NCBI GenBank assembly: GCA_020847545.1
Contig: JADLBV010000081.1
Coordinates: 1 to 64,000, forward strand
DNA from: Phycisphaerales bacterium
GTDB lineage: Bacteria; Planctomycetota; Phycisphaerae; Tepidisphaerales; Tepidisphaeraceae
Length of the DNA stretch: 64,000 nt
Reading direction: 5' to 3'
Shown here: positions 1-64,000 of the stretch, piece after piece
How positions within the stretch are numbered: position 1 is the stretch's first letter
How the letters are laid out: each line of letters opens with the position of its first letter
Notes under the pieces: generated by a model
Told to the model about the DNA's origin: nothing
Database searches by the model: none
What the model saw: only the letters and a program-made list of their open reading frames with translations
Position numbers and translations under genes: made by a program

Positions 1-323
1 AGGGGGCTGTATCGCCGAATTCGAGGAAAAACCCCCACCCTAACCCTCCCCCGGAGTACCGGGGGAGGGGATAAAGAGGCTCTGCGGGCCTTATGAATAC
101 CGCTAATAATATAAATGCGATTGCCCTGCCCCAACCTTCGCCCCATGAAAATATTCACCCACGCCGGCTAGGCTCTGCCAATGGAAGAATTGCCCACCTT
201 CAGATGTGTTACAACTCGCAGAATCAGGATATCAGGACAATGATGTTGCGCGGACTTTGGTGGATATCCGCCGCGGCAAATGGGTAGCCCCTCACCTTGC
301 CCAGCACACCGCCATGATACACA
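1..323. other. Intergenic region, no gene recognised
   Basis: This stretch lies beyond the 3' end of the leftward prepilin-like gene. Short open frames in it overlap each other and resemble no family I know. It holds one strong palindrome (positions 44-69, listed separately). It also holds a 16-base word, AAATGCGATTGCCCTG, at 113-128 that recurs exactly at 32820-32835, each time downstream of a palindrome of the same family. I see nothing else in it. Confidence 0.5.
44..69. repeat. Dispersed palindrome, copy 1 (AGTA loop)
   Basis: An 11-base perfect inverted repeat (CCCTCCCCCGG / CCGGGGGAGGG) encloses the four-base loop AGTA at 55-58. AGTA is the reverse complement of TACT, the loop of two other copies. 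There is no run of T after the stem, so an ordinary rho-independent terminator is not supported. Related copies lie at 27255-27280, 27328-27353, 32786-32811 and 45060-45089. Confidence 0.8.
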
Positions 324-1154
324 TCACTCCAGATACCATTGTTGACGTCCGCGCGCGGCCGAGGCGGCGCCGACTTTCCATACCGCGACGGAGTTGATGT
401 CATTGAACACGCCGACGGCGTCAACGCCTTCCCGCACCGTCGTGACGTGCCCGTCCAGCCAGAGCATGTTGGATTGGCCAATATTCTGGGCCGAACTGCT
501 GTGTCGTCGCCAATCGAGTTGATGCCATGCGGGCGGCGGTGAAAATTCGTTGGGGGTGTCGCTGTCCATCAGATATCCATAAAACACTTCGCCGACGGCG
601 ATTTTTTCGGATGCGCCCTTCTTTGAAAAGGTCTTGGGCTGTCGATGGCCGTCAAAATCGTCAAGCCCATCCTGCGTTGTTCCGCCGGCCGACCACGAGG
701 CGCCGTCGTGAATTGATATCAGATTGTTGATGCCATAAGAGAGCTTGAATGAATCGGCCAACGCCGGGGTGGATGCGAACGGCGAGAACGGATTTTCGTG
801 TGAAGGACAGACCAACACCGATCTCTCCGGGTCATCCTGTCCCGGCAGATACCCTTTAATTTGCAGGAATTGCCCCCAATAAAGCTCGATCGGGTTGTAG
901 GTTGTTCCCTTGTACACCAGCGTATTGGGATAGGACCAAGTCGGGGGAAGATACCCTTTCTGGTCGTTGGAATATTGAATCAGCGCCACGCCGATCTGCC
1001 GAAGGTTGCTCATGCACTTGATCCGGTTGGCGGCCTGGTGCGCCTTGTTAAGTGAGGGCATCAGGATACTGATCAAAAGGGCTATAATGCCTATGACGAC
1101 CAGCAATTCCACCAGCGTAAAGCCGTTTTGTTTAGATGGGTTCATCTTGTTCAT
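324..1154 (-). CDS. Prepilin-like protein with N-terminal cleavage/methylation motif
   Basis: This is a 276-residue pseudopilin-type protein, expected to be inserted in the inner membrane and processed by a prepilin peptidase. After a short basic leader the motif GFTLVELL (residues 11-18; Glu16 is the +5 Glu) begins a hydrophobic helix to about residue 33. A planctomycete-type globular domain follows. Near the C-terminus is a WLDGHV segment, but the spacing from the preceding His to Asp-Gly is 15 residues, not the usual 9. I chose the ATG at 1154 because AAGGAG precedes it by about 8 bases and the leader then has normal length. Its start overlaps the stop of the upstream DUF4091-like gene as ATGA, so the two are probably translationally coupled. 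Confidence 0.85.
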   Translation of the reverse strand: MNKMNPSKQNGFTLVELLVVIGIIALLISILMPSLNKAHQAANRIKCMSNLRQIGVALIQYSNDQKGYLPPTWSYPNTLVYKGTTYNPIELYWGQFLQIKGYLPGQDDPERSVLVCPSHENPFSPFASTPALADSFKLSYGINNLISIHDGASWSAGGTTQDGLDDFDGHRQPKTFSKKGASEKIAVGEVFYGYLMDSDTPNEFSPPPAWHQLDWRRHSSSAQNIGQSNMLWLDGHVTTVREGVDAVGVFNDINSVAVWKVGAASAARGRQQWYLE

Positions 1155-3559
1155 TGTGGTGTCTCCTTGCGAGTGTCTGAAAGGTATTCGATGATTTTGA
1201 CGCGAATGTCCGCGGGATCTGTCTGGTCCTTGTTGATGTCGCCGGCCTTCAGATAACGCAGCAAATTGGTTGCATTGGTTTGACCAGCCGACGACAGGCA
1301 ATGATTTTCAATCGCCAATTCCAACGCATGGATGTACTGCAGGTCGGTGTATGCCTCGCGAAGTCCGCGAAGCTGAATCGTCTCGATCACGCCCGTGGCG
1401 GTGGGATACGCCATGGCATGTTGTTTCATCGCATCGGAATTGACGATGTAGTCGTCCCACAAGCTGGGAACCGATCCAACCGATTGCCGCCCGGCGGTGT
1501 GATAGGTATATGGCGCTGCGCCGTCGTAGTCGTTTTGCCACAGGAGCAGGCCGTAGTTGCGGCGATAGGTCTCCGGTTGTTCCAATCCCCCCTGCGGATT
1601 GGAATAGCACGCGATTTTGCCGCCGACGGCGTGCCAGCGCGCCGCCTCGCGGCGGTCGGGATAACCGGCGCAGATGAACAGATCGAGCATGTCGCCCATA
1701 ATGGGAAACATGTCTTCACGCGATCCGGCGGCGAATACTTTTGCCCCCTCTTCATGCGCGATCACCCACGCCGGCCGCAGTGCCGACAGTGCTTCGGCGC
1801 TGGCTTCATCCTGGCTGTAAACATAAATCTCCTCGACTCCACAGGACCGCGCGGTATTCACCAGCAGACGAACCTTGTTGCGCAGGCGTTCGGCTTCACC
1901 CGCATCATTCACCCGACCCAGCATGATGCCGGTGTAGAACAATCGGTCGGTTCTCAACCCGGCCGCTTTACGAAGATCAATTCGGCGTTTCAGGTCGTTG
2001 ATATCGATCGGCGTATCCATGCCGACGTTCTGCACCGGGCCTGGCATCAACGCATCCCACAGGTGATTTCGAGCGAGGCTCTTGAGTTCCCGCGCGGTTT
2101 GCTCCCACGCCAGTTTGCCGGGATAGAAAACGGGATAACCCGGCTCATTGGTGTAATTCACCGGATGATAATAAATGCCCGCAATGAAGTTGGTCTCCGT
2201 CAGCACCACCGGAATAATTTCAATCGACAGCGGCGTTTGGGCGAGCAATTGATCCCCGTCAAGCCACCGGATTGTTGTATGGTATATTCCCGGCGGCACG
2301 GATGCGGGGATCTCGATGTCAATCCAGAACTCCTGAATTCTTCCCGCAAGAAGCGTCATCGGCAACAGCTCGGTACTGTCGCTGACGGTAAAATCCTTGA
2401 TCGTCGTCGCGGCGGGCGACTTTGGATCGTCAAGTCGCAACAGCCGGGTGCCGTCGCTGGTCCGCGCACGAACAGAATTCGTCCGTGTCGATTCATCCAC
2501 CACCACCAGCGCATCATCATTGAGCAACAGCTCGGGTGTGAGCAGTTTCAATCCCGTGCGTTCCATCGGCGAATATTGATAGGACCGCGGATCGGAATTG
2601 ACCGGTATCGCCTGACTGCTGGGCGGAGGAAGATCCAATGCCGGTGGGTGGCGCTTCCAGTCCTCGTTCCGGTCCTGATACCACACCTTGACGATCTTGC
2701 GATCGACGCCGATCTCCTTGGCGATCTGGTCGTGATCGTCGCGCAGTGGGGCGATGACCGGCAGCAGTTGATTCAAATCGTGATTCGAGGATACCACCAA
2801 TCCAATCGGAACAGTTGCCCCGCGGGCGGTCCTGGTGTGAATGGCATCGGCGATTCTTCCTTCAATTGAAGTTGACTCGGGCAGAATCCGCTGATTACTG
2901 ATCGGGTTGACTTCATAGACCACAAATGAATTCTCGCGAGACACGTTGATGCGGCATTTTGACTCCGCCTGTGGTTCTTTTTGCGACTGCATGACCTGGA
3001 CACTGACATTCATCAGGTCAATCGTCACCGGCAATGCCTCCGGGCGGTTGACGGTGAAGATTTCAAGCCATAGTGAACCATTCCAGATGACATTCGACGG
3101 CTGAAATCGAAACGCCGAAAGGTCAACGGATGTGGTGATCCATTCCGACCCATTCTTCGTTGTCGGCAGCGGGGCTCGCACATAGGGCAACGCGCACCCC
3201 TGACCCGATGAAATGCCGACATACAACGGAACATTCTGCGTCGCGCGATATCGGACGGTCACGCGAAAATCTTCATCCGGTTTGGGCCTGATGGTGATGG
3301 GTTGTGCCAGCGACCAGAAGATTTCGCCGCGCGAATTGCCATGTTTGAACAGATATCGAACAAACGGCTTTTTATCCCGCTCAAATGACCGCGCGGGGGC
3401 CGGTGTGTCGAAAAAGCAGGCCGCCTGCCACTGGCTGATCGATTCAACCAGATCATCAGCCGCCGCGCGGCCTGTCATTGCAAACGCGGCCAGCAGCATC
3501 GTCATGCAAAACAAACCACGGCGTGTCAAAGCTGTCGATGTTGTCATTTGACATTGCAT
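1151..3559 (-). CDS. Secreted DUF4091-like glycoside-hydrolase-like protein
   Basis: This 802-residue protein has a signal peptide (Arg-rich start, hydrophobic segment around residues 15-30, AAA/DD boundary near 34). The N-terminal half looks like beta-sandwich material. The second half has TIM-barrel-like segments, and the region near residue 760 (GLREAYTDLQYIHALE) matches the conserved end of DUF4091 proteins, a family often found with carbohydrate enzymes but without a settled activity. I do not assign a substrate. The start is uncertain: ATG 3559 has a weak GGCGGG upstream, and ATG 3547 is an alternative. It lies 49 bases after the PEP-CTERM lectin gene and overlaps the prepilin-like gene by 4 bases, so the three probably form one operon. 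Confidence 0.7.
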   Translation of the reverse strand: MQCQMTTSTALTRRGLFCMTMLLAAFAMTGRAAADDLVESISQWQAACFFDTPAPARSFERDKKPFVRYLFKHGNSRGEIFWSLAQPITIRPKPDEDFRVTVRYRATQNVPLYVGISSGQGCALPYVRAPLPTTKNGSEWITTSVDLSAFRFQPSNVIWNGSLWLEIFTVNRPEALPVTIDLMNVSVQVMQSQKEPQAESKCRINVSRENSFVVYEVNPISNQRILPESTSIEGRIADAIHTRTARGATVPIGLVVSSNHDLNQLLPVIAPLRDDHDQIAKEIGVDRKIVKVWYQDRNEDWKRHPPALDLPPPSSQAIPVNSDPRSYQYSPMERTGLKLLTPELLLNDDALVVVDESTRTNSVRARTSDGTRLLRLDDPKSPAATTIKDFTVSDSTELLPMTLLAGRIQEFWIDIEIPASVPPGIYHTTIRWLDGDQLLAQTPLSIEIIPVVLTETNFIAGIYYHPVNYTNEPGYPVFYPGKLAWEQTARELKSLARNHLWDALMPGPVQNVGMDTPIDINDLKRRIDLRKAAGLRTDRLFYTGIMLGRVNDAGEAERLRNKVRLLVNTARSCGVEEIYVYSQDEASAEALSALRPAWVIAHEEGAKVFAAGSREDMFPIMGDMLDLFICAGYPDRREAARWHAVGGKIACYSNPQGGLEQPETYRRNYGLLLWQNDYDGAAPYTYHTAGRQSVGSVPSLWDDYIVNSDAMKQHAMAYPTATGVIETIQLRGLREAYTDLQYIHALELAIENHCLSSAGQTNATNLLRYLKAGDINKDQTDPADIRVKIIEYLSDTRKETPQ

Positions 3560-3608
3560 AGACCCGCCTTGACACGCCGTGAAGTACGCCACTGCCCTCA
3601 GTGCGTCA

Positions 3609-4445
3609 TTACGCGTTTTTTCGACGACGCAGGGATAATCCGCCCATCGCCAGCAACCCAACCAGGCTCAGCGTACCCGGTTCGGGGATCGCCTGGAAAT
3701 TGGTTCTCGCGGTGTTGTATAGCGCCACGTCATCGATCTGGGCAAACGAGCGGTTTCCGCCACCCCAGTCGGTGCCGAATCGAATCACCGTCTGGTTGGT
3801 CTCAAAATTCTCATTGGCCCCGGCGCTGTTGCTCGAGTTGACCAGCACGCCGTTGACATACATCTCAAGCGTCGTTCCGGTCGATCGGCCGGCGATCGTC
3901 ACCCATTGGTTCTGGACCGAACTGAACGGAACCGAAGGGGATGATGCGGTGAGCAAATTCCCGCCGGCATCCTGCACGGCAAATTCAAAGTAAATTTTGC
4001 TCGGGTCACCTTGATCCGTATTGGCGCGCAATGCGAAGACCCGGTTGCTCCCACCCCAGCCGGGTACTTCGTTGGCGCCGAGGAACGTCTGAGATTGATT
4101 CGACTGCACCTTGACGGCCGCTTCAACAGCGAAATTGCTGGTGTTGACAATAACGCTGCTGTCGGCTGGATAGCTTGGCAGGCCGAGCATGGTCAGCGAA
4201 AAGTAATTGGGCGCAAGCGGATCATACGCCGAGCCGTGCAGGCCGGATGGATCGTAACTTGGTGTGCCGCTCTCTGTCACCAGGTTCCGCCCGGCGGCGG
4301 TGGCGTCGTTGCCGTTGTTCTCAAACAGATAAACCGATGCGGCATCCGCCGCCAATGGATCGGGCGATCCATAATAGGCGCCCATCGCCGGCACACTGGT
4401 TATGGCCGTGACGATCAGACACGTCGAAACACGTTGCAGCTTCAT
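3609..4445 (-). CDS. PEP-CTERM protein with LamG/concanavalin-like domain
   Basis: This 278-residue exported protein has an N-terminal signal peptide and a LamG-type (concanavalin A-like) jellyroll. Typical signs are the alternating strands, the VTIAGRSTGTTLEMYVNG segment and the late AQIDDVALYN motif. It ends in a PEP-CTERM tail: IPEPG, a hydrophobic helix, then LRRRKNA. Such tails are recognised and cleaved by an exosortase; none is encoded here. The ATG at 4445 is preceded by GGAGG at 6 bases. A palindrome (4463-4476) overlaps its probable -10 box, TAAACT on the minus strand. A likely role is binding glycans at the cell surface (inference from the fold). Confidence 0.85.
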   Translation of the reverse strand: MKLQRVSTCLIVTAITSVPAMGAYYGSPDPLAADAASVYLFENNGNDATAAGRNLVTESGTPSYDPSGLHGSAYDPLAPNYFSLTMLGLPSYPADSSVIVNTSNFAVEAAVKVQSNQSQTFLGANEVPGWGGSNRVFALRANTDQGDPSKIYFEFAVQDAGGNLLTASSPSVPFSSVQNQWVTIAGRSTGTTLEMYVNGVLVNSSNSAGANENFETNQTVIRFGTDWGGGNRSFAQIDDVALYNTARTNFQAIPEPGTLSLVGLLAMGGLSLRRRKNA

Positions 4446-4462
4446 GACCAACCTCCGAAAAG

Positions 4463-4476
4463 TTTACTCGTGTAAC
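4463..4476. promoter_or_regulatory. Candidate LacI-type operator upstream of the PEP-CTERM lectin gene
   Basis: TTTACTCGTGTAAC is an imperfect palindrome centred on CG (4469/4470), the layout typical of LacI-family operators. It resembles the sites at 5576-5589 and 5711-5724. On the minus strand it overlaps TAAACT (4461-4466), a plausible -10 box whose transcript would include the GGAGG before the ATG at 4445. No convincing -35 box is visible. Confidence 0.6.
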
Positions 4477-4513
4477 AGTCATGCGCACGGCGCAAGACCC
4501 ACACGAGCGAAAA

Positions 4514-5563
4514 TCAATTTAATGCGGTCGCTCGCGGCGAACCGGTCGATTCACGAATGGTTAAGGTATCTTCAATTTCGGTAAACGCAGTCGGTCCATC
4601 CGGGTCCGCGATGCGGGCCAGAATCAATTGGGCACAGAGCCGGCCCAACTGAAACACCGGCTGCGAAACGGTCGTCAAAGGGGCCGGAAGAAACGTCGCT
4701 TCGCGCATCCCCGCATAACCGGCGACCGAAACATCCTGAGGAATTCGCACACCGGCGCGGGCCAGTTCAATGCTGGCGCCAATGGCCAACGCATCGTTTC
4801 CACAGACCATGGCCGTCGGCAATGCCTGGCCGCCGGCAAGAAGATCGCGGGTGATTTGAGCGCCATCTTCCTGACAAAATGATTTGGCGTGTTCGATCCT
4901 GATCCGACCGGATCCACCCTGTTGCAATCCCGCCACCGCTTCGCGAAATCCCAAATGCCGCTGCTGGGCGGTATAGTCACATTGCGGCCCGGAGATATAA
5001 CAAAAGTCCCGATGCCCAAGTTCAATCAGATATTCGGTCAATTGTTTCATGCCGGCTCGGCTGTTGGTGCCGACACCGGCCGATGCGATCCCCGCGACAG
5101 CCGAGTTCAAAAACAACACCGGCGTGTCACCCAGGATTCGTTTAAGTTGATCAGGATTTTCGGTTGTGTCATCTGGCGCGATCACGATACCGTCAACACG
5201 GCGTTCGACGAGGAACTCAGCACAGCGATTGGACGATTCGCCCGCCAGGCGATGGCATACCATCACATGATAATCCTTGGCACGACAGCGCACTTCAAAT
5301 TCGGCAAGAATGTCCGCCCAGAAACTGTGTGGCGTGTTGCAGCCGACCAAACCGATGGAAAATGTCTTTTGCATCTTGAGGCTGCGGGCCGCATGATTGA
5401 CGCGATAGCCCATCCGATCCGCCGCTTCCAGCACCCGTCGGCTGGTCTTGTCACTGACGGCCGAGTGCCCCGCCAAAGCCCGATTGACGGTCAAATAACT
5501 GATGTTCAATGCCTCGGCCAGGCGTCGTTGGGTCAGAGCAGGTTTGGTCGTAGTCTTACCCAT
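4514..5563 (-). CDS. LacI-family transcriptional regulator
   Basis: This 349-residue DNA-binding repressor has a LacI helix-turn-helix at residues 10-32 (LTQRRLAEALNISYLTVNRAL), followed by the hinge helix region and a periplasmic-binding-protein-like sensor domain. Family members bind a sugar or sugar derivative and release the operator. It is divergent from the 905-residue protein at 5757 and faces the lectin/DUF4091/prepilin operon. Three similar CG-centred palindromes lie on its own promoter, on the divergent promoter and before the lectin gene, so autoregulation and control of both flanks are likely. The ATG at 5563 has no Shine-Dalgarno sequence and sits only 10 bases after a TATACT box, so the leader is very short; an in-frame TTG at 5569 is an alternative start. 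Confidence 0.92.
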   Translation of the reverse strand: MGKTTTKPALTQRRLAEALNISYLTVNRALAGHSAVSDKTSRRVLEAADRMGYRVNHAARSLKMQKTFSIGLVGCNTPHSFWADILAEFEVRCRAKDYHVMVCHRLAGESSNRCAEFLVERRVDGIVIAPDDTTENPDQLKRILGDTPVLFLNSAVAGIASAGVGTNSRAGMKQLTEYLIELGHRDFCYISGPQCDYTAQQRHLGFREAVAGLQQGGSGRIRIEHAKSFCQEDGAQITRDLLAGGQALPTAMVCGNDALAIGASIELARAGVRIPQDVSVAGYAGMREATFLPAPLTTVSQPVFQLGRLCAQLILARIADPDGPTAFTEIEDTLTIRESTGSPRATALN

Positions 5564-5573
5564 GTGCAAACGA

Positions 5574-5601
5574 AGTATACTCGAATAAACATTTTAGTCA
5601 A
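5574..5601 (-). promoter_or_regulatory. Promoter of the lacI-type gene with overlapping operator
   Basis: On the minus strand a -35 box TTGACT (plus 5596-5601), a 16-base spacer and a -10 box TATACT (plus 5574-5579) precede the regulator. The CG-centred palindrome TATACTCGAATAAA (5576-5589) covers most of the -10 box and part of the spacer, a position that would block RNA polymerase. The -10 box ends 10 bases before the ATG. Confidence 0.65.
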
Positions 5602-5695
5602 TAAAAATTTAATTATTTTCAATGATGGTTCCTCCAAGGAACCTCATTTTGACTATAAAATGTGATGATATACGGCTTTACAACCTACCAAAAGG

Positions 5696-5724
5696 TTGCA
5701 AGGTTTTGATATTACTCGTATAAA
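5696..5724 (+). promoter_or_regulatory. Promoter of the 905-residue protein gene with overlapping operator
   Basis: A -35 box TTGCAA (5696-5701), a 17-base spacer and a -10 box TATAAA (5719-5724) precede the gene at 5757, which has GGAG at a suitable distance. The palindrome ATTACTCGTATAAA (5711-5724, centre 5717/5718) covers the -10 box. It has the same geometry as on the divergent lacI-type promoter. Confidence 0.65.
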
Positions 5725-5756
5725 CTAACAATCGGCTTTTGATTGGAGTCAGCATC

Positions 5757-8474
5757 ATGGCATTTCGTCTTGACACATCTCCACACCTGCCGGAACGATA
5801 CCCGGACTTCCGCCGCCGCAAGTTCCCGGTGCCGACCCGAAACACCTTCGAGAATCAGACACAATTTACCACGCTTCGCGTCTTCACGGTGCGTGAGAAT
5901 CGTTTGGTTGATTGGCGGCGGGATTTGGACATCTATACGGAACAACTGAGCCTGGGAAGGGTCGTCTGGCCGCTGATTTACTCGGCCCTCGCGGATAATT
6001 TTGATGAATTGGTCGCCGAAATTCAGCGCCGAAAGCTCTGGCTGTTCGATATCTGGGGGCATGTGCCGGGATCGGCGCCGGAAGGGATGTGGGCGCACAT
6101 CGTCCCGTCCGATGGGTTGGCGCAACGACTGCGCGACACACTCGGCGAGCGATTTCTGGGCTTCGACAACGGCGAGCAGGATGGCCGATACATCGGCCTT
6201 TACGCCACGCAGCAGTGCCCAGGCCCATCCGATCGATTTCAGGGATACTTGAATTTCCATCGCCACTTTCGCCGGTTGTGCGATGACATGGGCAATCAGC
6301 TTTCGGTCCTGACATCGTTGCAATTCATTCACCATTTTGCACGCGAAGGCAATCACCTGCTGCTCGGCGCCGAAACCGCGCAGGCTTTGCCCAACTCGCA
6401 GGTGTATTACAGTTTCATCCGTGGCGCGGGAAAGCAGTACGGCCTGCTCTGGTTCGGAAACGCCTCATTTTACAATCGATGGGGTTACAAGAGTTACGAT
6501 GCGCAAGGTCACGCCGATGGGATGAGCTTCGGGCCTGAGGAGGGCACGAGCCTGAGCCTTCTTCGCCGCCTGCTCTATTCGCATATCCTTTACGACTGCT
6601 CCATCGTCGGTTTTGAAAATGGATGGATTGTCGGCGACGACAACGCAAAACGAATTCGCGGCGAATCGGTGCTGGAGCCATCTACCGGATACACGCCACA
6701 GCTTACACCAATCGGAAAAATTCAAGCCGATGCCGTTCGTTGGACGGCCAATCACGGCCAATTTGGCCCCACGCTCACACCGGTTGCGCTGCTGCTGGAT
6801 GTATTCAGCGGGTGGACCGTCCCACGACATCTCTATGTGCCGGAAGTGTTTCAGACCTGGGGCGCGATGCCATACAACGAAGGGGACCACCTGACGCATG
6901 GTGTATTGTCCCTCCTGTACCCCGATTACGAGGATTCGGGCTTCTTCCACAACGAGCAGGGGTTCTTTTCCGCCACGCCCTTTGGCGACATCGCCGATAC
7001 GCTTCTGAGCGATGCGCCGGCTTTTGTGCTGGAGCGTTACGCGACAATCATCTGCGCCGGCGAAATTGACGCCACGGATGAACTGCGCGACAAGCTCGAC
7101 CGTTATGTGCGACTGGGCGGGCATCTGGTGCTGACAACCGGCAATGCGAGTTGCCTGATCGAACCACTCGACGCCGATGTTCAAGATGACGTTGTCACAA
7201 GGCAGCATGGTAAGGGCAAAATCACCCTGCTCGGTGGCGCGTTTGGCGTGGCGCCGATGCGGACAACGGCTTGCTTCAATAAACCCGATCGCAAGCTCCC
7301 CGTGGTTCGACCCCTCATGGAAAAGGTTCGTCAGGCGCTGGTGAAAATCCTTTCGGACAACCAAATCATCGCGGCCGATACCAATCTTGCGACGATCATC
7401 TGCCGTGACATCAACGGCCAATACACCGTGGGCGTCTTCAACAACACCCATGTTTCCCGGCCGATTCATCTGGAATCGCGCATCGGACCCATTCTGGAAC
7501 AATCGGAACTGCCGCTGCCCGCCCCTCCCATCGATTCCGCCGGTTATTGGCCCAATTTCGAGGGTTCGCAACCGCCGATCATGTCGGCGGATGACAATAT
7601 GATTAACGCCGGCGATGTTCGTATTTTTCAACTACGGATTGACGACCAGAAGCATGTAACGCCTCTGCCAGCGACGCAGCCTACGGAACGTCCTCGCGAC
7701 CGGTTCCTCAGCCTGCGCGGACATCACGACATCACCCAGACGCTGCTCGGCTGGCCGACGTTTTTCCATCATCTGGACGGCATCAAGATTGACTGGACCT
7801 ATTTGCGCGACCGCGATCCCAAAGTCATTGAGTTCGAGGCACAATGGATCCGACGACAATCATTGCGCATCCTGATTGACTTTTCCCCGGGCTGCAATTT
7901 TTATCCCGATCTCACCCTGCTCGACACCTTTGCGCCACGTTACGCCGAATCCATCGCCAAAATCGAGGATGTCCTGCGAAAGGCGGCAACCATCGGGGCC
8001 GAAGGGGTGTTGTTCTCGCTGCATCGGATGCCGGAGAATCATTGCGATGCCCCGCGCGCGATGGATCGTTTCCGCGCAGGCGTTCGTCAAATCAGTCAAC
8101 TTACGCGCCAACATCTGGGATCATCCGGCAATTTTTACCTGATGCACCACCCCACCAAATGGCTCACAACACCCGATGAACTATTCGATTTCGTGGACCA
8201 TGTCGGCGAAGGAATCAAAGCCGCCCGGCATCTGGGACACGATCTTCCAGAACAGGCCGGCCGATATCTGAAACCCGATCCACGCGTTGGCCTGCTCTTG
8301 GCCGCCAGCGCCACAGACGATGCGCTGGGCCAGTGGTACGACTCGCACGCGCCGGCCGGCCGACTGACCAATATTGACTGGCCCGCCTGGAACGCCGCGG
8401 GAATCCCCCTCGTGCTCGATTCCATCTATCGCGATTGGGATCAGGCTTACTCGGATATCAAGTCAACCCGATGA
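5757..8474 (+). CDS. Large glycoside-hydrolase-like protein of unknown activity
   Basis: This 905-residue protein has no visible signal peptide or membrane segment, so it is probably cytoplasmic. I recognise no named family end to end. Aromatic-rich barrel-like stretches occupy roughly residues 100-400 (for example GLLWFGNASFYNRWGY). A Rossmann-like segment near 420-450 (ATIICAGEIDATDEL...LGGHLVLTTG) resembles the glutamine-amidotransferase-like domain seen next to the barrel in some beta-galactosidases. The C-terminal part (about 690-800) resembles a sugar-isomerase-type TIM barrel. The start is the ATG after GGAG (8-base gap). It lies divergent from the LacI regulator and under a matching operator. 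An intracellular oligosaccharide-processing role is inference only. Confidence 0.7.
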   Translation: MAFRLDTSPHLPERYPDFRRRKFPVPTRNTFENQTQFTTLRVFTVRENRLVDWRRDLDIYTEQLSLGRVVWPLIYSALADNFDELVAEIQRRKLWLFDIWGHVPGSAPEGMWAHIVPSDGLAQRLRDTLGERFLGFDNGEQDGRYIGLYATQQCPGPSDRFQGYLNFHRHFRRLCDDMGNQLSVLTSLQFIHHFAREGNHLLLGAETAQALPNSQVYYSFIRGAGKQYGLLWFGNASFYNRWGYKSYDAQGHADGMSFGPEEGTSLSLLRRLLYSHILYDCSIVGFENGWIVGDDNAKRIRGESVLEPSTGYTPQLTPIGKIQADAVRWTANHGQFGPTLTPVALLLDVFSGWTVPRHLYVPEVFQTWGAMPYNEGDHLTHGVLSLLYPDYEDSGFFHNEQGFFSATPFGDIADTLLSDAPAFVLERYATIICAGEIDATDELRDKLDRYVRLGGHLVLTTGNASCLIEPLDADVQDDVVTRQHGKGKITLLGGAFGVAPMRTTACFNKPDRKLPVVRPLMEKVRQALVKILSDNQIIAADTNLATIICRDINGQYTVGVFNNTHVSRPIHLESRIGPILEQSELPLPAPPIDSAGYWPNFEGSQPPIMSADDNMINAGDVRIFQLRIDDQKHVTPLPATQPTERPRDRFLSLRGHHDITQTLLGWPTFFHHLDGIKIDWTYLRDRDPKVIEFEAQWIRRQSLRILIDFSPGCNFYPDLTLLDTFAPRYAESIAKIEDVLRKAATIGAEGVLFSLHRMPENHCDAPRAMDRFRAGVRQISQLTRQHLGSSGNFYLMHHPTKWLTTPDELFDFVDHVGEGIKAARHLGHDLPEQAGRYLKPDPRVGLLLAASATDDALGQWYDSHAPAGRLTNIDWPAWNAAGIPLVLDSIYRDWDQAYSDIKSTR

Positions 8475-8546
8475 GTGCGTAACCTTCCGAATTTACACCC
8501 TCGAACCCCTCCCCTGGCCATACCATCCAGTGCCGGGTCACTTCTT

Positions 8547-9205
8547 TCATCTCCCCCCATCCACCACAATCCGAATCGCCTTCCCCACCCGCCCCTTATA
8601 TTTCTTCCCACCCGCCGTCACTTCAAAACCCCATCCCCGTCTGTCCGCACATCGATGCTCAACCCCCTTATCCTGACCCTTTCCAGCATCATGTGCTTTG
8701 ATAATTCCGGCGATTGCGGGTTCACCACGATCGCCCCATCCGTCTCCACCTAGATGCCGAACATGCCGAAAATAATCGCCTGCGTCCCGGCCACCCCCCC
8801 AATCGCATTCTGCAACGGCGTGTCCTTGCGATAATCCATCGCATTGGCGACCAGTGAGGACTGTGGGATTCCACGCTGGCGACAGACAATCACAACCGCT
8901 ATGTCATTGAAGTTCAGAGTTTGGCCATTGTATTCTCTGACAATCTATGCGCAGCCGCCCGACTCGCTCCATAGATGCAGGCCGTTTGAGGAAGCGACCA
9001 CTAGCCTCCCATCGTGATTAATCGCGATAGCCGACAAGATCATCGCTTTGCTGATCAGGTGCCGCGTGTTGGTTGCGGGCTGATGTTCGAATATCTTCGC
9101 CGCTGAAACATCAGCCCAGAGCAATTGCGCGCGTGCGGCAACCCATACAGGAGACTCACCACAAAGATTTTCGTCATCAACGACGAGCTCAGTTTCGGTT
9201 TCCAT
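8547..9205 (-). pseudogene. Decayed fusion: SMP-30/gluconolactonase 5' part joined to glycosidase 3' part
   Basis: Reading left from ATG 9205, the first 86 codons match the start of SMP-30/gluconolactonase/LRE proteins (CGESPVWVAARAQLLWADV). An in-frame TAG (8945-8947) follows. The same frame then continues with REYNGQTLNFNDIAV, another SMP-30 motif. Near 8880 it passes, still in frame, into sequence homologous to the end of the glycosidase-like protein at 13100-15175 (SLVANAMDYRKDTPLQNAI, then IIFGMFGI). A second in-frame TAG (8750-8752) stands where the intact paralogue has Gln, and the last 25 or so codons are only readable after a frameshift near 8625. A functional SMP-30 lactonase is about 290 residues, so none is made here. 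The start lies 5 bases after the FAH-family gene. Confidence 0.8.
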
Positions 9206-9210
9206 GTATA

Positions 9211-10065
9211 TTACGCTAAACGACACATCTGTCGCTGGATACCAAGTCCTTCGATAGATAATGTAACTACATCGCCCTCGCGCAGGAATTCCTGTGGCTT
9301 GCGGGCAAATCCGACGCCTGGTGGTGTTCCGGTGGAGATCAGGTCTCCGGCTTCCAATGTCATGAACTGCGAAAGGTAGTGAATCAGTGCTGCCGGACCG
9401 AATGCCATCGTAGCAGTTGAGCCTTCCTGCTTGGGAACGCCATTCACTTCAAGCGAAAGCCGCAACCGTGCGGAATTAGAACATTCATCACGAGTCAACA
9501 GCCATGGCCCAAGGGGATTGAAAGTATCACACGATTTGCCCTTGGTCCATTGTCCGCCACGATCGAACTGAAAGCTTCGCTCGGACACATCATGCGAGAT
9601 ACAGTATCCAGCAATGCACTCTTCGGCGGCGGCCTCTGATGGGAGATAACGGGCTTCCTGCCCGACGATCACGCCCAACTCCACTTCCCAATCGACCTTG
9701 CTGCTCCTTCTCGGCAAGAGAATATCGTCGTATGGGCCAACCGTTGTATTTGGAGCTTTTAAGAAGATCATCGGTTCCTTGGGCATTTCCAATCCAGCCT
9801 CGGCGGCGTGATCGCTATAGTTCAAGCCGATACAGATAATCTTTCCCGGTCGAGCAACGCACGGCCCATGCCGAACGTCATCCGGCACAACTGGCAACGA
9901 CTCCTGTTTATTTGCCATCAGCGATTTCAGCTCGTTCAATCCACCGTTCCGGAAAAACCCGCTGTCCCAATCGTGAAATAGCGAGGAACAATCGCGCCGG
10001 CGACCGTCGCCATCAATGATGCCCGGTTTCTCATGACCCGGATTACCAAAACGAACAAGCTTCAT
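9211..10065 (-). CDS. Fumarylacetoacetate hydrolase-family protein (sugar 2,4-diketo acid hydrolase-like)
   Basis: This 284-residue FAH-family enzyme has a conserved segment GLNYSDHAAE (residues 80-89) and the metal-binding ExE in WEVELGVIVG (Glu127 and Glu129), followed by the usual HDVSER and GKSCDTFNPLGPW blocks. The close pattern is that of 2,4-diketo-3-deoxy-L-fuconate hydrolase and ureidoglycolate lyase relatives, which split or hydrolyse beta-diketo acids. The neighbours (zinc dehydrogenase, SMP-30 remnant, and an enolase-superfamily dehydratase nearby) favour the sugar-acid reading; this is inference. I chose the ATG at 10065 because AAGGA lies 8-9 bases upstream. It follows the dehydrogenase stop by 17 bases. 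Confidence 0.82.
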   Translation of the reverse strand: MKLVRFGNPGHEKPGIIDGDGRRRDCSSLFHDWDSGFFRNGGLNELKSLMANKQESLPVVPDDVRHGPCVARPGKIICIGLNYSDHAAEAGLEMPKEPMIFLKAPNTTVGPYDDILLPRRSSKVDWEVELGVIVGQEARYLPSEAAAEECIAGYCISHDVSERSFQFDRGGQWTKGKSCDTFNPLGPWLLTRDECSNSARLRLSLEVNGVPKQEGSTATMAFGPAALIHYLSQFMTLEAGDLISTGTPPGVGFARKPQEFLREGDVVTLSIEGLGIQRQMCRLA

Positions 10066-10082
10066 AAGTCGCATCCTTTTAT

Positions 10083-11114
10083 TTACACCGGTTCGAGCAA
10101 GACCTTGATCGCCTCGCCGCGGAATATTGCATCGAGACCCTCGTTCCACCGCGTAATGGGAAACTTGTGAGTGATTAGAGGCTTAACATTGACCATTTTG
10201 TTATGCATGAGGATGAGCGTGCGTTCCCATGTGCCCCATGCGTGCCCATAAACGCCAATGACCTGAAGTTCATGCATCACAATTCGACTGAAATCGACCG
10301 TAAATGGTGAAGAGTAAATGCCAACCTGTAGCAGCGTCCCGCCTTTTCGTACATGGTCAAGGCATACAGCAAGCGAACTGGGCGCTCCAGCACATTCAAC
10401 GGCGATGTCGACGCCTTCATCGTTGGTAAAAGATGAAATAGTCTGTCGCAGGTCGTCCCGCTCAAGGTTGATGACGGCATCGGCGCCAAGCTCGCGAGCG
10501 CATTCCAGCCGACGCCGATCCGCGCCGAGCCCGCAAACGATAACCGCAGCTCCTTGCGCCTTCGCGACAGCGGCGCATAAAAGCCCAATGGGGCCAGCGC
10601 CTGATACCAGCACACGATCGCCTGCATTCACTGTCGTGCGTTCGGTCAACGCCCGCACGGCGGCGGCCATTGGTTCACATAACGCGGCTTCTTCCATGGA
10701 AACATCCGGAGGTATCCGATGAACGGCATGGCGCCTCACCTTGACATAGCGGCTGAATGCGCCGTCAATCATGAATCCGAGCGATATCCGCTGTTTGCAC
10801 ATAAATGGATTCCCGACGCGACAGTGTCGGCAGACGCCACATGTCTGCGCCGGATTGCCAGCTACGACGCGATCTCCGATGGACAGATCAACAAGATCGT
10901 CGCCAATAGCGGCGACATGACCGCAAAACTCGTGTCCGAGGATTACCGGCGTCCGACATGGCCAGTGTCCTTTGAGAATGTGCAGGTCCGTCCCGCAGAT
11001 GCCGGCGAATGCCACCTCGATCAGCACCTCGTCACGGTTTATCGTGGGCTTCGGCCAGTCATCCACCAATTCCAATCCGCCCGCGCCTTCGTGTCGTTTT
11101 ACCAGCGCTTTCAT
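10083..11114 (-). CDS. Zinc-dependent medium-chain dehydrogenase (sorbitol/threonine dehydrogenase type)
   Basis: This 343-residue MDR-family NAD(P)-dependent alcohol or polyol dehydrogenase has catalytic zinc ligands Cys40 (GICGTDLH) and His61-Glu62 (GHEFCG), and structural zinc cysteines 92, 95, 98 and 106. The cofactor loop GAGPIGLL lies near residue 170. Sequence alone does not fix the substrate. In this operon oxidation of a sugar or sugar alcohol to a lactone or ketose is plausible, and an SMP-30-type lactonase, now broken, would have followed it. The ATG overlaps the E1-beta stop as ATGA, so it is translationally coupled. Confidence 0.88.
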   Translation of the reverse strand: MKALVKRHEGAGGLELVDDWPKPTINRDEVLIEVAFAGICGTDLHILKGHWPCRTPVILGHEFCGHVAAIGDDLVDLSIGDRVVAGNPAQTCGVCRHCRVGNPFMCKQRISLGFMIDGAFSRYVKVRRHAVHRIPPDVSMEEAALCEPMAAAVRALTERTTVNAGDRVLVSGAGPIGLLCAAVAKAQGAAVIVCGLGADRRRLECARELGADAVINLERDDLRQTISSFTNDEGVDIAVECAGAPSSLAVCLDHVRKGGTLLQVGIYSSPFTVDFSRIVMHELQVIGVYGHAWGTWERTLILMHNKMVNVKPLITHKFPITRWNEGLDAIFRGEAIKVLLEPV

Positions 11115-12139
11115 GCGGGGCTCCTATATAGAACAGAATTAATTGCGCGCTTCAGATCCTGTTCCGACGGAAGCACGACCATCTCCAATGATTTGGCCTG
11201 AGGATTGGGCACGTCGCGCGCTGCAACTCGCGTAACCGGCGCATCGAGGTAGTCAAACGCTTCTTCCATGATCCGCTGGCCAATCTCCGCGCCAATCCCG
11301 CACGTTCGACAAGCCTGGTGAAAGACGATCGCGCGGTTTGTTTTCTGAACGGAAGCTACGATCGTTGCCATGTCGAATGGTGCGAGGGTTCGTGGATCAA
11401 TCACCTCGACGGAGACGCCCTGTTCCGCTGCAAGCTCATCCGCCACCTTTGCGGCCACTGTAACACCCGATGACACCGCAATAACAGTCACATCGCTGCC
11501 TTGTCGCACGATGCGCGCTTCACCAAAGGGAACCTTGTATGGATCGACAGGAACTTCGCCCCTGGTCGAGTACAGCATGCTGTGTTCGAGAAACAAAACG
11601 GGATCATTCAGCTCAAGGGCCGTCCGAAGCAGTCCCATCGCGTCATATGGGGTGGCGGGCATTGCGATATGAAGTCCGGGAACGTGCATGAGCCACGCTT
11701 CCAAGCTTTGTGTGTGCTGCGAACCCAGTCCCGTACCAACTGGCGTTCGGATGATCAGCGGGACGGATAATTGCCCGCCGGACATGTATCGCGCCTTTGC
11801 GGCTTGGTTAACAATCTGGTCCATTGCCAGCGCCATGAAGTCGCTGAATTGAAGCTCCACGATCGGTCGCGAGCCAACCATCGCGGCCCCGACTCCAAAG
11901 CCAATAATCGCCTGCTCGGTGATGGGCGTGTCGAGAACTCGCTGCGAGCCGAATTCCTGGTAAAGCCCTTCGGTTACGCGAAACAGTCCACCGTACGGGC
12001 CAATATCTTCGCCCATCAGGAATACCGATGGATCTCGCGTCATCGCCTCGCGCAACGATTCATTAAGTGCCTGGGCGAAGGTCAACTCTTTTTTGGCGGA
12101 TGGAACGATGTTCGGCTCAGATAACATTGTCATAGACAT
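11111..12139 (-). CDS. 2-oxoacid dehydrogenase E1 component, beta subunit
   Basis: This 342-residue protein has the full transketolase-like pyrimidine-binding and C-terminal domains of E1-beta. Landmarks are GEDIGPYGG, the DTPITEQAIIGFGVG block (the Glu activates thiamine diphosphate in the family) and VIDPRTLAPFD. It would pair with E1-alpha encoded directly upstream to decarboxylate a 2-oxo acid. No E2 or E3 gene is in the window, so the lipoyl partner must come from elsewhere or the pair acts alone. The ATG at 12139 has GGAGG at 9 bases and lies inside the end of the E1-alpha gene (23-base overlap). Pyruvate, branched-chain or acetoin-type substrates cannot be separated by eye. Confidence 0.9.
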   Translation of the reverse strand: MSMTMLSEPNIVPSAKKELTFAQALNESLREAMTRDPSVFLMGEDIGPYGGLFRVTEGLYQEFGSQRVLDTPITEQAIIGFGVGAAMVGSRPIVELQFSDFMALAMDQIVNQAAKARYMSGGQLSVPLIIRTPVGTGLGSQHTQSLEAWLMHVPGLHIAMPATPYDAMGLLRTALELNDPVLFLEHSMLYSTRGEVPVDPYKVPFGEARIVRQGSDVTVIAVSSGVTVAAKVADELAAEQGVSVEVIDPRTLAPFDMATIVASVQKTNRAIVFHQACRTCGIGAEIGQRIMEEAFDYLDAPVTRVAARDVPNPQAKSLEMVVLPSEQDLKRAINSVLYRSPA

Positions 12140-13103
12140 CGCTTAATGCCTCCAGCGAAGGGGCTTCATCCGATCCAGTCGCGAATTCCACTGCTTCACT
12201 TACAATTTGCGCGGCTCGCTGCCGTGTCTGGTTATCGATTGGTTCATCGAGCCATCCTTTTTGCACCAGCCATTTCCCAAAACGTTCAATGGGATCGTGT
12301 CGAGACCAGTTGGTGGCGTCGGTGGGATCGACATGATAGGTGCGCGACAGCGCACTGTGCCGTTCCCAACGATATGTCTTGCACTCGATCAGACCTGGAC
12401 CTTCGCCCGCTCTAGCGCGGGCTACCGCCGTCTTCGTGATTTCCAGAACAGCGGGCAGATCGTTTCCATCGACGCTCCAACCCGGAAATCCATACCCGCC
12501 GGCACGACGCGCAATATCCGTAATCGAACATGCGTATGACGTCGGCACGGAAAGGCCATATCCGTTGTTTTCACACACCAGCACCAGCGGCAGCTTCCAG
12601 ATCGCCGCCATGTTTGCCGTCTCGTGAAATACGCCCTGATTGGACGCGCCATCACCGAAGAAGCAGACGGCCACGTCATCACGGCTCTGCAACCGCATTG
12701 ACAATGCCACTCCGCCGGCAATGGGCATACCGGCGCCGACGATGCCATTGGCGCCCAAGTATCCGATGTCCGGGTCGCAGAGGTGCATCGAGCCACCCTT
12801 GCCCTTGCAGTACCCATCGCGCCGAGCCATCAGTTCCGCCATCATCCGTCGGACATCGGCGCCCTTGGCGATGCAATGGCCGTGACCGCGATATGTGCTC
12901 AAGACGCCATCGCTGGAGCGAAGCACGCTGCATACGCCAACCGCGATGGCTTCCTGTCCGATGGATGGATGTACAGTCCCGCGAATCAATCCGCGCCGGA
13001 ACAGGTCCAGGGCCTGCTCCTCAAACAGGCGGATCAACCACATCTGCTCGTAGAGAGATAGCGCACTCGCTGCGGCATCCAGCGGCGTTTCAGTCGTTGT
13101 CAT
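12117..13103 (-). CDS. 2-oxoacid dehydrogenase E1 component, alpha subunit
   Basis: This 328-residue thiamine-diphosphate enzyme has the cofactor motif GDGASNQG at about residue 150, ending at NNGYGLS near 180. The early YRGHGHCIAKG and KGKGGSMH segments are typical of the alpha subunits of pyruvate and acetoin dehydrogenases. Its start overlaps the stop of the glycosidase-like gene as ATGA, and its end overlaps E1-beta. Finding E1 subunits coupled to a glycosidase-like gene and sugar-acid enzymes is unusual. It suggests that the 2-oxo acid product of the sugar pathway is processed by this pair (inference). Confidence 0.9.
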   Translation of the reverse strand: MTTTETPLDAAASALSLYEQMWLIRLFEEQALDLFRRGLIRGTVHPSIGQEAIAVGVCSVLRSSDGVLSTYRGHGHCIAKGADVRRMMAELMARRDGYCKGKGGSMHLCDPDIGYLGANGIVGAGMPIAGGVALSMRLQSRDDVAVCFFGDGASNQGVFHETANMAAIWKLPLVLVCENNGYGLSVPTSYACSITDIARRAGGYGFPGWSVDGNDLPAVLEITKTAVARARAGEGPGLIECKTYRWERHSALSRTYHVDPTDATNWSRHDPIERFGKWLVQKGWLDEPIDNQTRQRAAQIVSEAVEFATGSDEAPSLEALSDVYDNVI

Positions 13104-15175
13104 GAGGCCCTCAGCGGCTTGATCGGAAGGATCAAAGGAGTGCCTATTTTTTTCTTCTGGGCGCAGCCGTCTACCATTACCTCATAAGTTCCGTTTGATG
13201 TGCTGATGTCGATCGTATGGCCCCGGATGCGCAGGCCTCGGATCGCGATGAATGGAGAAAACGACGGCGGGACGGGATTGACTACGATTTTTCCATCCGG
13301 CTGTATTTGCACGCCGAACATACCGAAGATGATCGACTGTGCGCCCGCCACTGAACCAATCGTGTTCTGCAGCGGCGTATCTTTGCGATAATCCATCAGG
13401 TTGGCCACCAGCGAATCGCCCCAATAGGGCAATCGCTCGCCCCACCACAAAATCCGGCGGAAAATATCTTCGGCCGTCTCGGGGTAGCCGGCTTTATAGA
13501 GCTTCTCGATGATCTGCGGCGGAAAACTGGTGTACGCCCCCCCGCCGCCGTTGTCGATGTCCACCTGGTCGTAAGCCGGGTCCTGCTTGCCCATGCTGTG
13601 CATGCCGAATTCGGAGAGAAATTCAGCCTCGTTGATGTGGCCGACCAGGGCCTTCTCCTCATCGGGGCTGATCCCGCCGCCGCCGATGACTTTAAACATC
13701 TGCATCGTGTAGCGCAGGTGCGGGCTGCCTTTGAAATCGCGGAAAAACCACCATTTGTCCTTCTCGCTCCAGAGCTGGTCGTGAACGACTTTCTTCAATT
13801 TTTCGGCACGGTCGCGCAGGTCAACGTGAGACGAATATTGGGCGATCCTGCACAATGTTTCGGCCGCCAGATAGATCGGATAGCGCCGCAGGTTCAGATC
13901 GGGCAGATAAAAGTCATAGCGGTATTCGCGACGCAGCTCCAGGTGATGGTTGCCGCCGCCGTAGTCGATCAAATTGGCCCCTTTTTCCAGCCGGTCGCCA
14001 TACAGCGCATGCTCCACCACCCATTGAATAATGGGCTTGTCGTTCAGCAATTCGCGCAAAAACCCCGTGTCGCCGGTGAATTGAACGTAGTAATAGATCA
14101 GGAAGACGATCTTCTCCTGATTGATCGGATACCACGGCCCCCACCCCGCCCCGCTCATGGGCGTGAAACTGAAATGCCGCGTCAGGTCGGTCTTCAAAAA
14201 CGCCTTGACGTGCTCGCGCAGCGCCGGCGGGTCGACCAGCGGAAACAGTTCCCACCCCTCGCCAAAATCCCACAAATAGCAGCAGACGCACCCACCGATG
14301 ACGCTGCCGGTTGAATAAAACGGCCGAAGCACAAATTCCGGCACATCCCATCGGTTTAATAGGAAATGCAGAATCGATCGGTAATAGAACTTCTCCAGCC
14401 GTTTGTCGGCCGCCGCAAATCGCGGCAGTCGCTCCAGCAGCGATTGCGCCCGCTCGTTCCAGGTTTTCCGCGACCGCCCCACCGCGCCGGCCGGGTCTTT
14501 CAACAGCTCGCGAACGGACTGTTCCGTCTGCTCCTTTGGCCCGATCCCCACCACCAGATAAACCGACCCGGTTTTGCCGGCGGCAACCGTCACCTCGCCA
14601 CTCCAGTGTGTGGCATATCCCTCCCAGGTCATCTTCCCCATGGTCGAACCCAGCACGATTTCGCCCGTATCATTGCGCCGGACCAGCACCTGGCCCCTGT
14701 CCATCGTCTGGCACGGCTTGTTCGCCGTCGGCCGGATGAAGACCCAGTCGGTCACATAATCCATCCCCCCGTTGATCTCAAACCGCAGCGGCACGCGCGC
14801 GGCCTGGTCGGTGGTGTTCCGTAACTGAATGCTCAACACCGCCGCCCGCTGCCCCTCGATCAAGGTGATCGCGCTCGACACCTCGACGCCGCGAATCGCA
14901 CCCTCCCGGTGAACTTCCGACGGCATCCATGTGTATTTCCTGGTCTTGACCGCTTCGCCGAAAATCCGCCCCTCCAGCATGAAATCCGAACTGGCGAACG
15001 GCGGCGCGAAGAGCGTCCGAAATGACAACACCTTCGATTTGAGGACATTGGTCGTCAGATGGCCGTTGACGATTCCAAAGTGAGACTCATCCAGTATATC
15101 CAACTCCCCATCCAGGCCGAACATCCCAATACAATCATCCGTCGATGGCATATGCAATTCATCCGTGAGATTCAT
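13100..15175 (-). CDS. Six-hairpin (alpha/alpha-barrel) glycosidase-like protein
   Basis: This 691-residue protein has no signal peptide. The N-terminal third is beta-sandwich-like. From about residue 260 the alternating helices with many aromatic and acidic residues (WDFGEGWELFPLV, DYGGGNHHLE, SEKDKWWFFRDF, GERLPYWGDSLVAN) fit the six-hairpin glycosidase fold used by GH63/GH78-type and related enzymes. The exact family and catalytic acids are not assigned. The ATG at 15175 has AAGGAA at 4-5 bases and overlaps the preceding PEP-CTERM gene by 17 bases; E1-alpha overlaps its end. The 3' part of a divergent paralogue survives in the pseudogene at 8547-9205. Confidence 0.78.
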   Translation of the reverse strand: MNLTDELHMPSTDDCIGMFGLDGELDILDESHFGIVNGHLTTNVLKSKVLSFRTLFAPPFASSDFMLEGRIFGEAVKTRKYTWMPSEVHREGAIRGVEVSSAITLIEGQRAAVLSIQLRNTTDQAARVPLRFEINGGMDYVTDWVFIRPTANKPCQTMDRGQVLVRRNDTGEIVLGSTMGKMTWEGYATHWSGEVTVAAGKTGSVYLVVGIGPKEQTEQSVRELLKDPAGAVGRSRKTWNERAQSLLERLPRFAAADKRLEKFYYRSILHFLLNRWDVPEFVLRPFYSTGSVIGGCVCCYLWDFGEGWELFPLVDPPALREHVKAFLKTDLTRHFSFTPMSGAGWGPWYPINQEKIVFLIYYYVQFTGDTGFLRELLNDKPIIQWVVEHALYGDRLEKGANLIDYGGGNHHLELRREYRYDFYLPDLNLRRYPIYLAAETLCRIAQYSSHVDLRDRAEKLKKVVHDQLWSEKDKWWFFRDFKGSPHLRYTMQMFKVIGGGGISPDEEKALVGHINEAEFLSEFGMHSMGKQDPAYDQVDIDNGGGGAYTSFPPQIIEKLYKAGYPETAEDIFRRILWWGERLPYWGDSLVANLMDYRKDTPLQNTIGSVAGAQSIIFGMFGVQIQPDGKIVVNPVPPSFSPFIAIRGLRIRGHTIDISTSNGTYEVMVDGCAQKKKIGTPLILPIKPLRAS

Positions 15176-16442
15176 GGATTTCCTTCGAGAATCGATTCCG
15201 GCTTCGTCGGCCCAACCACACGATCAGACCGATACCCGCCATCCCCAACACCCCCGGCTCCGGAACAGCATACACCGGCCGAGCGCCCATGTACCCCCCA
15301 TCACCGGCCCCCAACGCAATCTGCGATGAAACCGCCGGATCCAGATACATGAAATCAGGGCTGTTCACATCGGTGGAATAAAACAGCGGCTGAACATTGG
15401 TCACGCTGCCCGGCCCGATGCTTACCCAGCCGCTGGCTGCTGCATCATCATTGTCCCAGAAGCCGCTGTAGTCGATGGAATTGCGTGCCGGCCCGTTCAG
15501 CAGCAAATCGAGCGTGACAGGCGTCCCCTCCACGCCGCTGTCGTGGTTGGTGACGAATAATGAATCCTTGATCGTCACGCCGGGCAATGGCTGATTGAGC
15601 TTGATGCCGCTGCCGGTGTTCCCAACGAGCGTCACGTTTTCAATCGTGCCGCTGACCTGCGATGGATCGGCCAGGTTGTTGGTTGCAAAGAGAATCCCAT
15701 GCGTGCCGTTGGAGTTGATGATGCTGTTGCGAACGGTGAAATTTTCCAGCCGCTGGTCGCTGGTGTTGGGCTCAAAATCAATCCCCGCCTGCGGATTTGT
15801 GCCGCTGGTGTCCAGGATCACGGCGTTGTCGATGGTCATATCCCTGGCGCTGATGACACTGATGCCCTGGCGATGATTGTTGTCCAGCACCACATCCTTG
15901 ATCAGCACATTGTCATTATATAATCCCTGCGACGCCCCAAGATAAATCCCATCCCCGCCGGTGTCCTTGATCGTCAGTCCCTTAATCTGAAAATTGCTGA
16001 CAGTGCCCAGCGAAATGCCATGCCGCCATTCACCGGGCGCATAAGGCGCCTGCTGGTAATCGCTCTTGCGCATCTGCAATGTCGCACCATAGCCGCTGAG
16101 TGTGACATTGCTGATATCCCCTCCCGAAAACAGCGCATCATCCACCGCCGTAAACGCCCCCGCCTTGGCGGCCACAACCGTACCATTTTCAAACAGAATG
16201 GTCTGATTGGAATGTGTCAACGTGAGCGGTGTGACGTTCCATGCCGATCCCATATTGGGAACATAGACATTCTGGCCGGTGTTGATGGCCGACTGCAATG
16301 CGAAAGTGGCATCGGTGGTGTTGAAGCCGTAGGTTGAGGCGTCAACATAACCCGCGGGCGCCGCCGCCCAAGCGCTGCCCGTGCCCACCAGCAACGCCAC
16401 CACACCGGCCGCCGTTACAACATTGCGATACAAGTCCATCAT
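15159..16442 (-). CDS. PEP-CTERM protein with right-handed beta-helix
   Basis: This 427-residue secreted protein has a signal peptide ending near AWA/AP. Parallel beta-helix coils follow, rich in Asn and Gly with repeats such as LKGLTIKDTGGDGIYLG, VLDNNHRQGISVISA and NSTIINSNGTHGILFA-like turns (about residues 100-300), the layout of pectate-lyase-like and PbH1 proteins. The tail VPEPGVLGMAG, a hydrophobic helix and GRRSRNR is a PEP-CTERM signal, extended by about ten residues (FSKEIHESHG) compared with other tails here. The extension is encoded where the next gene starts. GGAGG lies 6 bases before ATG 16442. A lyase or a glycan-binding scaffold are both possible. Confidence 0.85.
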   Translation of the reverse strand: MMDLYRNVVTAAGVVALLVGTGSAWAAAPAGYVDASTYGFNTTDATFALQSAINTGQNVYVPNMGSAWNVTPLTLTHSNQTILFENGTVVAAKAGAFTAVDDALFSGGDISNVTLSGYGATLQMRKSDYQQAPYAPGEWRHGISLGTVSNFQIKGLTIKDTGGDGIYLGASQGLYNDNVLIKDVVLDNNHRQGISVISARDMTIDNAVILDTSGTNPQAGIDFEPNTSDQRLENFTVRNSIINSNGTHGILFATNNLADPSQVSGTIENVTLVGNTGSGIKLNQPLPGVTIKDSLFVTNHDSGVEGTPVTLDLLLNGPARNSIDYSGFWDNDDAAASGWVSIGPGSVTNVQPLFYSTDVNSPDFMYLDPAVSSQIALGAGDGGYMGARPVYAVPEPGVLGMAGIGLIVWLGRRSRNRFSKEIHESHG

Positions 16443-16472
16443 CTTCACCCTCCGACACCCGCTCATGTGCCG

Positions 16473-18317
16473 TTACTTCCACGTCCCCACTTGTTCCAGA
16501 ACATGCCACCGTTTCCCATCCGATTTGATTGTCAGCCTGCTGCCCGGTGTTCCCGATTCATATCGCTTCAAGTTGCCGGGCAACAGCATCATCCCACCCA
16601 GATCCAGCGTGATCTTGTGTGCTTCGACCACTTCAATCGTGTAGACGCTGTCCAGCAGGCCGGATCTGGGATCATTTAACGACAGCGTGATATCCTTGTC
16701 CGCCCCACGGTTGGTGATCGTCTGAGCGATATATCCCGCCATCTCGGCCTCGCTGATGTCCCCCTTGGCATCCACAACTGGATCATCCGCAAAATTCACC
16801 TTGCAATACCCACGATACGGCCCCAGACCCTTGAAAAACCGCTTGTTCGCCGGCAGATTTGTCTTGAGTTCAATATCCAGATTCTCAATGCCGCTCTTAT
16901 CCGGAATGATGTTTTCAAAATAAAGAGCGTAATGGGGCTTGTCATCGTCACTGATGACATACACATCACGGGCGTCAATATTTCCGGTCCACTTGAATTT
17001 TCCCGCGTGGTGCGGGGCATAACACAACACGACAAATCCGCTGCCAAACATGGCACGGCTCTCCCCCTTGCGGTTGGGGTTGAAGATGTACAGCCCGTCA
17101 ATGCGAATCTGCAAATTGGCCGAAGTGGCTCGAAATCCATCCTCCTTCGGATTGATCACCGTGCAGTTGCTGATGGTGTACAACCCCGCGCAGTCGCTCG
17201 GCCCGATGTCGATGCCGAATCCCATCCCATCTTCTTCACTGATGCACCCGCGAAACGTCACCGACACCGGATCGTTCTGCTTGTCATCCCGCGCCACGCT
17301 ATACCCTCCGGAGAGGTTGCGGTATGAACGGCAATTCTCGAATGTGATGTTTTGCAGCTTGTCCGCCTCGACATTCGGCTCCAAATCAACCCCCTTGAAC
17401 GGACTGGTTCCGTTGGTGTTCGAGAATGTGCAATGCCTGAAGAGTACATTGCGGGCGTTGGTGATCGAACAGGCGTTGCGACGGTTGTTGTCAAACGTGC
17501 TGTCCTCCACCAATACCCCATCCACCGTCCCCTCACCCAGATAAATCCCATCACCCCAGCAATCGCTTACCGTGACGTTGCGTATCGTCACATTCGTGGA
17601 TCCACCCACGATCCGCAACCCATGACCCCACTCCCCCCCTTTGCCCTTGTGATCATTGCGCTCCCCGCGAATCGTGGCGCCGTCGAGGGTGACATTCTTC
17701 TGTCCACGAATGTTGACGATGGTGTAATCATTCTTGTCGGTTGCGATCGCCTGCAACACCGCCCCCGAATCAAACAGCAGCGTGGTATCGCTTTTGGGAT
17801 ACAGCCCTCGGCCTGCTTCCGCCCCACCGCCCACCGCATCAATCGCGTATGTCCCCTTCACAAACCGAATCGTCCCCGCCCCGCTGTCCAAGGCGGCCTG
17901 GCAGGTGTCGGTATCATCCTTCCCTTCGATTTGCCCCCACCACTGCGGATAAACCTCCTTGAGATACCCCGGCCCGAACCGCACGTTGCCCTTGCCATAA
18001 AATATCCGGCCGATGCCGACAGCCTCCATCGGCCCATCAATGGTGAAGGTCACCCCTTCGCCCAACTCCAACTCCGCACCATACTCCAACTTCAAATTCA
18101 CATTGGCCGGTATCCGAACCGATTTTTGAATCGTCCATCGACCCGTTTCCAGCACCAGTGTCTTGTGCGTCTGGCCTATCGCCTTCAACTGGCTCTCGAT
18201 CGCCTGATCGTTCAATGCCTTTTGTTCTCCACGTACACTCGTCGCGACGGCCAATTGCAACACCAGCACACCCAGGACACATGCGATAATTCCATAACTG
18301 ATTCGATTATTGCGCAT
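16473..18317 (-). CDS. Secreted right-handed beta-helix (pectate-lyase-like) protein
   Basis: This 614-residue protein has an N-terminal signal or anchor helix (residues 6-27) and a pectate-lyase-superfamily type beta-helix. Evidence is the repeated coils with DGIYLGEG, NARNVLFRHCTFSNTNG and NITFENCRSYRN turns between roughly residues 200 and 380. It has no PEP-CTERM tail, unlike its downstream partner. The two share coil motifs (GGDGIYLG/WGDGIYLG, NNHRQGIS/NNRRNACS), so they may be distant paralogues acting on the same polymer. The start is uncertain: ATG 18317 lacks a good ribosome site, and an in-frame GTG lies at 18332. It ends 30 bases before the PEP-CTERM beta-helix gene. Confidence 0.8.
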   Translation of the reverse strand: MRNNRISYGIIACVLGVLVLQLAVATSVRGEQKALNDQAIESQLKAIGQTHKTLVLETGRWTIQKSVRIPANVNLKLEYGAELELGEGVTFTIDGPMEAVGIGRIFYGKGNVRFGPGYLKEVYPQWWGQIEGKDDTDTCQAALDSGAGTIRFVKGTYAIDAVGGGAEAGRGLYPKSDTTLLFDSGAVLQAIATDKNDYTIVNIRGQKNVTLDGATIRGERNDHKGKGGEWGHGLRIVGGSTNVTIRNVTVSDCWGDGIYLGEGTVDGVLVEDSTFDNNRRNACSITNARNVLFRHCTFSNTNGTSPFKGVDLEPNVEADKLQNITFENCRSYRNLSGGYSVARDDKQNDPVSVTFRGCISEEDGMGFGIDIGPSDCAGLYTISNCTVINPKEDGFRATSANLQIRIDGLYIFNPNRKGESRAMFGSGFVVLCYAPHHAGKFKWTGNIDARDVYVISDDDKPHYALYFENIIPDKSGIENLDIELKTNLPANKRFFKGLGPYRGYCKVNFADDPVVDAKGDISEAEMAGYIAQTITNRGADKDITLSLNDPRSGLLDSVYTIEVVEAHKITLDLGGMMLLPGNLKRYESGTPGSRLTIKSDGKRWHVLEQVGTWK

Positions 18318-18374
18318 TTCGAGCCATTCCACTGGTAAGAGAGTCGAGTCGGACCAATACTGTTGATGACAGGT

Positions 18375-19139
18375 TTATTTCGCCTGATCCATGGCATCCC
18401 AGAACTGGATGGAGGGATCGGCGCCATATCTGCCCCAAAGGTTGGGCGGCGCGCTGGGATTGATGAACGAAGGCAACGGCAGAACCACCGCATGGCCGTC
18501 GCCAAACATGATCGGATACTTGAGCTTGTGAAACGACAGGGGATAGGATGGATCATCCGGAAAATAATCCAGGAACCAGCAGGAGAGGATTGCCCGCTTG
18601 CCGACGCCGGACAGCTTTCTGCTTAACGGCCTGTTCACATCCGTCGCCGCCCAGCCGCGTATCACATAGCTGCACAATTTGTACTGATTGGGGGAGTTGT
18701 TCCAATCCAAATCATCAAAATCAACCCCATCGGAGTTGCTGGATGATGTGAAATATTCATCCGCCGGGCAGAAAAAAACCTTGGCGCTCTTCACATAGGG
18801 ATACACACTCCCTATTCCCACCCAATGATAAGGCGTGGCGCCCGCGACATCGAACCATGCGAACCCGCTGCTGTAATACTTGGAACTGGCGCTCTCATCG
18901 TTCGGATTATACCAGCAGGGCCACGCCCCCTTGTTGTCATTGGCGTACATGTTCATCGCCAACCCAAGCTGATGCAGGTTGGACAAACAGGCAACCACCT
19001 TGGCGCTCTCCCTGGCCTTGTTCAAAGAAGGCAGCAGGATCGAGATCAATAGCGCTATGATGCCGATCACCACCAGCAGTTCCACCAAGGTAAAGCCGTG
19101 ATGAGAGGTCTTCCGATTGTTTTGAATGATTGTTTTCAT
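18375..19139 (-). CDS. Prepilin-like protein with H-X9-DG motif
   Basis: This 254-residue pseudopilin-type protein has a basic leader, then [20 protein letters not shown] with Glu at mature position 5, and [20 protein letters not shown]. The C-terminal part carries His, nine residues and Asp-Gly ([16 protein letters not shown]), the planctomycete H-X9-DG signature. The start is uncertain: ATG 19139 gives a normal leader, and ATGs at 19151 and 19148 are alternatives with no better ribosome site. It lies between the PEP-CTERM gene at 19229, from which a perfect hairpin separates it, and the beta-helix genes. It probably belongs to the same leftward transcription unit. Confidence 0.85.
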
Positions 19140-19174
19140 GGGAACCATCATGAATGTAACCATACTTGATAATA

Positions 19175-19208
19175 CCGTGGATCAGCGGCCAAAACCGCTG
19201 ATCCACGG
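19175..19208 (-). terminator. Perfect 14-bp hairpin between PEP-CTERM and prepilin-like genes
   Basis: CCGTGGATCAGCGG (19175-19188) and its exact reverse complement (19195-19208) enclose a six-base loop. It begins about 20 bases after the stop of the leftward PEP-CTERM gene. The bases after it on the minus strand (TATTATCAAG) are A/T-rich but not a T run. It could be a weak terminator, or an mRNA-processing or stabilising element that makes the PEP-CTERM message more abundant than the genes after it. Its function is not settled by sequence. Confidence 0.55.
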
Positions 19209-19228
19209 ACTTCATACCAACACCAGTC

Positions 19229-19993
19229 CTATGCCTCTCTCCGCCGTCGGACCAGCATTCCCGCCGCGCCCAGCAGCAGCAATCCGCCCGTCATCGGCTC
19301 CGGAACCGCCTGCACCGAAATGGTGTTCAACTGCGTTCCCGAATCATAGGAATGTACAACCTCATAACCGCTGTCGGTTGTAATAATACCGGCGGTGATC
19401 CAGGCATCCAGATCGGTGGAGATATCGCCAGTTGAATACTGATCCCCTTTGGCCGTAATGATGCCGGTTGGGCTTAAATGGACCAAATCGGATCCGCCGA
19501 GTGCAAAGCTGTTCGTATTAATCGTCCCGGCGATCAGTGACGTGTGCGGACCAGGACGGCCGCCGCTAAAATATCCATCCACCGTTAATAGGGTGTTCGG
19601 CTCCATCGTGAATGTAACGGTTTCCGGCCCGTTGGTGTAACCCAGATCAAAGTTATTCGTGCTATGCAGCGAAGTGCCGCTCTTCATCGTGAATGATGTA
19701 TTGCCACCCGGTCCGGAATTCGCCAACGCGGTAAAATCTAAAATTGTGCTGCCCCATCCAGAGTAAAGGGTCACATTGGCGGTTGTGGTAGCATCGGACA
19801 GCACCACCGACGATCCCGCATCAGGCGTAAAGTGAGAACCGGGATACGATGGGCTTTCCCAATTCGCGGCCGTTGCCCAGTCGCCATCACCACCGCCACC
19901 GATCCATCTATCTTCGTAGGCGAAAGCATTCCCCACCAACACCAGCCCTGCCACCAAGACCGCCGACGTTTTGACCAACTTCTCGATACGCAT
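19229..19993 (-). CDS. PEP-CTERM protein, small surface protein of unknown function
   Basis: This 254-residue exported protein has a signal peptide (MRIEKLVKTSAVLVAGLVL, cleavage near AFA/YE). A repetitive beta-rich body starts with EDRWIGGGGDGDWATAANW, the motif that opens autotransporter-type beta-strand repeat proteins. The tail is VPEPMTGGLLLLGAAGMLVRRRREA, with Met where Gly or Ser is more usual after PEP. The ATG at 19993 has GGAGGAAG at the right distance. It follows the GntR regulator by 31 bases and may be co-transcribed with it. Confidence 0.85.
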   Translation of the reverse strand: MRIEKLVKTSAVLVAGLVLVGNAFAYEDRWIGGGGDGDWATAANWESPSYPGSHFTPDAGSSVVLSDATTTANVTLYSGWGSTILDFTALANSGPGGNTSFTMKSGTSLHSTNNFDLGYTNGPETVTFTMEPNTLLTVDGYFSGGRPGPHTSLIAGTINTNSFALGGSDLVHLSPTGIITAKGDQYSTGDISTDLDAWITAGIITTDSGYEVVHSYDSGTQLNTISVQAVPEPMTGGLLLLGAAGMLVRRRREA

Positions 19994-20024
19994 AACAACT
20001 TCCTCCAAAAAAGGGGTTAAAAAA

Positions 20025-20714
20025 CTAAACACCAAACGATTGGTTCGATTTGTCATCCCCCACGGACTCCAGATACTGCCTTTCCGCTTCCACCAAATGT
20101 TTGCGTAATGCCTCCGCCGCCGCCTCCTCATCACCCCGCCCTATCGCCTCCACAATCGCATCATGCAATCCCACCAGATACTGGATGCTTTCGCAGGTCT
20201 TCAACTCCGGCGCATTTTGAAAAATCCGCTCCTCCAGATGCCGGTTCTCGATCATCTCCTTGAGCCGCGGCATCCTCGCCCCATTCACAATGTGCATGTG
20301 AAACTGCATGTCCAGCTTCAGATATTCCTGCAGATTTTCATCCACGCCGGCCGTATTGATCTGATTGTTGATCTCAACCAATTGCCGCTTCTCATCGGCC
20401 GACGCCCGCTGCACAAACAACCGGCACGCCTCACACTCCAGCCCCCGCCGAATGCAATACAACTCCCGGAGATCTTCCACGGTTGACTCCCGCACAAAAC
20501 TCCCCAGATGCGGCACATGCACCACCAGCCCATCCCGCTCCAGCCGACGCAACGCCTCAATCACCGGCATGGCGCTGGTCCCCAACTGCTTCGCCAACGT
20601 CTGCTGCACCAACCGAGTCCCCGGCTCGATCTTTCGGCCTGCAATCATTCGCTTGAGGCGCTCATAAACGCCGGTATTCAAGCTCGGAACTCGATTGCGG
20701 GTGAGTGTGCTCAT
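20025..20714 (-). CDS. GntR-family (FCD/FadR-type) transcriptional regulator
   Basis: This 229-residue regulator has an N-terminal winged helix (about residues 12-75; LVQQTLAKQLGTSAMPVIEALRRLERDGLV). An all-helical FCD effector domain follows, with the usual Asp/His metal or ligand residues (LDMQFHMHIV near 135-144 and LHDAIVEAI near 190). FCD regulators commonly respond to sugar acids such as uronates or gluconate. It is divergent from an enolase-superfamily dehydratase and leads the leftward beta-helix/E1 cluster, consistent with control of sugar-acid breakdown (inference). Confidence 0.9.
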   Translation of the reverse strand: MSTLTRNRVPSLNTGVYERLKRMIAGRKIEPGTRLVQQTLAKQLGTSAMPVIEALRRLERDGLVVHVPHLGSFVRESTVEDLRELYCIRRGLECEACRLFVQRASADEKRQLVEINNQINTAGVDENLQEYLKLDMQFHMHIVNGARMPRLKEMIENRHLEERIFQNAPELKTCESIQYLVGLHDAIVEAIGRGDEEAAAEALRKHLVEAERQYLESVGDDKSNQSFGV

Positions 20715-20791
20715 GCTTCAGTTTTTCCCATCAATTTTGCAAGCCATTTTGAACTGTTTTTTGATTTAGAACTTGCATTCAATATGACACT

Positions 20792-20819
20792 ATAGTACAA
20801 CATTGAAAGCTATTGTCAA
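20792..20819 (-). promoter_or_regulatory. Promoter of the GntR gene, overlapping an ACTATAGT palindrome
   Basis: On the minus strand TTGACA (plus 20814-20819), a 16-base spacer and TACTAT (plus 20792-20797) form a good promoter, with a leader of about 70 bases. The 8-base palindrome ACTATAGT (20789-20796) overlaps the -10 box and the possible plus-strand -10 box TATAGT (20791-20796) of the dehydratase gene. A regulator bound there could act on both directions; that is inference. Confidence 0.5.
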
Positions 20820-20854
20820 GGAAAAAATTTCTCCAATTCCGATAAGTTGGAAAT

Positions 20855-22039
20855 ATGAAAATCACCCGCGTTGAATGCCATGTGTTGCTGGTCCCCGATT
20901 ACGACGCCCAGGCGTGCAGTTCCGCCCAGGATGATCTGGTGGTTCAGATCCACACCGATGAAGGGCTGATCGGCATCGGCGAAACCGACACCAATCCGTG
21001 GGTGGCCCGTGCCTGCATCGAAACCCCCGGCACCCATTGCATGGGGTTGGGACTGGCGGAAATGCTCATCGGCGAAGACCCCTCCGACCCCCAACGGCTT
21101 TGGAAAAAGCTCTATTCCGGCTCCAAAATGACCGGCCGACGCGGGGCGGTCATCTGCGCCATGGGGGCCATCGACATGGCATTGTGGGATCTCAAGGGCA
21201 AAGCACTCAAAAAGCCCGTCCACGAACTGCTCGGCGGGGCGGTCAAGGACTTCATCACCCCCTATGCCAGCCTCCTCCCCACCGGCCACACCCTGGCCGA
21301 CTATCGCAACAGCCTCGTCACCAAGGCCAAACAGGCCAAGGCCTTCGGTTTTACCGCCGGCAAGATGGAAGTCTGCATCAACGGCCCTTATTCGCACAAC
21401 AACATTCAGGCCGGTGATGACAAGATCGTCGAAATCGTCGCCGCCTGCCGCGAGGCGGTTGGGCCGGATTTTGTCATGATGGTTGATGTCGCCTACTGCT
21501 GGCCCAACGCCAAACAGGCGTTAAATGTCATCAAAAAACTCGAACCCTACGACATCTTCTTCGTCGAAACCCCCATTGACATCGATGATTTGGACGGCTA
21601 CGCCTATCTGCATGAGCATTCCCCGATCCGCATCGCGGCCGGCGAATGGCAAAACACGCACTGGGAATTTTTGGACCTCGCCGACCGGGGCAAACTCGAT
21701 GTCCTCCAGCCCGATGTCGGCCGGGTGGGCGGATTTACCGAAGCGGTCAAAGTCACCCAGATCGCGGCCGACCGAAACCGCCTGATCGTCCCCCACTGCT
21801 GGAAAAGCGGCATCGGCATCGCCGCCACCGCCCACCTGTGTGCCACCACCGACACCTGCCCCTTTATCGAATTCCTGCCGTCCGAATTGAGCGAAAGCCG
21901 CCTGCGCAAGGAACTGGTCAAGGATGAACTGCGGCTAAACCACAACGGGAAAATCGCCCTCCCCAGCCGTCCCGGCCTTGGCATCGAGCTGAACATGGAC
22001 GCCCTGCGGCATTTCGAGCGCCACGCCGAACGAAAATAA
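20855..22039 (+). CDS. Mandelate racemase/muconate lactonizing (enolase superfamily) sugar-acid dehydratase-like protein
   Basis: This 394-residue enolase-superfamily enzyme has a capping domain (residues 1-125) and a TIM-like barrel. Metal ligands are Asp211 (MVDVAY), Glu238 (FFVETP) and Glu264 (AAGEWQ). The general-base pair Asp287 (LQPDVGR) and His314 (VPHCW) is that of the mandelate-racemase subgroup, which includes fuconate, rhamnonate and galactonate dehydratases. The KxK position reads KME (Lys170), so the second Lys is lost. It probably dehydrates a sugar acid to a 2-keto-3-deoxy acid, which would suit the dehydrogenase and FAH-family hydrolase of the neighbouring operon. The substrate is not assignable. 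It is divergent from the GntR gene. Confidence 0.88.
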   Translation: MKITRVECHVLLVPDYDAQACSSAQDDLVVQIHTDEGLIGIGETDTNPWVARACIETPGTHCMGLGLAEMLIGEDPSDPQRLWKKLYSGSKMTGRRGAVICAMGAIDMALWDLKGKALKKPVHELLGGAVKDFITPYASLLPTGHTLADYRNSLVTKAKQAKAFGFTAGKMEVCINGPYSHNNIQAGDDKIVEIVAACREAVGPDFVMMVDVAYCWPNAKQALNVIKKLEPYDIFFVETPIDIDDLDGYAYLHEHSPIRIAAGEWQNTHWEFLDLADRGKLDVLQPDVGRVGGFTEAVKVTQIAADRNRLIVPHCWKSGIGIAATAHLCATTDTCPFIEFLPSELSESRLRKELVKDELRLNHNGKIALPSRPGLGIELNMDALRHFERHAERK

Positions 22040-22116
22040 ACCTGTCATACGATAATTTGCAATTCTGAAACCAGATCAATTCGTACGATGCGCATCCGCT
22101 GGATCATTTGCCGGCA

Positions 22117-23385
22117 TCACACCAACGCACCATTGAACTCATTTATCGCATCGAGCATGGCAATGATATTTTGCACGGGGGTCTTCGCCTGAATGTTGTG
22201 GATGGTGTTGAATATGTATCCTCCGCCCGGCGAGAAAATTTCAAGGCGTTCGAGCACCTGGGCACGCACTTCATCCGGCGTGCCAAAAGGGAACACACGC
22301 TGAGTGTCAATTCCGCCCCCCCAGAATGTAATCCGGTCACCCCATCGCTCCTTGAGTTTTCGCGGATCCATTCCGGTGGCCGAACATTGTACGGGGTTGA
22401 GAATATCAAACCCGGCGTCGATAAATGTGTCGATAAAGCCGCTGACGGCGCCGCACGAATGCTTGAAGGTTTTCCACGCGGTGTTGGCGTGAATCCAGTC
22501 ATTCATGCGCTTGTAATATGGCAGCCACAGGTCACGCAGCGTCTGATCGGAACAAAACTGGCTGGCCTGCGTCCCGAAATCGGTGCCACACAAAACCGCA
22601 ATGTCAATCAACTGGCCGCAAGCCTGATTGATCGCCCGCAGGTTCGCGATCGCAATGTCAGTTTGCCTGTCGAATATTTCACGGACATATTCCCGCCGCG
22701 ACGCCGTTGAGCAATACCATTCTTCAATGTCGCGAATGCCTTTGGGATATCGCAGCCCCGGCGCTGGAACCAAAGCAATATCGCCCAGGGCGGTTCCAGG
22801 CGTACAAATCAGACGTGCCCGCTCTCCAGGCCCTGCCGCCGCCGCGCGCACACCATCGACGATCCGCTTCAGATTGGCCTCATCCAGCGGCGCAAATTCC
22901 TCAAGGTTGTCTTCAACATTGAGATGATCATCATCGATCGGGGGTTGACGGATGATTGAATCAAAGAAAAACCCGGTCTTTGGCATCATCCCGCTTGGCG
23001 GGGCTGACTTGTCGCCGGCGGGGAAGATCAACAGGTGGCCGTCGGCGTCGGGACGCACGTTGAACTGCCGCGGCACGAGCAGTTCCTGCCCCCACGGGGC
23101 GCGCCATGGTTTATAATCTTCAGAAGGGAATCCGAAAATCGTATTGTTCGGCACAACCCCTTCGACATCGACCCCCATCGCCTGCTTGAGGTCCTCATCA
23201 ACATAACCGAGCATCTGATACGGCTCGTGTACCTTGACCGGTTGGGGCCGCAATTTGAAATGGTCTCGCAGCGCCGCCACCACCGAACAGTGCAATCCAG
23301 TGACAAACGTTCCACCAAGGTCCACCGGAACGCGATCCGGTTGCTGGTGATTCAGTGCCTGTAAAACACGTTGTCGAGAGGTCAT
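22117..23385 (-). CDS. URO-D-family protein (methyltransferase-like)
   Basis: This 422-residue protein has the uroporphyrinogen-decarboxylase fold signature: N-terminal MTSRQRVLQALNHQQPDRVPVDLGGT and late segments WIHANTAWKTFKHSCGAV, INPVQ-like LNPVQCSATGMDPRKLKERWGDRITFWGGGIDTQRVFPFGTPDEVR. These are shared with the URO-D-like branch related to corrinoid or cobalamin-linked methyltransferases rather than with HemE. There are no heme-synthesis neighbours. It is convergent with the dehydratase gene and co-directional with the alpha/beta hydrolase. The ATG has GAGGAG upstream. Planctomycete URO-D homologues of this type are often near sugar genes, but their activity is unknown to me. Confidence 0.8.
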   Translation of the reverse strand: MTSRQRVLQALNHQQPDRVPVDLGGTFVTGLHCSVVAALRDHFKLRPQPVKVHEPYQMLGYVDEDLKQAMGVDVEGVVPNNTIFGFPSEDYKPWRAPWGQELLVPRQFNVRPDADGHLLIFPAGDKSAPPSGMMPKTGFFFDSIIRQPPIDDDHLNVEDNLEEFAPLDEANLKRIVDGVRAAAAGPGERARLICTPGTALGDIALVPAPGLRYPKGIRDIEEWYCSTASRREYVREIFDRQTDIAIANLRAINQACGQLIDIAVLCGTDFGTQASQFCSDQTLRDLWLPYYKRMNDWIHANTAWKTFKHSCGAVSGFIDTFIDAGFDILNPVQCSATGMDPRKLKERWGDRITFWGGGIDTQRVFPFGTPDEVRAQVLERLEIFSPGGGYIFNTIHNIQAKTPVQNIIAMLDAINEFNGALV

Positions 23386-23510
23386 GGTTCATCTCCTCGA
23401 ATTGAAATGTAAATTTACCATTTCCGTGAGTTGTCGTCAAAATTGCATTGATTTACGGCGTTTTCAACCTGATCTTTCCCATAAAAATGGTCATTTAATA
23501 TCACGCCCAT

Positions 23511-23547
23511 TCACAAATGAATGCTCATTGCAGTCCGCCATTTGTGA
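23511..23547. repeat. 9-bp inverted repeat between the alpha/beta hydrolase and URO-D-like genes
   Basis: TCACAAATG (23511-23519) and CATTTGTGA (23539-23547) form a perfect inverted repeat with a 19-base spacer. It lies just past the stop of the leftward hydrolase gene and 126 bases before the URO-D-like start. It could be an mRNA hairpin or a regulator site; neither is supported by other evidence. Confidence 0.35.
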
Positions 23548-23551
23548 CCTC

Positions 23552-24343
23552 CTAAAGATTGTTCCCAAGAAATGACCTCAACGCACGATTCACCTGTTGC
23601 GGTTGTTCCAGCGGCGCCAGATGGCCGGCCCCGCGAATCACAACCAATTGCGAATTAGGTATCGCCTTGTGCATCGAATCCGCAATCGCCGGCGGCGTGA
23701 TGGCATCCTGATCGCCCACAATGATGAGCGTTGGCTCGGTCAACGACGGCAGAAATTCAGTCTGGTCAACCCGATCGCGCATCGCCGCCAACGCGGTCGC
23801 AATGGTTTGCGGCGAACATTGTTCGCACATCTGACGAACCGCGGTGGCCAATTGCGGCCGATGGTTGATCGTTTCAGGCGCCAGCAACTTGGGCAACATC
23901 TGATCCGCGATCCCCTTACTCCCCTTCTGGCCAACCAGCTCGATGGCCTTGTCCCGATTCTTTTTCCCCTCCGACGTATCCCCCTCCGCCCGCGTATCGA
24001 TCAGCCCCACTCCGCGCAGCGTTGATGGATATTTCCGGCAATAAGCCAGCGTGATGTACCCCCCCATCGACAGACCCGCCAAAACAAATTTCCCCAACTC
24101 CAGCGCATTGGCCAGCGCATGAACATCATCGGCCTGCGACTCCATCGAAAACTCCCCCCCGCCAACCGATTGCCCAAACCCCCGCAAATCGGGTGCGATC
24201 ACCCTAAAGTCAGAAGACAAGTCGGCCAATTGATACTGCCACAACCGGCTGTCCAATGGATACCCATGCAGCAACACCACCGGCAATCCCCGACCCTGAT
24301 CCTGATAGGATATGTACGTCCCATTGACAATTTGCCTGTTCAT
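23552..24343 (-). CDS. Alpha/beta-fold hydrolase
   Basis: This 263-residue hydrolase has the alpha/beta fold: HGYPLDSRLW oxyanion region (about residue 24), nucleophile elbow GLSMGG (Ser near 89), acid Asp in VGDQDAITP (near 210) and catalytic His in GAGHLAPLEQP (near 238). It resembles 3-oxoadipate enol-lactonase and similar small esterases; the substrate is unknown. The ATG at 24343 has GGAG at 5 bases. It is divergent from the PocR/SpoIIE phosphatase gene. Confidence 0.85.
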   Translation of the reverse strand: MNRQIVNGTYISYQDQGRGLPVVLLHGYPLDSRLWQYQLADLSSDFRVIAPDLRGFGQSVGGGEFSMESQADDVHALANALELGKFVLAGLSMGGYITLAYCRKYPSTLRGVGLIDTRAEGDTSEGKKNRDKAIELVGQKGSKGIADQMLPKLLAPETINHRPQLATAVRQMCEQCSPQTIATALAAMRDRVDQTEFLPSLTEPTLIIVGDQDAITPPAIADSMHKAIPNSQLVVIRGAGHLAPLEQPQQVNRALRSFLGNNL

Positions 24344-24516
24344 GCCGACTCCTGATAAATTTTCGCATCCCCGCACCCATCAACTATGGCCTGATCCGCA
24401 CAGAATTGTAACCTTGTGCGTCATAATTTGTGGACCGCGCAAATATTGCCACGTTGAAGGTCTTCGTCCAAGCCCTACAATTCGCACATTCACAGGATGA
24501 ACGGCTCGGAGCATGG

Positions 24517-26241
24517 ATGGCATTGCTGGATTCTGACAAACTGGAACTGACCGACTTCATGGACCTGCCGACGTTGCAGGAGATCCAGGACAGCTTCGCG
24601 GCCGTGGCGGGGGTCAAGGCGACCATCACGGACGCCGCCGGCAATGTTTTGACCCAACCCAACCCCACCAGCGAATTTTTACGCAAACAAAAGGCGATCG
24701 CCGCGGCCGATGCCGATGAAAACATGGAAGGCCCCCACCGTTCCGGCGGGGAATATATCGCCCCCATCATCGTCAACAACCAGCGGCTGGGGACGATCCG
24801 CATGTCGGCCGATGCCAAGGCCGGCGCGGTGGATGATGAGAAACTGGCCGCCTGGGCCGAAAAATACGGCGTCGACACCAAACAGATCAAATCGCTGGCC
24901 ACCCAGTTGACCCGCGCCCGCAACACCCGGCCGGCCGCCATTCAATTCCTGTTCCTGCTGGCCAATGCCATCGCGCGACTCTGCTTTCAGGAATTCCAGC
25001 TTCGCCAGCGCATCAACGAACTGACGGCCGTCTACAACGTCACGATGATGCTGGCCGATGCCCGCGACCTGCAAAAAGTGCTTCATCGCACCGTCGAGGT
25101 CGTCGCCGAGGTGATGAACGTCAAGGCGACCAGCATCCGCCTGATCGACGAGGAGAACGATGAGCTAATCATCAAGGCGGTCCACAACCTGTCGGATGGC
25201 TATCTGGCCAAAGGGCCGGTGCGACTCAGCCGGGCCGAGATTGACCGCGTGGCCCTCTCCCCCAAGGGGTTTGAATATGTCCGCGACATGGCCACCGATC
25301 CGCGCGTGCAATATCCCCAGGAAGCCGGCCGCGAGGGGATCGTCTCCATGTTGTCGGTGGGGATGCGATACAAAGGCAAAGCCATCGGCGTTTTGCGTCT
25401 CTACACCGCGATGGAACAGAATTTCAGCCAGTTGCGCATCGCCATGATGAAGGCCGTGGCCGCCCAGGCCGCCGCCGCCATCGAAAACACCCGCCTGTTG
25501 ACCGAATCAATCGAAGCCGAGGCGCTGGAAAAACAGGTCCGCATGGCGGCGGATGTACAGCAACGGATGATCCCACAGGAGCCGCCCAAGCTGCCGGGGG
25601 TGGACATCGCCAGCGTCTATGTCCCCTGCTTTGAACTGGGGGGGGACCTGTACGACTTTATCAACCTGCCCGGCGACAATCTGGGGCTGGTCATGGCCGA
25701 TGTCAGCGGCAAAGGGGTGCCGGCCAGTCTGATCATGGCCTCGGTGCGCGCGTTTGTGCGCGCCCAGGCGGACAACGTCTATTATCTGTATGAGATCATG
25801 CGGCGGATCAATCTGATGCTCTGCCGCGACACCAAACCCAGCGAATTCGTAACCCTTTTTTACGGTGTGCTCGATTTGAACAGCCGACGACTGACCTACA
25901 GCAACGCCGGCCACCCCCCGCCGCTGGTTCTGAGAAAAGGGAAACTCATCGAATTGGGCAGCGACAACATGGTGCTGGGCGTGGTCGCCGAAGAACCCTA
26001 CACCCAAAGCTTTATCGACCTGCAAATCGGCGACATCCTGCTGATGTACACCGACGGACTGGCCGATGCGATGAATTTCAAACAGGAAACCTTCGGCGGC
26101 CGGCGAATTGTCGAAGCCTTCTCCAAAGGTGGCGATACCGCCGACGCCGTCGCCCAAAACATCCTCTGGGAGATGCGCCGATTTGTCGGCCTGACCCGAC
26201 GTGTGGACGATGTCACGCTGGTGGTCGTCAAATTGACTTAA
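24517..26241 (+). CDS. PocR-GAF-SpoIIE serine phosphatase
   Basis: This 574-residue cytoplasmic signalling protein has three parts. Residues 8-140 resemble the PocR sensory domain (LTDFMDLPTLQEIQDSFAAVAGVKATITDAAG). A GAF domain follows at about 165-335 (starting INELTAVYNVTMMLADARDL). A PP2C/SpoIIE phosphatase domain occupies about 345-574, with metal-binding Asp residues in GGDLYDF, MADVSGKG, YTDGLADAM and RRVDDVTLV. Such proteins usually dephosphorylate an anti-sigma-factor antagonist. I chose the ATG at 24517, with GGAG 5 bases upstream, over a GTG at 24430, which would add 29 residues. No partner anti-sigma or STAS gene is next to it. Confidence 0.87.
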   Translation: MALLDSDKLELTDFMDLPTLQEIQDSFAAVAGVKATITDAAGNVLTQPNPTSEFLRKQKAIAAADADENMEGPHRSGGEYIAPIIVNNQRLGTIRMSADAKAGAVDDEKLAAWAEKYGVDTKQIKSLATQLTRARNTRPAAIQFLFLLANAIARLCFQEFQLRQRINELTAVYNVTMMLADARDLQKVLHRTVEVVAEVMNVKATSIRLIDEENDELIIKAVHNLSDGYLAKGPVRLSRAEIDRVALSPKGFEYVRDMATDPRVQYPQEAGREGIVSMLSVGMRYKGKAIGVLRLYTAMEQNFSQLRIAMMKAVAAQAAAAIENTRLLTESIEAEALEKQVRMAADVQQRMIPQEPPKLPGVDIASVYVPCFELGGDLYDFINLPGDNLGLVMADVSGKGVPASLIMASVRAFVRAQADNVYYLYEIMRRINLMLCRDTKPSEFVTLFYGVLDLNSRRLTYSNAGHPPPLVLRKGKLIELGSDNMVLGVVAEEPYTQSFIDLQIGDILLMYTDGLADAMNFKQETFGGRRIVEAFSKGGDTADAVAQNILWEMRRFVGLTRRVDDVTLVVVKLT

Positions 26242-26287
26242 ATCACCATTATCTCTCCATTTGCCAATCAGCAGAAATCGCCCGACA

Positions 26288-27211
26288 ATGCCTCTCATGC
26301 TCCCGCGCAGGAATGTTCTGATTTTTCATAGTGGAGCCTTGGGCGATTTCATATTGACCTGGCCTCTGGCGGTGGCGCTGGGGCGGATCTATCCACAGAG
26401 CCGGATCTTTTACATTACCAGTAGCCAGAAAGGGAAACTGGCCGAACAGGCTCTGGGGGTGGAATCGGTTGATGTCGAATCGGGCTGGCATGGGTTGTAT
26501 TCGGATGAAATCATTCTTTCACCAACCGAATTAAAACTTCTTGCTTCGGCCCACACCATCATCCTGTTCACGCCGCGTCAGGCCGATCCGGTCGTCGGCC
26601 GACTGCTTCAACTAAACCCGCAAACAAACCTCCTCCCATTGCGCCCCCCAACAGGTGAAAATCTAACCACACCGGCCGTGGGTTTCATTTTGGATCAACT
26701 CGCATCAAACGTGGTCCTGCATACTGCCGTGCGGCAGATATTGCGCTCCATCGCGGAACGAGGAATCGCCGCCCGTCATCAACCCCGGTCGATTTATCTC
26801 CACCCCGGCAGCGGCGGTATCGGCAAATGCTGGCCTTTGGAATCTTTTGTCGAATTGGCACATCGGCTGCGATCGGAACGCCTACCGTTGCATTGGGTGA
26901 TCGGCGAGGTCGAACACGAACGGTTGTCGCCAAAGGATTTGAACCGGTTGGAGGCTGAGGGTTCAATCATCGAGCCGGCGACACTGCTTGATTTACACAA
27001 ACATGTTTTGGAATCACGCCTTTGGATCGGCAACGACAGCGGACCAACCCATCTGGCGGGGATGATGGGCGTGCCAACCATCGCCCTGTTCGGCCCAACC
27101 GATCCGCAAATCTGGAAACCCCTTGGGCCAAAAGTGCATGTATTGCGTCACGAGCCGATCGAACATTTGGCTGTCGATGAAGTCTGGTCCTGTTGCCGGG
27201 CGCTGCTTTGA
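26288..27211 (+). CDS. Glycosyltransferase family 9 (heptosyltransferase-like)
   Basis: This 307-residue GT9-type enzyme starts with the nucleotide-sugar transferase opening RNVLIFHSGALGDFILTWP. The GT-B C-terminal domain carries HPGSGGIGKCWPLESF (near residue 170) and NDSGPTHLAGMMGVPTIALFGPTDP (near 255), typical of ADP-heptose:LPS heptosyltransferases. It would act on the cytoplasmic face of the inner membrane in cell-envelope glycan assembly. It follows the phosphatase by 46 bases and precedes a region of palindromic repeats. Confidence 0.85.
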   Translation: MPLMLPRRNVLIFHSGALGDFILTWPLAVALGRIYPQSRIFYITSSQKGKLAEQALGVESVDVESGWHGLYSDEIILSPTELKLLASAHTIILFTPRQADPVVGRLLQLNPQTNLLPLRPPTGENLTTPAVGFILDQLASNVVLHTAVRQILRSIAERGIAARHQPRSIYLHPGSGGIGKCWPLESFVELAHRLRSERLPLHWVIGEVEHERLSPKDLNRLEAEGSIIEPATLLDLHKHVLESRLWIGNDSGPTHLAGMMGVPTIALFGPTDPQIWKPLGPKVHVLRHEPIEHLAVDEVWSCCRALL

Positions 27212-27254
27212 ACTAAATCGCCGTACACGATTCTCTAACATTTCCGCAACTCCT

Positions 27255-27353
27255 CCCTCTCCCTGTACTCAGGGAGAGGGCTGGGGAGAGGGTTCCGAGT
27301 GTCGCGTAATAAGAACCCTCTCCCTCACCCTCTCCCTGAGTACATGGAGAGGG
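27255..27353. repeat. Dispersed palindromes, copies 2 and 3, arranged as a larger inverted repeat
   Basis: Copy 2 (27255-27280) is CCCTCTCCCTG, loop TACT, CAGGGAGAGGG. Copy 3 (27328-27353) has the same left arm, loop AGTA, and one mismatch in the right arm. Together with flanking GGGGAGAGGGTT and AACCCTCTCCCT they also pair with each other, giving an imperfect 40-base stem. The element fills the gap between the convergent GT9 and NhaR-like genes and could act as a bidirectional barrier. The T content after the stems is low. Confidence 0.8.
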
Positions 27354-27418
27354 AATCAAAGCACAATTCGATAAAATGATGATCGAGAACCATGGCCTCC
27401 AATTTAGGGTTTTCCAAA

Positions 27419-28333
27419 TCATCCGGTCAGCGCCTTACGAGCGGCCTGACAGATGGCGACGACGGCCGGGTGTTTGATCTTCTCCTCCATCGTGATGGCA
27501 TAAAATTGCTCCCGAATATCCTTTACCCGCCCGACAAGCCGCACATGCAAATCATGCTGGATGTCATTTTCCATCACCGATGGACCTGGAAATATGCCGG
27601 TTCCACCACGCCCAAACCAGAACATCAACGCGCTGTCATCAAATTCGCCGACGACGATGGGATGAATCCGCCTGGAATCAAACCAACTGTTGAGCGAGCG
27701 CCGAAGTTGCGTGTGATCGCTGGGCAACAGCAGCGGCGCTCCTTCCAATGATTTGGGAAATCCACGTTTGTACCGTTTGGCCAGGTCTTCACGCGCGAAA
27801 AATGAGACCCCCGAATCACCCAACAGGTGGTTGTGCCCCTGTATCTGGACGGCCGTGCCGATGGGGCCGTCGCTGAGCACCATGTCGGTCCTGCGTGCCG
27901 CCAGATCGGCCAGCAGGCGGTCGGCCTTGTCCTCACGGCAGACCAATCGCACCGGCTGCGGCAGATGCAAGGCCGGCTCCAACAACTGCCGCGCCACGGT
28001 CTTGGGGATCACATCCACCAATCCCACCGACAACCGCAACGAACGCCCGGCCGGCTGATGCTCCAGGGCGTTGATCATCTCCTGCCCCAGCGAAAATATT
28101 TCGTTGGCGAAATTAAACGCCAGCCGCCCCGGATCGGTCAGTTTCAACCCCCGCCCGGCACGCTCGAACAACTTGTGCCCCAACGCCTTTTCCAACTGCT
28201 TGAGCTGTGAGCTGATCGTCGGCTGCGAAACCATCAACTCCTCACCGGCGCGCACCACCCCCCCCGCGCGCGCCACCACCCAGAAATAATACAGATGGTT
28301 GTAATTGACCCATTTGGGGAATGTTGTATCCAT
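27419..28333 (-). CDS. LysR-family regulator, NhaR-like
   Basis: This 304-residue LysR-type regulator has its winged helix at residues 8-70, opening with WVNYNHLYYFWVVARAGGVVRAG, the characteristic start of NhaR proteins that control Na+/H+ antiporter genes. A LysR substrate-binding domain follows. No nhaA antiporter lies in this window, so the target is unknown. It is divergent from the HPF gene. Confidence 0.85.
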   Translation of the reverse strand: MDTTFPKWVNYNHLYYFWVVARAGGVVRAGEELMVSQPTISSQLKQLEKALGHKLFERAGRGLKLTDPGRLAFNFANEIFSLGQEMINALEHQPAGRSLRLSVGLVDVIPKTVARQLLEPALHLPQPVRLVCREDKADRLLADLAARRTDMVLSDGPIGTAVQIQGHNHLLGDSGVSFFAREDLAKRYKRGFPKSLEGAPLLLPSDHTQLRRSLNSWFDSRRIHPIVVGEFDDSALMFWFGRGGTGIFPGPSVMENDIQHDLHVRLVGRVKDIREQFYAITMEEKIKHPAVVAICQAARKALTG

Positions 28334-28416
28334 AACTTATCCCTATGCAATTGTTCCAAAGATCGAATTTTACCTATAGTCTCCCGGATTGTATGATTCG
28401 TTGCAACAGCGGGCTT

Positions 28417-28464
28417 TCACTTTTGGAGCCTGCAATGCGGTGTCTGGCAAAGTGACTCTTTTTT
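28417..28464 (+). promoter_or_regulatory. Attenuator-like hairpin with T run in the HPF leader
   Basis: TCACTTT (28417-28423) and AAAGTGA (28449-28455) can pair, with an inner GCC/GGC pairing, and are followed by CTC and six Ts (28459-28464). The run ends 18 bases before the HPF start, and the GGAGG site lies just after it. This looks like a terminator placed in a leader, which would fit growth-state control, but the stem is short and bulged. Confidence 0.35.
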
Positions 28465-28482
28465 GACCGGAGGTAACTGGCC

Positions 28483-28842
28483 ATGCTGATTGAGACACGA
28501 GCGATGGGATTTGACCTGACCGATGCGATCCGGATGCATGTTGAAAACCGGATTGAATCCGCCTTGGGCCATTATTCACGCTGGGTACTCAAGGTGACGG
28601 CACGGCTGGAAGATATCAACGCCGACCGCGGCGGCGTGGACAAGCGATGCGGTCTGGTGATCGCCATCCGCGGCCACGGCGTGCTGGCGGCCGAGGCGAT
28701 GGACCGCGATTTGTACGCGGCCATCGACGAAGCTGCCCGACGGGCGCGCAAGCTGGTCGTCCGGCCCATCCGCCGGCAGATGCAGCAGCAGCGTAAAAGC
28801 GGCCATCGTCACCAGAACCCGATTATGCCGGCATTTGGTTGA
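28483..28842 (+). CDS. hpf: Ribosome hibernation promoting factor (HPF/RaiA family)
   Basis: This 119-residue short-form HPF/YfiA-type protein binds the small ribosomal subunit and inactivates ribosomes in slow growth. It shows the family pattern IETRAMGFDLTDAIRMHVENRIESAL (helix 1), a central sheet with ARLEDINADRGGVDKRC, and the second helix AAIDEAARRARKLVVRPIRR. It lacks the dimerisation domain of long HPF. GGAGG lies 9 bases before the ATG. A single-gene unit is likely; the leader carries a terminator-like hairpin. Confidence 0.87.
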   Translation: MLIETRAMGFDLTDAIRMHVENRIESALGHYSRWVLKVTARLEDINADRGGVDKRCGLVIAIRGHGVLAAEAMDRDLYAAIDEAARRARKLVVRPIRRQMQQQRKSGHRHQNPIMPAFG

Positions 28843-28937
28843 AGATATTCATGAAGTGCGAGCAAATTCAATTTCGTCCTCTGATCGGGCTTAACAGCCT
28901 GTATCCGGCCTTCAGTCGTTAGGCCGTCTTCCGGTCC

Positions 28938-28953
28938 CCCGCCGACCGGCGGG
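28938..28953. repeat. GC-rich hairpin after HPF
   Basis: CCCGCC, loop GACC and GGCGGG form a short stable hairpin about 95 bases after the HPF stop, with no T run. It may be the 3' end signal of the HPF message or part of the leader of the Rnk-like gene. Nothing else is recognisable in 28843-29050. Confidence 0.35.
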
Positions 28954-29050
28954 CGGGCCGTAATACCATTTATTCACAATTGTCTGGCGGGATGATGACA
29001 ATGTTTTCGCCGCGTGTTGCGGACGAATTTTTTTGTAAAGGAGTATTGCT

Positions 29051-29488
29051 ATGGTTTCCAAAGCATCCGCAAAGGAAAAGGTAAAAGATGTCACGATCAC
29101 GGACGCGGACTTTGATCGTCTGCGCCATCTGGTCGATTCACCCCGTTATCGCGGCGTACAGAGCGCGGCCACGGCCGACCTGAAGGAGGAACTGGGCCGC
29201 GGCCGAATCGTCGCCCCCAACAGCGTCCCCAAAGCCGTGGTGACGATGCGCTCGCAGGTCAAGGTGCGCGACATGAAGCTCGATGAAACCGAGACCTACA
29301 CGCTGGTCTATCCCGAAGAAGCCGACATCAATGAGGACAAGTTGTCGGTGCTGGCCCCTCTGGGCCGGGCGCTGCTGGGATGCCACGTCGGGCAGGTGAT
29401 CGAGTTCAACGCCCCCGGTGGCAAACGCAAGCTGAAAATCGAGAAAATCCTCTACCAGCCCGAAGCGGCCGGCGATTTTCACCTGTAA
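29051..29488 (+). CDS. Rnk/GreA-GreB C-terminal domain protein
   Basis: This 145-residue protein has the GreA/GreB C-terminal FKBP-like domain (residues 50-140; VVTMRSQVKVRDMKLDETETYTLVYPEEADINEDKLSVLAPLGRALLG). A short N-terminal helix replaces the Gre coiled coil, as in Rnk, the regulator of nucleoside diphosphate kinase that binds RNA polymerase. A polymerase-binding role is inferred from the family. GGAG lies 7 bases before the ATG, and a strong terminator follows the stop. Confidence 0.85.
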   Translation: MVSKASAKEKVKDVTITDADFDRLRHLVDSPRYRGVQSAATADLKEELGRGRIVAPNSVPKAVVTMRSQVKVRDMKLDETETYTLVYPEEADINEDKLSVLAPLGRALLGCHVGQVIEFNAPGGKRKLKIEKILYQPEAAGDFHL

Positions 29489-29508
29489 TAACCGAGCCTC
29501 TTTTTCTC

Positions 29509-29557
29509 CTCTCCCCCTCCCTGGATCATCAAACCGGGAGGGGGAGAGAGTTTTTTT
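29509..29557 (+). terminator. Rho-independent terminator of the Rnk-like gene
   Basis: CTCTCCCCCTCCC (29509-29521) pairs perfectly with GGGAGGGGGAGAG (29536-29548) across a 14-base loop, followed by seven Ts (29551-29557). It lies 20 bases after the stop and 6 bases before the end of the convergent M32 gene. It is the clearest terminator in the window. Confidence 0.88.
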
Positions 29558-29562
29558 ATCAC

Positions 29563-31101
29563 TCAAACCGCCCCGCCGATTTGTGCCACTTCCCGCAGAT
29601 GTCTCATCAGCGGCGCTGCGCTCAAATCCTGACCGGTGATCTTTTGCGCCAACTCCCTGGCGGAATACCGCTTCCCCTGCGAATGGATTTTCTCCCTCAG
29701 CCATTCGCGCAACGGCACAAAATCCCCGCGCGAAAAATGCCCCTCCAGATCACTTAAATCCATCTTCGCCTGTTCAAAGAATTGTGCCGCGTACAAATTC
29801 CCCAGCGTATAGGTTGGGAAATACCCAATCATCCCACCGCTCCAGTGGATGTCCTGCAAGCAACCGCGCGCATCATCCGGCACATCCACCCCCAAATCCT
29901 GCTTCATCCGCCGATTCCATTCCCCCGGCAGATCATCCACCGACAAATCCCCGTGCAGCAGCGCCTGTTCCAGCTCAAATCGCAGAATAATGTGCAGGTT
30001 ATAAGTCGCCTCATCCGCCTCAACGCGAATCAGCGAAGGCTCAACCCGATGAATCGCCCCCATCCACTGATCCATCGACACCCCCGCCAGCGCCGCCCCA
30101 AATCGCTCCTGTGCCTTGGGCCAGAAATAGTTCCAAAACGCCCTCCCCCGCCCCACCAGATTTTCCCACATCCGCGACTGGCTTTCATGAATCCCCAGCG
30201 ACACCGGCGACCCGCAAGGCGTCCCAAAATGTTCGGCCGGCAACCCCTGGTGATACAACCCATGTCCCGCCTCATGCAAAACGCCAAAAAACGCATCGGT
30301 GAATGAATCCTCGCGATAGCGCGTCGTCAGCCTCACATCCCCCGGCCCGATGCCGCTGCAAAACGGATGCGCGCTGACATCCAACCGGCCGGCCTCAAAA
30401 TCAAACCCGATCTTCGCCGCCGCCTCGCGGGCAAATTGCTCCTGCTGATCGCGTGCAAACCGCCGATGCAGCACCTCAGCCGAATCGGATTTCCCCCGCC
30501 CCGCAATCTCTTCAATCAGCGGAACCAATTCCGCGCGCAATTCCGCAAAAACCCGTCGCAAATTCTCCGCCCGCTCACCCGGCTCAAAACCCTCCAGCAA
30601 CGCATCATAAAGCGTCGTCGGCCGATCCGACTGATCTCCACCAGCCGACAGATAACACTGGGCCTCCTCCCGCTTCAACGCCAGCATCTTCTCCAGCCAC
30701 GGCTTGAAATGCCCATAATCCGACTTTTTCCGCGCCTCCACCCACGCCTGCTGACAATGCACCTCGGTGCGCGACATCCGCTCCACCAGCTCGGCCGGCA
30801 GCGTGGTCGCCCGATCATAAGACCGGCGGGTTTGCCGGACATTCACCGCCACATCCCCATGCGGATCGGCCAAGAGGCCGCTGCTTTCCAACTCCGCCAG
30901 CATTTGACCAATCAGGGGCGATGTAAACCGCTCATGGTGCAACCGTGCAATCAACCCCGACTGCCCGGCACGCAGCTCCCGCCCCTTGTCCGGCAACAAA
31001 ACCTGCTCATCCCACCCCAATACACCCCCCACCGATCCCAACAAGCCAATCTCCTTAAGCTCCGTCACCAGCCGGTCATATGTCTTTTGTGTATTGCTCA
31101 T
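29563..31101 (-). CDS. Metallocarboxypeptidase, M32 (Taq carboxypeptidase) family
   Basis: This 512-residue zinc exopeptidase removes C-terminal residues from peptides. The HEAGH zinc motif lies near residues 275-279 within FGVLHEAGHGLYHQG. Downstream are the M32 blocks GIHESQSRMWENLVGRG (distal Glu ligand) and the C-terminal DIHWSGGMIGYFPTYTLGN. The length matches the family (about 500). I chose the ATG at 31101, 14 residues inside the longest frame, because the extra residues are not family-like. It is divergent from the S1 gene. Confidence 0.9.
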   Translation of the reverse strand: MSNTQKTYDRLVTELKEIGLLGSVGGVLGWDEQVLLPDKGRELRAGQSGLIARLHHERFTSPLIGQMLAELESSGLLADPHGDVAVNVRQTRRSYDRATTLPAELVERMSRTEVHCQQAWVEARKKSDYGHFKPWLEKMLALKREEAQCYLSAGGDQSDRPTTLYDALLEGFEPGERAENLRRVFAELRAELVPLIEEIAGRGKSDSAEVLHRRFARDQQEQFAREAAAKIGFDFEAGRLDVSAHPFCSGIGPGDVRLTTRYREDSFTDAFFGVLHEAGHGLYHQGLPAEHFGTPCGSPVSLGIHESQSRMWENLVGRGRAFWNYFWPKAQERFGAALAGVSMDQWMGAIHRVEPSLIRVEADEATYNLHIILRFELEQALLHGDLSVDDLPGEWNRRMKQDLGVDVPDDARGCLQDIHWSGGMIGYFPTYTLGNLYAAQFFEQAKMDLSDLEGHFSRGDFVPLREWLREKIHSQGKRYSARELAQKITGQDLSAAPLMRHLREVAQIGGAV

Positions 31102-31203
31102 GGCCTGATTGAAACACCTCAAACCCCTTCCTTCCACCCTCATTGACTTGGCGTATTGCCTTTAATCCGGCTAACATACCACCTAACTATTAACGAGATG
31201 CAC

Positions 31204-32697
31204 ATGGCCAAGCAGGATGACCTTTACAAACAGAAGTTCCGACCCGATGCCGATGCCGCGCTGGACCGGCAAATCGACGACGCCCTCGGCGGGTTGTCGA
31301 TGGACGACCTCTACAACCAGTCCGCCCCCGCCCCCCGCGCCTCCGAACCCCTCGCGGCCAAGGGAATGCGAATCGGCCGGGTCATCCGCGTCGATCAGGA
31401 CAACGTCTTTGTCGATTTCGGCGGCAAAAGTCAGGGGATCGCCTCCATCCTTCAATTCGACGAAATCCCCACCGTCGGCCAGGAGATGGAATTTCACGTT
31501 GATCGATTTGATCCGCGCGAAGGGTTGCTGGTCCTCACCCGCAAAGGGGCGGTTGCCACCAATGTGACCTGGGAAAACCTCGAAATCGGCCAGGTCGTCG
31601 AAGGAACCGTCACCGGCATGAACAAAGGTGGCCTCGAACTGGAGATCAAAAGCATGAGGGCCTTCATGCCGGCCGGCCAGGTGGACATCTACTTCCAAAA
31701 GGACATCTCCACCCTGATCGGCCAGCGAATGACCGTTGAGGTGACGCAATTCGACCGTGCCGCGAAAAATCTGATCGTCTCCCGCCGAAATGTCCTCGAA
31801 CGCGAACGCGAACAGCAGAAGCAAAAATTGATGGAGGAACTGGCCGAGGGGCAAATCCGCCGTGGAACCGTCCGTAGCGTGATGGATTTTGGCGCGTTTG
31901 TCGATCTGGGGGGCGTCGATGGTTTGCTGCACGTCTCCGAAATGACCTTCAAACGCGGCCGGCAAAACGCGGCCGAGTTCGTCAAGGTGGGCGACGCCCT
32001 CGATGTCAAAGTCCTGAAAATCGACCGCGACACCGGCAAACTCTCCCTGAGCCTCAAACAAGCCCGCGGCACCGACCCCTGGGCCGATGCCGCCGTCAAA
32101 TACCCGGTCGGGACCACCCTGACCGGCCGGGTCACACGGGTTGAATCGTTCGGCGCATTTATCGAGGTCGAGGAAGGTCTCGAAGGCCTCCTGCCCGTGA
32201 GCGAAATAAGCTGGCAACGGATCAAATCGCCGCAAGATGTGCTCCACGAAGGAGATACGATCAAGCTGGTGGTGATCTCACTCGATGCGGTCCAAAAACG
32301 CATCTCCTTCAGCCTCAAACAGGCCGGCCCCGACCCATGGGCCACCATCAACGACCGCTATGCCGTGGACATGGTGGTGGATGGGACGATCACCCGTATC
32401 GCCGAATTTGGTGCGTTTGTCGAACTGGAATCGGGCCTCGAAGGTCTGGTTCACATCAGCGAACTGGCCGGCCAGCGTGTCACTTCGGTGGCGTCGGCAG
32501 TCAAAGCAGGCCAAATCGCGCGCGTCCGAATCCTCGACATCGACAAGGACAACCGCCGAATCGGCCTGTCGATCAAAAAAGTGGCCGAGATCGAGGCCGC
32601 CCCGCCATCGGCCGCTGCCACAACCCCCGCCCCCGCGAAAAAGAAAAAAAACGAACTTCGTGGCGGGCTGGATTTCAATTTTTGGAACAAGAAATAA
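31204..32697 (+). CDS. rpsA: 30S ribosomal protein S1-like, five S1 repeats
   Basis: This 497-residue RNA-binding protein has five S1 OB-fold repeats, at about residues 50-115, 125-190, 215-283, 302-370 and 388-455. The last three are canonical (MDFGAFVDLGGVDGLLHVSE; ESFGAFIEVEEGLEGLLPVSE; AEFGAFVELESGLEGLVHISE). The first two are degenerate, as in S1 proteins where they contact the ribosome. E. coli S1 has six repeats. The C-terminus is Lys-rich. The start may be ATG 31204 or ATG 31198; neither has a strong Shine-Dalgarno, a known trait of rpsA genes. Confidence 0.85.
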   Translation: MAKQDDLYKQKFRPDADAALDRQIDDALGGLSMDDLYNQSAPAPRASEPLAAKGMRIGRVIRVDQDNVFVDFGGKSQGIASILQFDEIPTVGQEMEFHVDRFDPREGLLVLTRKGAVATNVTWENLEIGQVVEGTVTGMNKGGLELEIKSMRAFMPAGQVDIYFQKDISTLIGQRMTVEVTQFDRAAKNLIVSRRNVLEREREQQKQKLMEELAEGQIRRGTVRSVMDFGAFVDLGGVDGLLHVSEMTFKRGRQNAAEFVKVGDALDVKVLKIDRDTGKLSLSLKQARGTDPWADAAVKYPVGTTLTGRVTRVESFGAFIEVEEGLEGLLPVSEISWQRIKSPQDVLHEGDTIKLVVISLDAVQKRISFSLKQAGPDPWATINDRYAVDMVVDGTITRIAEFGAFVELESGLEGLVHISELAGQRVTSVASAVKAGQIARVRILDIDKDNRRIGLSIKKVAEIEAAPPSAAATTPAPAKKKKNELRGGLDFNFWNKK

Positions 32698-32785
32698 TAA
32701 CCCCCCACGTAATTCATCCGGCGGGTGAAGGCAAACGCATTTATATTTTTAACGGTATCCACGACACCGGTGGAGTTTCTTCATT

Positions 32786-32811
32786 CCCTCCCTCGGTACG
32801 CCGGGGGAGGG
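32786..32811. repeat. Dispersed palindrome, copy 4 (TACG loop)
   Basis: CCCTCCCTCGG and CCGGGGGAGGG enclose TACG, with one mispair. The word AAATGCGATTGCCCTG follows at 32820-32835, as it does after copy 1. It sits between the S1 gene and the promoter of the first membrane glycosyltransferase. Confidence 0.75.
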
Positions 32812-32857
32812 AGAAATACAAATGCGATTGCCCTGTTCGGCGGGTGAAGCCAGCAGC

Positions 32858-32885
32858 TTGGGATCAACGAATTTTTGCCTATACT
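32858..32885 (+). promoter_or_regulatory. Promoter placing the start of transcription at the GTG codon
   Basis: TTGGGA (32858-32863), a 16-base spacer and TATACT (32880-32885) form a sigma-70-type promoter. The -10 box ends 6 bases before GTG 32892, so transcription should begin at or next to the start codon. The paralogue at 34873 has the same 6-base distance. Confidence 0.65.
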
Positions 32886-32891
32886 GTGGAT

Positions 32892-34754
32892 GTGGTTTCA
32901 TCCGCCGCTACCGATCCATTGCCGGCCTTATCCCCCGATCGGCCACAATCCGATTCCCACGCACTCCCCCCGCTGGACCGTTGGTTCTGGCTGGCGGTTT
33001 TGCTGATCGCGATGGTGGTGATCCCGCGATCCGCGATGATCTCTTGGTCACACAGCGGTTATTATGATGATGAGTGGCACATCCGCCATGGATTGCTGTT
33101 CGTTACAAAAAACCTTTCAGGCCTTCCAATTCATTCGGACAACCCACCATTGGGTGAGGGGATCATGGTCTTGCCGCTGGTAGCGCTCGGCTGCACACCG
33201 GATGAACCGCTGAATCCAGCAACACTGCCGCCCGATTGGACCAATTCCACCTCAACCAATCCAACATTGGCGCGCCAAGCATTGGTCTATCGTCAACATG
33301 TGATCTTCGGCCGACATCTTCAGCCGGATGTGATTTTGCTCATTATCGCCATTTGGAAATCCATCTTATGGATTCCTTGCGCAGCATTGATCTTCCTCTG
33401 GTGCCGTGCCCTTTATGGGCTTTCATCCGCATGGCTTGTAACAACAATCCTGCTTATCGAACCCACTGTCGCTGCCCATATTCCCACCGCTGCGGTGGAT
33501 ATTTTCAGCGCGGAAGCTCTTGTATTTATGAGCTTTTTCGCCTGGCGATATTTCGTTGTGCCCCGCCTGTGGAGACTGGTTTTGCTAACCGGCGCCGTCG
33601 CATCGGTCATGCTGATTAAGAATTCGGGGATCATCGCTCCGGCGATTGTATTGATAGTGGCCATTGGGCATTGGTTTATCCACCCTCTCATGCGGGACAC
33701 GCGATGGGAAGCGATTCGGCCAACTCTCCGCGCGCGGCTGAACACCATCTTGCTCTCCGGCCTGCTCGTGATTTTCTGGATATGGATTTTATTGCTTTTT
33801 GATGTTTCGCGGCCGCGTAATTTCTCATGGCCATTGTCGTACACCAATCCTCATTCCTTTTTTGCCACTTATGTTGATCCCCTTTTCAACCGGAATTGGC
33901 CGGCGGGGTTGTACATCGGTTCCGTCATTGGGGCTGTTCAACATTCCCAATCGGGGCATTGGGCTTACCTGCTGGGACACCATAAAATCGGCGGATGGTG
34001 GTATTATTTCCCAGTCGTCGCCACCTTCAAAATCCCCATTGGAATCGGCATCGTCATGCTGGCCGGCCTGGCCTCGCTTAGGCGTTACCGGCCACGCTGG
34101 GAGGAATGGTTCATCCTCGTACCAATGCTCGCATGGATGGCCATGCTCATGGCTTCAACCATCAATGTCGGATTTCGACATATGCTTCCTCCCTATCTGT
34201 TGATGTTGATGCTGGCCGGCCGTTGTCTGGCCTTCCCTGGCATTGTGTGGAAAACCGTCGCATGGCTGGGAACCGTCGCTGCCGCGGTTCATACGATCAG
34301 TTACCACCCGGATTATTTGAGCTACATCAATTTTCCCCGGAACAAGCCGTATCTGAGCATCAATGATTCAAATCTTGATTGGGGACAGTCCTTCAAGGAA
34401 ATTGCGCACTGGATTGACGAACATCCACAGGGAAATCGTCCAATTTATTTTGCCTATTATTTTACCAGTCAACCCACCAATATCTGGTACTATCTCGGCG
34501 ATCGTGTCCAGCAAATCACTCGGACCGAATCACCCCCCACTCATGGAGTATTAATCATCAGCCCGATATGGGTGGCTGGAATTTATTACGAATCCGATAA
34601 TTACGGCCAGTTGCGTGACCTTGATCCCGGCGCCGTCATCGGCCATAGCATGTTGGTCTATGATCTGGATAAACACGCACCGCCGGGGGAACCTTTTGTC
34701 TGGAAATCTCCCATCCCCCGTAAAATAATAGGCTGGAATAAATCGGAGCAGTAG
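32892..34754 (+). CDS. Multi-membrane-span GT-C-type glycosyltransferase (family 39-like), paralogue 1
   Basis: This 620-residue integral membrane protein has about ten hydrophobic segments, the first at residues 31-47. The following loop carries SGYYDDEWHIRHG, with the acidic pair (Asp59-Asp60-Glu61) expected in the catalytic periplasmic loop of GT-C enzymes. A soluble C-terminal part includes INDSNLDWGQSFKEIAHWI. GT-C proteins transfer sugars from lipid-phosphate donors to proteins, lipids or polymers; the acceptor is unknown. I chose the GTG at 32892 because no Shine-Dalgarno is present, a promoter ends 6 bases before it, and this start aligns the protein residue for residue with the neighbouring paralogue (PPLDxW at 26-31 in both). 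The longer open frame to 32337 is out of register with any family. Confidence 0.8.
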   Translation: MVSSAATDPLPALSPDRPQSDSHALPPLDRWFWLAVLLIAMVVIPRSAMISWSHSGYYDDEWHIRHGLLFVTKNLSGLPIHSDNPPLGEGIMVLPLVALGCTPDEPLNPATLPPDWTNSTSTNPTLARQALVYRQHVIFGRHLQPDVILLIIAIWKSILWIPCAALIFLWCRALYGLSSAWLVTTILLIEPTVAAHIPTAAVDIFSAEALVFMSFFAWRYFVVPRLWRLVLLTGAVASVMLIKNSGIIAPAIVLIVAIGHWFIHPLMRDTRWEAIRPTLRARLNTILLSGLLVIFWIWILLLFDVSRPRNFSWPLSYTNPHSFFATYVDPLFNRNWPAGLYIGSVIGAVQHSQSGHWAYLLGHHKIGGWWYYFPVVATFKIPIGIGIVMLAGLASLRRYRPRWEEWFILVPMLAWMAMLMASTINVGFRHMLPPYLLMLMLAGRCLAFPGIVWKTVAWLGTVAAAVHTISYHPDYLSYINFPRNKPYLSINDSNLDWGQSFKEIAHWIDEHPQGNRPIYFAYYFTSQPTNIWYYLGDRVQQITRTESPPTHGVLIISPIWVAGIYYESDNYGQLRDLDPGAVIGHSMLVYDLDKHAPPGEPFVWKSPIPRKIIGWNKSEQ

Positions 34755-34836
34755 TTGTTATAAGCCTGTACATTCCTTTGAACGGCCTTGATTGATTTGC
34801 CATCGGACCGATCAATCCTCCTCCTTGGCTGACCGG

Positions 34837-34866
34837 TTGAGACCCTGCCAAAGAGATGTGTATACT
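34837..34866 (+). promoter_or_regulatory. Promoter placing the start of transcription at the GTG codon, second copy
   Basis: TTGAGA (34837-34842), an 18-base spacer and TATACT (34861-34866) precede GTG 34873 by 6 bases, the same arrangement as at 32858-32892 although the surrounding bases differ. There is no Shine-Dalgarno before this GTG or before the in-frame ATG at 34900. Confidence 0.65.
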
Positions 34867-34872
34867 TTGAGT

Positions 34873-36783
34873 GTGCCAACCCACCCTATTTCAGAATCGA
34901 TGCCGGTCTTATCCATCAATAAGAAATTAACTGATTCATCCCACCTGCCCCCCTTGGACCATTGGCTCTGGCTGGCAACCCTTTTGATCGCGCTCGTGGT
35001 CATCCCCCGTTCGGCTATGATTTCATGGGCGCACAGCGGATATATCGATGATGATTGGCATATCCGCCGGGGCCTGCTGTTTCTCACGAAGAATCTATCC
35101 GGCCGACCCATTTCCATTGAAAATCCTCCCTTCGCCGATGGCATGATGGTTTTGCCATTGGTCGCGCTGGGCTGCACGCCGGATGAACCATTAAATCCAG
35201 CGACTTTGCCGCCCGGTTGGACAGATCACAGTTCAACCAACCCAAAGGTCGCACATGATTCGCTGGTCTACCGAACCCATGTCATCTTCGGACACAGCCT
35301 GACGCCGAATGTCATCCTGCTGATCATCGCCATTTGGAAGGCGTTCTTATGGGTTCCATGCGCTGCGCTGATCTTTCATTGGTGCCGTGCGCTATATGGC
35401 TTGGGGGCGGCATGGCTGGTGACCGTGATGCTTCTGGTGGAGCCGAATATCGCCGCGCACATTCCACCGGCCTCGGCGGATATTCTCAGTGCTGAATCCT
35501 TTATCCTGCTGGGGTTCTGCGCATGGCGGTATTTCGCATCGCCATCCCGCTGGAAATTCGCGTTGCTGACCTTCGCTACCGCGCTGGTGATGCAGATGAA
35601 AACCAGCGGCATCATCGCGCCGTTCATCGTATTGCTGTGGGCGGTTTTTGAATGGTACATCCGCCCACTTCGCCACGGCATCCCATGGTCCACGCTTCGG
35701 CCGACATTGCGGCCGCAATTCAACAAGATGCTGCTGGCGGGAATACTGGTGGTGGGATGGTGTTGGGCAATGTTGCTCTTCGACATCTCCATTCCCCGCA
35801 ACAACACCTGGTCCATTTCTTACACCAACCCCGACTCGTTTGTGGCACACTATCTCGAACCGTTGCTGGACCTGCGCTGGCCGGGCGGGCTGTATATCGC
35901 CGCGGTCGTCGGCGAGTTGCAGCACATGCGGCATGGACACTGGGGATTTATTCTCGGCCAACATCGCATCGGCGGCTGGTGGTACTATTTCCCCGTCCTC
36001 AGCACGTTCAAAGTCCCTATCGGTTTTGGACTGGTTTTTCTGGCGGCGATCTTTTCCCTGAAAAAATTGCGCCCGCGATGGACGGAACTATACCTGATAT
36101 TACCTCTGCTGGTCTGGATCCCGCCGATTTTAATGACCCGATTGAATATCGGCTTTCGACATGTTTTTGCCCCGTATCTCCTGGCGATAATCCTCAGTTC
36201 ACGCTGCATGACCCATGCGGGGAAGATCGTGGCGTGCATCCTGTGGATCGCGGTCATCACTTCGGGCGTTCATGCCTTGAGTTATCACCCCGATTACCTG
36301 AGCTATGTCAATTTCCCCCGCCACAAGCCTTATTTAAGCATCAATGACTCCAACTTCGATTGGAGCCAATCGCTGAAAGAGGTTGCTCAATGGCTTGATA
36401 AGCATCCACAGCCTGGTCGCCCGGTTTATCTTGGATATTTTTATATGGGAGATCTTCCCAAACCTAAATTGTGGTTTTATCTCGGCGATCGCGTGATACC
36501 CTTGGAACGCACAGAACCACCCCCCACCCACGGCATCCTGATCATCAGCCCGGTCTGGGAAGCCGGGTTGTATTACTGGCCCGACACCTTCGCCCAGCTT
36601 CGCGCCATGGAACCCGATGCGATCATCGGCCATTGCATGTTGGTTTATGATCTGGACAAGCACGCCCCGCCGGGCAAGCCGTTTCATTGGGATCCGCCGC
36701 CATACCGGTTCATCCCCGGCTGGCATGGACCCCAACCCCGGCCTTCGGCCCAATCGGCCGGTTCGCCCGCCACATTGCCTTGA
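34873..36783 (+). CDS. Multi-membrane-span GT-C-type glycosyltransferase (family 39-like), paralogue 2
   Basis: This 636-residue paralogue of the upstream gene is very similar along its length: LPPLDHW, VVIPRSAMISWAHSGYIDDDWHIRRG, LVALGCTPDEPLNPATLPPGW, RIGGWWYYFPV, YHPDYLSYVNFPRHKPYLSINDSNFDW. The loop acids are Asp59-Asp61 (DDD instead of DDE). The C-terminus is about 15 residues longer and Pro-rich. It arose by tandem duplication, and both copies look intact. An ATG at 34900 is an alternative start that would lose nine residues. Its end lies 20 bases from the convergent formaldehyde dehydrogenase gene. Confidence 0.8.
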   Translation: MPTHPISESMPVLSINKKLTDSSHLPPLDHWLWLATLLIALVVIPRSAMISWAHSGYIDDDWHIRRGLLFLTKNLSGRPISIENPPFADGMMVLPLVALGCTPDEPLNPATLPPGWTDHSSTNPKVAHDSLVYRTHVIFGHSLTPNVILLIIAIWKAFLWVPCAALIFHWCRALYGLGAAWLVTVMLLVEPNIAAHIPPASADILSAESFILLGFCAWRYFASPSRWKFALLTFATALVMQMKTSGIIAPFIVLLWAVFEWYIRPLRHGIPWSTLRPTLRPQFNKMLLAGILVVGWCWAMLLFDISIPRNNTWSISYTNPDSFVAHYLEPLLDLRWPGGLYIAAVVGELQHMRHGHWGFILGQHRIGGWWYYFPVLSTFKVPIGFGLVFLAAIFSLKKLRPRWTELYLILPLLVWIPPILMTRLNIGFRHVFAPYLLAIILSSRCMTHAGKIVACILWIAVITSGVHALSYHPDYLSYVNFPRHKPYLSINDSNFDWSQSLKEVAQWLDKHPQPGRPVYLGYFYMGDLPKPKLWFYLGDRVIPLERTEPPPTHGILIISPVWEAGLYYWPDTFAQLRAMEPDAIIGHCMLVYDLDKHAPPGKPFHWDPPPYRFIPGWHGPQPRPSAQSAGSPATLP

Positions 36784-36803
36784 TCCGCAGGCAATCTCGC
36801 CGC

Positions 36804-38000
36804 TTATGCCGCGATCATCCCATTGGGATCGATGACATACTTTTTAGCCGCCCCTTTATCAAAATCCTTGTACCCTTTGGGGGCCTGATCCAGCGAGATC
36901 GTCTGCACGTTCACCGCCTTGGCGATTTTGATCTTGTCGTGCAGGATGCACATCATCAACTGGCGGTTGTATTTCTTCACCGGGCATTGGCCGGTGGTCA
37001 GGCAGTGGCTCTTGGCCCACCCCAGGCCGATGCGGATGCCGAGCATCCCGATCTTGGCATTGTCATCCACCGCGCCAGGGTCGCCGGTGACATACAAACC
37101 CGGAATGCCCAGCGCCCCGCCGGCGCGGGTCACTTCCATGATCTGATTCAACACCGTGGCGGGACGTTCAACGCTCGAATTCTTGCCGGTTCCATGTGCC
37201 TCAAACCCGACACAGTCGATGCTGCAATCCACCTCCGGCACCCCCACTTCCTGTTCGATCAATTCGGCCAAAGTTGCATTTTTCGTCAGATCAATCGGCA
37301 CACACCCAAAGCTCTTGGCCTGTTTAAGCCGGTCCTTGTTCAAATCCCCCACAAGCACGGCCGCCGCCCCCAGCAGGTGGCAACTGGCCGCGCACGCCAG
37401 CCCAACCGGGCCGGCCCCCGCGACATACGCCACCATCCCCGGCCCCACGCCGGCCGTCACCGCGCCGTGATATCCCGTGGGGAAAATATCCGAAAGCAGC
37501 GTCAAATCCTTGATCTTGGCCATCGCCTGGTCTTTGTCGGGAAACTTGAGCAGATTGAAATCGGCATACGGAACCAGGACATATTCCGCCTGCCCGCCGA
37601 CCCAGCCTCCCATGTCCACATACCCATACGCCGCCCCGGCGCGGGCCGGATTGACGTTCTGGCAGATGCCGGTCTTTCCTTCGTTGCAATTGCGGCATCG
37701 CCCGCACGCGATGTTGAACGGAACCGAAACGATGTCCCCTTTTTTGATAAACATCACATCCCGCCCCGTTTCGAGCACCTCGCCGGTGATTTCATGTCCC
37801 AGCACCAGACCGGCCGGCGCGGTCGTCCGCCCGCGCACCATGTGTTGATCCGACCCGCAAATGTTGGTCGAGATGATCTTCAGGATCACACCATGCTCGA
37901 TCTTGCGCTTCAACGCCGGATCGTACAACTTGGGGAAGTCAATCGATTGCACTTCAACAACGCCGGGCTTGATGTAGGCCACACCACGATTGGATGCCAT
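36804..38000 (-). CDS. fdhA: Glutathione-independent formaldehyde dehydrogenase (FdhA-like)
   Basis: This 398-residue zinc-containing MDR dehydrogenase resembles Pseudomonas putida FdhA, which oxidises formaldehyde to formate with tightly bound NAD and no glutathione. Catalytic zinc ligands are Cys48 and His69-Glu70 (GLVLGHEITGEV); structural cysteines are 99, 102, 105 and 113. The family-specific KFPDKDQAMAKIKDLTLLSDIFPTGYHGAVTAGVGPG segment is present. AGGAG lies 5 bases before the ATG. Related enzymes dismutate aldehydes, so formaldehyde is likely but not certain. Confidence 0.88.
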   Translation of the reverse strand: MASNRGVAYIKPGVVEVQSIDFPKLYDPALKRKIEHGVILKIISTNICGSDQHMVRGRTTAPAGLVLGHEITGEVLETGRDVMFIKKGDIVSVPFNIACGRCRNCNEGKTGICQNVNPARAGAAYGYVDMGGWVGGQAEYVLVPYADFNLLKFPDKDQAMAKIKDLTLLSDIFPTGYHGAVTAGVGPGMVAYVAGAGPVGLACAASCHLLGAAAVLVGDLNKDRLKQAKSFGCVPIDLTKNATLAELIEQEVGVPEVDCSIDCVGFEAHGTGKNSSVERPATVLNQIMEVTRAGGALGIPGLYVTGDPGAVDDNAKIGMLGIRIGLGWAKSHCLTTGQCPVKKYNRQLMMCILHDKIKIAKAVNVQTISLDQAPKGYKDFDKGAAKKYVIDPNGMIAA

Positions 38001-38117
38001 GATTTCTCCTGTTGAGTTTGAACTGAAAAACGTAGCCGCAAATTAGCAATCGCATACAAAGTGTGCAAATAAAATTCCCTTTTTCGTCGGGATATTCGGA
38101 TGCTCAAATGCGATTGG

Positions 38118-39017
38118 TTACATCTTCCCCATCGCCCGAATCACGGCCTGTTTCATCAGATCGCGAAATGCTTCATAGGTGATGTCATGTCCAAACACCG
38201 TCACATTGACCGGCCGCACCCCATCACCCACATCAACTTCCAGTGAGCCATCGGCACGCCGCCGTATTGCCCGCTCATCCGGCCTGACGTTGGCATTGGG
38301 AGTGTCGACAGTGATGTCGAGAAACCGTCCAGCTTCCGCCGGAAGCACGGCGACATGCGGGTGTTCCCAGATCGCACGCATCCCATCGGTCAACTGCGCC
38401 ATGGGCCGGCCATCTGGCATTTTGAACAGAAACAGATGCACATGCCGGTCCAGTTCGATGCACTCCTGAAAATTCGCCTTGTGTGGATATCCCGCCTCGG
38501 GGCATAGATCGCCGCGCACCCGCGGGGTTTGCTTCAACCCCATGTACTGACCCACGAACATTGGATACTTGGCCATGCAACCGGACCACTGCTGCCCCGC
38601 CGCCACAAGTTTCAGTGTCGTCGGATCAAACTCCAAACCCTGCTTGCGCATCATCTTCAAAATCCCCATCGCATTGCGGCGGACATTGCGCGAACTCCAG
38701 AACTCATACGGAACCCACTGGTCATTCCAGCCTCGCTCGTGAAACATCTTGTCCAGGTCACTGGAGACCTGTATCGCCGTCTCATCCGATTCATCGCGTG
38801 GATCGTTCAAAAAGCGGTTGCCAAAGAGTTTGTCCGCGATCTCAACCAGCGGGGCCGTGTCAGGATGTCCATCAGAGATGATGCAGACCGCGCTGTGCGG
38901 ATTGGCGCTCTCCTTTTCAAGCAGTTGCCGCCACAACACCATGCACCGATCCGCCTCCGGACCCAGCACGTGCAACGGATGAACAAAAAGATACATTGTG
39001 TCGATTCGTGTACTCAT
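38118..39017 (-). CDS. Conserved-looking hypothetical protein
   Basis: This 299-residue soluble protein has no signal peptide, and I recognise no family. It opens TMYLFVHPLHVLGPEADRCMVLWRQLLEKE and contains CIISDGHPDTAPLVEIADKLFG. It has five Cys residues, several conserved-looking His/Asp clusters (ELDRHVHLFLFKMPDGRPM) and a Lys/Met-rich end. It starts 6 bases after the SGNH hydrolase stop, so the two are probably co-transcribed and may work on the same substrate. Confidence 0.6.
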   Translation of the reverse strand: MSTRIDTMYLFVHPLHVLGPEADRCMVLWRQLLEKESANPHSAVCIISDGHPDTAPLVEIADKLFGNRFLNDPRDESDETAIQVSSDLDKMFHERGWNDQWVPYEFWSSRNVRRNAMGILKMMRKQGLEFDPTTLKLVAAGQQWSGCMAKYPMFVGQYMGLKQTPRVRGDLCPEAGYPHKANFQECIELDRHVHLFLFKMPDGRPMAQLTDGMRAIWEHPHVAVLPAEAGRFLDITVDTPNANVRPDERAIRRRADGSLEVDVGDGVRPVNVTVFGHDITYEAFRDLMKQAVIRAMGKM

Positions 39018-39023
39018 GGTTGG

Positions 39024-39746
39024 TTATTTATCTTCCATCTGCATCATCTGCTGTAAAATCGGCCCCATTTTCTGTGCCCATATCTGATACCCCTTCTCGG
39101 TCAGATGTAAATAATCATACATCATCTCCTTGGAGATCATCCCATCCTCGCCGACGAAATGACGGCCGATGTCCACATACCGCACCATCGGGTCATCCGA
39201 CAGTTTGCTCAACTCGGCGTTAAACTGTTCCACCTCGTGGCGCGTCTTGCCCGGTTCGTGCTGCCGCGGCAAGGCGGCCATCAGCAGGATCATGGCCCGC
39301 GGCTGCTTTTGGTGCATGATCCGAACGATCTCCCGAACCCCCAAAATGATATCCCTGGGAGGATCGCCCGTATTGTTGGTGCCGATCATCAATACGATGA
39401 CCCTGGCCTGATACCCATCCAGCTCGCCATGATTGATCCGCCACAAGACATTCTGCGTCCGATCACCGGGAATGCCGAAATTGGCCGGGTTGTAACGGCC
39501 AAAAGTCTTGTCCCAAAGCTCAGGGTGGTGACCCCACCCCCATGTGATCGAATCTCCCATGAACATGACGCCGATTGGACCATGCTGGATGCGTTGCAGA
39601 TTATGCTCATGCCGCGGCATGTCATTGGCGACGGGGATCACCGTCACGGGCTGCGTCGTCGGTTGGGTGGCCGGCTCCCCGCCGCGCACCACCGCCACAC
39701 CGACCAACACCATCACGATGCCCAACATTTGACGAAGGCAACCCAT
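39024..39746 (-). CDS. Secreted SGNH/GDSL hydrolase (carbohydrate esterase-like)
   Basis: This 240-residue SGNH-family esterase has a signal peptide and a Thr/Gln/Pro-rich linker (residues 28-45). Block I MGDSITWGW carries the nucleophile Ser, the Gly block follows, block III is MIGTNNTGDPP, and block V DYLHLTEKG carries the Asp-His pair. It resembles platelet-activating-factor acetylhydrolase-like esterases that deacetylate polysaccharides. GGGATGG precedes ATG 39746. It lies 60 bases after the PEP-CTERM glycosidase-like gene, and a decayed copy of its 3' part lies beyond that gene (41762-42016). Confidence 0.85.
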   Translation of the reverse strand: MGCLRQMLGIVMVLVGVAVVRGGEPATQPTTQPVTVIPVANDMPRHEHNLQRIQHGPIGVMFMGDSITWGWGHHPELWDKTFGRYNPANFGIPGDRTQNVLWRINHGELDGYQARVIVLMIGTNNTGDPPRDIILGVREIVRIMHQKQPRAMILLMAALPRQHEPGKTRHEVEQFNAELSKLSDDPMVRYVDIGRHFVGEDGMISKEMMYDYLHLTEKGYQIWAQKMGPILQQMMQMEDK

Positions 39747-39806
39747 TGGCAAACCATCCCAAATGACAACCAACTACCATGCCGCGGCACGAAACCACAT
39801 CCAATA

Positions 39807-41522
39807 TCACCGGCCGCGCCGGCGTTTGAGCGTCATCAACACCATGCCGCCCAACACAAGCCCGATCGTCCCCGGCTCAGGCACCGACTGGATATCCAGT
39901 GTCGGCACCATGCCCTGCATCAACTGGCTGCCCTCCGCCGGCTGAATCACCAACACCTGTAATTCGGCCGGGTTGATGGTGAAATCAAAACTCTGCAACC
40001 CCATGCCGGTCAGATCCGTGTTGATCCATCCAATGGACAGATTGTTCGGATCGTTCGGATTCACCTGGTCGATCAGTGTGGTCGGACCGTTCAGGTTCGC
40101 CAGTCGCATGAGCGTGATCTGTCCTGGATCAATTCCCAGGTTGTTCAACGACAGATGCAGACTGATCGCCTGATCGCCGGGATCGCCAAATAGAAAGTTC
40201 ATGCCCCAGACGGTGAGCGCGCCCGTCGTGCTGTCGCGTGTGATATAAAGCCGGGCATTGGAATTGCCGGCGGGGCTTTGGTAATAGCTGACGATCGTAT
40301 CGCCGCCAAATTGGTTCAGCGCTTCCATGGCTTTGTACTGCGGAATTTCGGCGCCGTTGAAAATATAGGCCGGCCATAACCAGAAGTTGGCGGATGTCAT
40401 ACCCATGTCGGCATAGGACATGGCGGTTTCGACGATGCCCAGGGCGTTCCATTGCCGCAGACTATAGCTGTAGTTGTACGTCGAGGGGTTCCATTCGGTC
40501 GCCAGCAGCGGCATTGCATTGGCGGCAGCGGTTCCACGGGTTGACTGGACCCGTGCTTTCACCCAGTCTCGCTCAAGAAGCTGGTTGGTCCTGATGTTGC
40601 CAAGCTGCTGGCTGATGCCGGCGTGATCGGTGTCGGGAACGCCGAGAATCTGATACCCGTAAGGGTGATAGCTGATGAAATCAACACGTGCCTGGTTCCA
40701 GAATGACCCGCCAAGCAATGTCGTGAGAAAGCTGTCGGCGGCACTGGATCCCGATTGATACCCGCCTGTGATGTTCGGCCCAACCTTGATGGACGAATCC
40801 TGCGACCGCATGGCGCTCGTGATGGATTTATACCTGCTTTTGTAGGAACTGGCTGAACCATAAAAATTCACTTCATTGCCAATTTCCCAGTAATTGACCT
40901 TCGGCACCGGCGCTTCGCCCGGAGCCAGAAGCAGGTCGGAGGTATAATCCGGACCCGCCCAACTGAGCGAGTTGAGTACCCGAAGGTCTTCTGAATTGGT
41001 GATGGTGTCACCCTGACGGTAAAGCTGAACGATGCGATTGGTATATCGCACCCAGTCCTTGGCCATGTTTTTCAGCGTGGTGGTCGATGTGTCCGTATAG
41101 ACGACGTTTCCGCTGCCGTCAACATAACCCAGCCCGCGCTGGTTGATGGTGAAAACGGGCATGGAATTATGATCGCGTGCATTGCGAAGGTAGTCCAACG
41201 TCGATTCACCCCGCGCCGTTCCACCGCCAGGTAGCACCAGGGGACCGCTCGCATCCTCGCGGGTTTTCCAGTTGTAACTGTCGGCGCGCATGCCCCCGGC
41301 CGGACCGCGCATACTCGTATCATTCAGAAGCGTCAGGTTCTTGTCGTAGGCCGCACCATACCCTTCGGAATAATAGGGTGACACGGCCAGATTCTGCCCG
41401 AAGACGGCCCGGCTGAAGGGTTGATGGCTGTTCAAAACATCCACGGCGATCGTTTGCGCCGCACAAATGCCCGAGGTGGACAATATTGCGGCAAAGCACA
41501 CACTTGTCAGTTGACTTTTCAT
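39807..41522 (-). CDS. PEP-CTERM clan-A glycoside hydrolase-like protein, paralogue 1
   Basis: This 571-residue secreted protein has a signal peptide (cleavage near CAA/QT). A TIM-barrel domain has the clan GH-A acid/base pattern YWEIGNEVNF (Glu near 216) and a likely nucleophile in LLATEWNPSTY (Glu near 343), as in GH39/GH51/GH5-type enzymes. A beta-sandwich follows at about 430-540. The tail VPEPGTIGLVLGGMVLMTLKRRRGR is a PEP-CTERM signal, so the enzyme is probably surface-bound. AAAGGATG precedes the ATG. I do not assign a substrate; arabinofuranosidase-like or xylosidase-like activities are candidates. Confidence 0.82.
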   Translation of the reverse strand: MKSQLTSVCFAAILSTSGICAAQTIAVDVLNSHQPFSRAVFGQNLAVSPYYSEGYGAAYDKNLTLLNDTSMRGPAGGMRADSYNWKTREDASGPLVLPGGGTARGESTLDYLRNARDHNSMPVFTINQRGLGYVDGSGNVVYTDTSTTTLKNMAKDWVRYTNRIVQLYRQGDTITNSEDLRVLNSLSWAGPDYTSDLLLAPGEAPVPKVNYWEIGNEVNFYGSASSYKSRYKSITSAMRSQDSSIKVGPNITGGYQSGSSAADSFLTTLLGGSFWNQARVDFISYHPYGYQILGVPDTDHAGISQQLGNIRTNQLLERDWVKARVQSTRGTAAANAMPLLATEWNPSTYNYSYSLRQWNALGIVETAMSYADMGMTSANFWLWPAYIFNGAEIPQYKAMEALNQFGGDTIVSYYQSPAGNSNARLYITRDSTTGALTVWGMNFLFGDPGDQAISLHLSLNNLGIDPGQITLMRLANLNGPTTLIDQVNPNDPNNLSIGWINTDLTGMGLQSFDFTINPAELQVLVIQPAEGSQLMQGMVPTLDIQSVPEPGTIGLVLGGMVLMTLKRRRGR

Positions 41523-41761
41523 ATTCGCATCCTTTCAAGAAATGTCATGTCAATTGGAACATTGATTTGGTCTTTTCGCGGACACCTCACGAGAATCATC
41601 CCGGCGGCGCGCGGCATCGCGTTGGCCGTCCAAGAATTTGCAACCGGTGTTGCTTGAATATTCGCATTCCGTCTCCAATAGCATTCACTAAAACACCCCG
41701 CGGAGCTTGAACCCCGGAAGGTGATACGGATAAACGAAACGACAGATTGTTGAACTTGGAT
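41523..41761. other. Intergenic region between duplicated units
   Basis: This is the region upstream of the first clan-A glycosidase-like gene. It contains that gene's ribosome site (GGATG) and a near repeat of ATATTCGCAT (41522-41531 and 41659-41668). I see no gene. Together with the neighbouring SGNH remnant it accounts for the 512-base gap between the two glycosidase genes. Confidence 0.4.
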
Positions 41762-42016
41762 CAGATAACCCTTTTCCCAGTCAGGTGCGGAAAATCGTGC
41801 CTCACATCCTTGGAGGTCACCCCATCTTCTCTGATGAAATGACAGACAATATCCACAAATCACACCATCGGTTCATCCGGCAGTGGATTCCATTCGGCGT
41901 TGTACTACTCAACCCCGCCGCGCAGCTAGCCCGGTTCATGCTGACACGGCAAAGCGACCATCCGTAAAATCATCGCCCGCGGTTGCTTGTCGTGGATGAT
42001 CTGGACGATCTTCCAC
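41762..42016 (-). pseudogene. Remnant of an SGNH hydrolase gene (3' part)
   Basis: This stretch aligns base by base with 39090-39330, the 3' half of the intact SGNH gene. Shared blocks include CTTGGAG.TCA.CCCATC, GAAATGAC.G.C.AT.TCCAC, TTCATCCGGCAG-like and CCCGCGG.TGCTT. The reading frame is broken by small indels, and the 5' half, with the catalytic Ser block, is missing. It occupies the same place relative to paralogue 2 that the intact gene occupies relative to paralogue 1, so an esterase-glycosidase pair was duplicated and one esterase decayed. Confidence 0.8.
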
Positions 42017-42034
42017 ACACACCCGCATCCACCA

Positions 42035-43768
42035 TCACCGACCGCGCCGGCGCTTGAGCGCCATCAACGCCATGCCGCCCAACACAAGCCCCATCGTCCC
42101 CGGTTCCGGCACCGCCATCGGATGAATCACCAGCAACTGCAACTCGGCCGGGTTGATCGTGAAATCAAAACTCTGCAACCCCATGCCGGTCATGTCGGTG
42201 GTGATCCAATCGACATTGGAAGTCCAATTCTGCCAAGTCCCCGTTCCACTGCTGAATAACGTCGTCGGCCCGGTCGTATCGGCCAGCCGCATCAGCGTGA
42301 TCTGCCCCGGGTCGATCCCCAGGTTATTCAGCGACAACGTCAACGTGATCGCCTGATCGCCCGGATCGCCAAAGAGCATGTTCATCCCCCACACGGTAAT
42401 CGTTCCGGTCTCGCTGTCCTGGGTGATGTACAGCCGGGCATTGGAGTTGCCATTGGGGCTTTGATAACTGCTGACCAGCGTGTCGCCACCATACTTGGAC
42501 AAAGCCTCCATCGCTTTGTACTGCGGAATCTTCTCGCCATCATAAATATTGGCCGGCCAAAGCCAGAAGTTGGATGCACTCAGGCCGTTCTGCGCCATAT
42601 TCATCGCCGTCTCGACGATACCCAGCGCGTTCCACTGTCTTAATGTATAGGCGTTTGAATAGGTGGAAGGATTCCACTCCGTCGCCAGCAGCTCAACCGA
42701 AGCGCGGCCGGGATAATACTTCGGATTCCACAACTGATCCCACCCGGTGTTCAGATTCTGATTGATCTGATCCTTGGCCCACTGGCGCATGCTGTCCTGC
42801 CGTGTCCAGAGGTTTTTCAGCGCACTGCTCACGCCGGCGTGGTTCGTATCATCAACCTTGTTGACCTCATTGTCATACGGGTGATAACTGACGAAATCGA
42901 CGCGTTCCCATTGATTGCTAACCGGTTTGAGCAGCGCCTTGAGATAATCCTTGGCACTGCCCGTCCCGCTCTGATACTGCCCCGTGACATTCGGCCCCAC
43001 CTTGATCGAATTGTCGATCGCCGTCATCGCCGTGGTGATCGCGTGATAGCGGGCACGATACGCATCGCCGGTATCCCCATCGTCACGATGATTCACTTCA
43101 TTGCCGATCTCCCAATACGTCACCTTGGGCACCGGCGCTTCGCCCGGCGCCAGCAACAGATCATCCCGGAAATCCGGCCCACCCCAGCTCAACGAATTCA
43201 GAATTCGCAAGTCTTCAGGATCGGTGATTGTATCCCCCTGCCGATACGTCTGGACGATATGGTTGGTATATCGCACCCAGTCCGACGCCAGTTGGGTCAG
43301 GGTCGCCGTCGAGGTATCGTTATAAATAACAACGTTATTGACACCATCCCATGTCCCCAGCCCATGCGAATTGACGGTCAGGATCAGATTGGAATTGCCG
43401 CTGTCGCGCGCGTTGCGCATCAATTCCAGGGTCGTTTGGCCATGTGCCGTCCCGCCGCCGGGCAGTTGCAGCGGACCTGTAACTTTGTCTCGGGTTCTCC
43501 AGTCATAACTCTCCGCCCAAAACCCGCCGGCCGCCCCGCGATAGCTGGTGTTGTTCAACAGCGCCAGATTGGCATTATAGGCCGCGCCATACCCTTCGCT
43601 GATGTACGGGCCGATATCGGCATTGGTCCCAAAAACGCCGCGGTTAAACGGCTGCTGGCTCGCCCCCACATTGACGTTGATCTGCTGGGCCGACACGGCC
43701 GACCCCACCAACGCCAACGCACAGGCCGCCGCCGCCACGCACACCTTATGAATCGCTTTCCTCATCAT
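42035..43768 (-). CDS. PEP-CTERM clan-A glycoside hydrolase-like protein, paralogue 2
   Basis: This 577-residue paralogue of 39807-41522 has the same order: signal peptide, TIM barrel with YWEIGNEVNH (Glu near 222) and LLATEWNPSTYSNAY (near 360), a beta domain and VPEPGTMGLVLGGMALMALKRRRGR. It differs by a short insertion (around WDQLWNPKYYPGRASVE) before the nucleophile strand. Both catalytic acids are kept, so both copies may be active on related glycans. The start is ATG 43768 or 43765, with GAGAGGG upstream. Confidence 0.82.
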   Translation of the reverse strand: MMRKAIHKVCVAAAACALALVGSAVSAQQINVNVGASQQPFNRGVFGTNADIGPYISEGYGAAYNANLALLNNTSYRGAAGGFWAESYDWRTRDKVTGPLQLPGGGTAHGQTTLELMRNARDSGNSNLILTVNSHGLGTWDGVNNVVIYNDTSTATLTQLASDWVRYTNHIVQTYRQGDTITDPEDLRILNSLSWGGPDFRDDLLLAPGEAPVPKVTYWEIGNEVNHRDDGDTGDAYRARYHAITTAMTAIDNSIKVGPNVTGQYQSGTGSAKDYLKALLKPVSNQWERVDFVSYHPYDNEVNKVDDTNHAGVSSALKNLWTRQDSMRQWAKDQINQNLNTGWDQLWNPKYYPGRASVELLATEWNPSTYSNAYTLRQWNALGIVETAMNMAQNGLSASNFWLWPANIYDGEKIPQYKAMEALSKYGGDTLVSSYQSPNGNSNARLYITQDSETGTITVWGMNMLFGDPGDQAITLTLSLNNLGIDPGQITLMRLADTTGPTTLFSSGTGTWQNWTSNVDWITTDMTGMGLQSFDFTINPAELQLLVIHPMAVPEPGTMGLVLGGMALMALKRRRGR

Positions 43769-43821
43769 CAAACCCTCTCAATAATGTTGTCCACTCTTTG
43801 ATGCACGATTCCAATCCCCCT

Positions 43822-45045
43822 TCACACCCGAATCTTCGCCAACAACAAATCACCCCGATAAATCAACCGGTTATAAGGCGATGGATCATCCCCACAATCC
43901 ACAAACCCCACCCGCTCCGGCCCATATCCCGCCACCATCTGTTGCAACCATTCACCCGTCACGATCCATGCTTCGTTTTCGCTGATCGAACAGATCGAAA
44001 AATTCCCCATCCGCGCCCCTTTCTCCTCAAAGACAATCTGCTCCGTGGATCGGATCAGTTGCATCCGGTTCGGATCCACCTGTGCCATGTACAGCGGAGC
44101 GCGAAACCGAAACACCCCGTTGTTCAACTCACTCTTTCGCGTATAAACCAGATACAGCGCCCCACCCAATCTCATCCAATGCTGCTGCGTATTGGCCGTC
44201 TCCACAGGTGAGCCATCATCCCAGCTCCAGGCCGCCAGATCGGTCCATTGCAACCCATCACGGCTGGCCGCCCGATACATCCTCCCATCACGCGCCTCCG
44301 AACGGATCGTCATCAAATACCGCCCATCAAATTCCACAATCGATGGCTCCGCAAACTTCTCGCCAAACACCCCCCCCACCTTTGTCACCACCGGCGAACC
44401 CGAACCCAGCTCCACAATCATCGTCCCCACCCCGCAAGACCTGTCCGCGCGAGCCTCGGTCATCGGCATCAGAATCGACCCATCCGCCCGCTCGCAACAC
44501 TGATCCATCCCAAATACATGCGCATACTTCTCGCTGGTGCGAATCTGCGGCGCATCAAACTTCTTCCAAGGCTCAAAATCACCCCGCGCATCATCCCACC
44601 ACGCAAACGCGCCACTCAGTTTCATGGCATACTCACGTACAAACCATTCGGTCTTGAACAGTGGATTGATGTTGCGGTCGCGCGTGAAGACCGTCCCCCC
44701 ATACCCAAATGTCCGCCCCGTCTTACGGTGATGCATCATCCCAAACGAATGCACCGACTCAAAAACATCATCCTCCAGCGGAATCTTAAACAGATTCTGA
44801 CTTTGAAACGGCGAACACCAACTCCTCCCCATGTCCCCGCTGACAATCGTATGCAGCGGCCCGTAATCGTTGCCCGAAAGTTGATGCACGGTAACGACCA
44901 CCCGCAATCCACCGGATGAGGGTATCGCAACAATCGTCGGCGAAAACCAGCACTGGTTGTTCCGCCGGCCTTGCAGCAGAACCTGACGTTGGATCGTTGC
45001 CTGGCGCGTACCGCCTCTGGATGTTGTTGCCTGCATCTGTCGCAT
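43822..45045 (-). CDS. Sialidase-like (BNR beta-propeller) protein
   Basis: This 407-residue protein has sialidase/neuraminidase-fold features. It has an early WFSPTIVAIPSSGGLRVVV, an Asp-box-like SGDMGRSWCSP (S-x-D-x-G-x-x-W) near residue 70, a second near ASRDGLQWTDLAAW, and an Arg/Glu-containing FAEPSIVEFDGRYLMTIRSEARDG block. No signal peptide is evident, so an intracellular or atypically exported exo-glycosidase is possible. The substrate need not be sialic acid; many such proteins in this phylum act on other sugars. It lies 53 bases from paralogue 2 and 113 from the DNRLRE PEP-CTERM gene, with a palindrome between. Confidence 0.72.
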   Translation of the reverse strand: MRQMQATTSRGGTRQATIQRQVLLQGRRNNQCWFSPTIVAIPSSGGLRVVVTVHQLSGNDYGPLHTIVSGDMGRSWCSPFQSQNLFKIPLEDDVFESVHSFGMMHHRKTGRTFGYGGTVFTRDRNINPLFKTEWFVREYAMKLSGAFAWWDDARGDFEPWKKFDAPQIRTSEKYAHVFGMDQCCERADGSILMPMTEARADRSCGVGTMIVELGSGSPVVTKVGGVFGEKFAEPSIVEFDGRYLMTIRSEARDGRMYRAASRDGLQWTDLAAWSWDDGSPVETANTQQHWMRLGGALYLVYTRKSELNNGVFRFRAPLYMAQVDPNRMQLIRSTEQIVFEEKGARMGNFSICSISENEAWIVTGEWLQQMVAGYGPERVGFVDCGDDPSPYNRLIYRGDLLLAKIRV

Positions 45046-45059
45046 TGTAACCGTCTTTT

Positions 45060-45089
45060 CCCTCCCCCGTTGTACTCAACGGGGGAGGG
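45060..45089. repeat. Dispersed palindrome, copy 5 (TACT loop)
   Basis: CCCTCCCCCGTTG and CAACGGGGGAGGG form a 13-base perfect stem around TACT (45073-45076), the longest stem of the family. It lies immediately upstream of the sialidase-like start codon and downstream of the DNRLRE PEP-CTERM gene. There is no T run. Confidence 0.85.
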
Positions 45090-45158
45090 TAGGGCGGGGG
45101 TGTCCCCCAAAGCCGCCGGGATTGCGATCAACAACCCGGGCGGTGAAAAAACATCTCA

Positions 45159-45923
45159 TCAGGCAACCGAACGACGACGCCGCACCAGCGCCAACCCGCC
45201 CAAAGCCAGAAGCGACAGACTGGCCGGCTCGGGGACGGGAACAGGCGTATATTCCAGATGCAGTGTCGGAGCCAAGGCATCGCCCAGAGCACTCTCCTTC
45301 GTATCAATGACTCCCGTGGTGCTGCCTGCGCCAACGCCCGTATAGGCCAGAATAAGTGTGACCACGCCATTGGTGTCGGTATTCAGAAAATTCTTCAACG
45401 GCGTGTTGTTGGCAAAACCCACGTTACTCGGTGAAGCGAGATTGTCGATGAACCAGTCGGTCGTTACCGCTTTAGTTCCATCGGGATCCTGAACATTATA
45501 CGCGGTGTTTGCTGGCGCATTGTTCCACGTGATTGTGTTCTCGGACCAGTTATCCAACGATTCGTCGGTCAAGCCCCACACTGCAACCCATTTATTGGGG
45601 TTTGCACGGCTTCTAACGGTGATGCCGGCGCTGGTGATCGTGTCGATATCATCAGGCAGGTCGAACTTCAGATAGATTCGATTATTGATTGGCACACCGT
45701 AGCCTGACGTCGCCTGAAAATTATAATACGCCTCCGCATCGCTGCCGTAATTGGTGTTTCTTTGATCCGGGATTGCGCCCGCGCCGATGAATCCGCTGAC
45801 AGTCGCATCAGCACCAACGCCGACAGCAGTTGTGATATCAACCACCGTCGCCTGAGCTGCACCGGCCAAAAGCATCGAACCAACCGCCGCGAACGCGGCA
45901 CGATAAAGAACTGACGTTCTCAT
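45159..45923 (-). CDS. PEP-CTERM protein with DNRLRE-type domain
   Basis: This 254-residue exported protein has a signal peptide (cleavage near AQA/TV). A DNRLRE/CBM96-like jellyroll follows: SDAEAYYNFQATSGYGVPINNRIYLKFDLP, then WSENTITWNNAP and a late TLHLEYTP. In this family the domain binds alginate or related glycans or serves as a surface module. The tail is VPEPASLSLLALGGLALVRRRRSVA. GGAGAGG precedes ATG 45923; the longer open frame upstream is not family-like. It follows the GH5-like gene by 78 bases. Confidence 0.85.
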   Translation of the reverse strand: MRTSVLYRAAFAAVGSMLLAGAAQATVVDITTAVGVGADATVSGFIGAGAIPDQRNTNYGSDAEAYYNFQATSGYGVPINNRIYLKFDLPDDIDTITSAGITVRSRANPNKWVAVWGLTDESLDNWSENTITWNNAPANTAYNVQDPDGTKAVTTDWFIDNLASPSNVGFANNTPLKNFLNTDTNGVVTLILAYTGVGAGSTTGVIDTKESALGDALAPTLHLEYTPVPVPEPASLSLLALGGLALVRRRRSVA

Positions 45924-46001
45924 AAAACCTCTCCTAAAAGAGAAAAATGAAAAACAAAACACACTACACAATAAAAACACACTCATACACAACATCGCCC
46001 A

Positions 46002-48278
46002 TCAACGGAATTCCACCTCCCCCCACGCCGCGGGGCGCATACCGTCGAACTTGATTTGTCCATCCACCGGTTCCGTCCCGATCGCTTCGGGCAACACGTT
46101 GAACCAGGTGCATTCTCCTTTTCGACTCCCCACCGACACCGTCAACTTGGGCCAGACCACCTGCACCGGGCCTTCACCCATGGAGACGATGCCGCCGAAC
46201 ATCCCCGGAAAACCTGTCTCCTTGGTCGCACTCGGGTCATACTTGAAATCCTTGTTTTCACCCGTTGACAGCGCGGTCAACAAAACCTTTTTGCTCCTCT
46301 CCAGCGGCAGGCAGTCATCGCTCACCAGCACGAACGCGATGAATTGCCCCACCTTCAGGTCATTGATCGCGATGCCATGGCCAAACGAGACCGTTGATGA
46401 ATCAGGCCACCCCACAAACATCTTCACCTTGTCGTTGTCGACCACCATCTGCCGTTTGGCATGGTCAAACCGCACATCCGGCCCAAGCCGGCTCGCACGC
46501 GGCATCGTCTGCGGCTGCGTAAACAACCCCGGATCACGCGGCGTCTGCTTGAAATTAAAATCGAGCTCCCCCCCGCCGTTGCGCCTCGCCGAACGCACCA
46601 GGCCCATCCATTCCCACATCCGACCATACGACCAGACCAACTCATCCTCCCCCACGACGATCCTGGCCGGATGCTCATCGGCACGGATCGCGCCGGTTTT
46701 GAAAATCGTCCCCGCCACCTTCAACGCGGCCACCTGAATCGGATCAGGCGCAATCCCCACCCCCCCCCACGCATTGGATTTGGACGCGTAATGCAGCCCC
46801 GTCTGGACATACTGTTCGTAAGTCTTTGCCGGTTTTTCGTTCCAGTCCGCCCAGTAGTACCAGAACGTCCCATCCCAGTTGCGGGCCGAATCATACGCGG
46901 CGATGGCAAACGGAAATTCCGCGCGATAAGGGGCCGGCTTGTGAATGTTCACCTCGTACGACACGGTTGGCTTGCCGGCAATCCGCCCCAGGTCCATCCC
47001 ATAAAACGTCGGCGGACCGGCGATCAGCGGCGTCCAGGGATAGGTTGGATCGCTGGTGTCAAAGGTGCGCAGCCAGGTGTAATTTCCGGCGCTGACGATA
47101 CTCCCAGCACCCGCGCAGTACATTTCCAACATGCTGGGCGCGTGGTGAGTGTCGTATGTCACCGGCACAACGTTGGCGCCCACACCCTTGGGAGCCGATG
47201 CGCGAATCACCGCCAATATCCGGTTGTTCGCCTCGATGTACTGGTTGACAAAAAAGGTGATCAGGTCGCGCACCCGACGGGTCGGGTATTTGGCGGTCTC
47301 ATACGCCATCTTGTCATAAACCGGAATCGGCATCGGAGTGAGCTTGATCGTCCCATTCTCCAGCGATTCACCCTCTTCCAACGACCCCCACGCGGCCTTG
47401 AGCCGATCCGTACTCTTGTAATAGTCCTGCAGGAACTTGTTCCACCTCTTTTGCGTCTGCTTGGCGAAATACCCCCTGAAAGCGGCCGAGCTTCCATCCA
47501 TTGCAAATGAGATGTAACTGGTCTCGTTGGAGATCTCCCACATCGCAATGTTCGGATCCTCGGCGTAGCTCTTGCCGGTGTACTGATTCACATGAGCAAG
47601 CTGATTTTTAACCCAGATCGTGTAAATCTTTTCCAGCCGTTCATCCAAAGGCCAGGCCTGCTCGATCCACCAGGAGGGATGCCCCTGTTCGGCATTCAAC
47701 TCGGCGACCGTCTTCTTCCAATCGGCCTCATCTTCAGCACCGGCGGAGGGAAACAGGTCATACGCCTCAGGCTTGATCGCCACGCGCCGGCGGTCAAAGG
47801 TCATGTAGAGCAGCAGGCCCCGCTTGGCCGCCCCGGCGAAGAAATAATCCATCTTGTCGAGGTAGGAATTATCTCCCTTGGTGTAGCTGGAGATGCCGAC
47901 ACCCGGATCATCCTTGGGGATCATGAAAATGTCATACAGATGAGGGCGAATCGCATTGAACCCGACCGCCTTCATCCGATCCAGAACGCCGTCCATATCC
48001 TCTTTGCTGAAATAATCGCCATTGATCTCGCTGACCGCCGCAATCCCCCACAGGCGCAGACGCTGGCCGTCGTGCCAAAGATGTCCATCCTTGACCCCCA
48101 CAAACCCCGGCGAGATCGCGTCGCCACGATCCGCCTCGGTCCCGCGGGCGATGGGAATCTCCGGCACGGTGTTACCGCGCTGCTGGCCGGCAGCACCGGC
48201 GGCCAGCAGCGGTGTCAACAGTGCCAGAACAATCCCGGCACTCGCCTTACGAAGATTGATTCGATGATGCAAATCCAT
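46002..48278 (-). CDS. Secreted GH5-like (cellulase-fold) glycoside hydrolase
   Basis: This 758-residue enzyme has a signal peptide (cleavage near AGA/AG). The catalytic barrel shows LRLWGIAAVSEINGDYF, MKAVGFNAIRPHLYD (strand 2 Arg) and the acid/base motif MWEISNETSY (Glu near 250). A late PTVSYEVNIHKPAPYRAEFPF segment may carry the nucleophile Glu. A C-terminal beta domain (about 550-758) includes GHGIAINDLKVGQFIAFVL. GGAT lies upstream of ATG 48278. It may attack the main chain of the polymer whose side groups the neighbouring enzymes trim (inference). Confidence 0.78.
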   Translation of the reverse strand: MDLHHRINLRKASAGIVLALLTPLLAAGAAGQQRGNTVPEIPIARGTEADRGDAISPGFVGVKDGHLWHDGQRLRLWGIAAVSEINGDYFSKEDMDGVLDRMKAVGFNAIRPHLYDIFMIPKDDPGVGISSYTKGDNSYLDKMDYFFAGAAKRGLLLYMTFDRRRVAIKPEAYDLFPSAGAEDEADWKKTVAELNAEQGHPSWWIEQAWPLDERLEKIYTIWVKNQLAHVNQYTGKSYAEDPNIAMWEISNETSYISFAMDGSSAAFRGYFAKQTQKRWNKFLQDYYKSTDRLKAAWGSLEEGESLENGTIKLTPMPIPVYDKMAYETAKYPTRRVRDLITFFVNQYIEANNRILAVIRASAPKGVGANVVPVTYDTHHAPSMLEMYCAGAGSIVSAGNYTWLRTFDTSDPTYPWTPLIAGPPTFYGMDLGRIAGKPTVSYEVNIHKPAPYRAEFPFAIAAYDSARNWDGTFWYYWADWNEKPAKTYEQYVQTGLHYASKSNAWGGVGIAPDPIQVAALKVAGTIFKTGAIRADEHPARIVVGEDELVWSYGRMWEWMGLVRSARRNGGGELDFNFKQTPRDPGLFTQPQTMPRASRLGPDVRFDHAKRQMVVDNDKVKMFVGWPDSSTVSFGHGIAINDLKVGQFIAFVLVSDDCLPLERSKKVLLTALSTGENKDFKYDPSATKETGFPGMFGGIVSMGEGPVQVVWPKLTVSVGSRKGECTWFNVLPEAIGTEPVDGQIKFDGMRPAAWGEVEFR

Positions 48279-48341
48279 TGATGGAATATCCTTTTCCGTA
48301 CAATCCATTCAGCACATAGCGTGAGATCCTGCCATCACGAT

Positions 48342-49163
48342 TTATGGCCAATACTGCTCCAGATTGATGGCATCCCGACGGTCATACAGACGATATCGAA
48401 CCTCATCCTCCCAGTTTTCCCGAAGACACCAGACCGTGCCGAAAATACGGGGGCCGCTGTAGCTGTAACTGCTCACATGCCCATCGGCCATCAGGAAATT
48501 GGATTGCTTTCCATGGCGAACATCCCACCCAAAAGCACCCCATGCGGTGCCTTCTGAGCCATAGGACATTGGATAATACGCCTGTGCGCCGGCATACGAT
48601 TCAACCAAGGCAATGACCTGTGCGGCGGGGCGCAGGGTGGCCAACTTGCTGGGCATGGGTAGGCCAGTGTTGGCCCCACCGATGCCAAAGATGTTGTAAG
48701 GAACCGTGTACGACCACTCTTGCAGCCAGTTTGTCGTCCAGTCTCCATTCCCGAAATAACTCACGGCCGACGGACAACGCAAAATGGGAATCCAGTAAGC
48801 GTTCAGCCAATCTAAAGCACCGGAGTATGGCTGGTCCCCACCCGCCTTCATGCACCCTGTCTGCAGCATGAGGTCAACCCAAGTCAAGACCGACCCACCG
48901 TTGCCGACTTGGCCGCTTGAATACCAATTACCCGGCACGGCCGGCGGCAACCAACCCTTCTGACTGCTGGCATACATCTGCAACGCGATCCCAACCTGCC
49001 GCATGTTGTTGGCACACTGAACCGTCTTGGCCGCCTCGCGGGCCTTGTTCAACGACGGCAGCAATATCGAGATCAACAGCGCTATGATTCCTATGACTAC
49101 AAGGAGCTCAACCAATGTAAACGCGGTCAATCCCTTACGACGTTTGATACAGACACTCTTCAT
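48342..49163 (-). CDS. Prepilin-like protein with H-X9-DG motif
   Basis: This 273-residue pseudopilin-type protein has a basic leader [14 protein letters not shown], then [19 protein letters not shown]; the cleavage residue before Phe is Ala rather than Gly, which prepilin peptidases can accept. [20 protein letters not shown] follows. The C-terminal signature [14 protein letters not shown] is an exact H-X9-DG. GAGAGG lies 6 bases before ATG 49163. It starts 30 bases after the LacI-type regulator stop, so regulator and pseudopilin are probably co-transcribed. Confidence 0.87.
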
Positions 49164-49192
49164 ACTGTACCTCTCTTTCATCCTTGTGATTG

Positions 49193-50281
49193 TCACGCCG
49201 ACCGATCCGCGGCCGGCGGCCCAACCGAGTCGAATTTTTTCAACGAACCATCCACCAGGACGGTTGTAATTTGGTTGTCTTCGGGGTTGTCGATCTGCTG
49301 AATCAGCATCTCCACCGCCAGCTTGCCGATCTCGATTCGGTCTAGCTGAATGCTGGTGATGCGAACCGGCAGATATTCCAGAATCGGGTCATAGTCGGAT
49401 GCGATGATCGACAAATCCTGCGGAACCCGAATCCCAAGCTGATAACACCCGCTGAACACACAAGCGGCCGCAAATGCGTGATACGTCACCACCGCCGTGC
49501 ATTTGAATTCGTCCAGATAGGTCTTCAATCGCGGCAGATAATCATCCACCGTCAACCATTTCCCCTTCTTGTCCAACGGAACATCCCACATCGGAACCGG
49601 CTGCAGGCCGGCCGTGAGAATGGCCTGCAAATAACCCTTCATCCGGTTTTCCTGACTCGAATGCACCTGCGTATAAGCCGATGGGAAATACCCGATCCGC
49701 TTGTGCCCATGACGAATCAGATGCTCGGTCGCCTGCTTCGCCGCATCCACATCGTCCGGCATGATCGTGTTGATCGGCAACGTATATCGTGAATTGACAA
49801 AGACATACGGCAATGAGAGATGATTGGCCATCCCCTGCAGATCACCCGCCGCCTGGTGCGTGTCAAAAATATACCCATCCACCGACCGCGACCGGAACAA
49901 TGGCAACTTTTCGATACTCGACGCCTCATCCCCGCGATGCACCGTATCCATCGCCAGACGCTTGGAATATTGGCTCAACGCCAGCGAAATGCCCCGAATC
50001 AATTGCGGCCCATAATACCCCGGCTGACCTTCAATCTCCGTAATCAAACCAATCGTATCATTCGCCTTCCGCGACAACGAACTGGCCGCCAACGACGGCC
50101 GATAACCCGTCTTCCGCACCACCTCCAACACCCGACGTTCCGTCTGCTTGGAAAACCCCCCCGCCCGATTCAAAACCCGTGAAATCGTCGATGGCGCCAC
50201 CCCCGCCAACCGGGCAATATCCACGCTCGTCAAAGGCGCCTTAGGTGCAATCACTCGACCTATCCCCAAATTTTTCAGCAT
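49193..50281 (-). CDS. LacI-family transcriptional regulator
   Basis: This 362-residue repressor has the LacI helix-turn-helix at residues 17-40 ([22 protein letters not shown]), followed by the hinge and a sugar-binding-protein-like sensor domain. The tail is polar ([15 protein letters not shown]). It leads the leftward pseudopilin/GH5-like/DNRLRE group and is divergent from a sugar isomerase and a Gfo/Idh/MocA oxidoreductase. The ATG at 50281 has no Shine-Dalgarno and abuts a 16-base repeat that is also present at the promoter, so autorepression is likely. A GTG at 50290 is an alternative start. Confidence 0.9.
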
Positions 50282-50296
50282 TACGCACACGCTTGC
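50281..50296. promoter_or_regulatory. Candidate operator, copy 1 of a 16-bp direct repeat
   Basis: TTACGCACACGCTTGC is identical to 50336-50351, 55 bases away. The core ACGCACACGCTTGC is CG-centred (50290/50291) and has dyad symmetry. This copy overlaps the start codon and the ribosome-binding region of the LacI-type gene, so a bound repressor would block elongation or translation. Confidence 0.6.
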
Positions 50297-50335
50297 TAAA
50301 AGTGATGTTTTATGGCGTATTTCCTGAATAATTCC

Positions 50336-50353
50336 TTACGCACACGCTTGCGT
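50336..50353. promoter_or_regulatory. Candidate operator, copy 2 of the direct repeat
   Basis: ACGCACACGCTTGCGT (50338-50353) is a palindrome with perfect five-base ends ACGCA/TGCGT centred on CG (50345/50346), as in LacI-family operators. It lies just downstream of the predicted start of the leftward promoter and over the expected -35 position of a rightward TATACT (50366-50371) for the isomerase gene. One protein bound here could therefore control both directions. Confidence 0.65.
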
Positions 50354-50363
50354 TACATGACAA

Positions 50364-50391
50364 AATATACTACACTTTGAAATGTTGTCAA
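50364..50391 (-). promoter_or_regulatory. Promoter of the second lacI-type gene
   Basis: On the minus strand a consensus -35 box TTGACA (plus 50386-50391), a 16-base spacer and TATATT (plus 50364-50369) predict transcription from about 50357, giving a leader of about 75 bases that contains both repeat copies. Confidence 0.6.
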
Positions 50392-50449
50392 ATGTTTTTT
50401 AATTATTTGTGTTGGTTATTTGGAAATTAAGGAAAGGTAGCGATTTGTC

Positions 50450-51283
50450 ATGTTGAAATTGGCGGCGTTTGCGGATGAGATCGGTCCGGATATTGACCAT
50501 CAGATTCAGGTCTGCCGGGACAACTCGGTGATGTATTTTGAGTTGCGCGGGGCCGATAATAAGAATGTGCTCGATTTTGATGAGCCATTGAAGCAGAAAA
50601 TCCGCACCAAGCTCAAGGCGGCCGGCATGGGAGTGGCCTGCATCGGATCGCCCATCGGCAAGGTCAAAATCGACGAGCCTTGGGAGCCGCATTTTGAGAA
50701 GTTCAAAGTGGCGGTGGCGATGGCCGAATATTTTGAAGCACCCTACATTCGGATATTCAGTTATTACCTCCCCGAAGGCAAAACCGAATGGGCACCTTAT
50801 CGCGATGAAATCCTTCGGCGGATGCGGGCCAAGGTGGATTATGTCAAAGACAAAAAGGTGATTCTGGTTCTGGAAAACGAAAGCCACATTTATGGCGACA
50901 CCGGCCAGCGATCGCTCGATCTGTTGCGGACCATCAATCATCCAAAGCTACGGGCCGCGTTTGATTTCGCCAATTTTGTGCAGGTGGGTGATTATCCCGA
51001 GAAAATCTGGCCTGAGATTCAGTCCTTTGTGGTGCATTTCCACATTAAAGATGCCCTGCGTAACAAGAAAAACGTCCCCGCCGGAGAGGGTGAAGGGCAA
51101 ATTCCATCCATCGTGGCGGATGCCTACGCCAATGGATATCGCGGGTTTCTGTCGTTGGAACCGCACCTGAAATACGCCGGGCCTTCGCATGGTGAGACGG
51201 ATGAATTCCTTTTCAAGGTGGCCGCCGATGCGTTGAAAGCGATCTGCGCCAAACATAAAATACCGTTGGCCGGCGTCGTCTGA
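50450..51283 (+). CDS. Sugar phosphate isomerase/epimerase (xylose isomerase-like TIM barrel)
   Basis: This 277-residue TIM-barrel protein belongs to the AP-endonuclease-2/xylose-isomerase-like superfamily. Landmarks are LKLAAFADEIGPDIDHQI at the start, the metal-site strands with Glu (VILVLENESHIYGDTGQ), Asp (LRAAFDFANFVQVGD), His (FVVHFHIKDAL) and a final Glu (GFLSLEPHLKY). Members isomerise or epimerise sugars, inositols or keto sugars; the substrate is not assignable. GGAAAGG precedes the ATG. It is followed 30 bases later by an oxidoreductase, a pairing common in myo-inositol-like and 3-keto-sugar catabolism. Confidence 0.87.
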   Translation: MLKLAAFADEIGPDIDHQIQVCRDNSVMYFELRGADNKNVLDFDEPLKQKIRTKLKAAGMGVACIGSPIGKVKIDEPWEPHFEKFKVAVAMAEYFEAPYIRIFSYYLPEGKTEWAPYRDEILRRMRAKVDYVKDKKVILVLENESHIYGDTGQRSLDLLRTINHPKLRAAFDFANFVQVGDYPEKIWPEIQSFVVHFHIKDALRNKKNVPAGEGEGQIPSIVADAYANGYRGFLSLEPHLKYAGPSHGETDEFLFKVAADALKAICAKHKIPLAGVV

Positions 51284-51313
51284 ACACAGCCAAGCAAAAG
51301 GGAAATCACCATC

Positions 51314-52471
51314 ATGTCAAAACCACTGCGATTTGGAATCATCGGCCTGGGCAACATCGGTCAGGTCCACATTGACTGTTTTTCCGAGTGTAAAAACGTC
51401 GATCTGGTGGCCGGGTGTGATGAAAATACCCAGCGGCTGGACCGGCTGCCCAAGAGCGCGGCGAGATTCTCCGATTACGACCAGATGATCAACAGTGGCA
51501 AGATCGACGCTGTGTTGATCGCGGTGCCGCATTACCAGCATGTGCCGATGTCCATCGCGGCCATCGAGCGCGGCATTCACGTCCTGTGCGAAAAACCGAT
51601 CGCCGTCTCGGTCAGCGAGGCGCGGCGATTGAACGCCGTCGCAAAAAAACACCCAAAGGTGAAATTCGGCATCATGTATCAGCAGCGCACGGATGCTACA
51701 TACGCCAAATTGCGCGAGTTGATTCACAGCGGCGAACTGGGGGAAATCTCGCGCATCACATGGATTGTCACCGATTGGTTCCGCACCAACGCCTATTACG
51801 GATCGGGCGGGTGGCGCGCCACATGGAAGGGTGAAGGGGGCGGCGTGCTGATCAACCAGTGCCCGCACAATCTCGATCTGCTGCAGTGGATCACCGGCCT
51901 GATGCCCTCGCGCATCACCGCCGTCGGTTTCATCGGCAAAACGCATCCGATCGAAGTCGAGGATGAGATCAGCGCCATCCTTGAATATCCCAATGGCGCG
52001 ATCGGTCATTTCATGACCACCACCGGCGAAGCCCCCGGCACCAATCGACTCGAAATCGCCGGCGACCGCGGCAAATTCGTGCTCGAAGGGGGAAAACTGC
52101 ATTTCACCCGCACCACGCAGAGCATCAGCGAACTCAATCGCACCACCAACCAGAGTTTTCCGACCATCGAATGCTGGGAGATCGACATTCCCGTCATCGG
52201 AAAGGCCAACGACCGCGCGGCGTTGTTGCAAAATTTCATCAACCACGTCAACGACGACACCCCACTGATCGCCCCCGGCATTGAAGGTGTTCGCGGGCTG
52301 GAGATCGGCAATGCGATGGTGATGTCCGCACTGAAACGCCAACCCGTGAACCTGCCGATCAATGGCGAGGAGTTCGACGAATTTCTCGAAGAAATGGGCC
52401 GAACCTACGGCGGACGAAAGACGATCGAAACGCGAGAAGCCGCCGTCAACATGGCCGCCTCGGCCAGGTAA
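51314..52471 (+). CDS. Gfo/Idh/MocA-family oxidoreductase
   Basis: This 385-residue NAD(P)-dependent sugar oxidoreductase has the cofactor loop GLGNIG at residues 11-16, the family motif CEKPIAVSV (about residue 94) and the active-site NQCPHNLDLLQW (His near 187) in the C-terminal alpha/beta domain. There is no Tat signal, so it is cytoplasmic. Together with the preceding isomerase it probably oxidises, reduces or epimerises a monosaccharide released by the adjacent leftward operon. GGAAA lies upstream of the ATG. Confidence 0.9.
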   Translation: MSKPLRFGIIGLGNIGQVHIDCFSECKNVDLVAGCDENTQRLDRLPKSAARFSDYDQMINSGKIDAVLIAVPHYQHVPMSIAAIERGIHVLCEKPIAVSVSEARRLNAVAKKHPKVKFGIMYQQRTDATYAKLRELIHSGELGEISRITWIVTDWFRTNAYYGSGGWRATWKGEGGGVLINQCPHNLDLLQWITGLMPSRITAVGFIGKTHPIEVEDEISAILEYPNGAIGHFMTTTGEAPGTNRLEIAGDRGKFVLEGGKLHFTRTTQSISELNRTTNQSFPTIECWEIDIPVIGKANDRAALLQNFINHVNDDTPLIAPGIEGVRGLEIGNAMVMSALKRQPVNLPINGEEFDEFLEEMGRTYGGRKTIETREAAVNMAASAR

Positions 52472-52768
52472 TGAATGGCGTCTAATCCTTCCAATGGCTG
52501 GAAATCCGGCCTATTTGATTAATACGCTAATATCGGTTGATTCTTCCTGGACATTACAGACAGATTAAACCCTATAATGATACGTCAAATCGCCTGAAAT
52601 CATGCATTCCCCCATCTTTTCGATGGCATAGCAACAAAAGATGTAATACTTTTTCATCAGCCGTTTCGTGGGCACAGGCTGCGCGAATGCAGCTTGGAAA
52701 TGGCGGCTCCAACCGGACCCATTTCGTTTTGCGGCCAAAATCAACTCGGCCGCGGCAAAGGACATTTT
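52472..52768 (+). promoter_or_regulatory. Intergenic leader with two tandem hairpins
   Basis: This region is upstream of a large PEP-CTERM gene. Near its end GCTGC (52678-52682) pairs with GCAGC (52689-52693), and the adjacent TTGGA (52694-52698) pairs with TCCAA (52708-52712). The two hairpins sit directly next to each other 57 bases before the start codon. The rest is A/T-rich, with possible promoter words (TATAAT at 52574-52579), and shows no gene. A structured 5' leader is possible, but I cannot match it to a known riboswitch class. Confidence 0.35.
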
Positions 52769-55684
52769 ATGTTCGGGCAAGGTCGGGATGGTGCATCCAA
52801 ACGCGCGGGGATTCTCTGCGCGGCGGTGGCGGGTGTAACGCTGGGCGGTCAGGCTTTTTCGGCCGTCAATGGCACATGGAAGGATGACTCCGGAGGCAAT
52901 TGGAGCGATTCGCACTGGACCAGCGGCAGCATTGCCGACGGCGTTGGCGCGATTGCCGATTTTTCGACCCTCAACATCAGCAATGACCGAACAGTGACGT
53001 TTAATACCTCACGCACGCTCGGCACGTTCAAGATCAGTGACAATGACAGCTCTCCCAACGAATCATGGACTTTCAAAGCCAGCAGCGGAAAAAGCCTGAC
53101 CCTGCAGTCATCCAGCGGCAATGCGTCGATTCTGGTTTATGATGGATCACACACCATTTCCGCGCCGATCATCCTGGGCAGCAACCTGGACTTGCTGATC
53201 AACACCGGAGATTCATTGACGCTCTCGGGCGTGTTGAGCACCAGCAGTGGGACAACCGACCTGACACTGGGGACGGCCGGAGGAAGTACGTCACTGGGGA
53301 CCGTGACGATCAGCGGGGGCAGCGACAACACCTATTCCGGCACATTCACCGTCAACGGCGGCAAGTTGCGGCTTGGAAAATCATCCGGCAAAAATTCCAT
53401 TACCGGCAATCTGGTCGTTGGCGACGGCACCGGCGGAACAAACGCTGATGTGGTTGAATTGCAGGGTTCCAATCAAATCGCCGATACGGCCGCCGTCACC
53501 ATCAACAGCTCAGGCCTGCTGGATTTGTCCGACGATGACCGACTGGAGACCATCGGCTCCCTGAGCGGCAGCGGCAGAATCTCGCTGGGCGATGGCAGTA
53601 AATTGACCGTGGGCGACGCCACCAACACCGATTTTTCCGGCGTCATCAGCGGGACGGGCGAATTTGCCAAAGTCGGGACCGGCACACTGACCTTCAGCGG
53701 CACTTCCGCCAACAGCTATTCAGATGACACCACCGTCTCCCGGGGCATTTTGGCACTGAACAAATTTAATGGCGGATCGGGCGTCACCTCCATCAAAGGG
53801 AGCCTGACCATCGGCGATGGAACCAACACCGCCTCGGTCCGGTTGGATTTCAATGATCAAATTGACAATTCCTCTGATGTCACAGTAAACGCCAACGCCA
53901 CATTTGATCTTCAAACCAACGACAAAAGCGACCGTATCGGCAGCCTCAGCGGTGCCGGCGAGATCAAACTTGGTTCCAGCAGCCTGCTGACCTTCGGTGA
54001 AAGCAGCAGCAAAACCTATTCCGGTATCATCAGCGGAACGGGTGCTGTCACGAAAATGGGTTCGGGAACCCAGACCCTCAGCGGATCGGCCGACAATACA
54101 CTCAGCGGCCTGACCACGATCAGTTCGGGTGAATTGGATCTGAACAAATCCGGCGGCGCGATCGCGATATCGGGCGATGTGACCATCAACAGCGGCACAA
54201 CACTCAAGCTGTTGACGGCCAATCAGCTCTCCTCCGGATCAACGGTCACGGTTGCGGGGACGTTCAATCTCAACACCAAGGGCACCAGCGCCGGCAGCAA
54301 CAAGCTCGGCACGCTGGCCGTCACTGGCGGCACACTCAGCACCGGCAGCACCACCACCTATCTGACCGTGGTCAATGATTACACCAACACCGGCTTTGCC
54401 TCGGGCAATTCCTTTGATCCACGGGCCTCGGGCGCTCATGTGGACAGCGATTTGCAAATCAACGCCGATGGTTCCGATGACCAAACCCTGACAGGCGACA
54501 GTCATTTGAGCGGCGGGAACACCACCACGCCAACCCTCGCGTTCGGCAACGTCCGCGTCGGCACACCCACCAGCCTGACGGTCAATCTGAACTGGGGCGG
54601 CGACACGGCCGGCCCCAAACTTCGCGGCGCGATTCAAACCGGAAATCTGACCGGCACCGCGCTTGGCATCACGGGCATCACCTCCTCCAGCGGCGCCAAT
54701 TTCGTGCTCGATCACGATGGCTCCACCTCGCTGGAGGTCAATTACAACTCGGCATCGGTTGGCTCAACCAGCAAGACGGTGAAGATTCTCAACAACTTCG
54801 ACGATGTCCGCGATCAGACGTTGACGATCAGCGCCACCGCTTATCGGTACGCCGCGGGAAATGTGACCACATCGCTCGATTTCGGCACGGTCCACATCAA
54901 TGACATCATCTCGGCACAAAACGTTTCGATCGGCAACACCGCCTCCGGCGATGGATATTCGGACAATTTGAATGCCTCGTTTGGAACCATCAGCGGTTCG
55001 GGCATCAATCACAATGGCGCCCTGGTGACACTTGGCGGAGGGCAGACCAGCGCACCGGGCGCCATGACGATCGGAATCGACACAACGTCGGCCGGCTCGC
55101 GGGATGGATCGGTGGAAGTGCTCCTATCATCCGTGCCGACACAGGGGGATCTGGACACCAAGAGCCTCACCTCCGCCAATGTCACCATCACCGGCAATGT
55201 TCTGGCGTACGCCTCTCCCCTGCTCAACTATGTCAGCGGGGATGGCTCACTGAGCGGGGGGGGCAACAGTTATCTGCTGGACCTTGGCCAGATCGACGGC
55301 TCGCCCGTTTCGGCCCTGATGGAATTGCTCAACGACATTGCCGGCCCGGCCGACAACCTCAAAGGTTCATTTGATGTCACATCCGCCGGGCCGTTTGCAC
55401 TCAGCGGATTCAGCAACTTTGACAATATCGCCGCCGGGCAGTCGTTGCAGGGGCTGAGCGTTGGACTTGATCCTTCCGCCGGCGAAGGCGTCCACACGGG
55501 CAGCATCATCCTGCACCCGCGCAGCACAAACCTGTTTTATGATCAACCTCTCGCCAGCGGTGATATTACGATCAATCTTCAGGGCGAAGTGATGCCGGCC
55601 GTTGCGGTTCCTGAACCCACCGGCCTGGTGCTTCTGGCATTCACCGGCGGATTGTTGGCAACCCGACGGCGACGAATTCATTGA
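52769..55684 (+). CDS. Large PEP-CTERM protein with autotransporter-type beta-strand repeats
   Basis: This 971-residue exported protein has a signal peptide (cleavage near AFS/AV). The first 550 residues are repeated passenger-like beta-helix units: recurrent YSGxISGTGxxxKxGxGTxTLSG (for example TFSGTSANSY, TLSGSADNTL), GSLSGxGxIxLGxxSxLTxG and TIGDGTNT. Domains resembling choice-of-anchor D follow (about 590-900; TLAFGNVRVGTPTSLTVNL, VTTSLDFGTVHINDIISAQNVSIGN). The tail is VPEPTGLVLLAFTGGLLATRRRRIH. There is no outer-membrane autotransporter barrel, so sorting is by the PEP-CTERM route. AAAGGA lies before ATG 52769. It probably forms a surface filament or scaffold (inference). Confidence 0.85.
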   Translation: MFGQGRDGASKRAGILCAAVAGVTLGGQAFSAVNGTWKDDSGGNWSDSHWTSGSIADGVGAIADFSTLNISNDRTVTFNTSRTLGTFKISDNDSSPNESWTFKASSGKSLTLQSSSGNASILVYDGSHTISAPIILGSNLDLLINTGDSLTLSGVLSTSSGTTDLTLGTAGGSTSLGTVTISGGSDNTYSGTFTVNGGKLRLGKSSGKNSITGNLVVGDGTGGTNADVVELQGSNQIADTAAVTINSSGLLDLSDDDRLETIGSLSGSGRISLGDGSKLTVGDATNTDFSGVISGTGEFAKVGTGTLTFSGTSANSYSDDTTVSRGILALNKFNGGSGVTSIKGSLTIGDGTNTASVRLDFNDQIDNSSDVTVNANATFDLQTNDKSDRIGSLSGAGEIKLGSSSLLTFGESSSKTYSGIISGTGAVTKMGSGTQTLSGSADNTLSGLTTISSGELDLNKSGGAIAISGDVTINSGTTLKLLTANQLSSGSTVTVAGTFNLNTKGTSAGSNKLGTLAVTGGTLSTGSTTTYLTVVNDYTNTGFASGNSFDPRASGAHVDSDLQINADGSDDQTLTGDSHLSGGNTTTPTLAFGNVRVGTPTSLTVNLNWGGDTAGPKLRGAIQTGNLTGTALGITGITSSSGANFVLDHDGSTSLEVNYNSASVGSTSKTVKILNNFDDVRDQTLTISATAYRYAAGNVTTSLDFGTVHINDIISAQNVSIGNTASGDGYSDNLNASFGTISGSGINHNGALVTLGGGQTSAPGAMTIGIDTTSAGSRDGSVEVLLSSVPTQGDLDTKSLTSANVTITGNVLAYASPLLNYVSGDGSLSGGGNSYLLDLGQIDGSPVSALMELLNDIAGPADNLKGSFDVTSAGPFALSGFSNFDNIAAGQSLQGLSVGLDPSAGEGVHTGSIILHPRSTNLFYDQPLASGDITINLQGEVMPAVAVPEPTGLVLLAFTGGLLATRRRRIH

Positions 55685-55723
55685 ATGAAATAAGACAGGG
55701 TGTAATTGTTGCAGATCGTATTT

Positions 55724-56851
55724 TCAGCGGCGACGGTGCATCAATTGCGCCATTAAAATCCCACCCAGCAAACCCATGCTGGATGGTTCGGGGACGGCCA
55801 CGCCAGTCAATTCAAAGGCCACAAGACGGTTCTGGCTAACGCCATCCCCATCGTCCACGATGCCCAGTAGTGACAAATTCCCGCCGGTCAAAAACGGACC
55901 TGATGTTAATCCTTCAAGATTGCCCGGATTGGTCAGGCTTTGATTGGTCCAGAGTTGATATTTATTGACATAAGACCCGAACGGCTGGCCATTGTTCGCA
56001 CCGGCCAGACCGCTGACATCGGCTGCTCCAGTGAAATCCATCTCATAAATGCGGTTCCCATAGGTCGAAAAGATGGCATTATTGTAAGCAAAAGACCGTT
56101 CCAGCGCCAGCATCTTCCCATCCGGCAGCACAACAAGGTCGCTAAGGCCGCTGCGGCTGTAACCGCTGTTGTCTCCGTTGACGGCCGCGTGGATTTTATT
56201 GGTGAGATACCCATATTCCGGGCCGGCCGTCACGGTGTTGCCGCTGACGTTGAATTTTTGCAGGCGGACGATGCTCCCCGTGCTGGTGGTTGACAGCGCC
56301 CCATCGCTGGTCAGGGCTTCTTCATTGGCCGTCCACATCTGTGTGCCGGCGGCATTGCGGGCCAGCGATTCAAATCCGAAATTCGTCCGCAGGTTGTTGG
56401 TATAAATCGACGGGATCGCAACGGTTTGCAGCAGCGTACCATCGGAGAGTTTGTATTCCTGAATGCCGGGGCCGTTTTCGTAGCTGACAAAGACACTTTG
56501 GTTGGCCGCGTTGTAGGCAATGCCTTCATAGTCATTGGAATTGGCCAGCGTGATGCCGCCAACAACGGTCGATGAACTGATCGATCCGTTGGCATTGAAT
56601 TGCACATCCAGCTTCACGAGCTTGTTGGAATTGTCCATCACCGCGATGTAGCGATAGATTCCAGGTGAGGATAGGCCGGTGTAGGTGATGCCGCTGAGGC
56701 CGGTGATGGTGAAGGAGTTGCCGTTCTGGTCGGTCGTCGTGCCGGCGAGGGTCGTCGAACCGCGCGATGTCACGCTTAATGTTTGCGCCGGTGCGGCCGA
56801 TACAAAGAGTCCCGCCGCGCCCAGAGCTATCAACATTTCAATTTTTCGCAT
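55724..56851 (-). CDS. PEP-CTERM esterase-like/phytase-like beta-propeller protein
   Basis: This 375-residue exported protein has a signal peptide (cleavage near APA/QT). The body matches the esterase-like domain related to phytase: NDYEGIAYNAANQSVFVSYENG, FGFESLARNAAGTQMWTANEEAL, GLSDLVVLPDGKMLALERSF and LEGLTSGPFLTGGNLSLLGIVDDGDG. The tail is VPEPSSMGLLGGILMAQLMHRRR. GGAGG precedes ATG 56851. It may release phosphate or another ester-bound group; no catalytic proof is visible. It is convergent with the large PEP-CTERM gene and divergent from a SpoIIE phosphatase. Confidence 0.83.
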   Translation of the reverse strand: MRKIEMLIALGAAGLFVSAAPAQTLSVTSRGSTTLAGTTTDQNGNSFTITGLSGITYTGLSSPGIYRYIAVMDNSNKLVKLDVQFNANGSISSSTVVGGITLANSNDYEGIAYNAANQSVFVSYENGPGIQEYKLSDGTLLQTVAIPSIYTNNLRTNFGFESLARNAAGTQMWTANEEALTSDGALSTTSTGSIVRLQKFNVSGNTVTAGPEYGYLTNKIHAAVNGDNSGYSRSGLSDLVVLPDGKMLALERSFAYNNAIFSTYGNRIYEMDFTGAADVSGLAGANNGQPFGSYVNKYQLWTNQSLTNPGNLEGLTSGPFLTGGNLSLLGIVDDGDGVSQNRLVAFELTGVAVPEPSSMGLLGGILMAQLMHRRR

Positions 56852-56917
56852 TATTTCCTCCAAGAACCGTGACATAGCATACCACATCTTCGCATTATTA
56901 TCCATCGCGATACTAAA

Positions 56918-56947
56918 TTAAGACACAAATGGCATGATTATGATACT
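56918..56947 (+). promoter_or_regulatory. Possible promoter close to the SpoIIE phosphatase start
   Basis: TTAAGA (56918-56923), an 18-base spacer and GATACT (56942-56947) precede ATG 56956 by 8 bases. No Shine-Dalgarno is seen. This is weaker than the promoters at 32858 and 34837 but has the same near-leaderless layout. Confidence 0.4.
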
Positions 56948-56955
56948 GTATCACC

Positions 56956-57918
56956 ATGCCCACGGCCGAATATATGACCTGCATGGAAGTCTGGGGGGGC
57001 AACCAGACCGTTGATTCCAGCGTTGTTTTGGCCGGGCTGGATGCGTGGGTCTATTCCAAGCCTTATGACGGGGCGGACGCGGGCGGGGATGTTCATTTTG
57101 TCTCCTCGTGCGCCACCGGGCGGATCACCCGGCTTTTGGTGGCGGATGTGGCCGGGCATGGGGAGACGGTCTCCCAGATCGCAGGTCAGCTTCGTACGTT
57201 GATGCGGCGATACGTCAACTATATGGACCAGGGGCGGTTTGTCCGTTCGATGAACCAGCAGTTTGGCGCCATGGCCGAATCGGGGCGGTTCGCCACCGCC
57301 ATCGTGACGACATTTTTCGCGCCCACCCGATCTCTGTCGATCTGCAACGCGGGGCATCCGCCGCCGATCCTTTATGATGCGCGCTCGGGACAATGGATGC
57401 TTCTGGACGCCAAATCATTGGGAGACCGGGCCGACACCAATCTCCCTTTAGGCATCTCCGATGAGCACAACTATCAACAGTTTGAGGTTGATCTGCACCC
57501 GCGCGACATGATCCTGTGTTATACCGATTCGCTGATTGAATCCCGCGACGCGGATGGTGAGTTTCTGGGGACCGATGGGCTGCTGCAAATGATGGGTGAT
57601 TTGCCCATCGATCAGCCGGCGCAACTGATCCCGCAACTGTTGAAGAAAATCGAATCGACTTATGCGGGACATTTGACCGCCGATGATGTCACGGTGCTGC
57701 TCTATCGGCCCAACCAGCCGTATACGGTCCCATGGATAAGAAAACTGGCCGCCCCGTTTCGGCTGTTGGCCGGCATCATGCGCGGTCTGCTGCCTGGTGG
57801 TCCTCCCATTCCGTGGCCCGAAATGTCCGTCCCCAATATCGGAGGGGCGCTATTTAACCCCTTAAATCGTCTCCATCACCATGAACATCCCATCAAGGCT
57901 CCACCTTCTGAAAAATGA
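56956..57918 (+). CDS. SpoIIE-type (PP2C) serine phosphatase
   Basis: This 320-residue stand-alone PP2C/SpoIIE phosphatase domain has metal-site Asp residues in DAGGDVHFV (near 42), LVADVAGHGE (near 64), YTDSLIESRD (near 190) and LTADDVTVLLY (near 250). A Pro-rich C-terminal tail of about 60 residues is unlike the family. It has no sensor domain, unlike the PocR protein at 24517. It would dephosphorylate a STAS-type antagonist in partner switching; none is nearby. It is followed 57 bases later by pgsA. Confidence 0.86.
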   Translation: MPTAEYMTCMEVWGGNQTVDSSVVLAGLDAWVYSKPYDGADAGGDVHFVSSCATGRITRLLVADVAGHGETVSQIAGQLRTLMRRYVNYMDQGRFVRSMNQQFGAMAESGRFATAIVTTFFAPTRSLSICNAGHPPPILYDARSGQWMLLDAKSLGDRADTNLPLGISDEHNYQQFEVDLHPRDMILCYTDSLIESRDADGEFLGTDGLLQMMGDLPIDQPAQLIPQLLKKIESTYAGHLTADDVTVLLYRPNQPYTVPWIRKLAAPFRLLAGIMRGLLPGGPPIPWPEMSVPNIGGALFNPLNRLHHHEHPIKAPPSEK

Positions 57919-57975
57919 GAACCCGCCGATACCCTACCCACCCCCAAGGTTAATCCGTACAATCCGCACGTTCTG

Positions 57976-58632
57976 ATGTTTCGACACGTTCCCAATGCGT
58001 TGACGGGCGGGCGATTGCTGCTGGCGATCGTCTTTTTTGTCATGCTTTCGTATTACCAGTACGAGATGCGCGGCGAGCCGTGGTTTTTGATTGTCGCGTT
58101 TGTCATTTACTGCATCGCTTTGTTCACCGATTTTCTGGATGGGTATCTGGCCCGCAAATGGAAGGTTGAAGGGGCATTCGGGCGGGTGGTGGACCCGTTT
58201 GTGGACAAGGTTCTGGTGATCGGCAGCTTCATCTTTTTCGCCGGCAAGAATTTCACCATTCCCCATCACGACATCAGCCAGATTCCCACCAATGTCAAAA
58301 CCATCACCGGCGTGGTCCCCTGGATGGTGGTGCTGATCCTGGGTCGTGAATTGCTGGTGACCAGCCTGCGCGGATTGAGCGAAAGCAGCGGCAAAAATTT
58401 CGGGGCGGCCTTCAGCGGCAAATTAAAAATGGTCTTCCAGTCGATCACGATCCTGGTCATTCTGGTCTATGTCAATTCGCTTTCGTGGCTGAGCCGACAC
58501 AATTGGGACCGCCCCGCCACGGTTTTTCGCGACCTGTGTATCTGGGCGACCATTTTCATCACCGTGGCCAGCGGATTGCTCTATGTCCAGCGTGCCGTGG
58601 CGCTCTATCAGAAACCCGAATCACGTTCATAA
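57976..58632 (+). CDS. pgsA: CDP-diacylglycerol-glycerol-3-phosphate 3-phosphatidyltransferase
   Basis: This 218-residue membrane enzyme makes phosphatidylglycerophosphate from CDP-diacylglycerol and glycerol-3-phosphate. The CDP-alcohol phosphotransferase signature is complete: Asp52 and Asp55-Gly56-x2-Ala59-Arg60-x8-Gly69-x3-Asp73-x3-Asp77. Several hydrophobic segments follow. The next gene encodes the phosphatase for its product, which supports the assignment over other CDP-alcohol transferases. Confidence 0.92.
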   Translation: MFRHVPNALTGGRLLLAIVFFVMLSYYQYEMRGEPWFLIVAFVIYCIALFTDFLDGYLARKWKVEGAFGRVVDPFVDKVLVIGSFIFFAGKNFTIPHHDISQIPTNVKTITGVVPWMVVLILGRELLVTSLRGLSESSGKNFGAAFSGKLKMVFQSITILVILVYVNSLSWLSRHNWDRPATVFRDLCIWATIFITVASGLLYVQRAVALYQKPESRS

Positions 58633-58640
58633 GATTTCCC

Positions 58641-59129
58641 ATGAGACGATGGATCGTCACTTTGTTCGGCGCCGGGTTGCTGCCGGTCGCTCCCGGCACG
58701 GCGGGCAGTCTATTGACGGCCGCGATGTTGTTTGGCCTGTATGCCCTGATCGGCCGGGGAAGTACGGTTGATTATCGTCTGTGGCAAATTTGCCTTGTCA
58801 TCGGGCTATTGATTTTTTCATGGACGACGGTGGCCTTGGGTGGATGGACGAATCGTTTTTTTGGCAAAAAAGACCCCGGATCGTTCGTGCTTGATGAGTC
58901 AGCCGGCATCTGTTTGACCTGGCTGGCGTTGCCGGTCTTTGATTTGGGCCGACAGGCGTGGGTGGCGGCGGCGGTCTTTGTGGCGTTTCGCCTCTTTGAT
59001 ATCCTTAAACCCTGGCCTGCAAAGAAGTTGGAATATTTACCGGCCGGTTGGGGGATTTTAATGGACGACCTGGCCGCCGCGGTTTATGCCAATATCCTCT
59101 GCCAAATCGTCCTGCGGTGGATTTTCTAA
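58641..59129 (+). CDS. pgpA: Phosphatidylglycerophosphatase A
   Basis: This 162-residue membrane protein removes the phosphate from phosphatidylglycerophosphate. It shows the PgpA pattern: early GLLPVAPGTAGSLL, the central KKDPGSFVLDESAGICLTW (Asp85-Glu86) and the late FRLFDILKPWPAKKLEYLPAGWGILMDDLAAAVYAN. I chose the ATG 8 bases after the pgsA stop; the longer open frame overlaps pgsA and its extra residues are not family-like. Translational coupling with pgsA is likely. Confidence 0.92.
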   Translation: MRRWIVTLFGAGLLPVAPGTAGSLLTAAMLFGLYALIGRGSTVDYRLWQICLVIGLLIFSWTTVALGGWTNRFFGKKDPGSFVLDESAGICLTWLALPVFDLGRQAWVAAAVFVAFRLFDILKPWPAKKLEYLPAGWGILMDDLAAAVYANILCQIVLRWIF

Positions 59130-59155
59130 TACTTTTTAACCGAAGATAACCCCTT

Positions 59156-60064
59156 ATGACCGAATTGTGGTTTGCCATCATCCTGGGAATCGTTGAGGGA
59201 ATCACCGAATTTCTGCCCATCAGTTCCACCGGCCATCTGCTGCTTTGTCAGCAATGGATGGGGATTTCGATGGATGACAGTTTCTGGAAGATGTTCGCTA
59301 TTTTCATCCAGATCGGGGCGATTCTGGCGGTGGTGGTCTATTTTCGGGATCGGATTTTCCAACTGCTCAAACGATCCGGGCGCGGCCGGCTCGTCGCGGC
59401 CACACCATTGGAAATCAGTGCCAGTGGCACCAGCGCCGATGGTTCATCCACCGCCACTTTGCCTGTTTCTTCTCCCTCCACTCAAGCGGGTCGATATTCC
59501 CCATTGGTTCTGGTGTTGATCGCCACGGTTCCGGGTCTGGTGATCGGGTTTTTGACCCATAAATTGGTGGAACAATATCTGGAAACCGCCCGCGTGATCG
59601 CGATCGTGTTGTTTGTCGGGGGGTTGATCATGGCGTTGATCGAATACCTTCGACCGGCCGTGACCACGCGCGAAATTGAACAGATGACCCTGTGGCAGGC
59701 GATTGGGATCGGATGCGCGCAGGTGTTGGCGGCCGTCTTTCCCGGCACGAGCCGGTCGGCCGCCACGATCATGGCGGGGATGGTGGCGGGACTCAGCCGG
59801 GCCGCGGCGGCCGAATTCAGCTTTTTTCTGGCGATTCCGGCGATGTTCGCCGCCTGCGGCTATTCGCTGCTCAAACAAATTCGCAGTCACGCCGGCATGA
59901 CGATGCAGCAATCCCTGCTTCTGGCGGTGGGGACGATCGTTTCATTCCTGGTCGCGTGGATTGTCATCGCCGGGTTCATGAATTTCATCCGCAAACACAG
60001 CTTTGTCCCCTTCGCGGTCTACCGAATTGTATTGGCGGCGGTGGTTTTTTGGGCGCTTTGGTAG
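59156..60064 (+). CDS. uppP: Undecaprenyl-diphosphatase (UppP/BacA)
   Basis: This 302-residue integral membrane phosphatase recycles undecaprenyl diphosphate for cell-wall and glycan synthesis. The motifs are GIVEGITEFLPISSTGH (Glu14, Glu18, and the Ser/His region) and PGTSRSAATIMAG (near residue 200). A hydrophilic segment of about 45 residues (71-115, Ser/Thr-rich) is inserted after the second membrane helix; typical UppP is about 270 residues. It starts 26 bases after pgpA, so the three lipid genes form one unit. Its stop lies one base from the stop of the convergent cysteine desulfurase. Confidence 0.92.
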   Translation: MTELWFAIILGIVEGITEFLPISSTGHLLLCQQWMGISMDDSFWKMFAIFIQIGAILAVVVYFRDRIFQLLKRSGRGRLVAATPLEISASGTSADGSSTATLPVSSPSTQAGRYSPLVLVLIATVPGLVIGFLTHKLVEQYLETARVIAIVLFVGGLIMALIEYLRPAVTTREIEQMTLWQAIGIGCAQVLAAVFPGTSRSAATIMAGMVAGLSRAAAAEFSFFLAIPAMFAACGYSLLKQIRSHAGMTMQQSLLLAVGTIVSFLVAWIVIAGFMNFIRKHSFVPFAVYRIVLAAVVFWALW

Positions 60065-60065
60065 A

Positions 60066-61217
60066 TCAAATCCCCACCGGCAACACGGACCTGAGCCTTT
60101 CGATCATCGCCGGCAGGATTTTCAATGTCTGATCGATCTGTGCCTCGGTTGTATTGCGGGAGAGGCTGAACCGGATCGCGCCGTGGGCGATGCGGTCTTC
60201 GATTTTCATCGCCCGCAGCACATGGCTTGGCTCCAAAGAGCCGCTCGAACAGGCCGCCCCGGCCGAGGCGGCGATATTGTTCTCACTCAAGAGCAACAAA
60301 ATCGCCTCCGCCTCCAGCCGATGGAATGCGATGTTGGTTGTATTGGGAAGCCGCTGGTCTGTTCGTCCATTGATCGAGGTTTGGGGGATGTTGCCCAGGA
60401 TTCCCTTCTCCAATTTGTCGCGAAGTTGCGCCACTTTCCCCATCAAGTGGAGCGATTCCCCGGCGATTTGGGCCGCCAGTCCCATGCCGACGATTCCGGG
60501 GACATTTTCCGTCCCTCCGCGCCGGCCCCGTTCCTGTGGCCCGCCGATGATCAGCGGCCGCGGGCGGATCCCCCGCCTGACAAACAACCCGCCGACCCCT
60601 TTGGGGCCGTGAAATTTGTGGGAGGCGAAGCTCATCGCATCCAATTGCATCTGGGTGACATTGACGGGAATCTTCCCCACCGCCTGCGTCCCATCGCAAT
60701 GGAATGGAACCTTCTTTTCCCGGCAGATTTTGGCGATTTCCCGTACCGGAAAAATCACACCGGTTTCATTGTTCCCCCACAAAAGGGTCACCAACGCGGT
60801 TTGCCCATCCAGATTGGCCTCCAATTGCTCCAAATCGAGCGCGCCGGCGCCATCCACCGGTATTTCAACCACTTGCGCCCCCTCGCGGCCCAATTGCTGG
60901 CACAATTCGCGGGTCGCCGAATGCTCCACCGTGCTGGTGATGATCTTTTTGCGGGGTGATCGCCCCAATAGAAGGGCGCGAATGGCGGTGTTGATCGATT
61001 CGGTCCCCCCACCGGTAAAAATCAGCTCCGATTCAGCACATCCCACCAACGCCGCCACTTGTCCGCGGGCCGTATCGATCCCCTGTCTGGCCCGCTGGCC
61101 AAAACGATGGACGCTCGATGGATTGCCATACCATTCGCCCAGATAGGAAACCATCCCCTCCACCACCCGCTCATCCGGCCGGGTGGTGGCGTTGTTGTCG
61201 AGATAAATCAGCTCCAT
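60066..61217 (-). CDS. Cysteine desulfurase (NifS/IscS type)
   Basis: This 383-residue PLP-dependent enzyme takes sulfur from cysteine for Fe-S clusters and other thio-cofactors. Active-site residues are visible: His99 (TVEHSA), Asp175 and Gln178 (HCDGTQAVGK), PLP-Lys201 (SHKFHGPKG) and the persulfide Cys323 in AACSSGS on a short loop. The layout is class I (NifS/IscS). There is no IscU or iron-sulfur neighbour, and it is convergent with uppP. Confidence 0.93.
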   Translation of the reverse strand: MELIYLDNNATTRPDERVVEGMVSYLGEWYGNPSSVHRFGQRARQGIDTARGQVAALVGCAESELIFTGGGTESINTAIRALLLGRSPRKKIITSTVEHSATRELCQQLGREGAQVVEIPVDGAGALDLEQLEANLDGQTALVTLLWGNNETGVIFPVREIAKICREKKVPFHCDGTQAVGKIPVNVTQMQLDAMSFASHKFHGPKGVGGLFVRRGIRPRPLIIGGPQERGRRGGTENVPGIVGMGLAAQIAGESLHLMGKVAQLRDKLEKGILGNIPQTSINGRTDQRLPNTTNIAFHRLEAEAILLLLSENNIAASAGAACSSGSLEPSHVLRAMKIEDRIAHGAIRFSLSRNTTEAQIDQTLKILPAMIERLRSVLPVGI

Positions 61218-61324
61218 GACTCCATCTTACGCCTTGATCCACCCCTTTGTCCTGTTGGACGACCCGTACAAATCGGACCCGGTTTCTCCTTTGTTTTCAA
61301 TTTTTTCGAAACCTCCGCCAACCA

Positions 61325-61354
61325 TTCGCATTGAATTGGTGCGATTTCTATAAT
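61325..61354 (+). promoter_or_regulatory. Promoter close to the polyprenyl synthase start
   Basis: TTCGCA (61325-61330), an 18-base spacer and a consensus TATAAT (61349-61354) lie 8 bases before ATG 61363. Transcription should begin within two or three bases of the start codon. No Shine-Dalgarno is seen. Confidence 0.55.
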
Positions 61355-61362
61355 TTGCCGCG

Positions 61363-62367
61363 ATGAAAGAGTCCGCACAAATGCCAGATTCATCGGCCGA
61401 TTTGCTGGCGGCCGTGGCGGATTGCATCGGCCCGGAGCTGGCGGAGGTGGAAAAACTCTTCCACCTCGAGCTTGCCAGCGGGTTTAAGTGCGTTGATGCC
61501 CTCGTCCGGCACGTCAGCCGATTTCGCGGCAAGATGCTTCGCCCGATGCTGGTCCTTTTGACCGGCAAAGCCTGCGGCAAGCTCACCCCCTCCCACATCA
61601 CCATCGCCACCGTCGTCGAAATGGTCCACATGGCGACCCTGGTTCACGATGATGTCCTCGACGAAGCGGAACTTCGCCGCAAGGGAGCCACCATCAACCA
61701 CCTCCGCGGCAACGAATCGGCCGTTCTTCTGGGGGATTACCTCATCAGCCACTCCTATCACCTCTGCTCCAGCCTCGATTCGCAGATGGCCAGCCGAGCC
61801 ATCGCCCGCACCACCAATCAGGTGTGCGAAGGGGAGCTTCTCCAGATCGACAACCGCAACAATCTGGACCTCGATGAGAAAACCTACACCCAGATCATCA
61901 CCCACAAGACCGCCGTTTTGTGCGCCGCCTGCTGCCAGTTGGGGGCCACCCTCGCGGGGGCATCCGCCGACACCATCTCCCGCATGGAACGCTTCGGGCT
62001 TTCCCTGGGGATCGCCTTCCAGATTCAAGATGACATCCTGGACATCCTCGGCCACACCTCGCAGGTGGGCAAAACCCTCGGCATCGACATCGAAAAGGGG
62101 AAGATGACCCTCCCCATGATCCATTTCATGAAAACCGCCCCCCGCGAACACCGGGAACTGCTCCGTTCCCTGCTCACCATCCATGAACCGGACCAGGTGG
62201 AGAAGATCCGCAACCTGATCCTCCCCAGCGATTCAATCGATTACGCCCGCAATCAGGCCCGCCAGTACACCCAACAAGCCCGCCGATCCATCGCGGGGTT
62301 GCCCGACTCCCCCGCGAAGGACGTGCTGGACGCCATGGCCGATTTCGTCATCTGCCGAACGATTTAA
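61363..62367 (+). CDS. Polyprenyl diphosphate synthase (long-chain, IspB-like)
   Basis: This 334-residue trans-prenyltransferase elongates allylic diphosphates with isopentenyl diphosphate. The first Asp-rich motif is DDVLD (96-100) after LVH, and the second is DDILD (223-227) in FQIQDDILDILG. GKMLRPML marks the substrate-binding Lys/Arg region. The residues before the first motif are small, which favours a long chain such as the quinone side chain. An in-frame ATG at 61381 is a possible alternative start. Confidence 0.9.
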   Translation: MKESAQMPDSSADLLAAVADCIGPELAEVEKLFHLELASGFKCVDALVRHVSRFRGKMLRPMLVLLTGKACGKLTPSHITIATVVEMVHMATLVHDDVLDEAELRRKGATINHLRGNESAVLLGDYLISHSYHLCSSLDSQMASRAIARTTNQVCEGELLQIDNRNNLDLDEKTYTQIITHKTAVLCAACCQLGATLAGASADTISRMERFGLSLGIAFQIQDDILDILGHTSQVGKTLGIDIEKGKMTLPMIHFMKTAPREHRELLRSLLTIHEPDQVEKIRNLILPSDSIDYARNQARQYTQQARRSIAGLPDSPAKDVLDAMADFVICRTI

Positions 62368-62380
62368 TCAAATCAATTTT

Positions 62381-62651
62381 TGCCACAGAGGCACGGAGGG
62401 CACAGAGAAAGACACAAAGACAAGGAGACAAGGAGAAAATCTTTTTATTCTTCTCTTCTCTGTGTGCTCTGTGTCTCCGGCTCTGGCGAGCTTAGTCGAG
62501 CCGTGGCTTTGCATTTGGATTGAATTTGTGGGTGGAATGAGGAATTTTTGCCACGGAGGCACGGAGAGCACAGAGAAAGACACAAAGAATTTTTTTTCTC
62601 CTTGTCTCCTTGTCTCCTTGTCTTCCTCTGTGTTCTCTGTGTCTCGGTGGC
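62381..62651. repeat. Two tandem copies of an imperfect inverted-repeat element
   Basis: The left arm GCCACAGAGGCACGGAGG... (62382-62414) recurs at 62550-62583 with only a few changes. Each is followed after 40-70 bases by a partial reverse complement (62457-62485 and 62625-62651, for example CTCTGTGT.CTCTGTGTCTC). The second copy contains a CTCCTTGT microrepeat (about 62598-62622). No coding sequence is present in 62368-62763. This looks like a short non-autonomous element; a related partial copy lies at the right edge of the window. Confidence 0.75.
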
Positions 62652-62763
62652 ACATTCGCATTTTTGATTTTTGATTTTTGATTTGCGATTCAATTCACAC
62701 GGCCAGATGAATCCCCGGCATGGTGAACCCTCCGCCCGATTCGTCTATCATACGCCAACCCAT

Positions 62764-63882
62764 ATGAAGACCCGATTTTCCCTCCCCCGGTGGATCATTC
62801 TTCTCGCAGCCCTCTCTTACGCGCTGGTGCTGGGGTGCGTGATTCTTCCGGCCGGCAAGGCTTCATCGCCGGCCGATGCCGCCACCAATCATTCCACCAC
62901 TTCCCCCTTTCCCACCGCCACCACGGCCGCGATGCTCCCCTTTCGCGGGGCGGGCTTCCAGATTCAGCGGGTCGATTGGATGGACCAATACAAGCAAAGC
63001 ATCGACGAGATCGCCGCGGTCGGGGCCGACACCGTTTTAATGGTCGTCGACTCCCGACAGGAGAACGGAACATCGAGCCGAATCTACCTCGACATGCGAA
63101 TGACCCCCACCCCAGACCAGCTCGGCTCCCTTATTTTGCGCGCCAAGTCCAAAAAACTGCGCGTCATCCTGATGCCCATCGTCCTTCTGGACAACCCGCG
63201 CGGCAACGAGTGGCGCGGCACGCTCAAACCGGAGAATTGGGCCGACTGGTGGAACAGTTATCGCGGCATGATCTCCCATTTCGCCTGGATCGCGCAGGGA
63301 TATGGTGTCGATGTGCTGGTCGTCGGCTCCGAACTGGTCAGCACCGAACAAGCCGAGCACCTTGGCGAATGGACCAAGACCATTCAACTGGTCCGCTCGC
63401 TGTATAAAGGCAGGCTCACCTACTCCGCCAACTGGGACCACTACACGGCCGTCAAATTCTGGGACCAACTCGATCTCATGGGCCTCAACAGCTACTACAA
63501 ACTGGGGGAGGATCGTGATGTCACGGTCCCGCAGATCCAATTCCGCTGGTCACAGATCCAACAGGACCTGATCCCCTTCTCCCGCAGGATCAACAAACCG
63601 CTGCTTTTCCTCGAAGTGGGATGGTGTTCCCTGGCCAACGCCGCCTCCGAGCCTTGGGATTACACCAAAACCGAGGAACCGGTCGATTTGGAGCTGCAAC
63701 AAAAACTGTACGAGGGCTTTTTCCAAAGCTGGTATGGCAATCCCTACCTCGGCGGCTTCATGATCTGGGAATGGACCCCCGGCGACGGCGGCCCGCGGGA
63801 CAAAGGTTACACCCCGGAGAACAAACCGGCCGAGGCGGTGTTGCGCCAATGGCTGGCCAAACCGAGGTGGAAGGTTCAATGA
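62764..63882 (+). CDS. GH113-like glycoside hydrolase, probable lipoprotein
   Basis: This 372-residue protein has an N-terminal membrane-type signal and a possible lipobox LVLGC (Cys25). A Ser/Thr-rich linker leads to a TIM barrel resembling GH113 endo-beta-mannanases and related proteins: QIQRVDWMDQYKQSIDEIAAVGADTV at strand 1, VVGSELVST with the acid/base Glu (near 189), LMGLNSYY, LFLEVGWCS with the nucleophile Glu (near 284), and GGFMIWEWTPGDGG. Mannanase activity is a family-level guess. The start is ATG 62764, with no clear ribosome site. Confidence 0.8.
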   Translation: MKTRFSLPRWIILLAALSYALVLGCVILPAGKASSPADAATNHSTTSPFPTATTAAMLPFRGAGFQIQRVDWMDQYKQSIDEIAAVGADTVLMVVDSRQENGTSSRIYLDMRMTPTPDQLGSLILRAKSKKLRVILMPIVLLDNPRGNEWRGTLKPENWADWWNSYRGMISHFAWIAQGYGVDVLVVGSELVSTEQAEHLGEWTKTIQLVRSLYKGRLTYSANWDHYTAVKFWDQLDLMGLNSYYKLGEDRDVTVPQIQFRWSQIQQDLIPFSRRINKPLLFLEVGWCSLANAASEPWDYTKTEEPVDLELQQKLYEGFFQSWYGNPYLGGFMIWEWTPGDGGPRDKGYTPENKPAEAVLRQWLAKPRWKVQ

Positions 63883-64000
63883 AGAATTTACGCCACGGCT
63901 CGACTGTCTTCGACCCTGAGGCTCAGACCCGAAGGGAGCTCGCCGAAGTCAGAGACACAGAGAGCACAGAGAAAGACACGGAGAATTTTTATTTTTTCTT
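63883..64000. repeat. Partial third copy of the inverted-repeat element, cut by the window edge
   Basis: After the GH113-like gene, GAGCACAGAGAAAGACAC at 63962-63979 is identical to part of the second copy (62566-62583), and the following GGAGAATTTTT resembles its interior. The preceding bases (CCACGGCTCGACTG...GCTCGCCG) resemble, in inverted form, 62489-62512. The element continues past the window. Confidence 0.55.

Follow-up and report, generated by a model that had tools for sequence, protein, structure and literature searches.

The window, a 64,000-nucleotide stretch of DNA from an uncultured Phycisphaerales bacterium, carries two paralogous genes in tandem (Table 1). At gene 1, TTGGGA is followed by a 16 nt spacer, TATACT, six nucleotides (GTGGAT) and GTG 32892; at gene 2, TTGAGA, an 18 nt spacer, TATACT and six nucleotides (TTGAGT) precede GTG 34873, so that in both genes the first base of TATACT lies 12 nt before the GTG. 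The TATACT-N6-GTG arrangement that the first-pass annotation had described at both genes (32880/32892 and 34861/34873) is correct base for base, and the sequence likewise holds no Shine-Dalgarno-like purine run ahead of either GTG, as had been claimed. Translation from the GTGs and alignment bore out a further claim, that the N-terminal parts of the two proteins align without a gap, with PPLDxW at residues 26–31 and an acidic pair at residues 59–60 in both; residues 2–9 of the gene 2 product are dissimilar to those of gene 1. The alternative starts named at the same time, ATG 34900 and a longer gene 1 frame open from ATG 32337, both exist, and gene 2 also has a longer frame, open from TTG 34792. 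Neither Rfam nor tRNA scans gave a hit in the window, and a 16S gene was not found in the metagenome-assembled genome.

Table 1. Genes, promoter-like elements and candidate start codons at the two loci, in window coordinates.
Feature	Position	Strand	Remarks
Gene 1, GT-C-like membrane protein	32892..34754	+	620 aa; putative leaderless GTG start; PMT_2 matched by relatives
Gene 1 -35-like box TTGGGA	32858..32863	+	6/6 bases kept in G001; alone no better than background
Gene 1 -10 box TATACT	32880..32885	+	Same in G001; upstream flank TTTTTGCC
36-nt block, -35 box to base preceding GTG	32856..32891	+	Aligns with G001
Gene 1 alternative in-frame GTG	32886..32888	+	Abuts TATACT; ATG in G001
Gene 1 alternative in-frame TTG	32919..32921	+	Aligned with gene 2 ATG 34900
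Gene 2, gene 1 paralogue	34873..36783	+	636 aa; putative leaderless GTG start
Gene 2 -35-like box TTGAGA	34837..34842	+	From sequence and promoter scan
Gene 2 -10 box TATACT	34861..34866	+	From sequence
Gene 2 alternative in-frame TTG	34867..34869	+	Directly abuts TATACT
Gene 2 alternative ATG start	34900..34902	+	No Shine-Dalgarno upstream

Between positions 32600 and 37000, four sigma-70-like sites were found against 4.4 expected in shuffled sequence, and thus the promoter match by itself is not above chance; the best-scoring of these sites are the two at the gene 1 and gene 2 starts. The -35 boxes previously called good are present with the spacings given above, but their scores are those of background: a -35 score of at least 4/6 was obtained for 16 of 49 rows at start-adjacent -10 boxes versus 104 of 337 background rows, and we dropped these boxes as evidence. 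Nor is the exact pattern TATACT-N6/7-RTG enriched across the whole genome (21 places, versus 45 for the reversed pattern), with 10 of the 21, gene 1 included, lying at in-frame gene starts. The significance of the arrangement comes instead from its conservation and from in-frame enrichment over a sample of the genome.

The upstream region of gene 1 could be compared with that of its counterpart in a sister genome (G001), which has the same architecture, TTGGGA-16-TATACT-N6-GTG. Within the intergenic DNA ahead of gene 1, only the 36-nt block gave a significant blastn alignment (83% over 36 nt, E 2.4e-7). Identity per 10 nt is 0–4 from -150 to -41 and then 6, 5, 10 and 9; the conserved stretch starts at about -40 and extends into the gene, and upstream of -41 nothing aligns. 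The sister gene also carries an in-frame TGA in its promoter spacer, so that in that genome the start can be only ATG (-6), GTG (0) or TTG (+27). The long frame from 32337 is ruled out there by this TGA, and is unsupported though open in the window. The first start codon of a distant homologue (G014) lies in the arrangement TATACT-N7-GTG. No -10 box stands at the start of two other close homologues (G021 and G010), further close homologues were not found among 26 genomes of the order, and for gene 2 there is no orthologue that shares its promoter type.

Across orthologous genes, -10/start pairs are kept between the genome under study and the sister genome while the spacer sequence drifts. Both elements are kept at 16 of 18 distinct sites, compared with 10 of 28 and 5 of 19 in the controls. 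These 18 sites remained from 21 rows after removal of one duplicate and of two rows for a single site (28291 in the window) that was dropped because it lies inside a LysR-type coding sequence; pairs of less than 60% identity were left out, among them the gene 1 pair (59.4%), which was analysed apart. Over a set of 18 sites that includes gene 1 and omits 28291 and gene 2, identity was 99/108 in the hexamer, 72/118 in the spacer and 343/503 upstream.

Sampled genome stretches gave a similar picture, with -10 boxes enriched 5–9 nt before in-frame starts and not before out-of-frame ones. With TATACT omitted and each site counted once, the sample from the window's own genome contained 37 in-frame sites at this distance versus 21.2 expected (P 1.2e-3), and 6 off-frame sites versus 16.7 expected. 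These figures supersede an initial 49 versus 23.4, which was inflated because the first stretches had been picked at TATACT-N6/7-RTG places and some sites were counted twice. Using the motif TAnnnT, genome G013 gave 37 sites versus 15.7 expected and the positive control, Deinococcus, 19 versus 7.6, with no enrichment in the negative control, E. coli (17 versus 25.6). A relative at the level of the class (G041) gave no signal, and a looser motif (xAxxxT, 4 of 6) was not enriched in the window's own genome (159 versus 158.8).

The -10/start arrangement, its conservation at gene 1 in the sister species and the enrichment at in-frame starts in stretches sampled from several genomes can be read directly from the DNA. 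From these we infer where transcription would start, which start codon would be used and how translation would proceed: both genes probably have their own sigma-70-type promoter, are expressed leaderless from GTG, and are ordinary members of a lineage-wide class. At each gene, a sigma-70-type promoter would place its -10 box 6 nt ahead of the start codon, and RNA polymerase would start about 7 nt past that box, on the G of GTG, so that the mRNA would begin with the start codon, its leader being zero to a few nucleotides long. Ribosomes would then initiate on the 5'-terminal GUG without a Shine-Dalgarno sequence, as they may do for other genes of a leaderless class common in the Phycisphaerae lineage. 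Alternatively, the leader may be a few nucleotides long, or translation may initiate at a different codon. The leaderless GTG starts proposed in the first-pass annotation thus gain sequence support from the conserved block, the TGA in the sister gene, the distant homologue, the controlled in-frame enrichment and the orthologue spacing. The tandem pair itself is not special, as many other genes carry the same arrangement.

Promoter and start codon could also be assigned differently. If the TATACT boxes were real promoters and translation began 27 nt downstream of the GTGs, at TTG 32919 and ATG 34900, the mRNAs would have a short leader without a Shine-Dalgarno sequence. The similarity between the paralogues is far stronger from that point on, and gene 2 has an ATG there; however, no Shine-Dalgarno sequence precedes either codon, there is no indel, and both gene 1 and its sister gene would have to use TTG. 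In addition, the eight codons that separate GTG 32892 from TTG 32919 differ between these two genes mostly at the third position (5 of 8 nucleotide differences), as in coding DNA, and coding probably begins further upstream. We therefore regard these downstream starts as unlikely.

Translation might instead begin at the NTG abutting TATACT (GTG 32886, TTG 34867 and the ATG of the sister gene), on an mRNA from an unseen promoter further upstream. An in-frame NTG is found there in three of three genes, and that of the sister gene is an ATG, but this arrangement is quite improbable given the loss of conservation upstream of -41 and the lack of enrichment, in the own-genome sample, of starts 0–2 nt from a -10 box. 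At another gene (L095), moreover, the ATG directly at the box (d = 0) is ATA in the sister genome, where the ATG at d = 6 is kept. More improbable still is that the boxes are hexamers that arose by chance, with both genes transcribed by read-through from upstream; such a reading accommodates the shuffle counts and the background -35 scores, but not the selective conservation of the block or the enrichment at in-frame starts across several genomes.

Genes of the leaderless kind were already known, and had been suggested computationally for Planctomycetes. Zheng et al. 2011 (PMC3160421) describe a TANNNT -10-like signal about 12 bp before the start codon of TA-led (leaderless) genes, and report leaderless genes to be widespread, at over 20% in Actinobacteria and Deinococcus-Thermus. 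Both window genes share with the TA-led genes a TANNNT-like box about 10–12 bp upstream and the absence of a Shine-Dalgarno sequence, and conservation or enrichment of the arrangement in the lineage exceeds chance. The string 'planctomyc' is absent from the main text of that study, to which the present work adds conservation of the -10/start distance between orthologues. Planctomycetes, represented by one species, are listed in PMC5397173 among phyla with few Shine-Dalgarno genes, a bias ascribed to leaderless mRNA and/or S1; base composition, as used there, leaves these two inseparable, whereas here a positioned -10 hexamer is specific to in-frame starts. For mycobacterial leaderless mRNAs, Shell et al. 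2015 (PMC4633059) report measured 5' ends and translation, in contrast to the predicted ones of the window genes, and describe leaderless GTG as poor in E. coli. Our literature search found no mapped transcription starts for this Phycisphaerae group.

With some reservation, we favour the view that much of the Phycisphaerae lineage has a standing second mode of gene expression that is leaderless or nearly so and includes GUG starts, with selection acting on the -10-to-start distance gene by gene. If so, start-codon annotation in these planctomycetes should take into account where the -10 box lies: many genes would lack a ribosome-binding site, and a GTG passed over by annotation programs may be the true start. 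Leaderless translation could then also be tested comparatively in the phylum, for which the earlier inference, as set out in PMC5397173, drew on base composition in one species.

Neither of the two window proteins matched the PMT_2 profile (PF13231) of GT-C glycosyltransferases at E up to 10; among ten relatives, six matched PMT_2 and one PMT at E up to 0.01, and two were above the Pfam cut-off. No PDB profile match was obtained, and an AlphaFold2 model was unusable (mean pLDDT 37). These proteins have 10–11 hydrophobic segments, and D59 is invariant in 13 aligned sequences.

Each gene of the tandem pair has a -10 box shortly before a GTG (table), and the coordinates and bases that the first-pass annotation had reported at both starts, including a TATACT 6 nt before GTG 32892 and GTG 34873, were correct when rechecked on the sequence. 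As it had also claimed, no Shine-Dalgarno-like sequence is found upstream of either GTG. The -35 boxes have the bases and spacers described, but calling them good was not justified, as the -35 hexamer at -10/start sites is no better than elsewhere. Translated from the two GTGs, the products of 620 and 636 aa do align without a gap over their N-terminal parts, and both have the PPLDxW motif at residues 26–31 and the acidic pair at 59–60. Sigma-70 promoters usually leave 6–7 nt between the -10 box and +1, and given this distance transcription would begin on the G of GTG. Out-of-frame start codons lie 2 bases upstream of both proposed starts, in the overlapping motifs ATGTG (32890–32894) and GTGTG (34871–34875). 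Directly upstream of gene 1 is a gene for a ribosomal S1-like protein with four S1 domains (window 31156–32697).

Start regions of the tandem paralogues, read from the sequence
Gene	-35 hexamer	-35/-10 spacer	-10 box	-10/start distance	Proposed start	CDS end
Gene 1	TTGGGA	16 nt	TATACT 32880–32885	6 nt	GTG 32892	34754
Gene 2	TTGAGA	18 nt	TATACT 34861–34866	6 nt	GTG 34873	36783

The closest genome, that of a sister species in the same genus (G001), has one copy of the gene, and this copy too lies between the S1-domain gene and the alcohol dehydrogenase gene. Its promoter and first ~40 residues are like gene 1 and the remainder like gene 2 (L037:2977–4902 against window 32886–36783): protein identity to gene 1 is 0.70 over the first 40 columns and 0.47–0.65 over columns 200–440, the corresponding values for gene 2 being 0.50 and 0.78–0.85. 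From these sequences, the G001 gene looks like the product of recombination between tandem copies, with the gene 1 promoter and start retained. Gene 1 is separated from the S1 gene by 194 nt, which have a single significant match in the 832-nt G001 counterpart, a 36-nt block (83%, E 2.4e-7) that ends at the base preceding the gene 1 GTG; ungapped identity per 10 nt is 0–4 from -150 to -41, then 6, 5, 10 and 9 from -40 to -1.

Other in-frame starts were weighed against the two GTGs. An NTG directly follows each TATACT (GTG 32886 in gene 1, TTG 34867 in gene 2), and paralogue similarity is far higher from TTG 32919/ATG 34900 on; the first-pass annotation mentioned neither feature. Start distances of 0–2 nt from a -10 box showed no enrichment, which speaks against an NTG abutting TATACT as the start. 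In another gene, L095, G001 has ATA in place of the ATG at distance 0 but retains the one at distance 6, the same choice of start as at gene 1 and gene 2. The G001 promoter spacer contains an in-frame TGA, and thus ATG(-6), an alternative in-frame start, is the furthest upstream at which the G001 protein can begin. Over the eight codons 32895–32918, gene 1 and G001 differ at eight nucleotides, distributed 2/1/5 over codon positions 1/2/3; this bias towards position 3, as in translated DNA, speaks against TTG 32919 as the start. The sequences show the arrangement, its conservation and its enrichment; from these we infer the transcription start, the GTG as the start codon used and leaderless initiation, a reading that is strongly supported for gene 1 and, by analogy, supported for gene 2.

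The -10/start arrangement is not special to the tandem pair. In 93 own/G001 orthologue pairs at least 60% identical, the own genome gave 21 rows with a TATAAT-like box 5–9 nt upstream of an in-frame start. The G001 stretches were selected for the many candidates in their own-genome counterparts, a choice that raises the number of rows but not conservation. Box and start were both kept in G001 in 19 of the 21 rows, and at 16 of the 18 distinct sites left once one site inside a coding sequence and one duplicate row were removed, compared with 10/28 in-frame and 5/19 off-frame controls at 15 nt or more. Over a set of 18 such sites, gene 1 included, identity was 99/108 in the hexamer, 72/118 in the spacer to the start and 343/503 in the upstream flank, so that box and distance are retained while the intervening letters drift. 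A further leaderless candidate, TATAAT-N8-ATG before a polyprenyl synthetase gene (window 61349–61363), is almost unchanged in G001. Separately, ~150 nt at L085:16784–16942 resemble over 30 places in G001, and would be either a repeat dispersed in the genome or a coding motif that these places share.

Enrichment was measured on 733,207 bases of the 3.75-Mb own genome, a MAG of 162 contigs, in which a simple caller based on codon usage gave 544 genes, and on stretches of five other genomes, E. coli K-12 and D. radiodurans MP1 called in the same way. We counted -10-like hexamers 5–9 nt before in-frame ATG/GTG candidates, took the mean of equal windows 15–59 nt upstream as the expectation, and repeated the count at out-of-frame ATG/GTG; each site was counted once, and TATACT was omitted because the first stretches had been picked at TATACT places. 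By rough Poisson P values, TATAAT with at most one mismatch was enriched in the own genome (37 in-frame against 21.2 expected, P 1.2e-3; off-frame, 6 against 16.7), as was TAnnnT (101 against 74.4, P 2.0e-3). In G001, TATAAT-like boxes numbered 9 against 3.8 expected. TAnnnT exceeded expectation in G013 (37 against 15.7, P 3e-6), G014 (12 against 5.1), G027 (16 against 9.7) and Deinococcus (19 against 7.6), which is known for leaderless genes; before in-frame starts in G041 (22 against 37.1) and E. coli (17 against 25.6) it gave no such signal. Shine-Dalgarno-like motifs showed enrichment as well, being present at 136 of 1758 candidate starts compared with 37 at a control distance, and therefore Shine-Dalgarno-led genes coexist.

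A 5′-terminal AUG or GUG suffices for translation in mycobacteria, whereas E. coli uses a GUG in that position poorly (PMC4633059). TA-led genes, with a TANNNT signal ~12 bp before the start, have been defined in 953 bacterial genomes (PMC3160421), and Phycisphaerae are included in a table of anti-Shine-Dalgarno types (PMC10783764). Among the matches listed for leaderless expression in Planctomycetes or Phycisphaerae, for start mapping and for related subjects, mapped Phycisphaerae transcription starts were not seen.

The two window proteins matched no Pfam profile (one insignificant, unrelated hit, E 0.17), no NCBIfam model at E up to 0.001 and nothing in a PDB profile search, and an AlphaFold2 model was unusable (mean pLDDT 37). 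Labelling them GT-C-like is reasonable, but the label is drawn from relatives: these match PMT_2 (6 of ten homologues scanned) or PMT (1 of ten) at E up to 0.01, two of the ten above the cut-off, D59 is invariant across 13 aligned sequences, and there are 10–11 hydrophobic segments. With a limit of E 1e-60, 5 of 61 genomes searched contain six close homologues in all, with no additional one in 26 genomes of the order. A TATACT precedes a GTG by 6 or 7 nt in four of these: gene 1, gene 2 and the genes of G001 and G014. The G014 gene is 39% or 36% identical in two separate comparisons, and this GTG is the first start codon of its frame. No -10 box was found near the start ATG of the G021 homologue or at the start of that in G010. 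On one G014 contig (C10; L024, L028, L030), this membrane protein family is matched five times, which suggests a tandem paralogue array.
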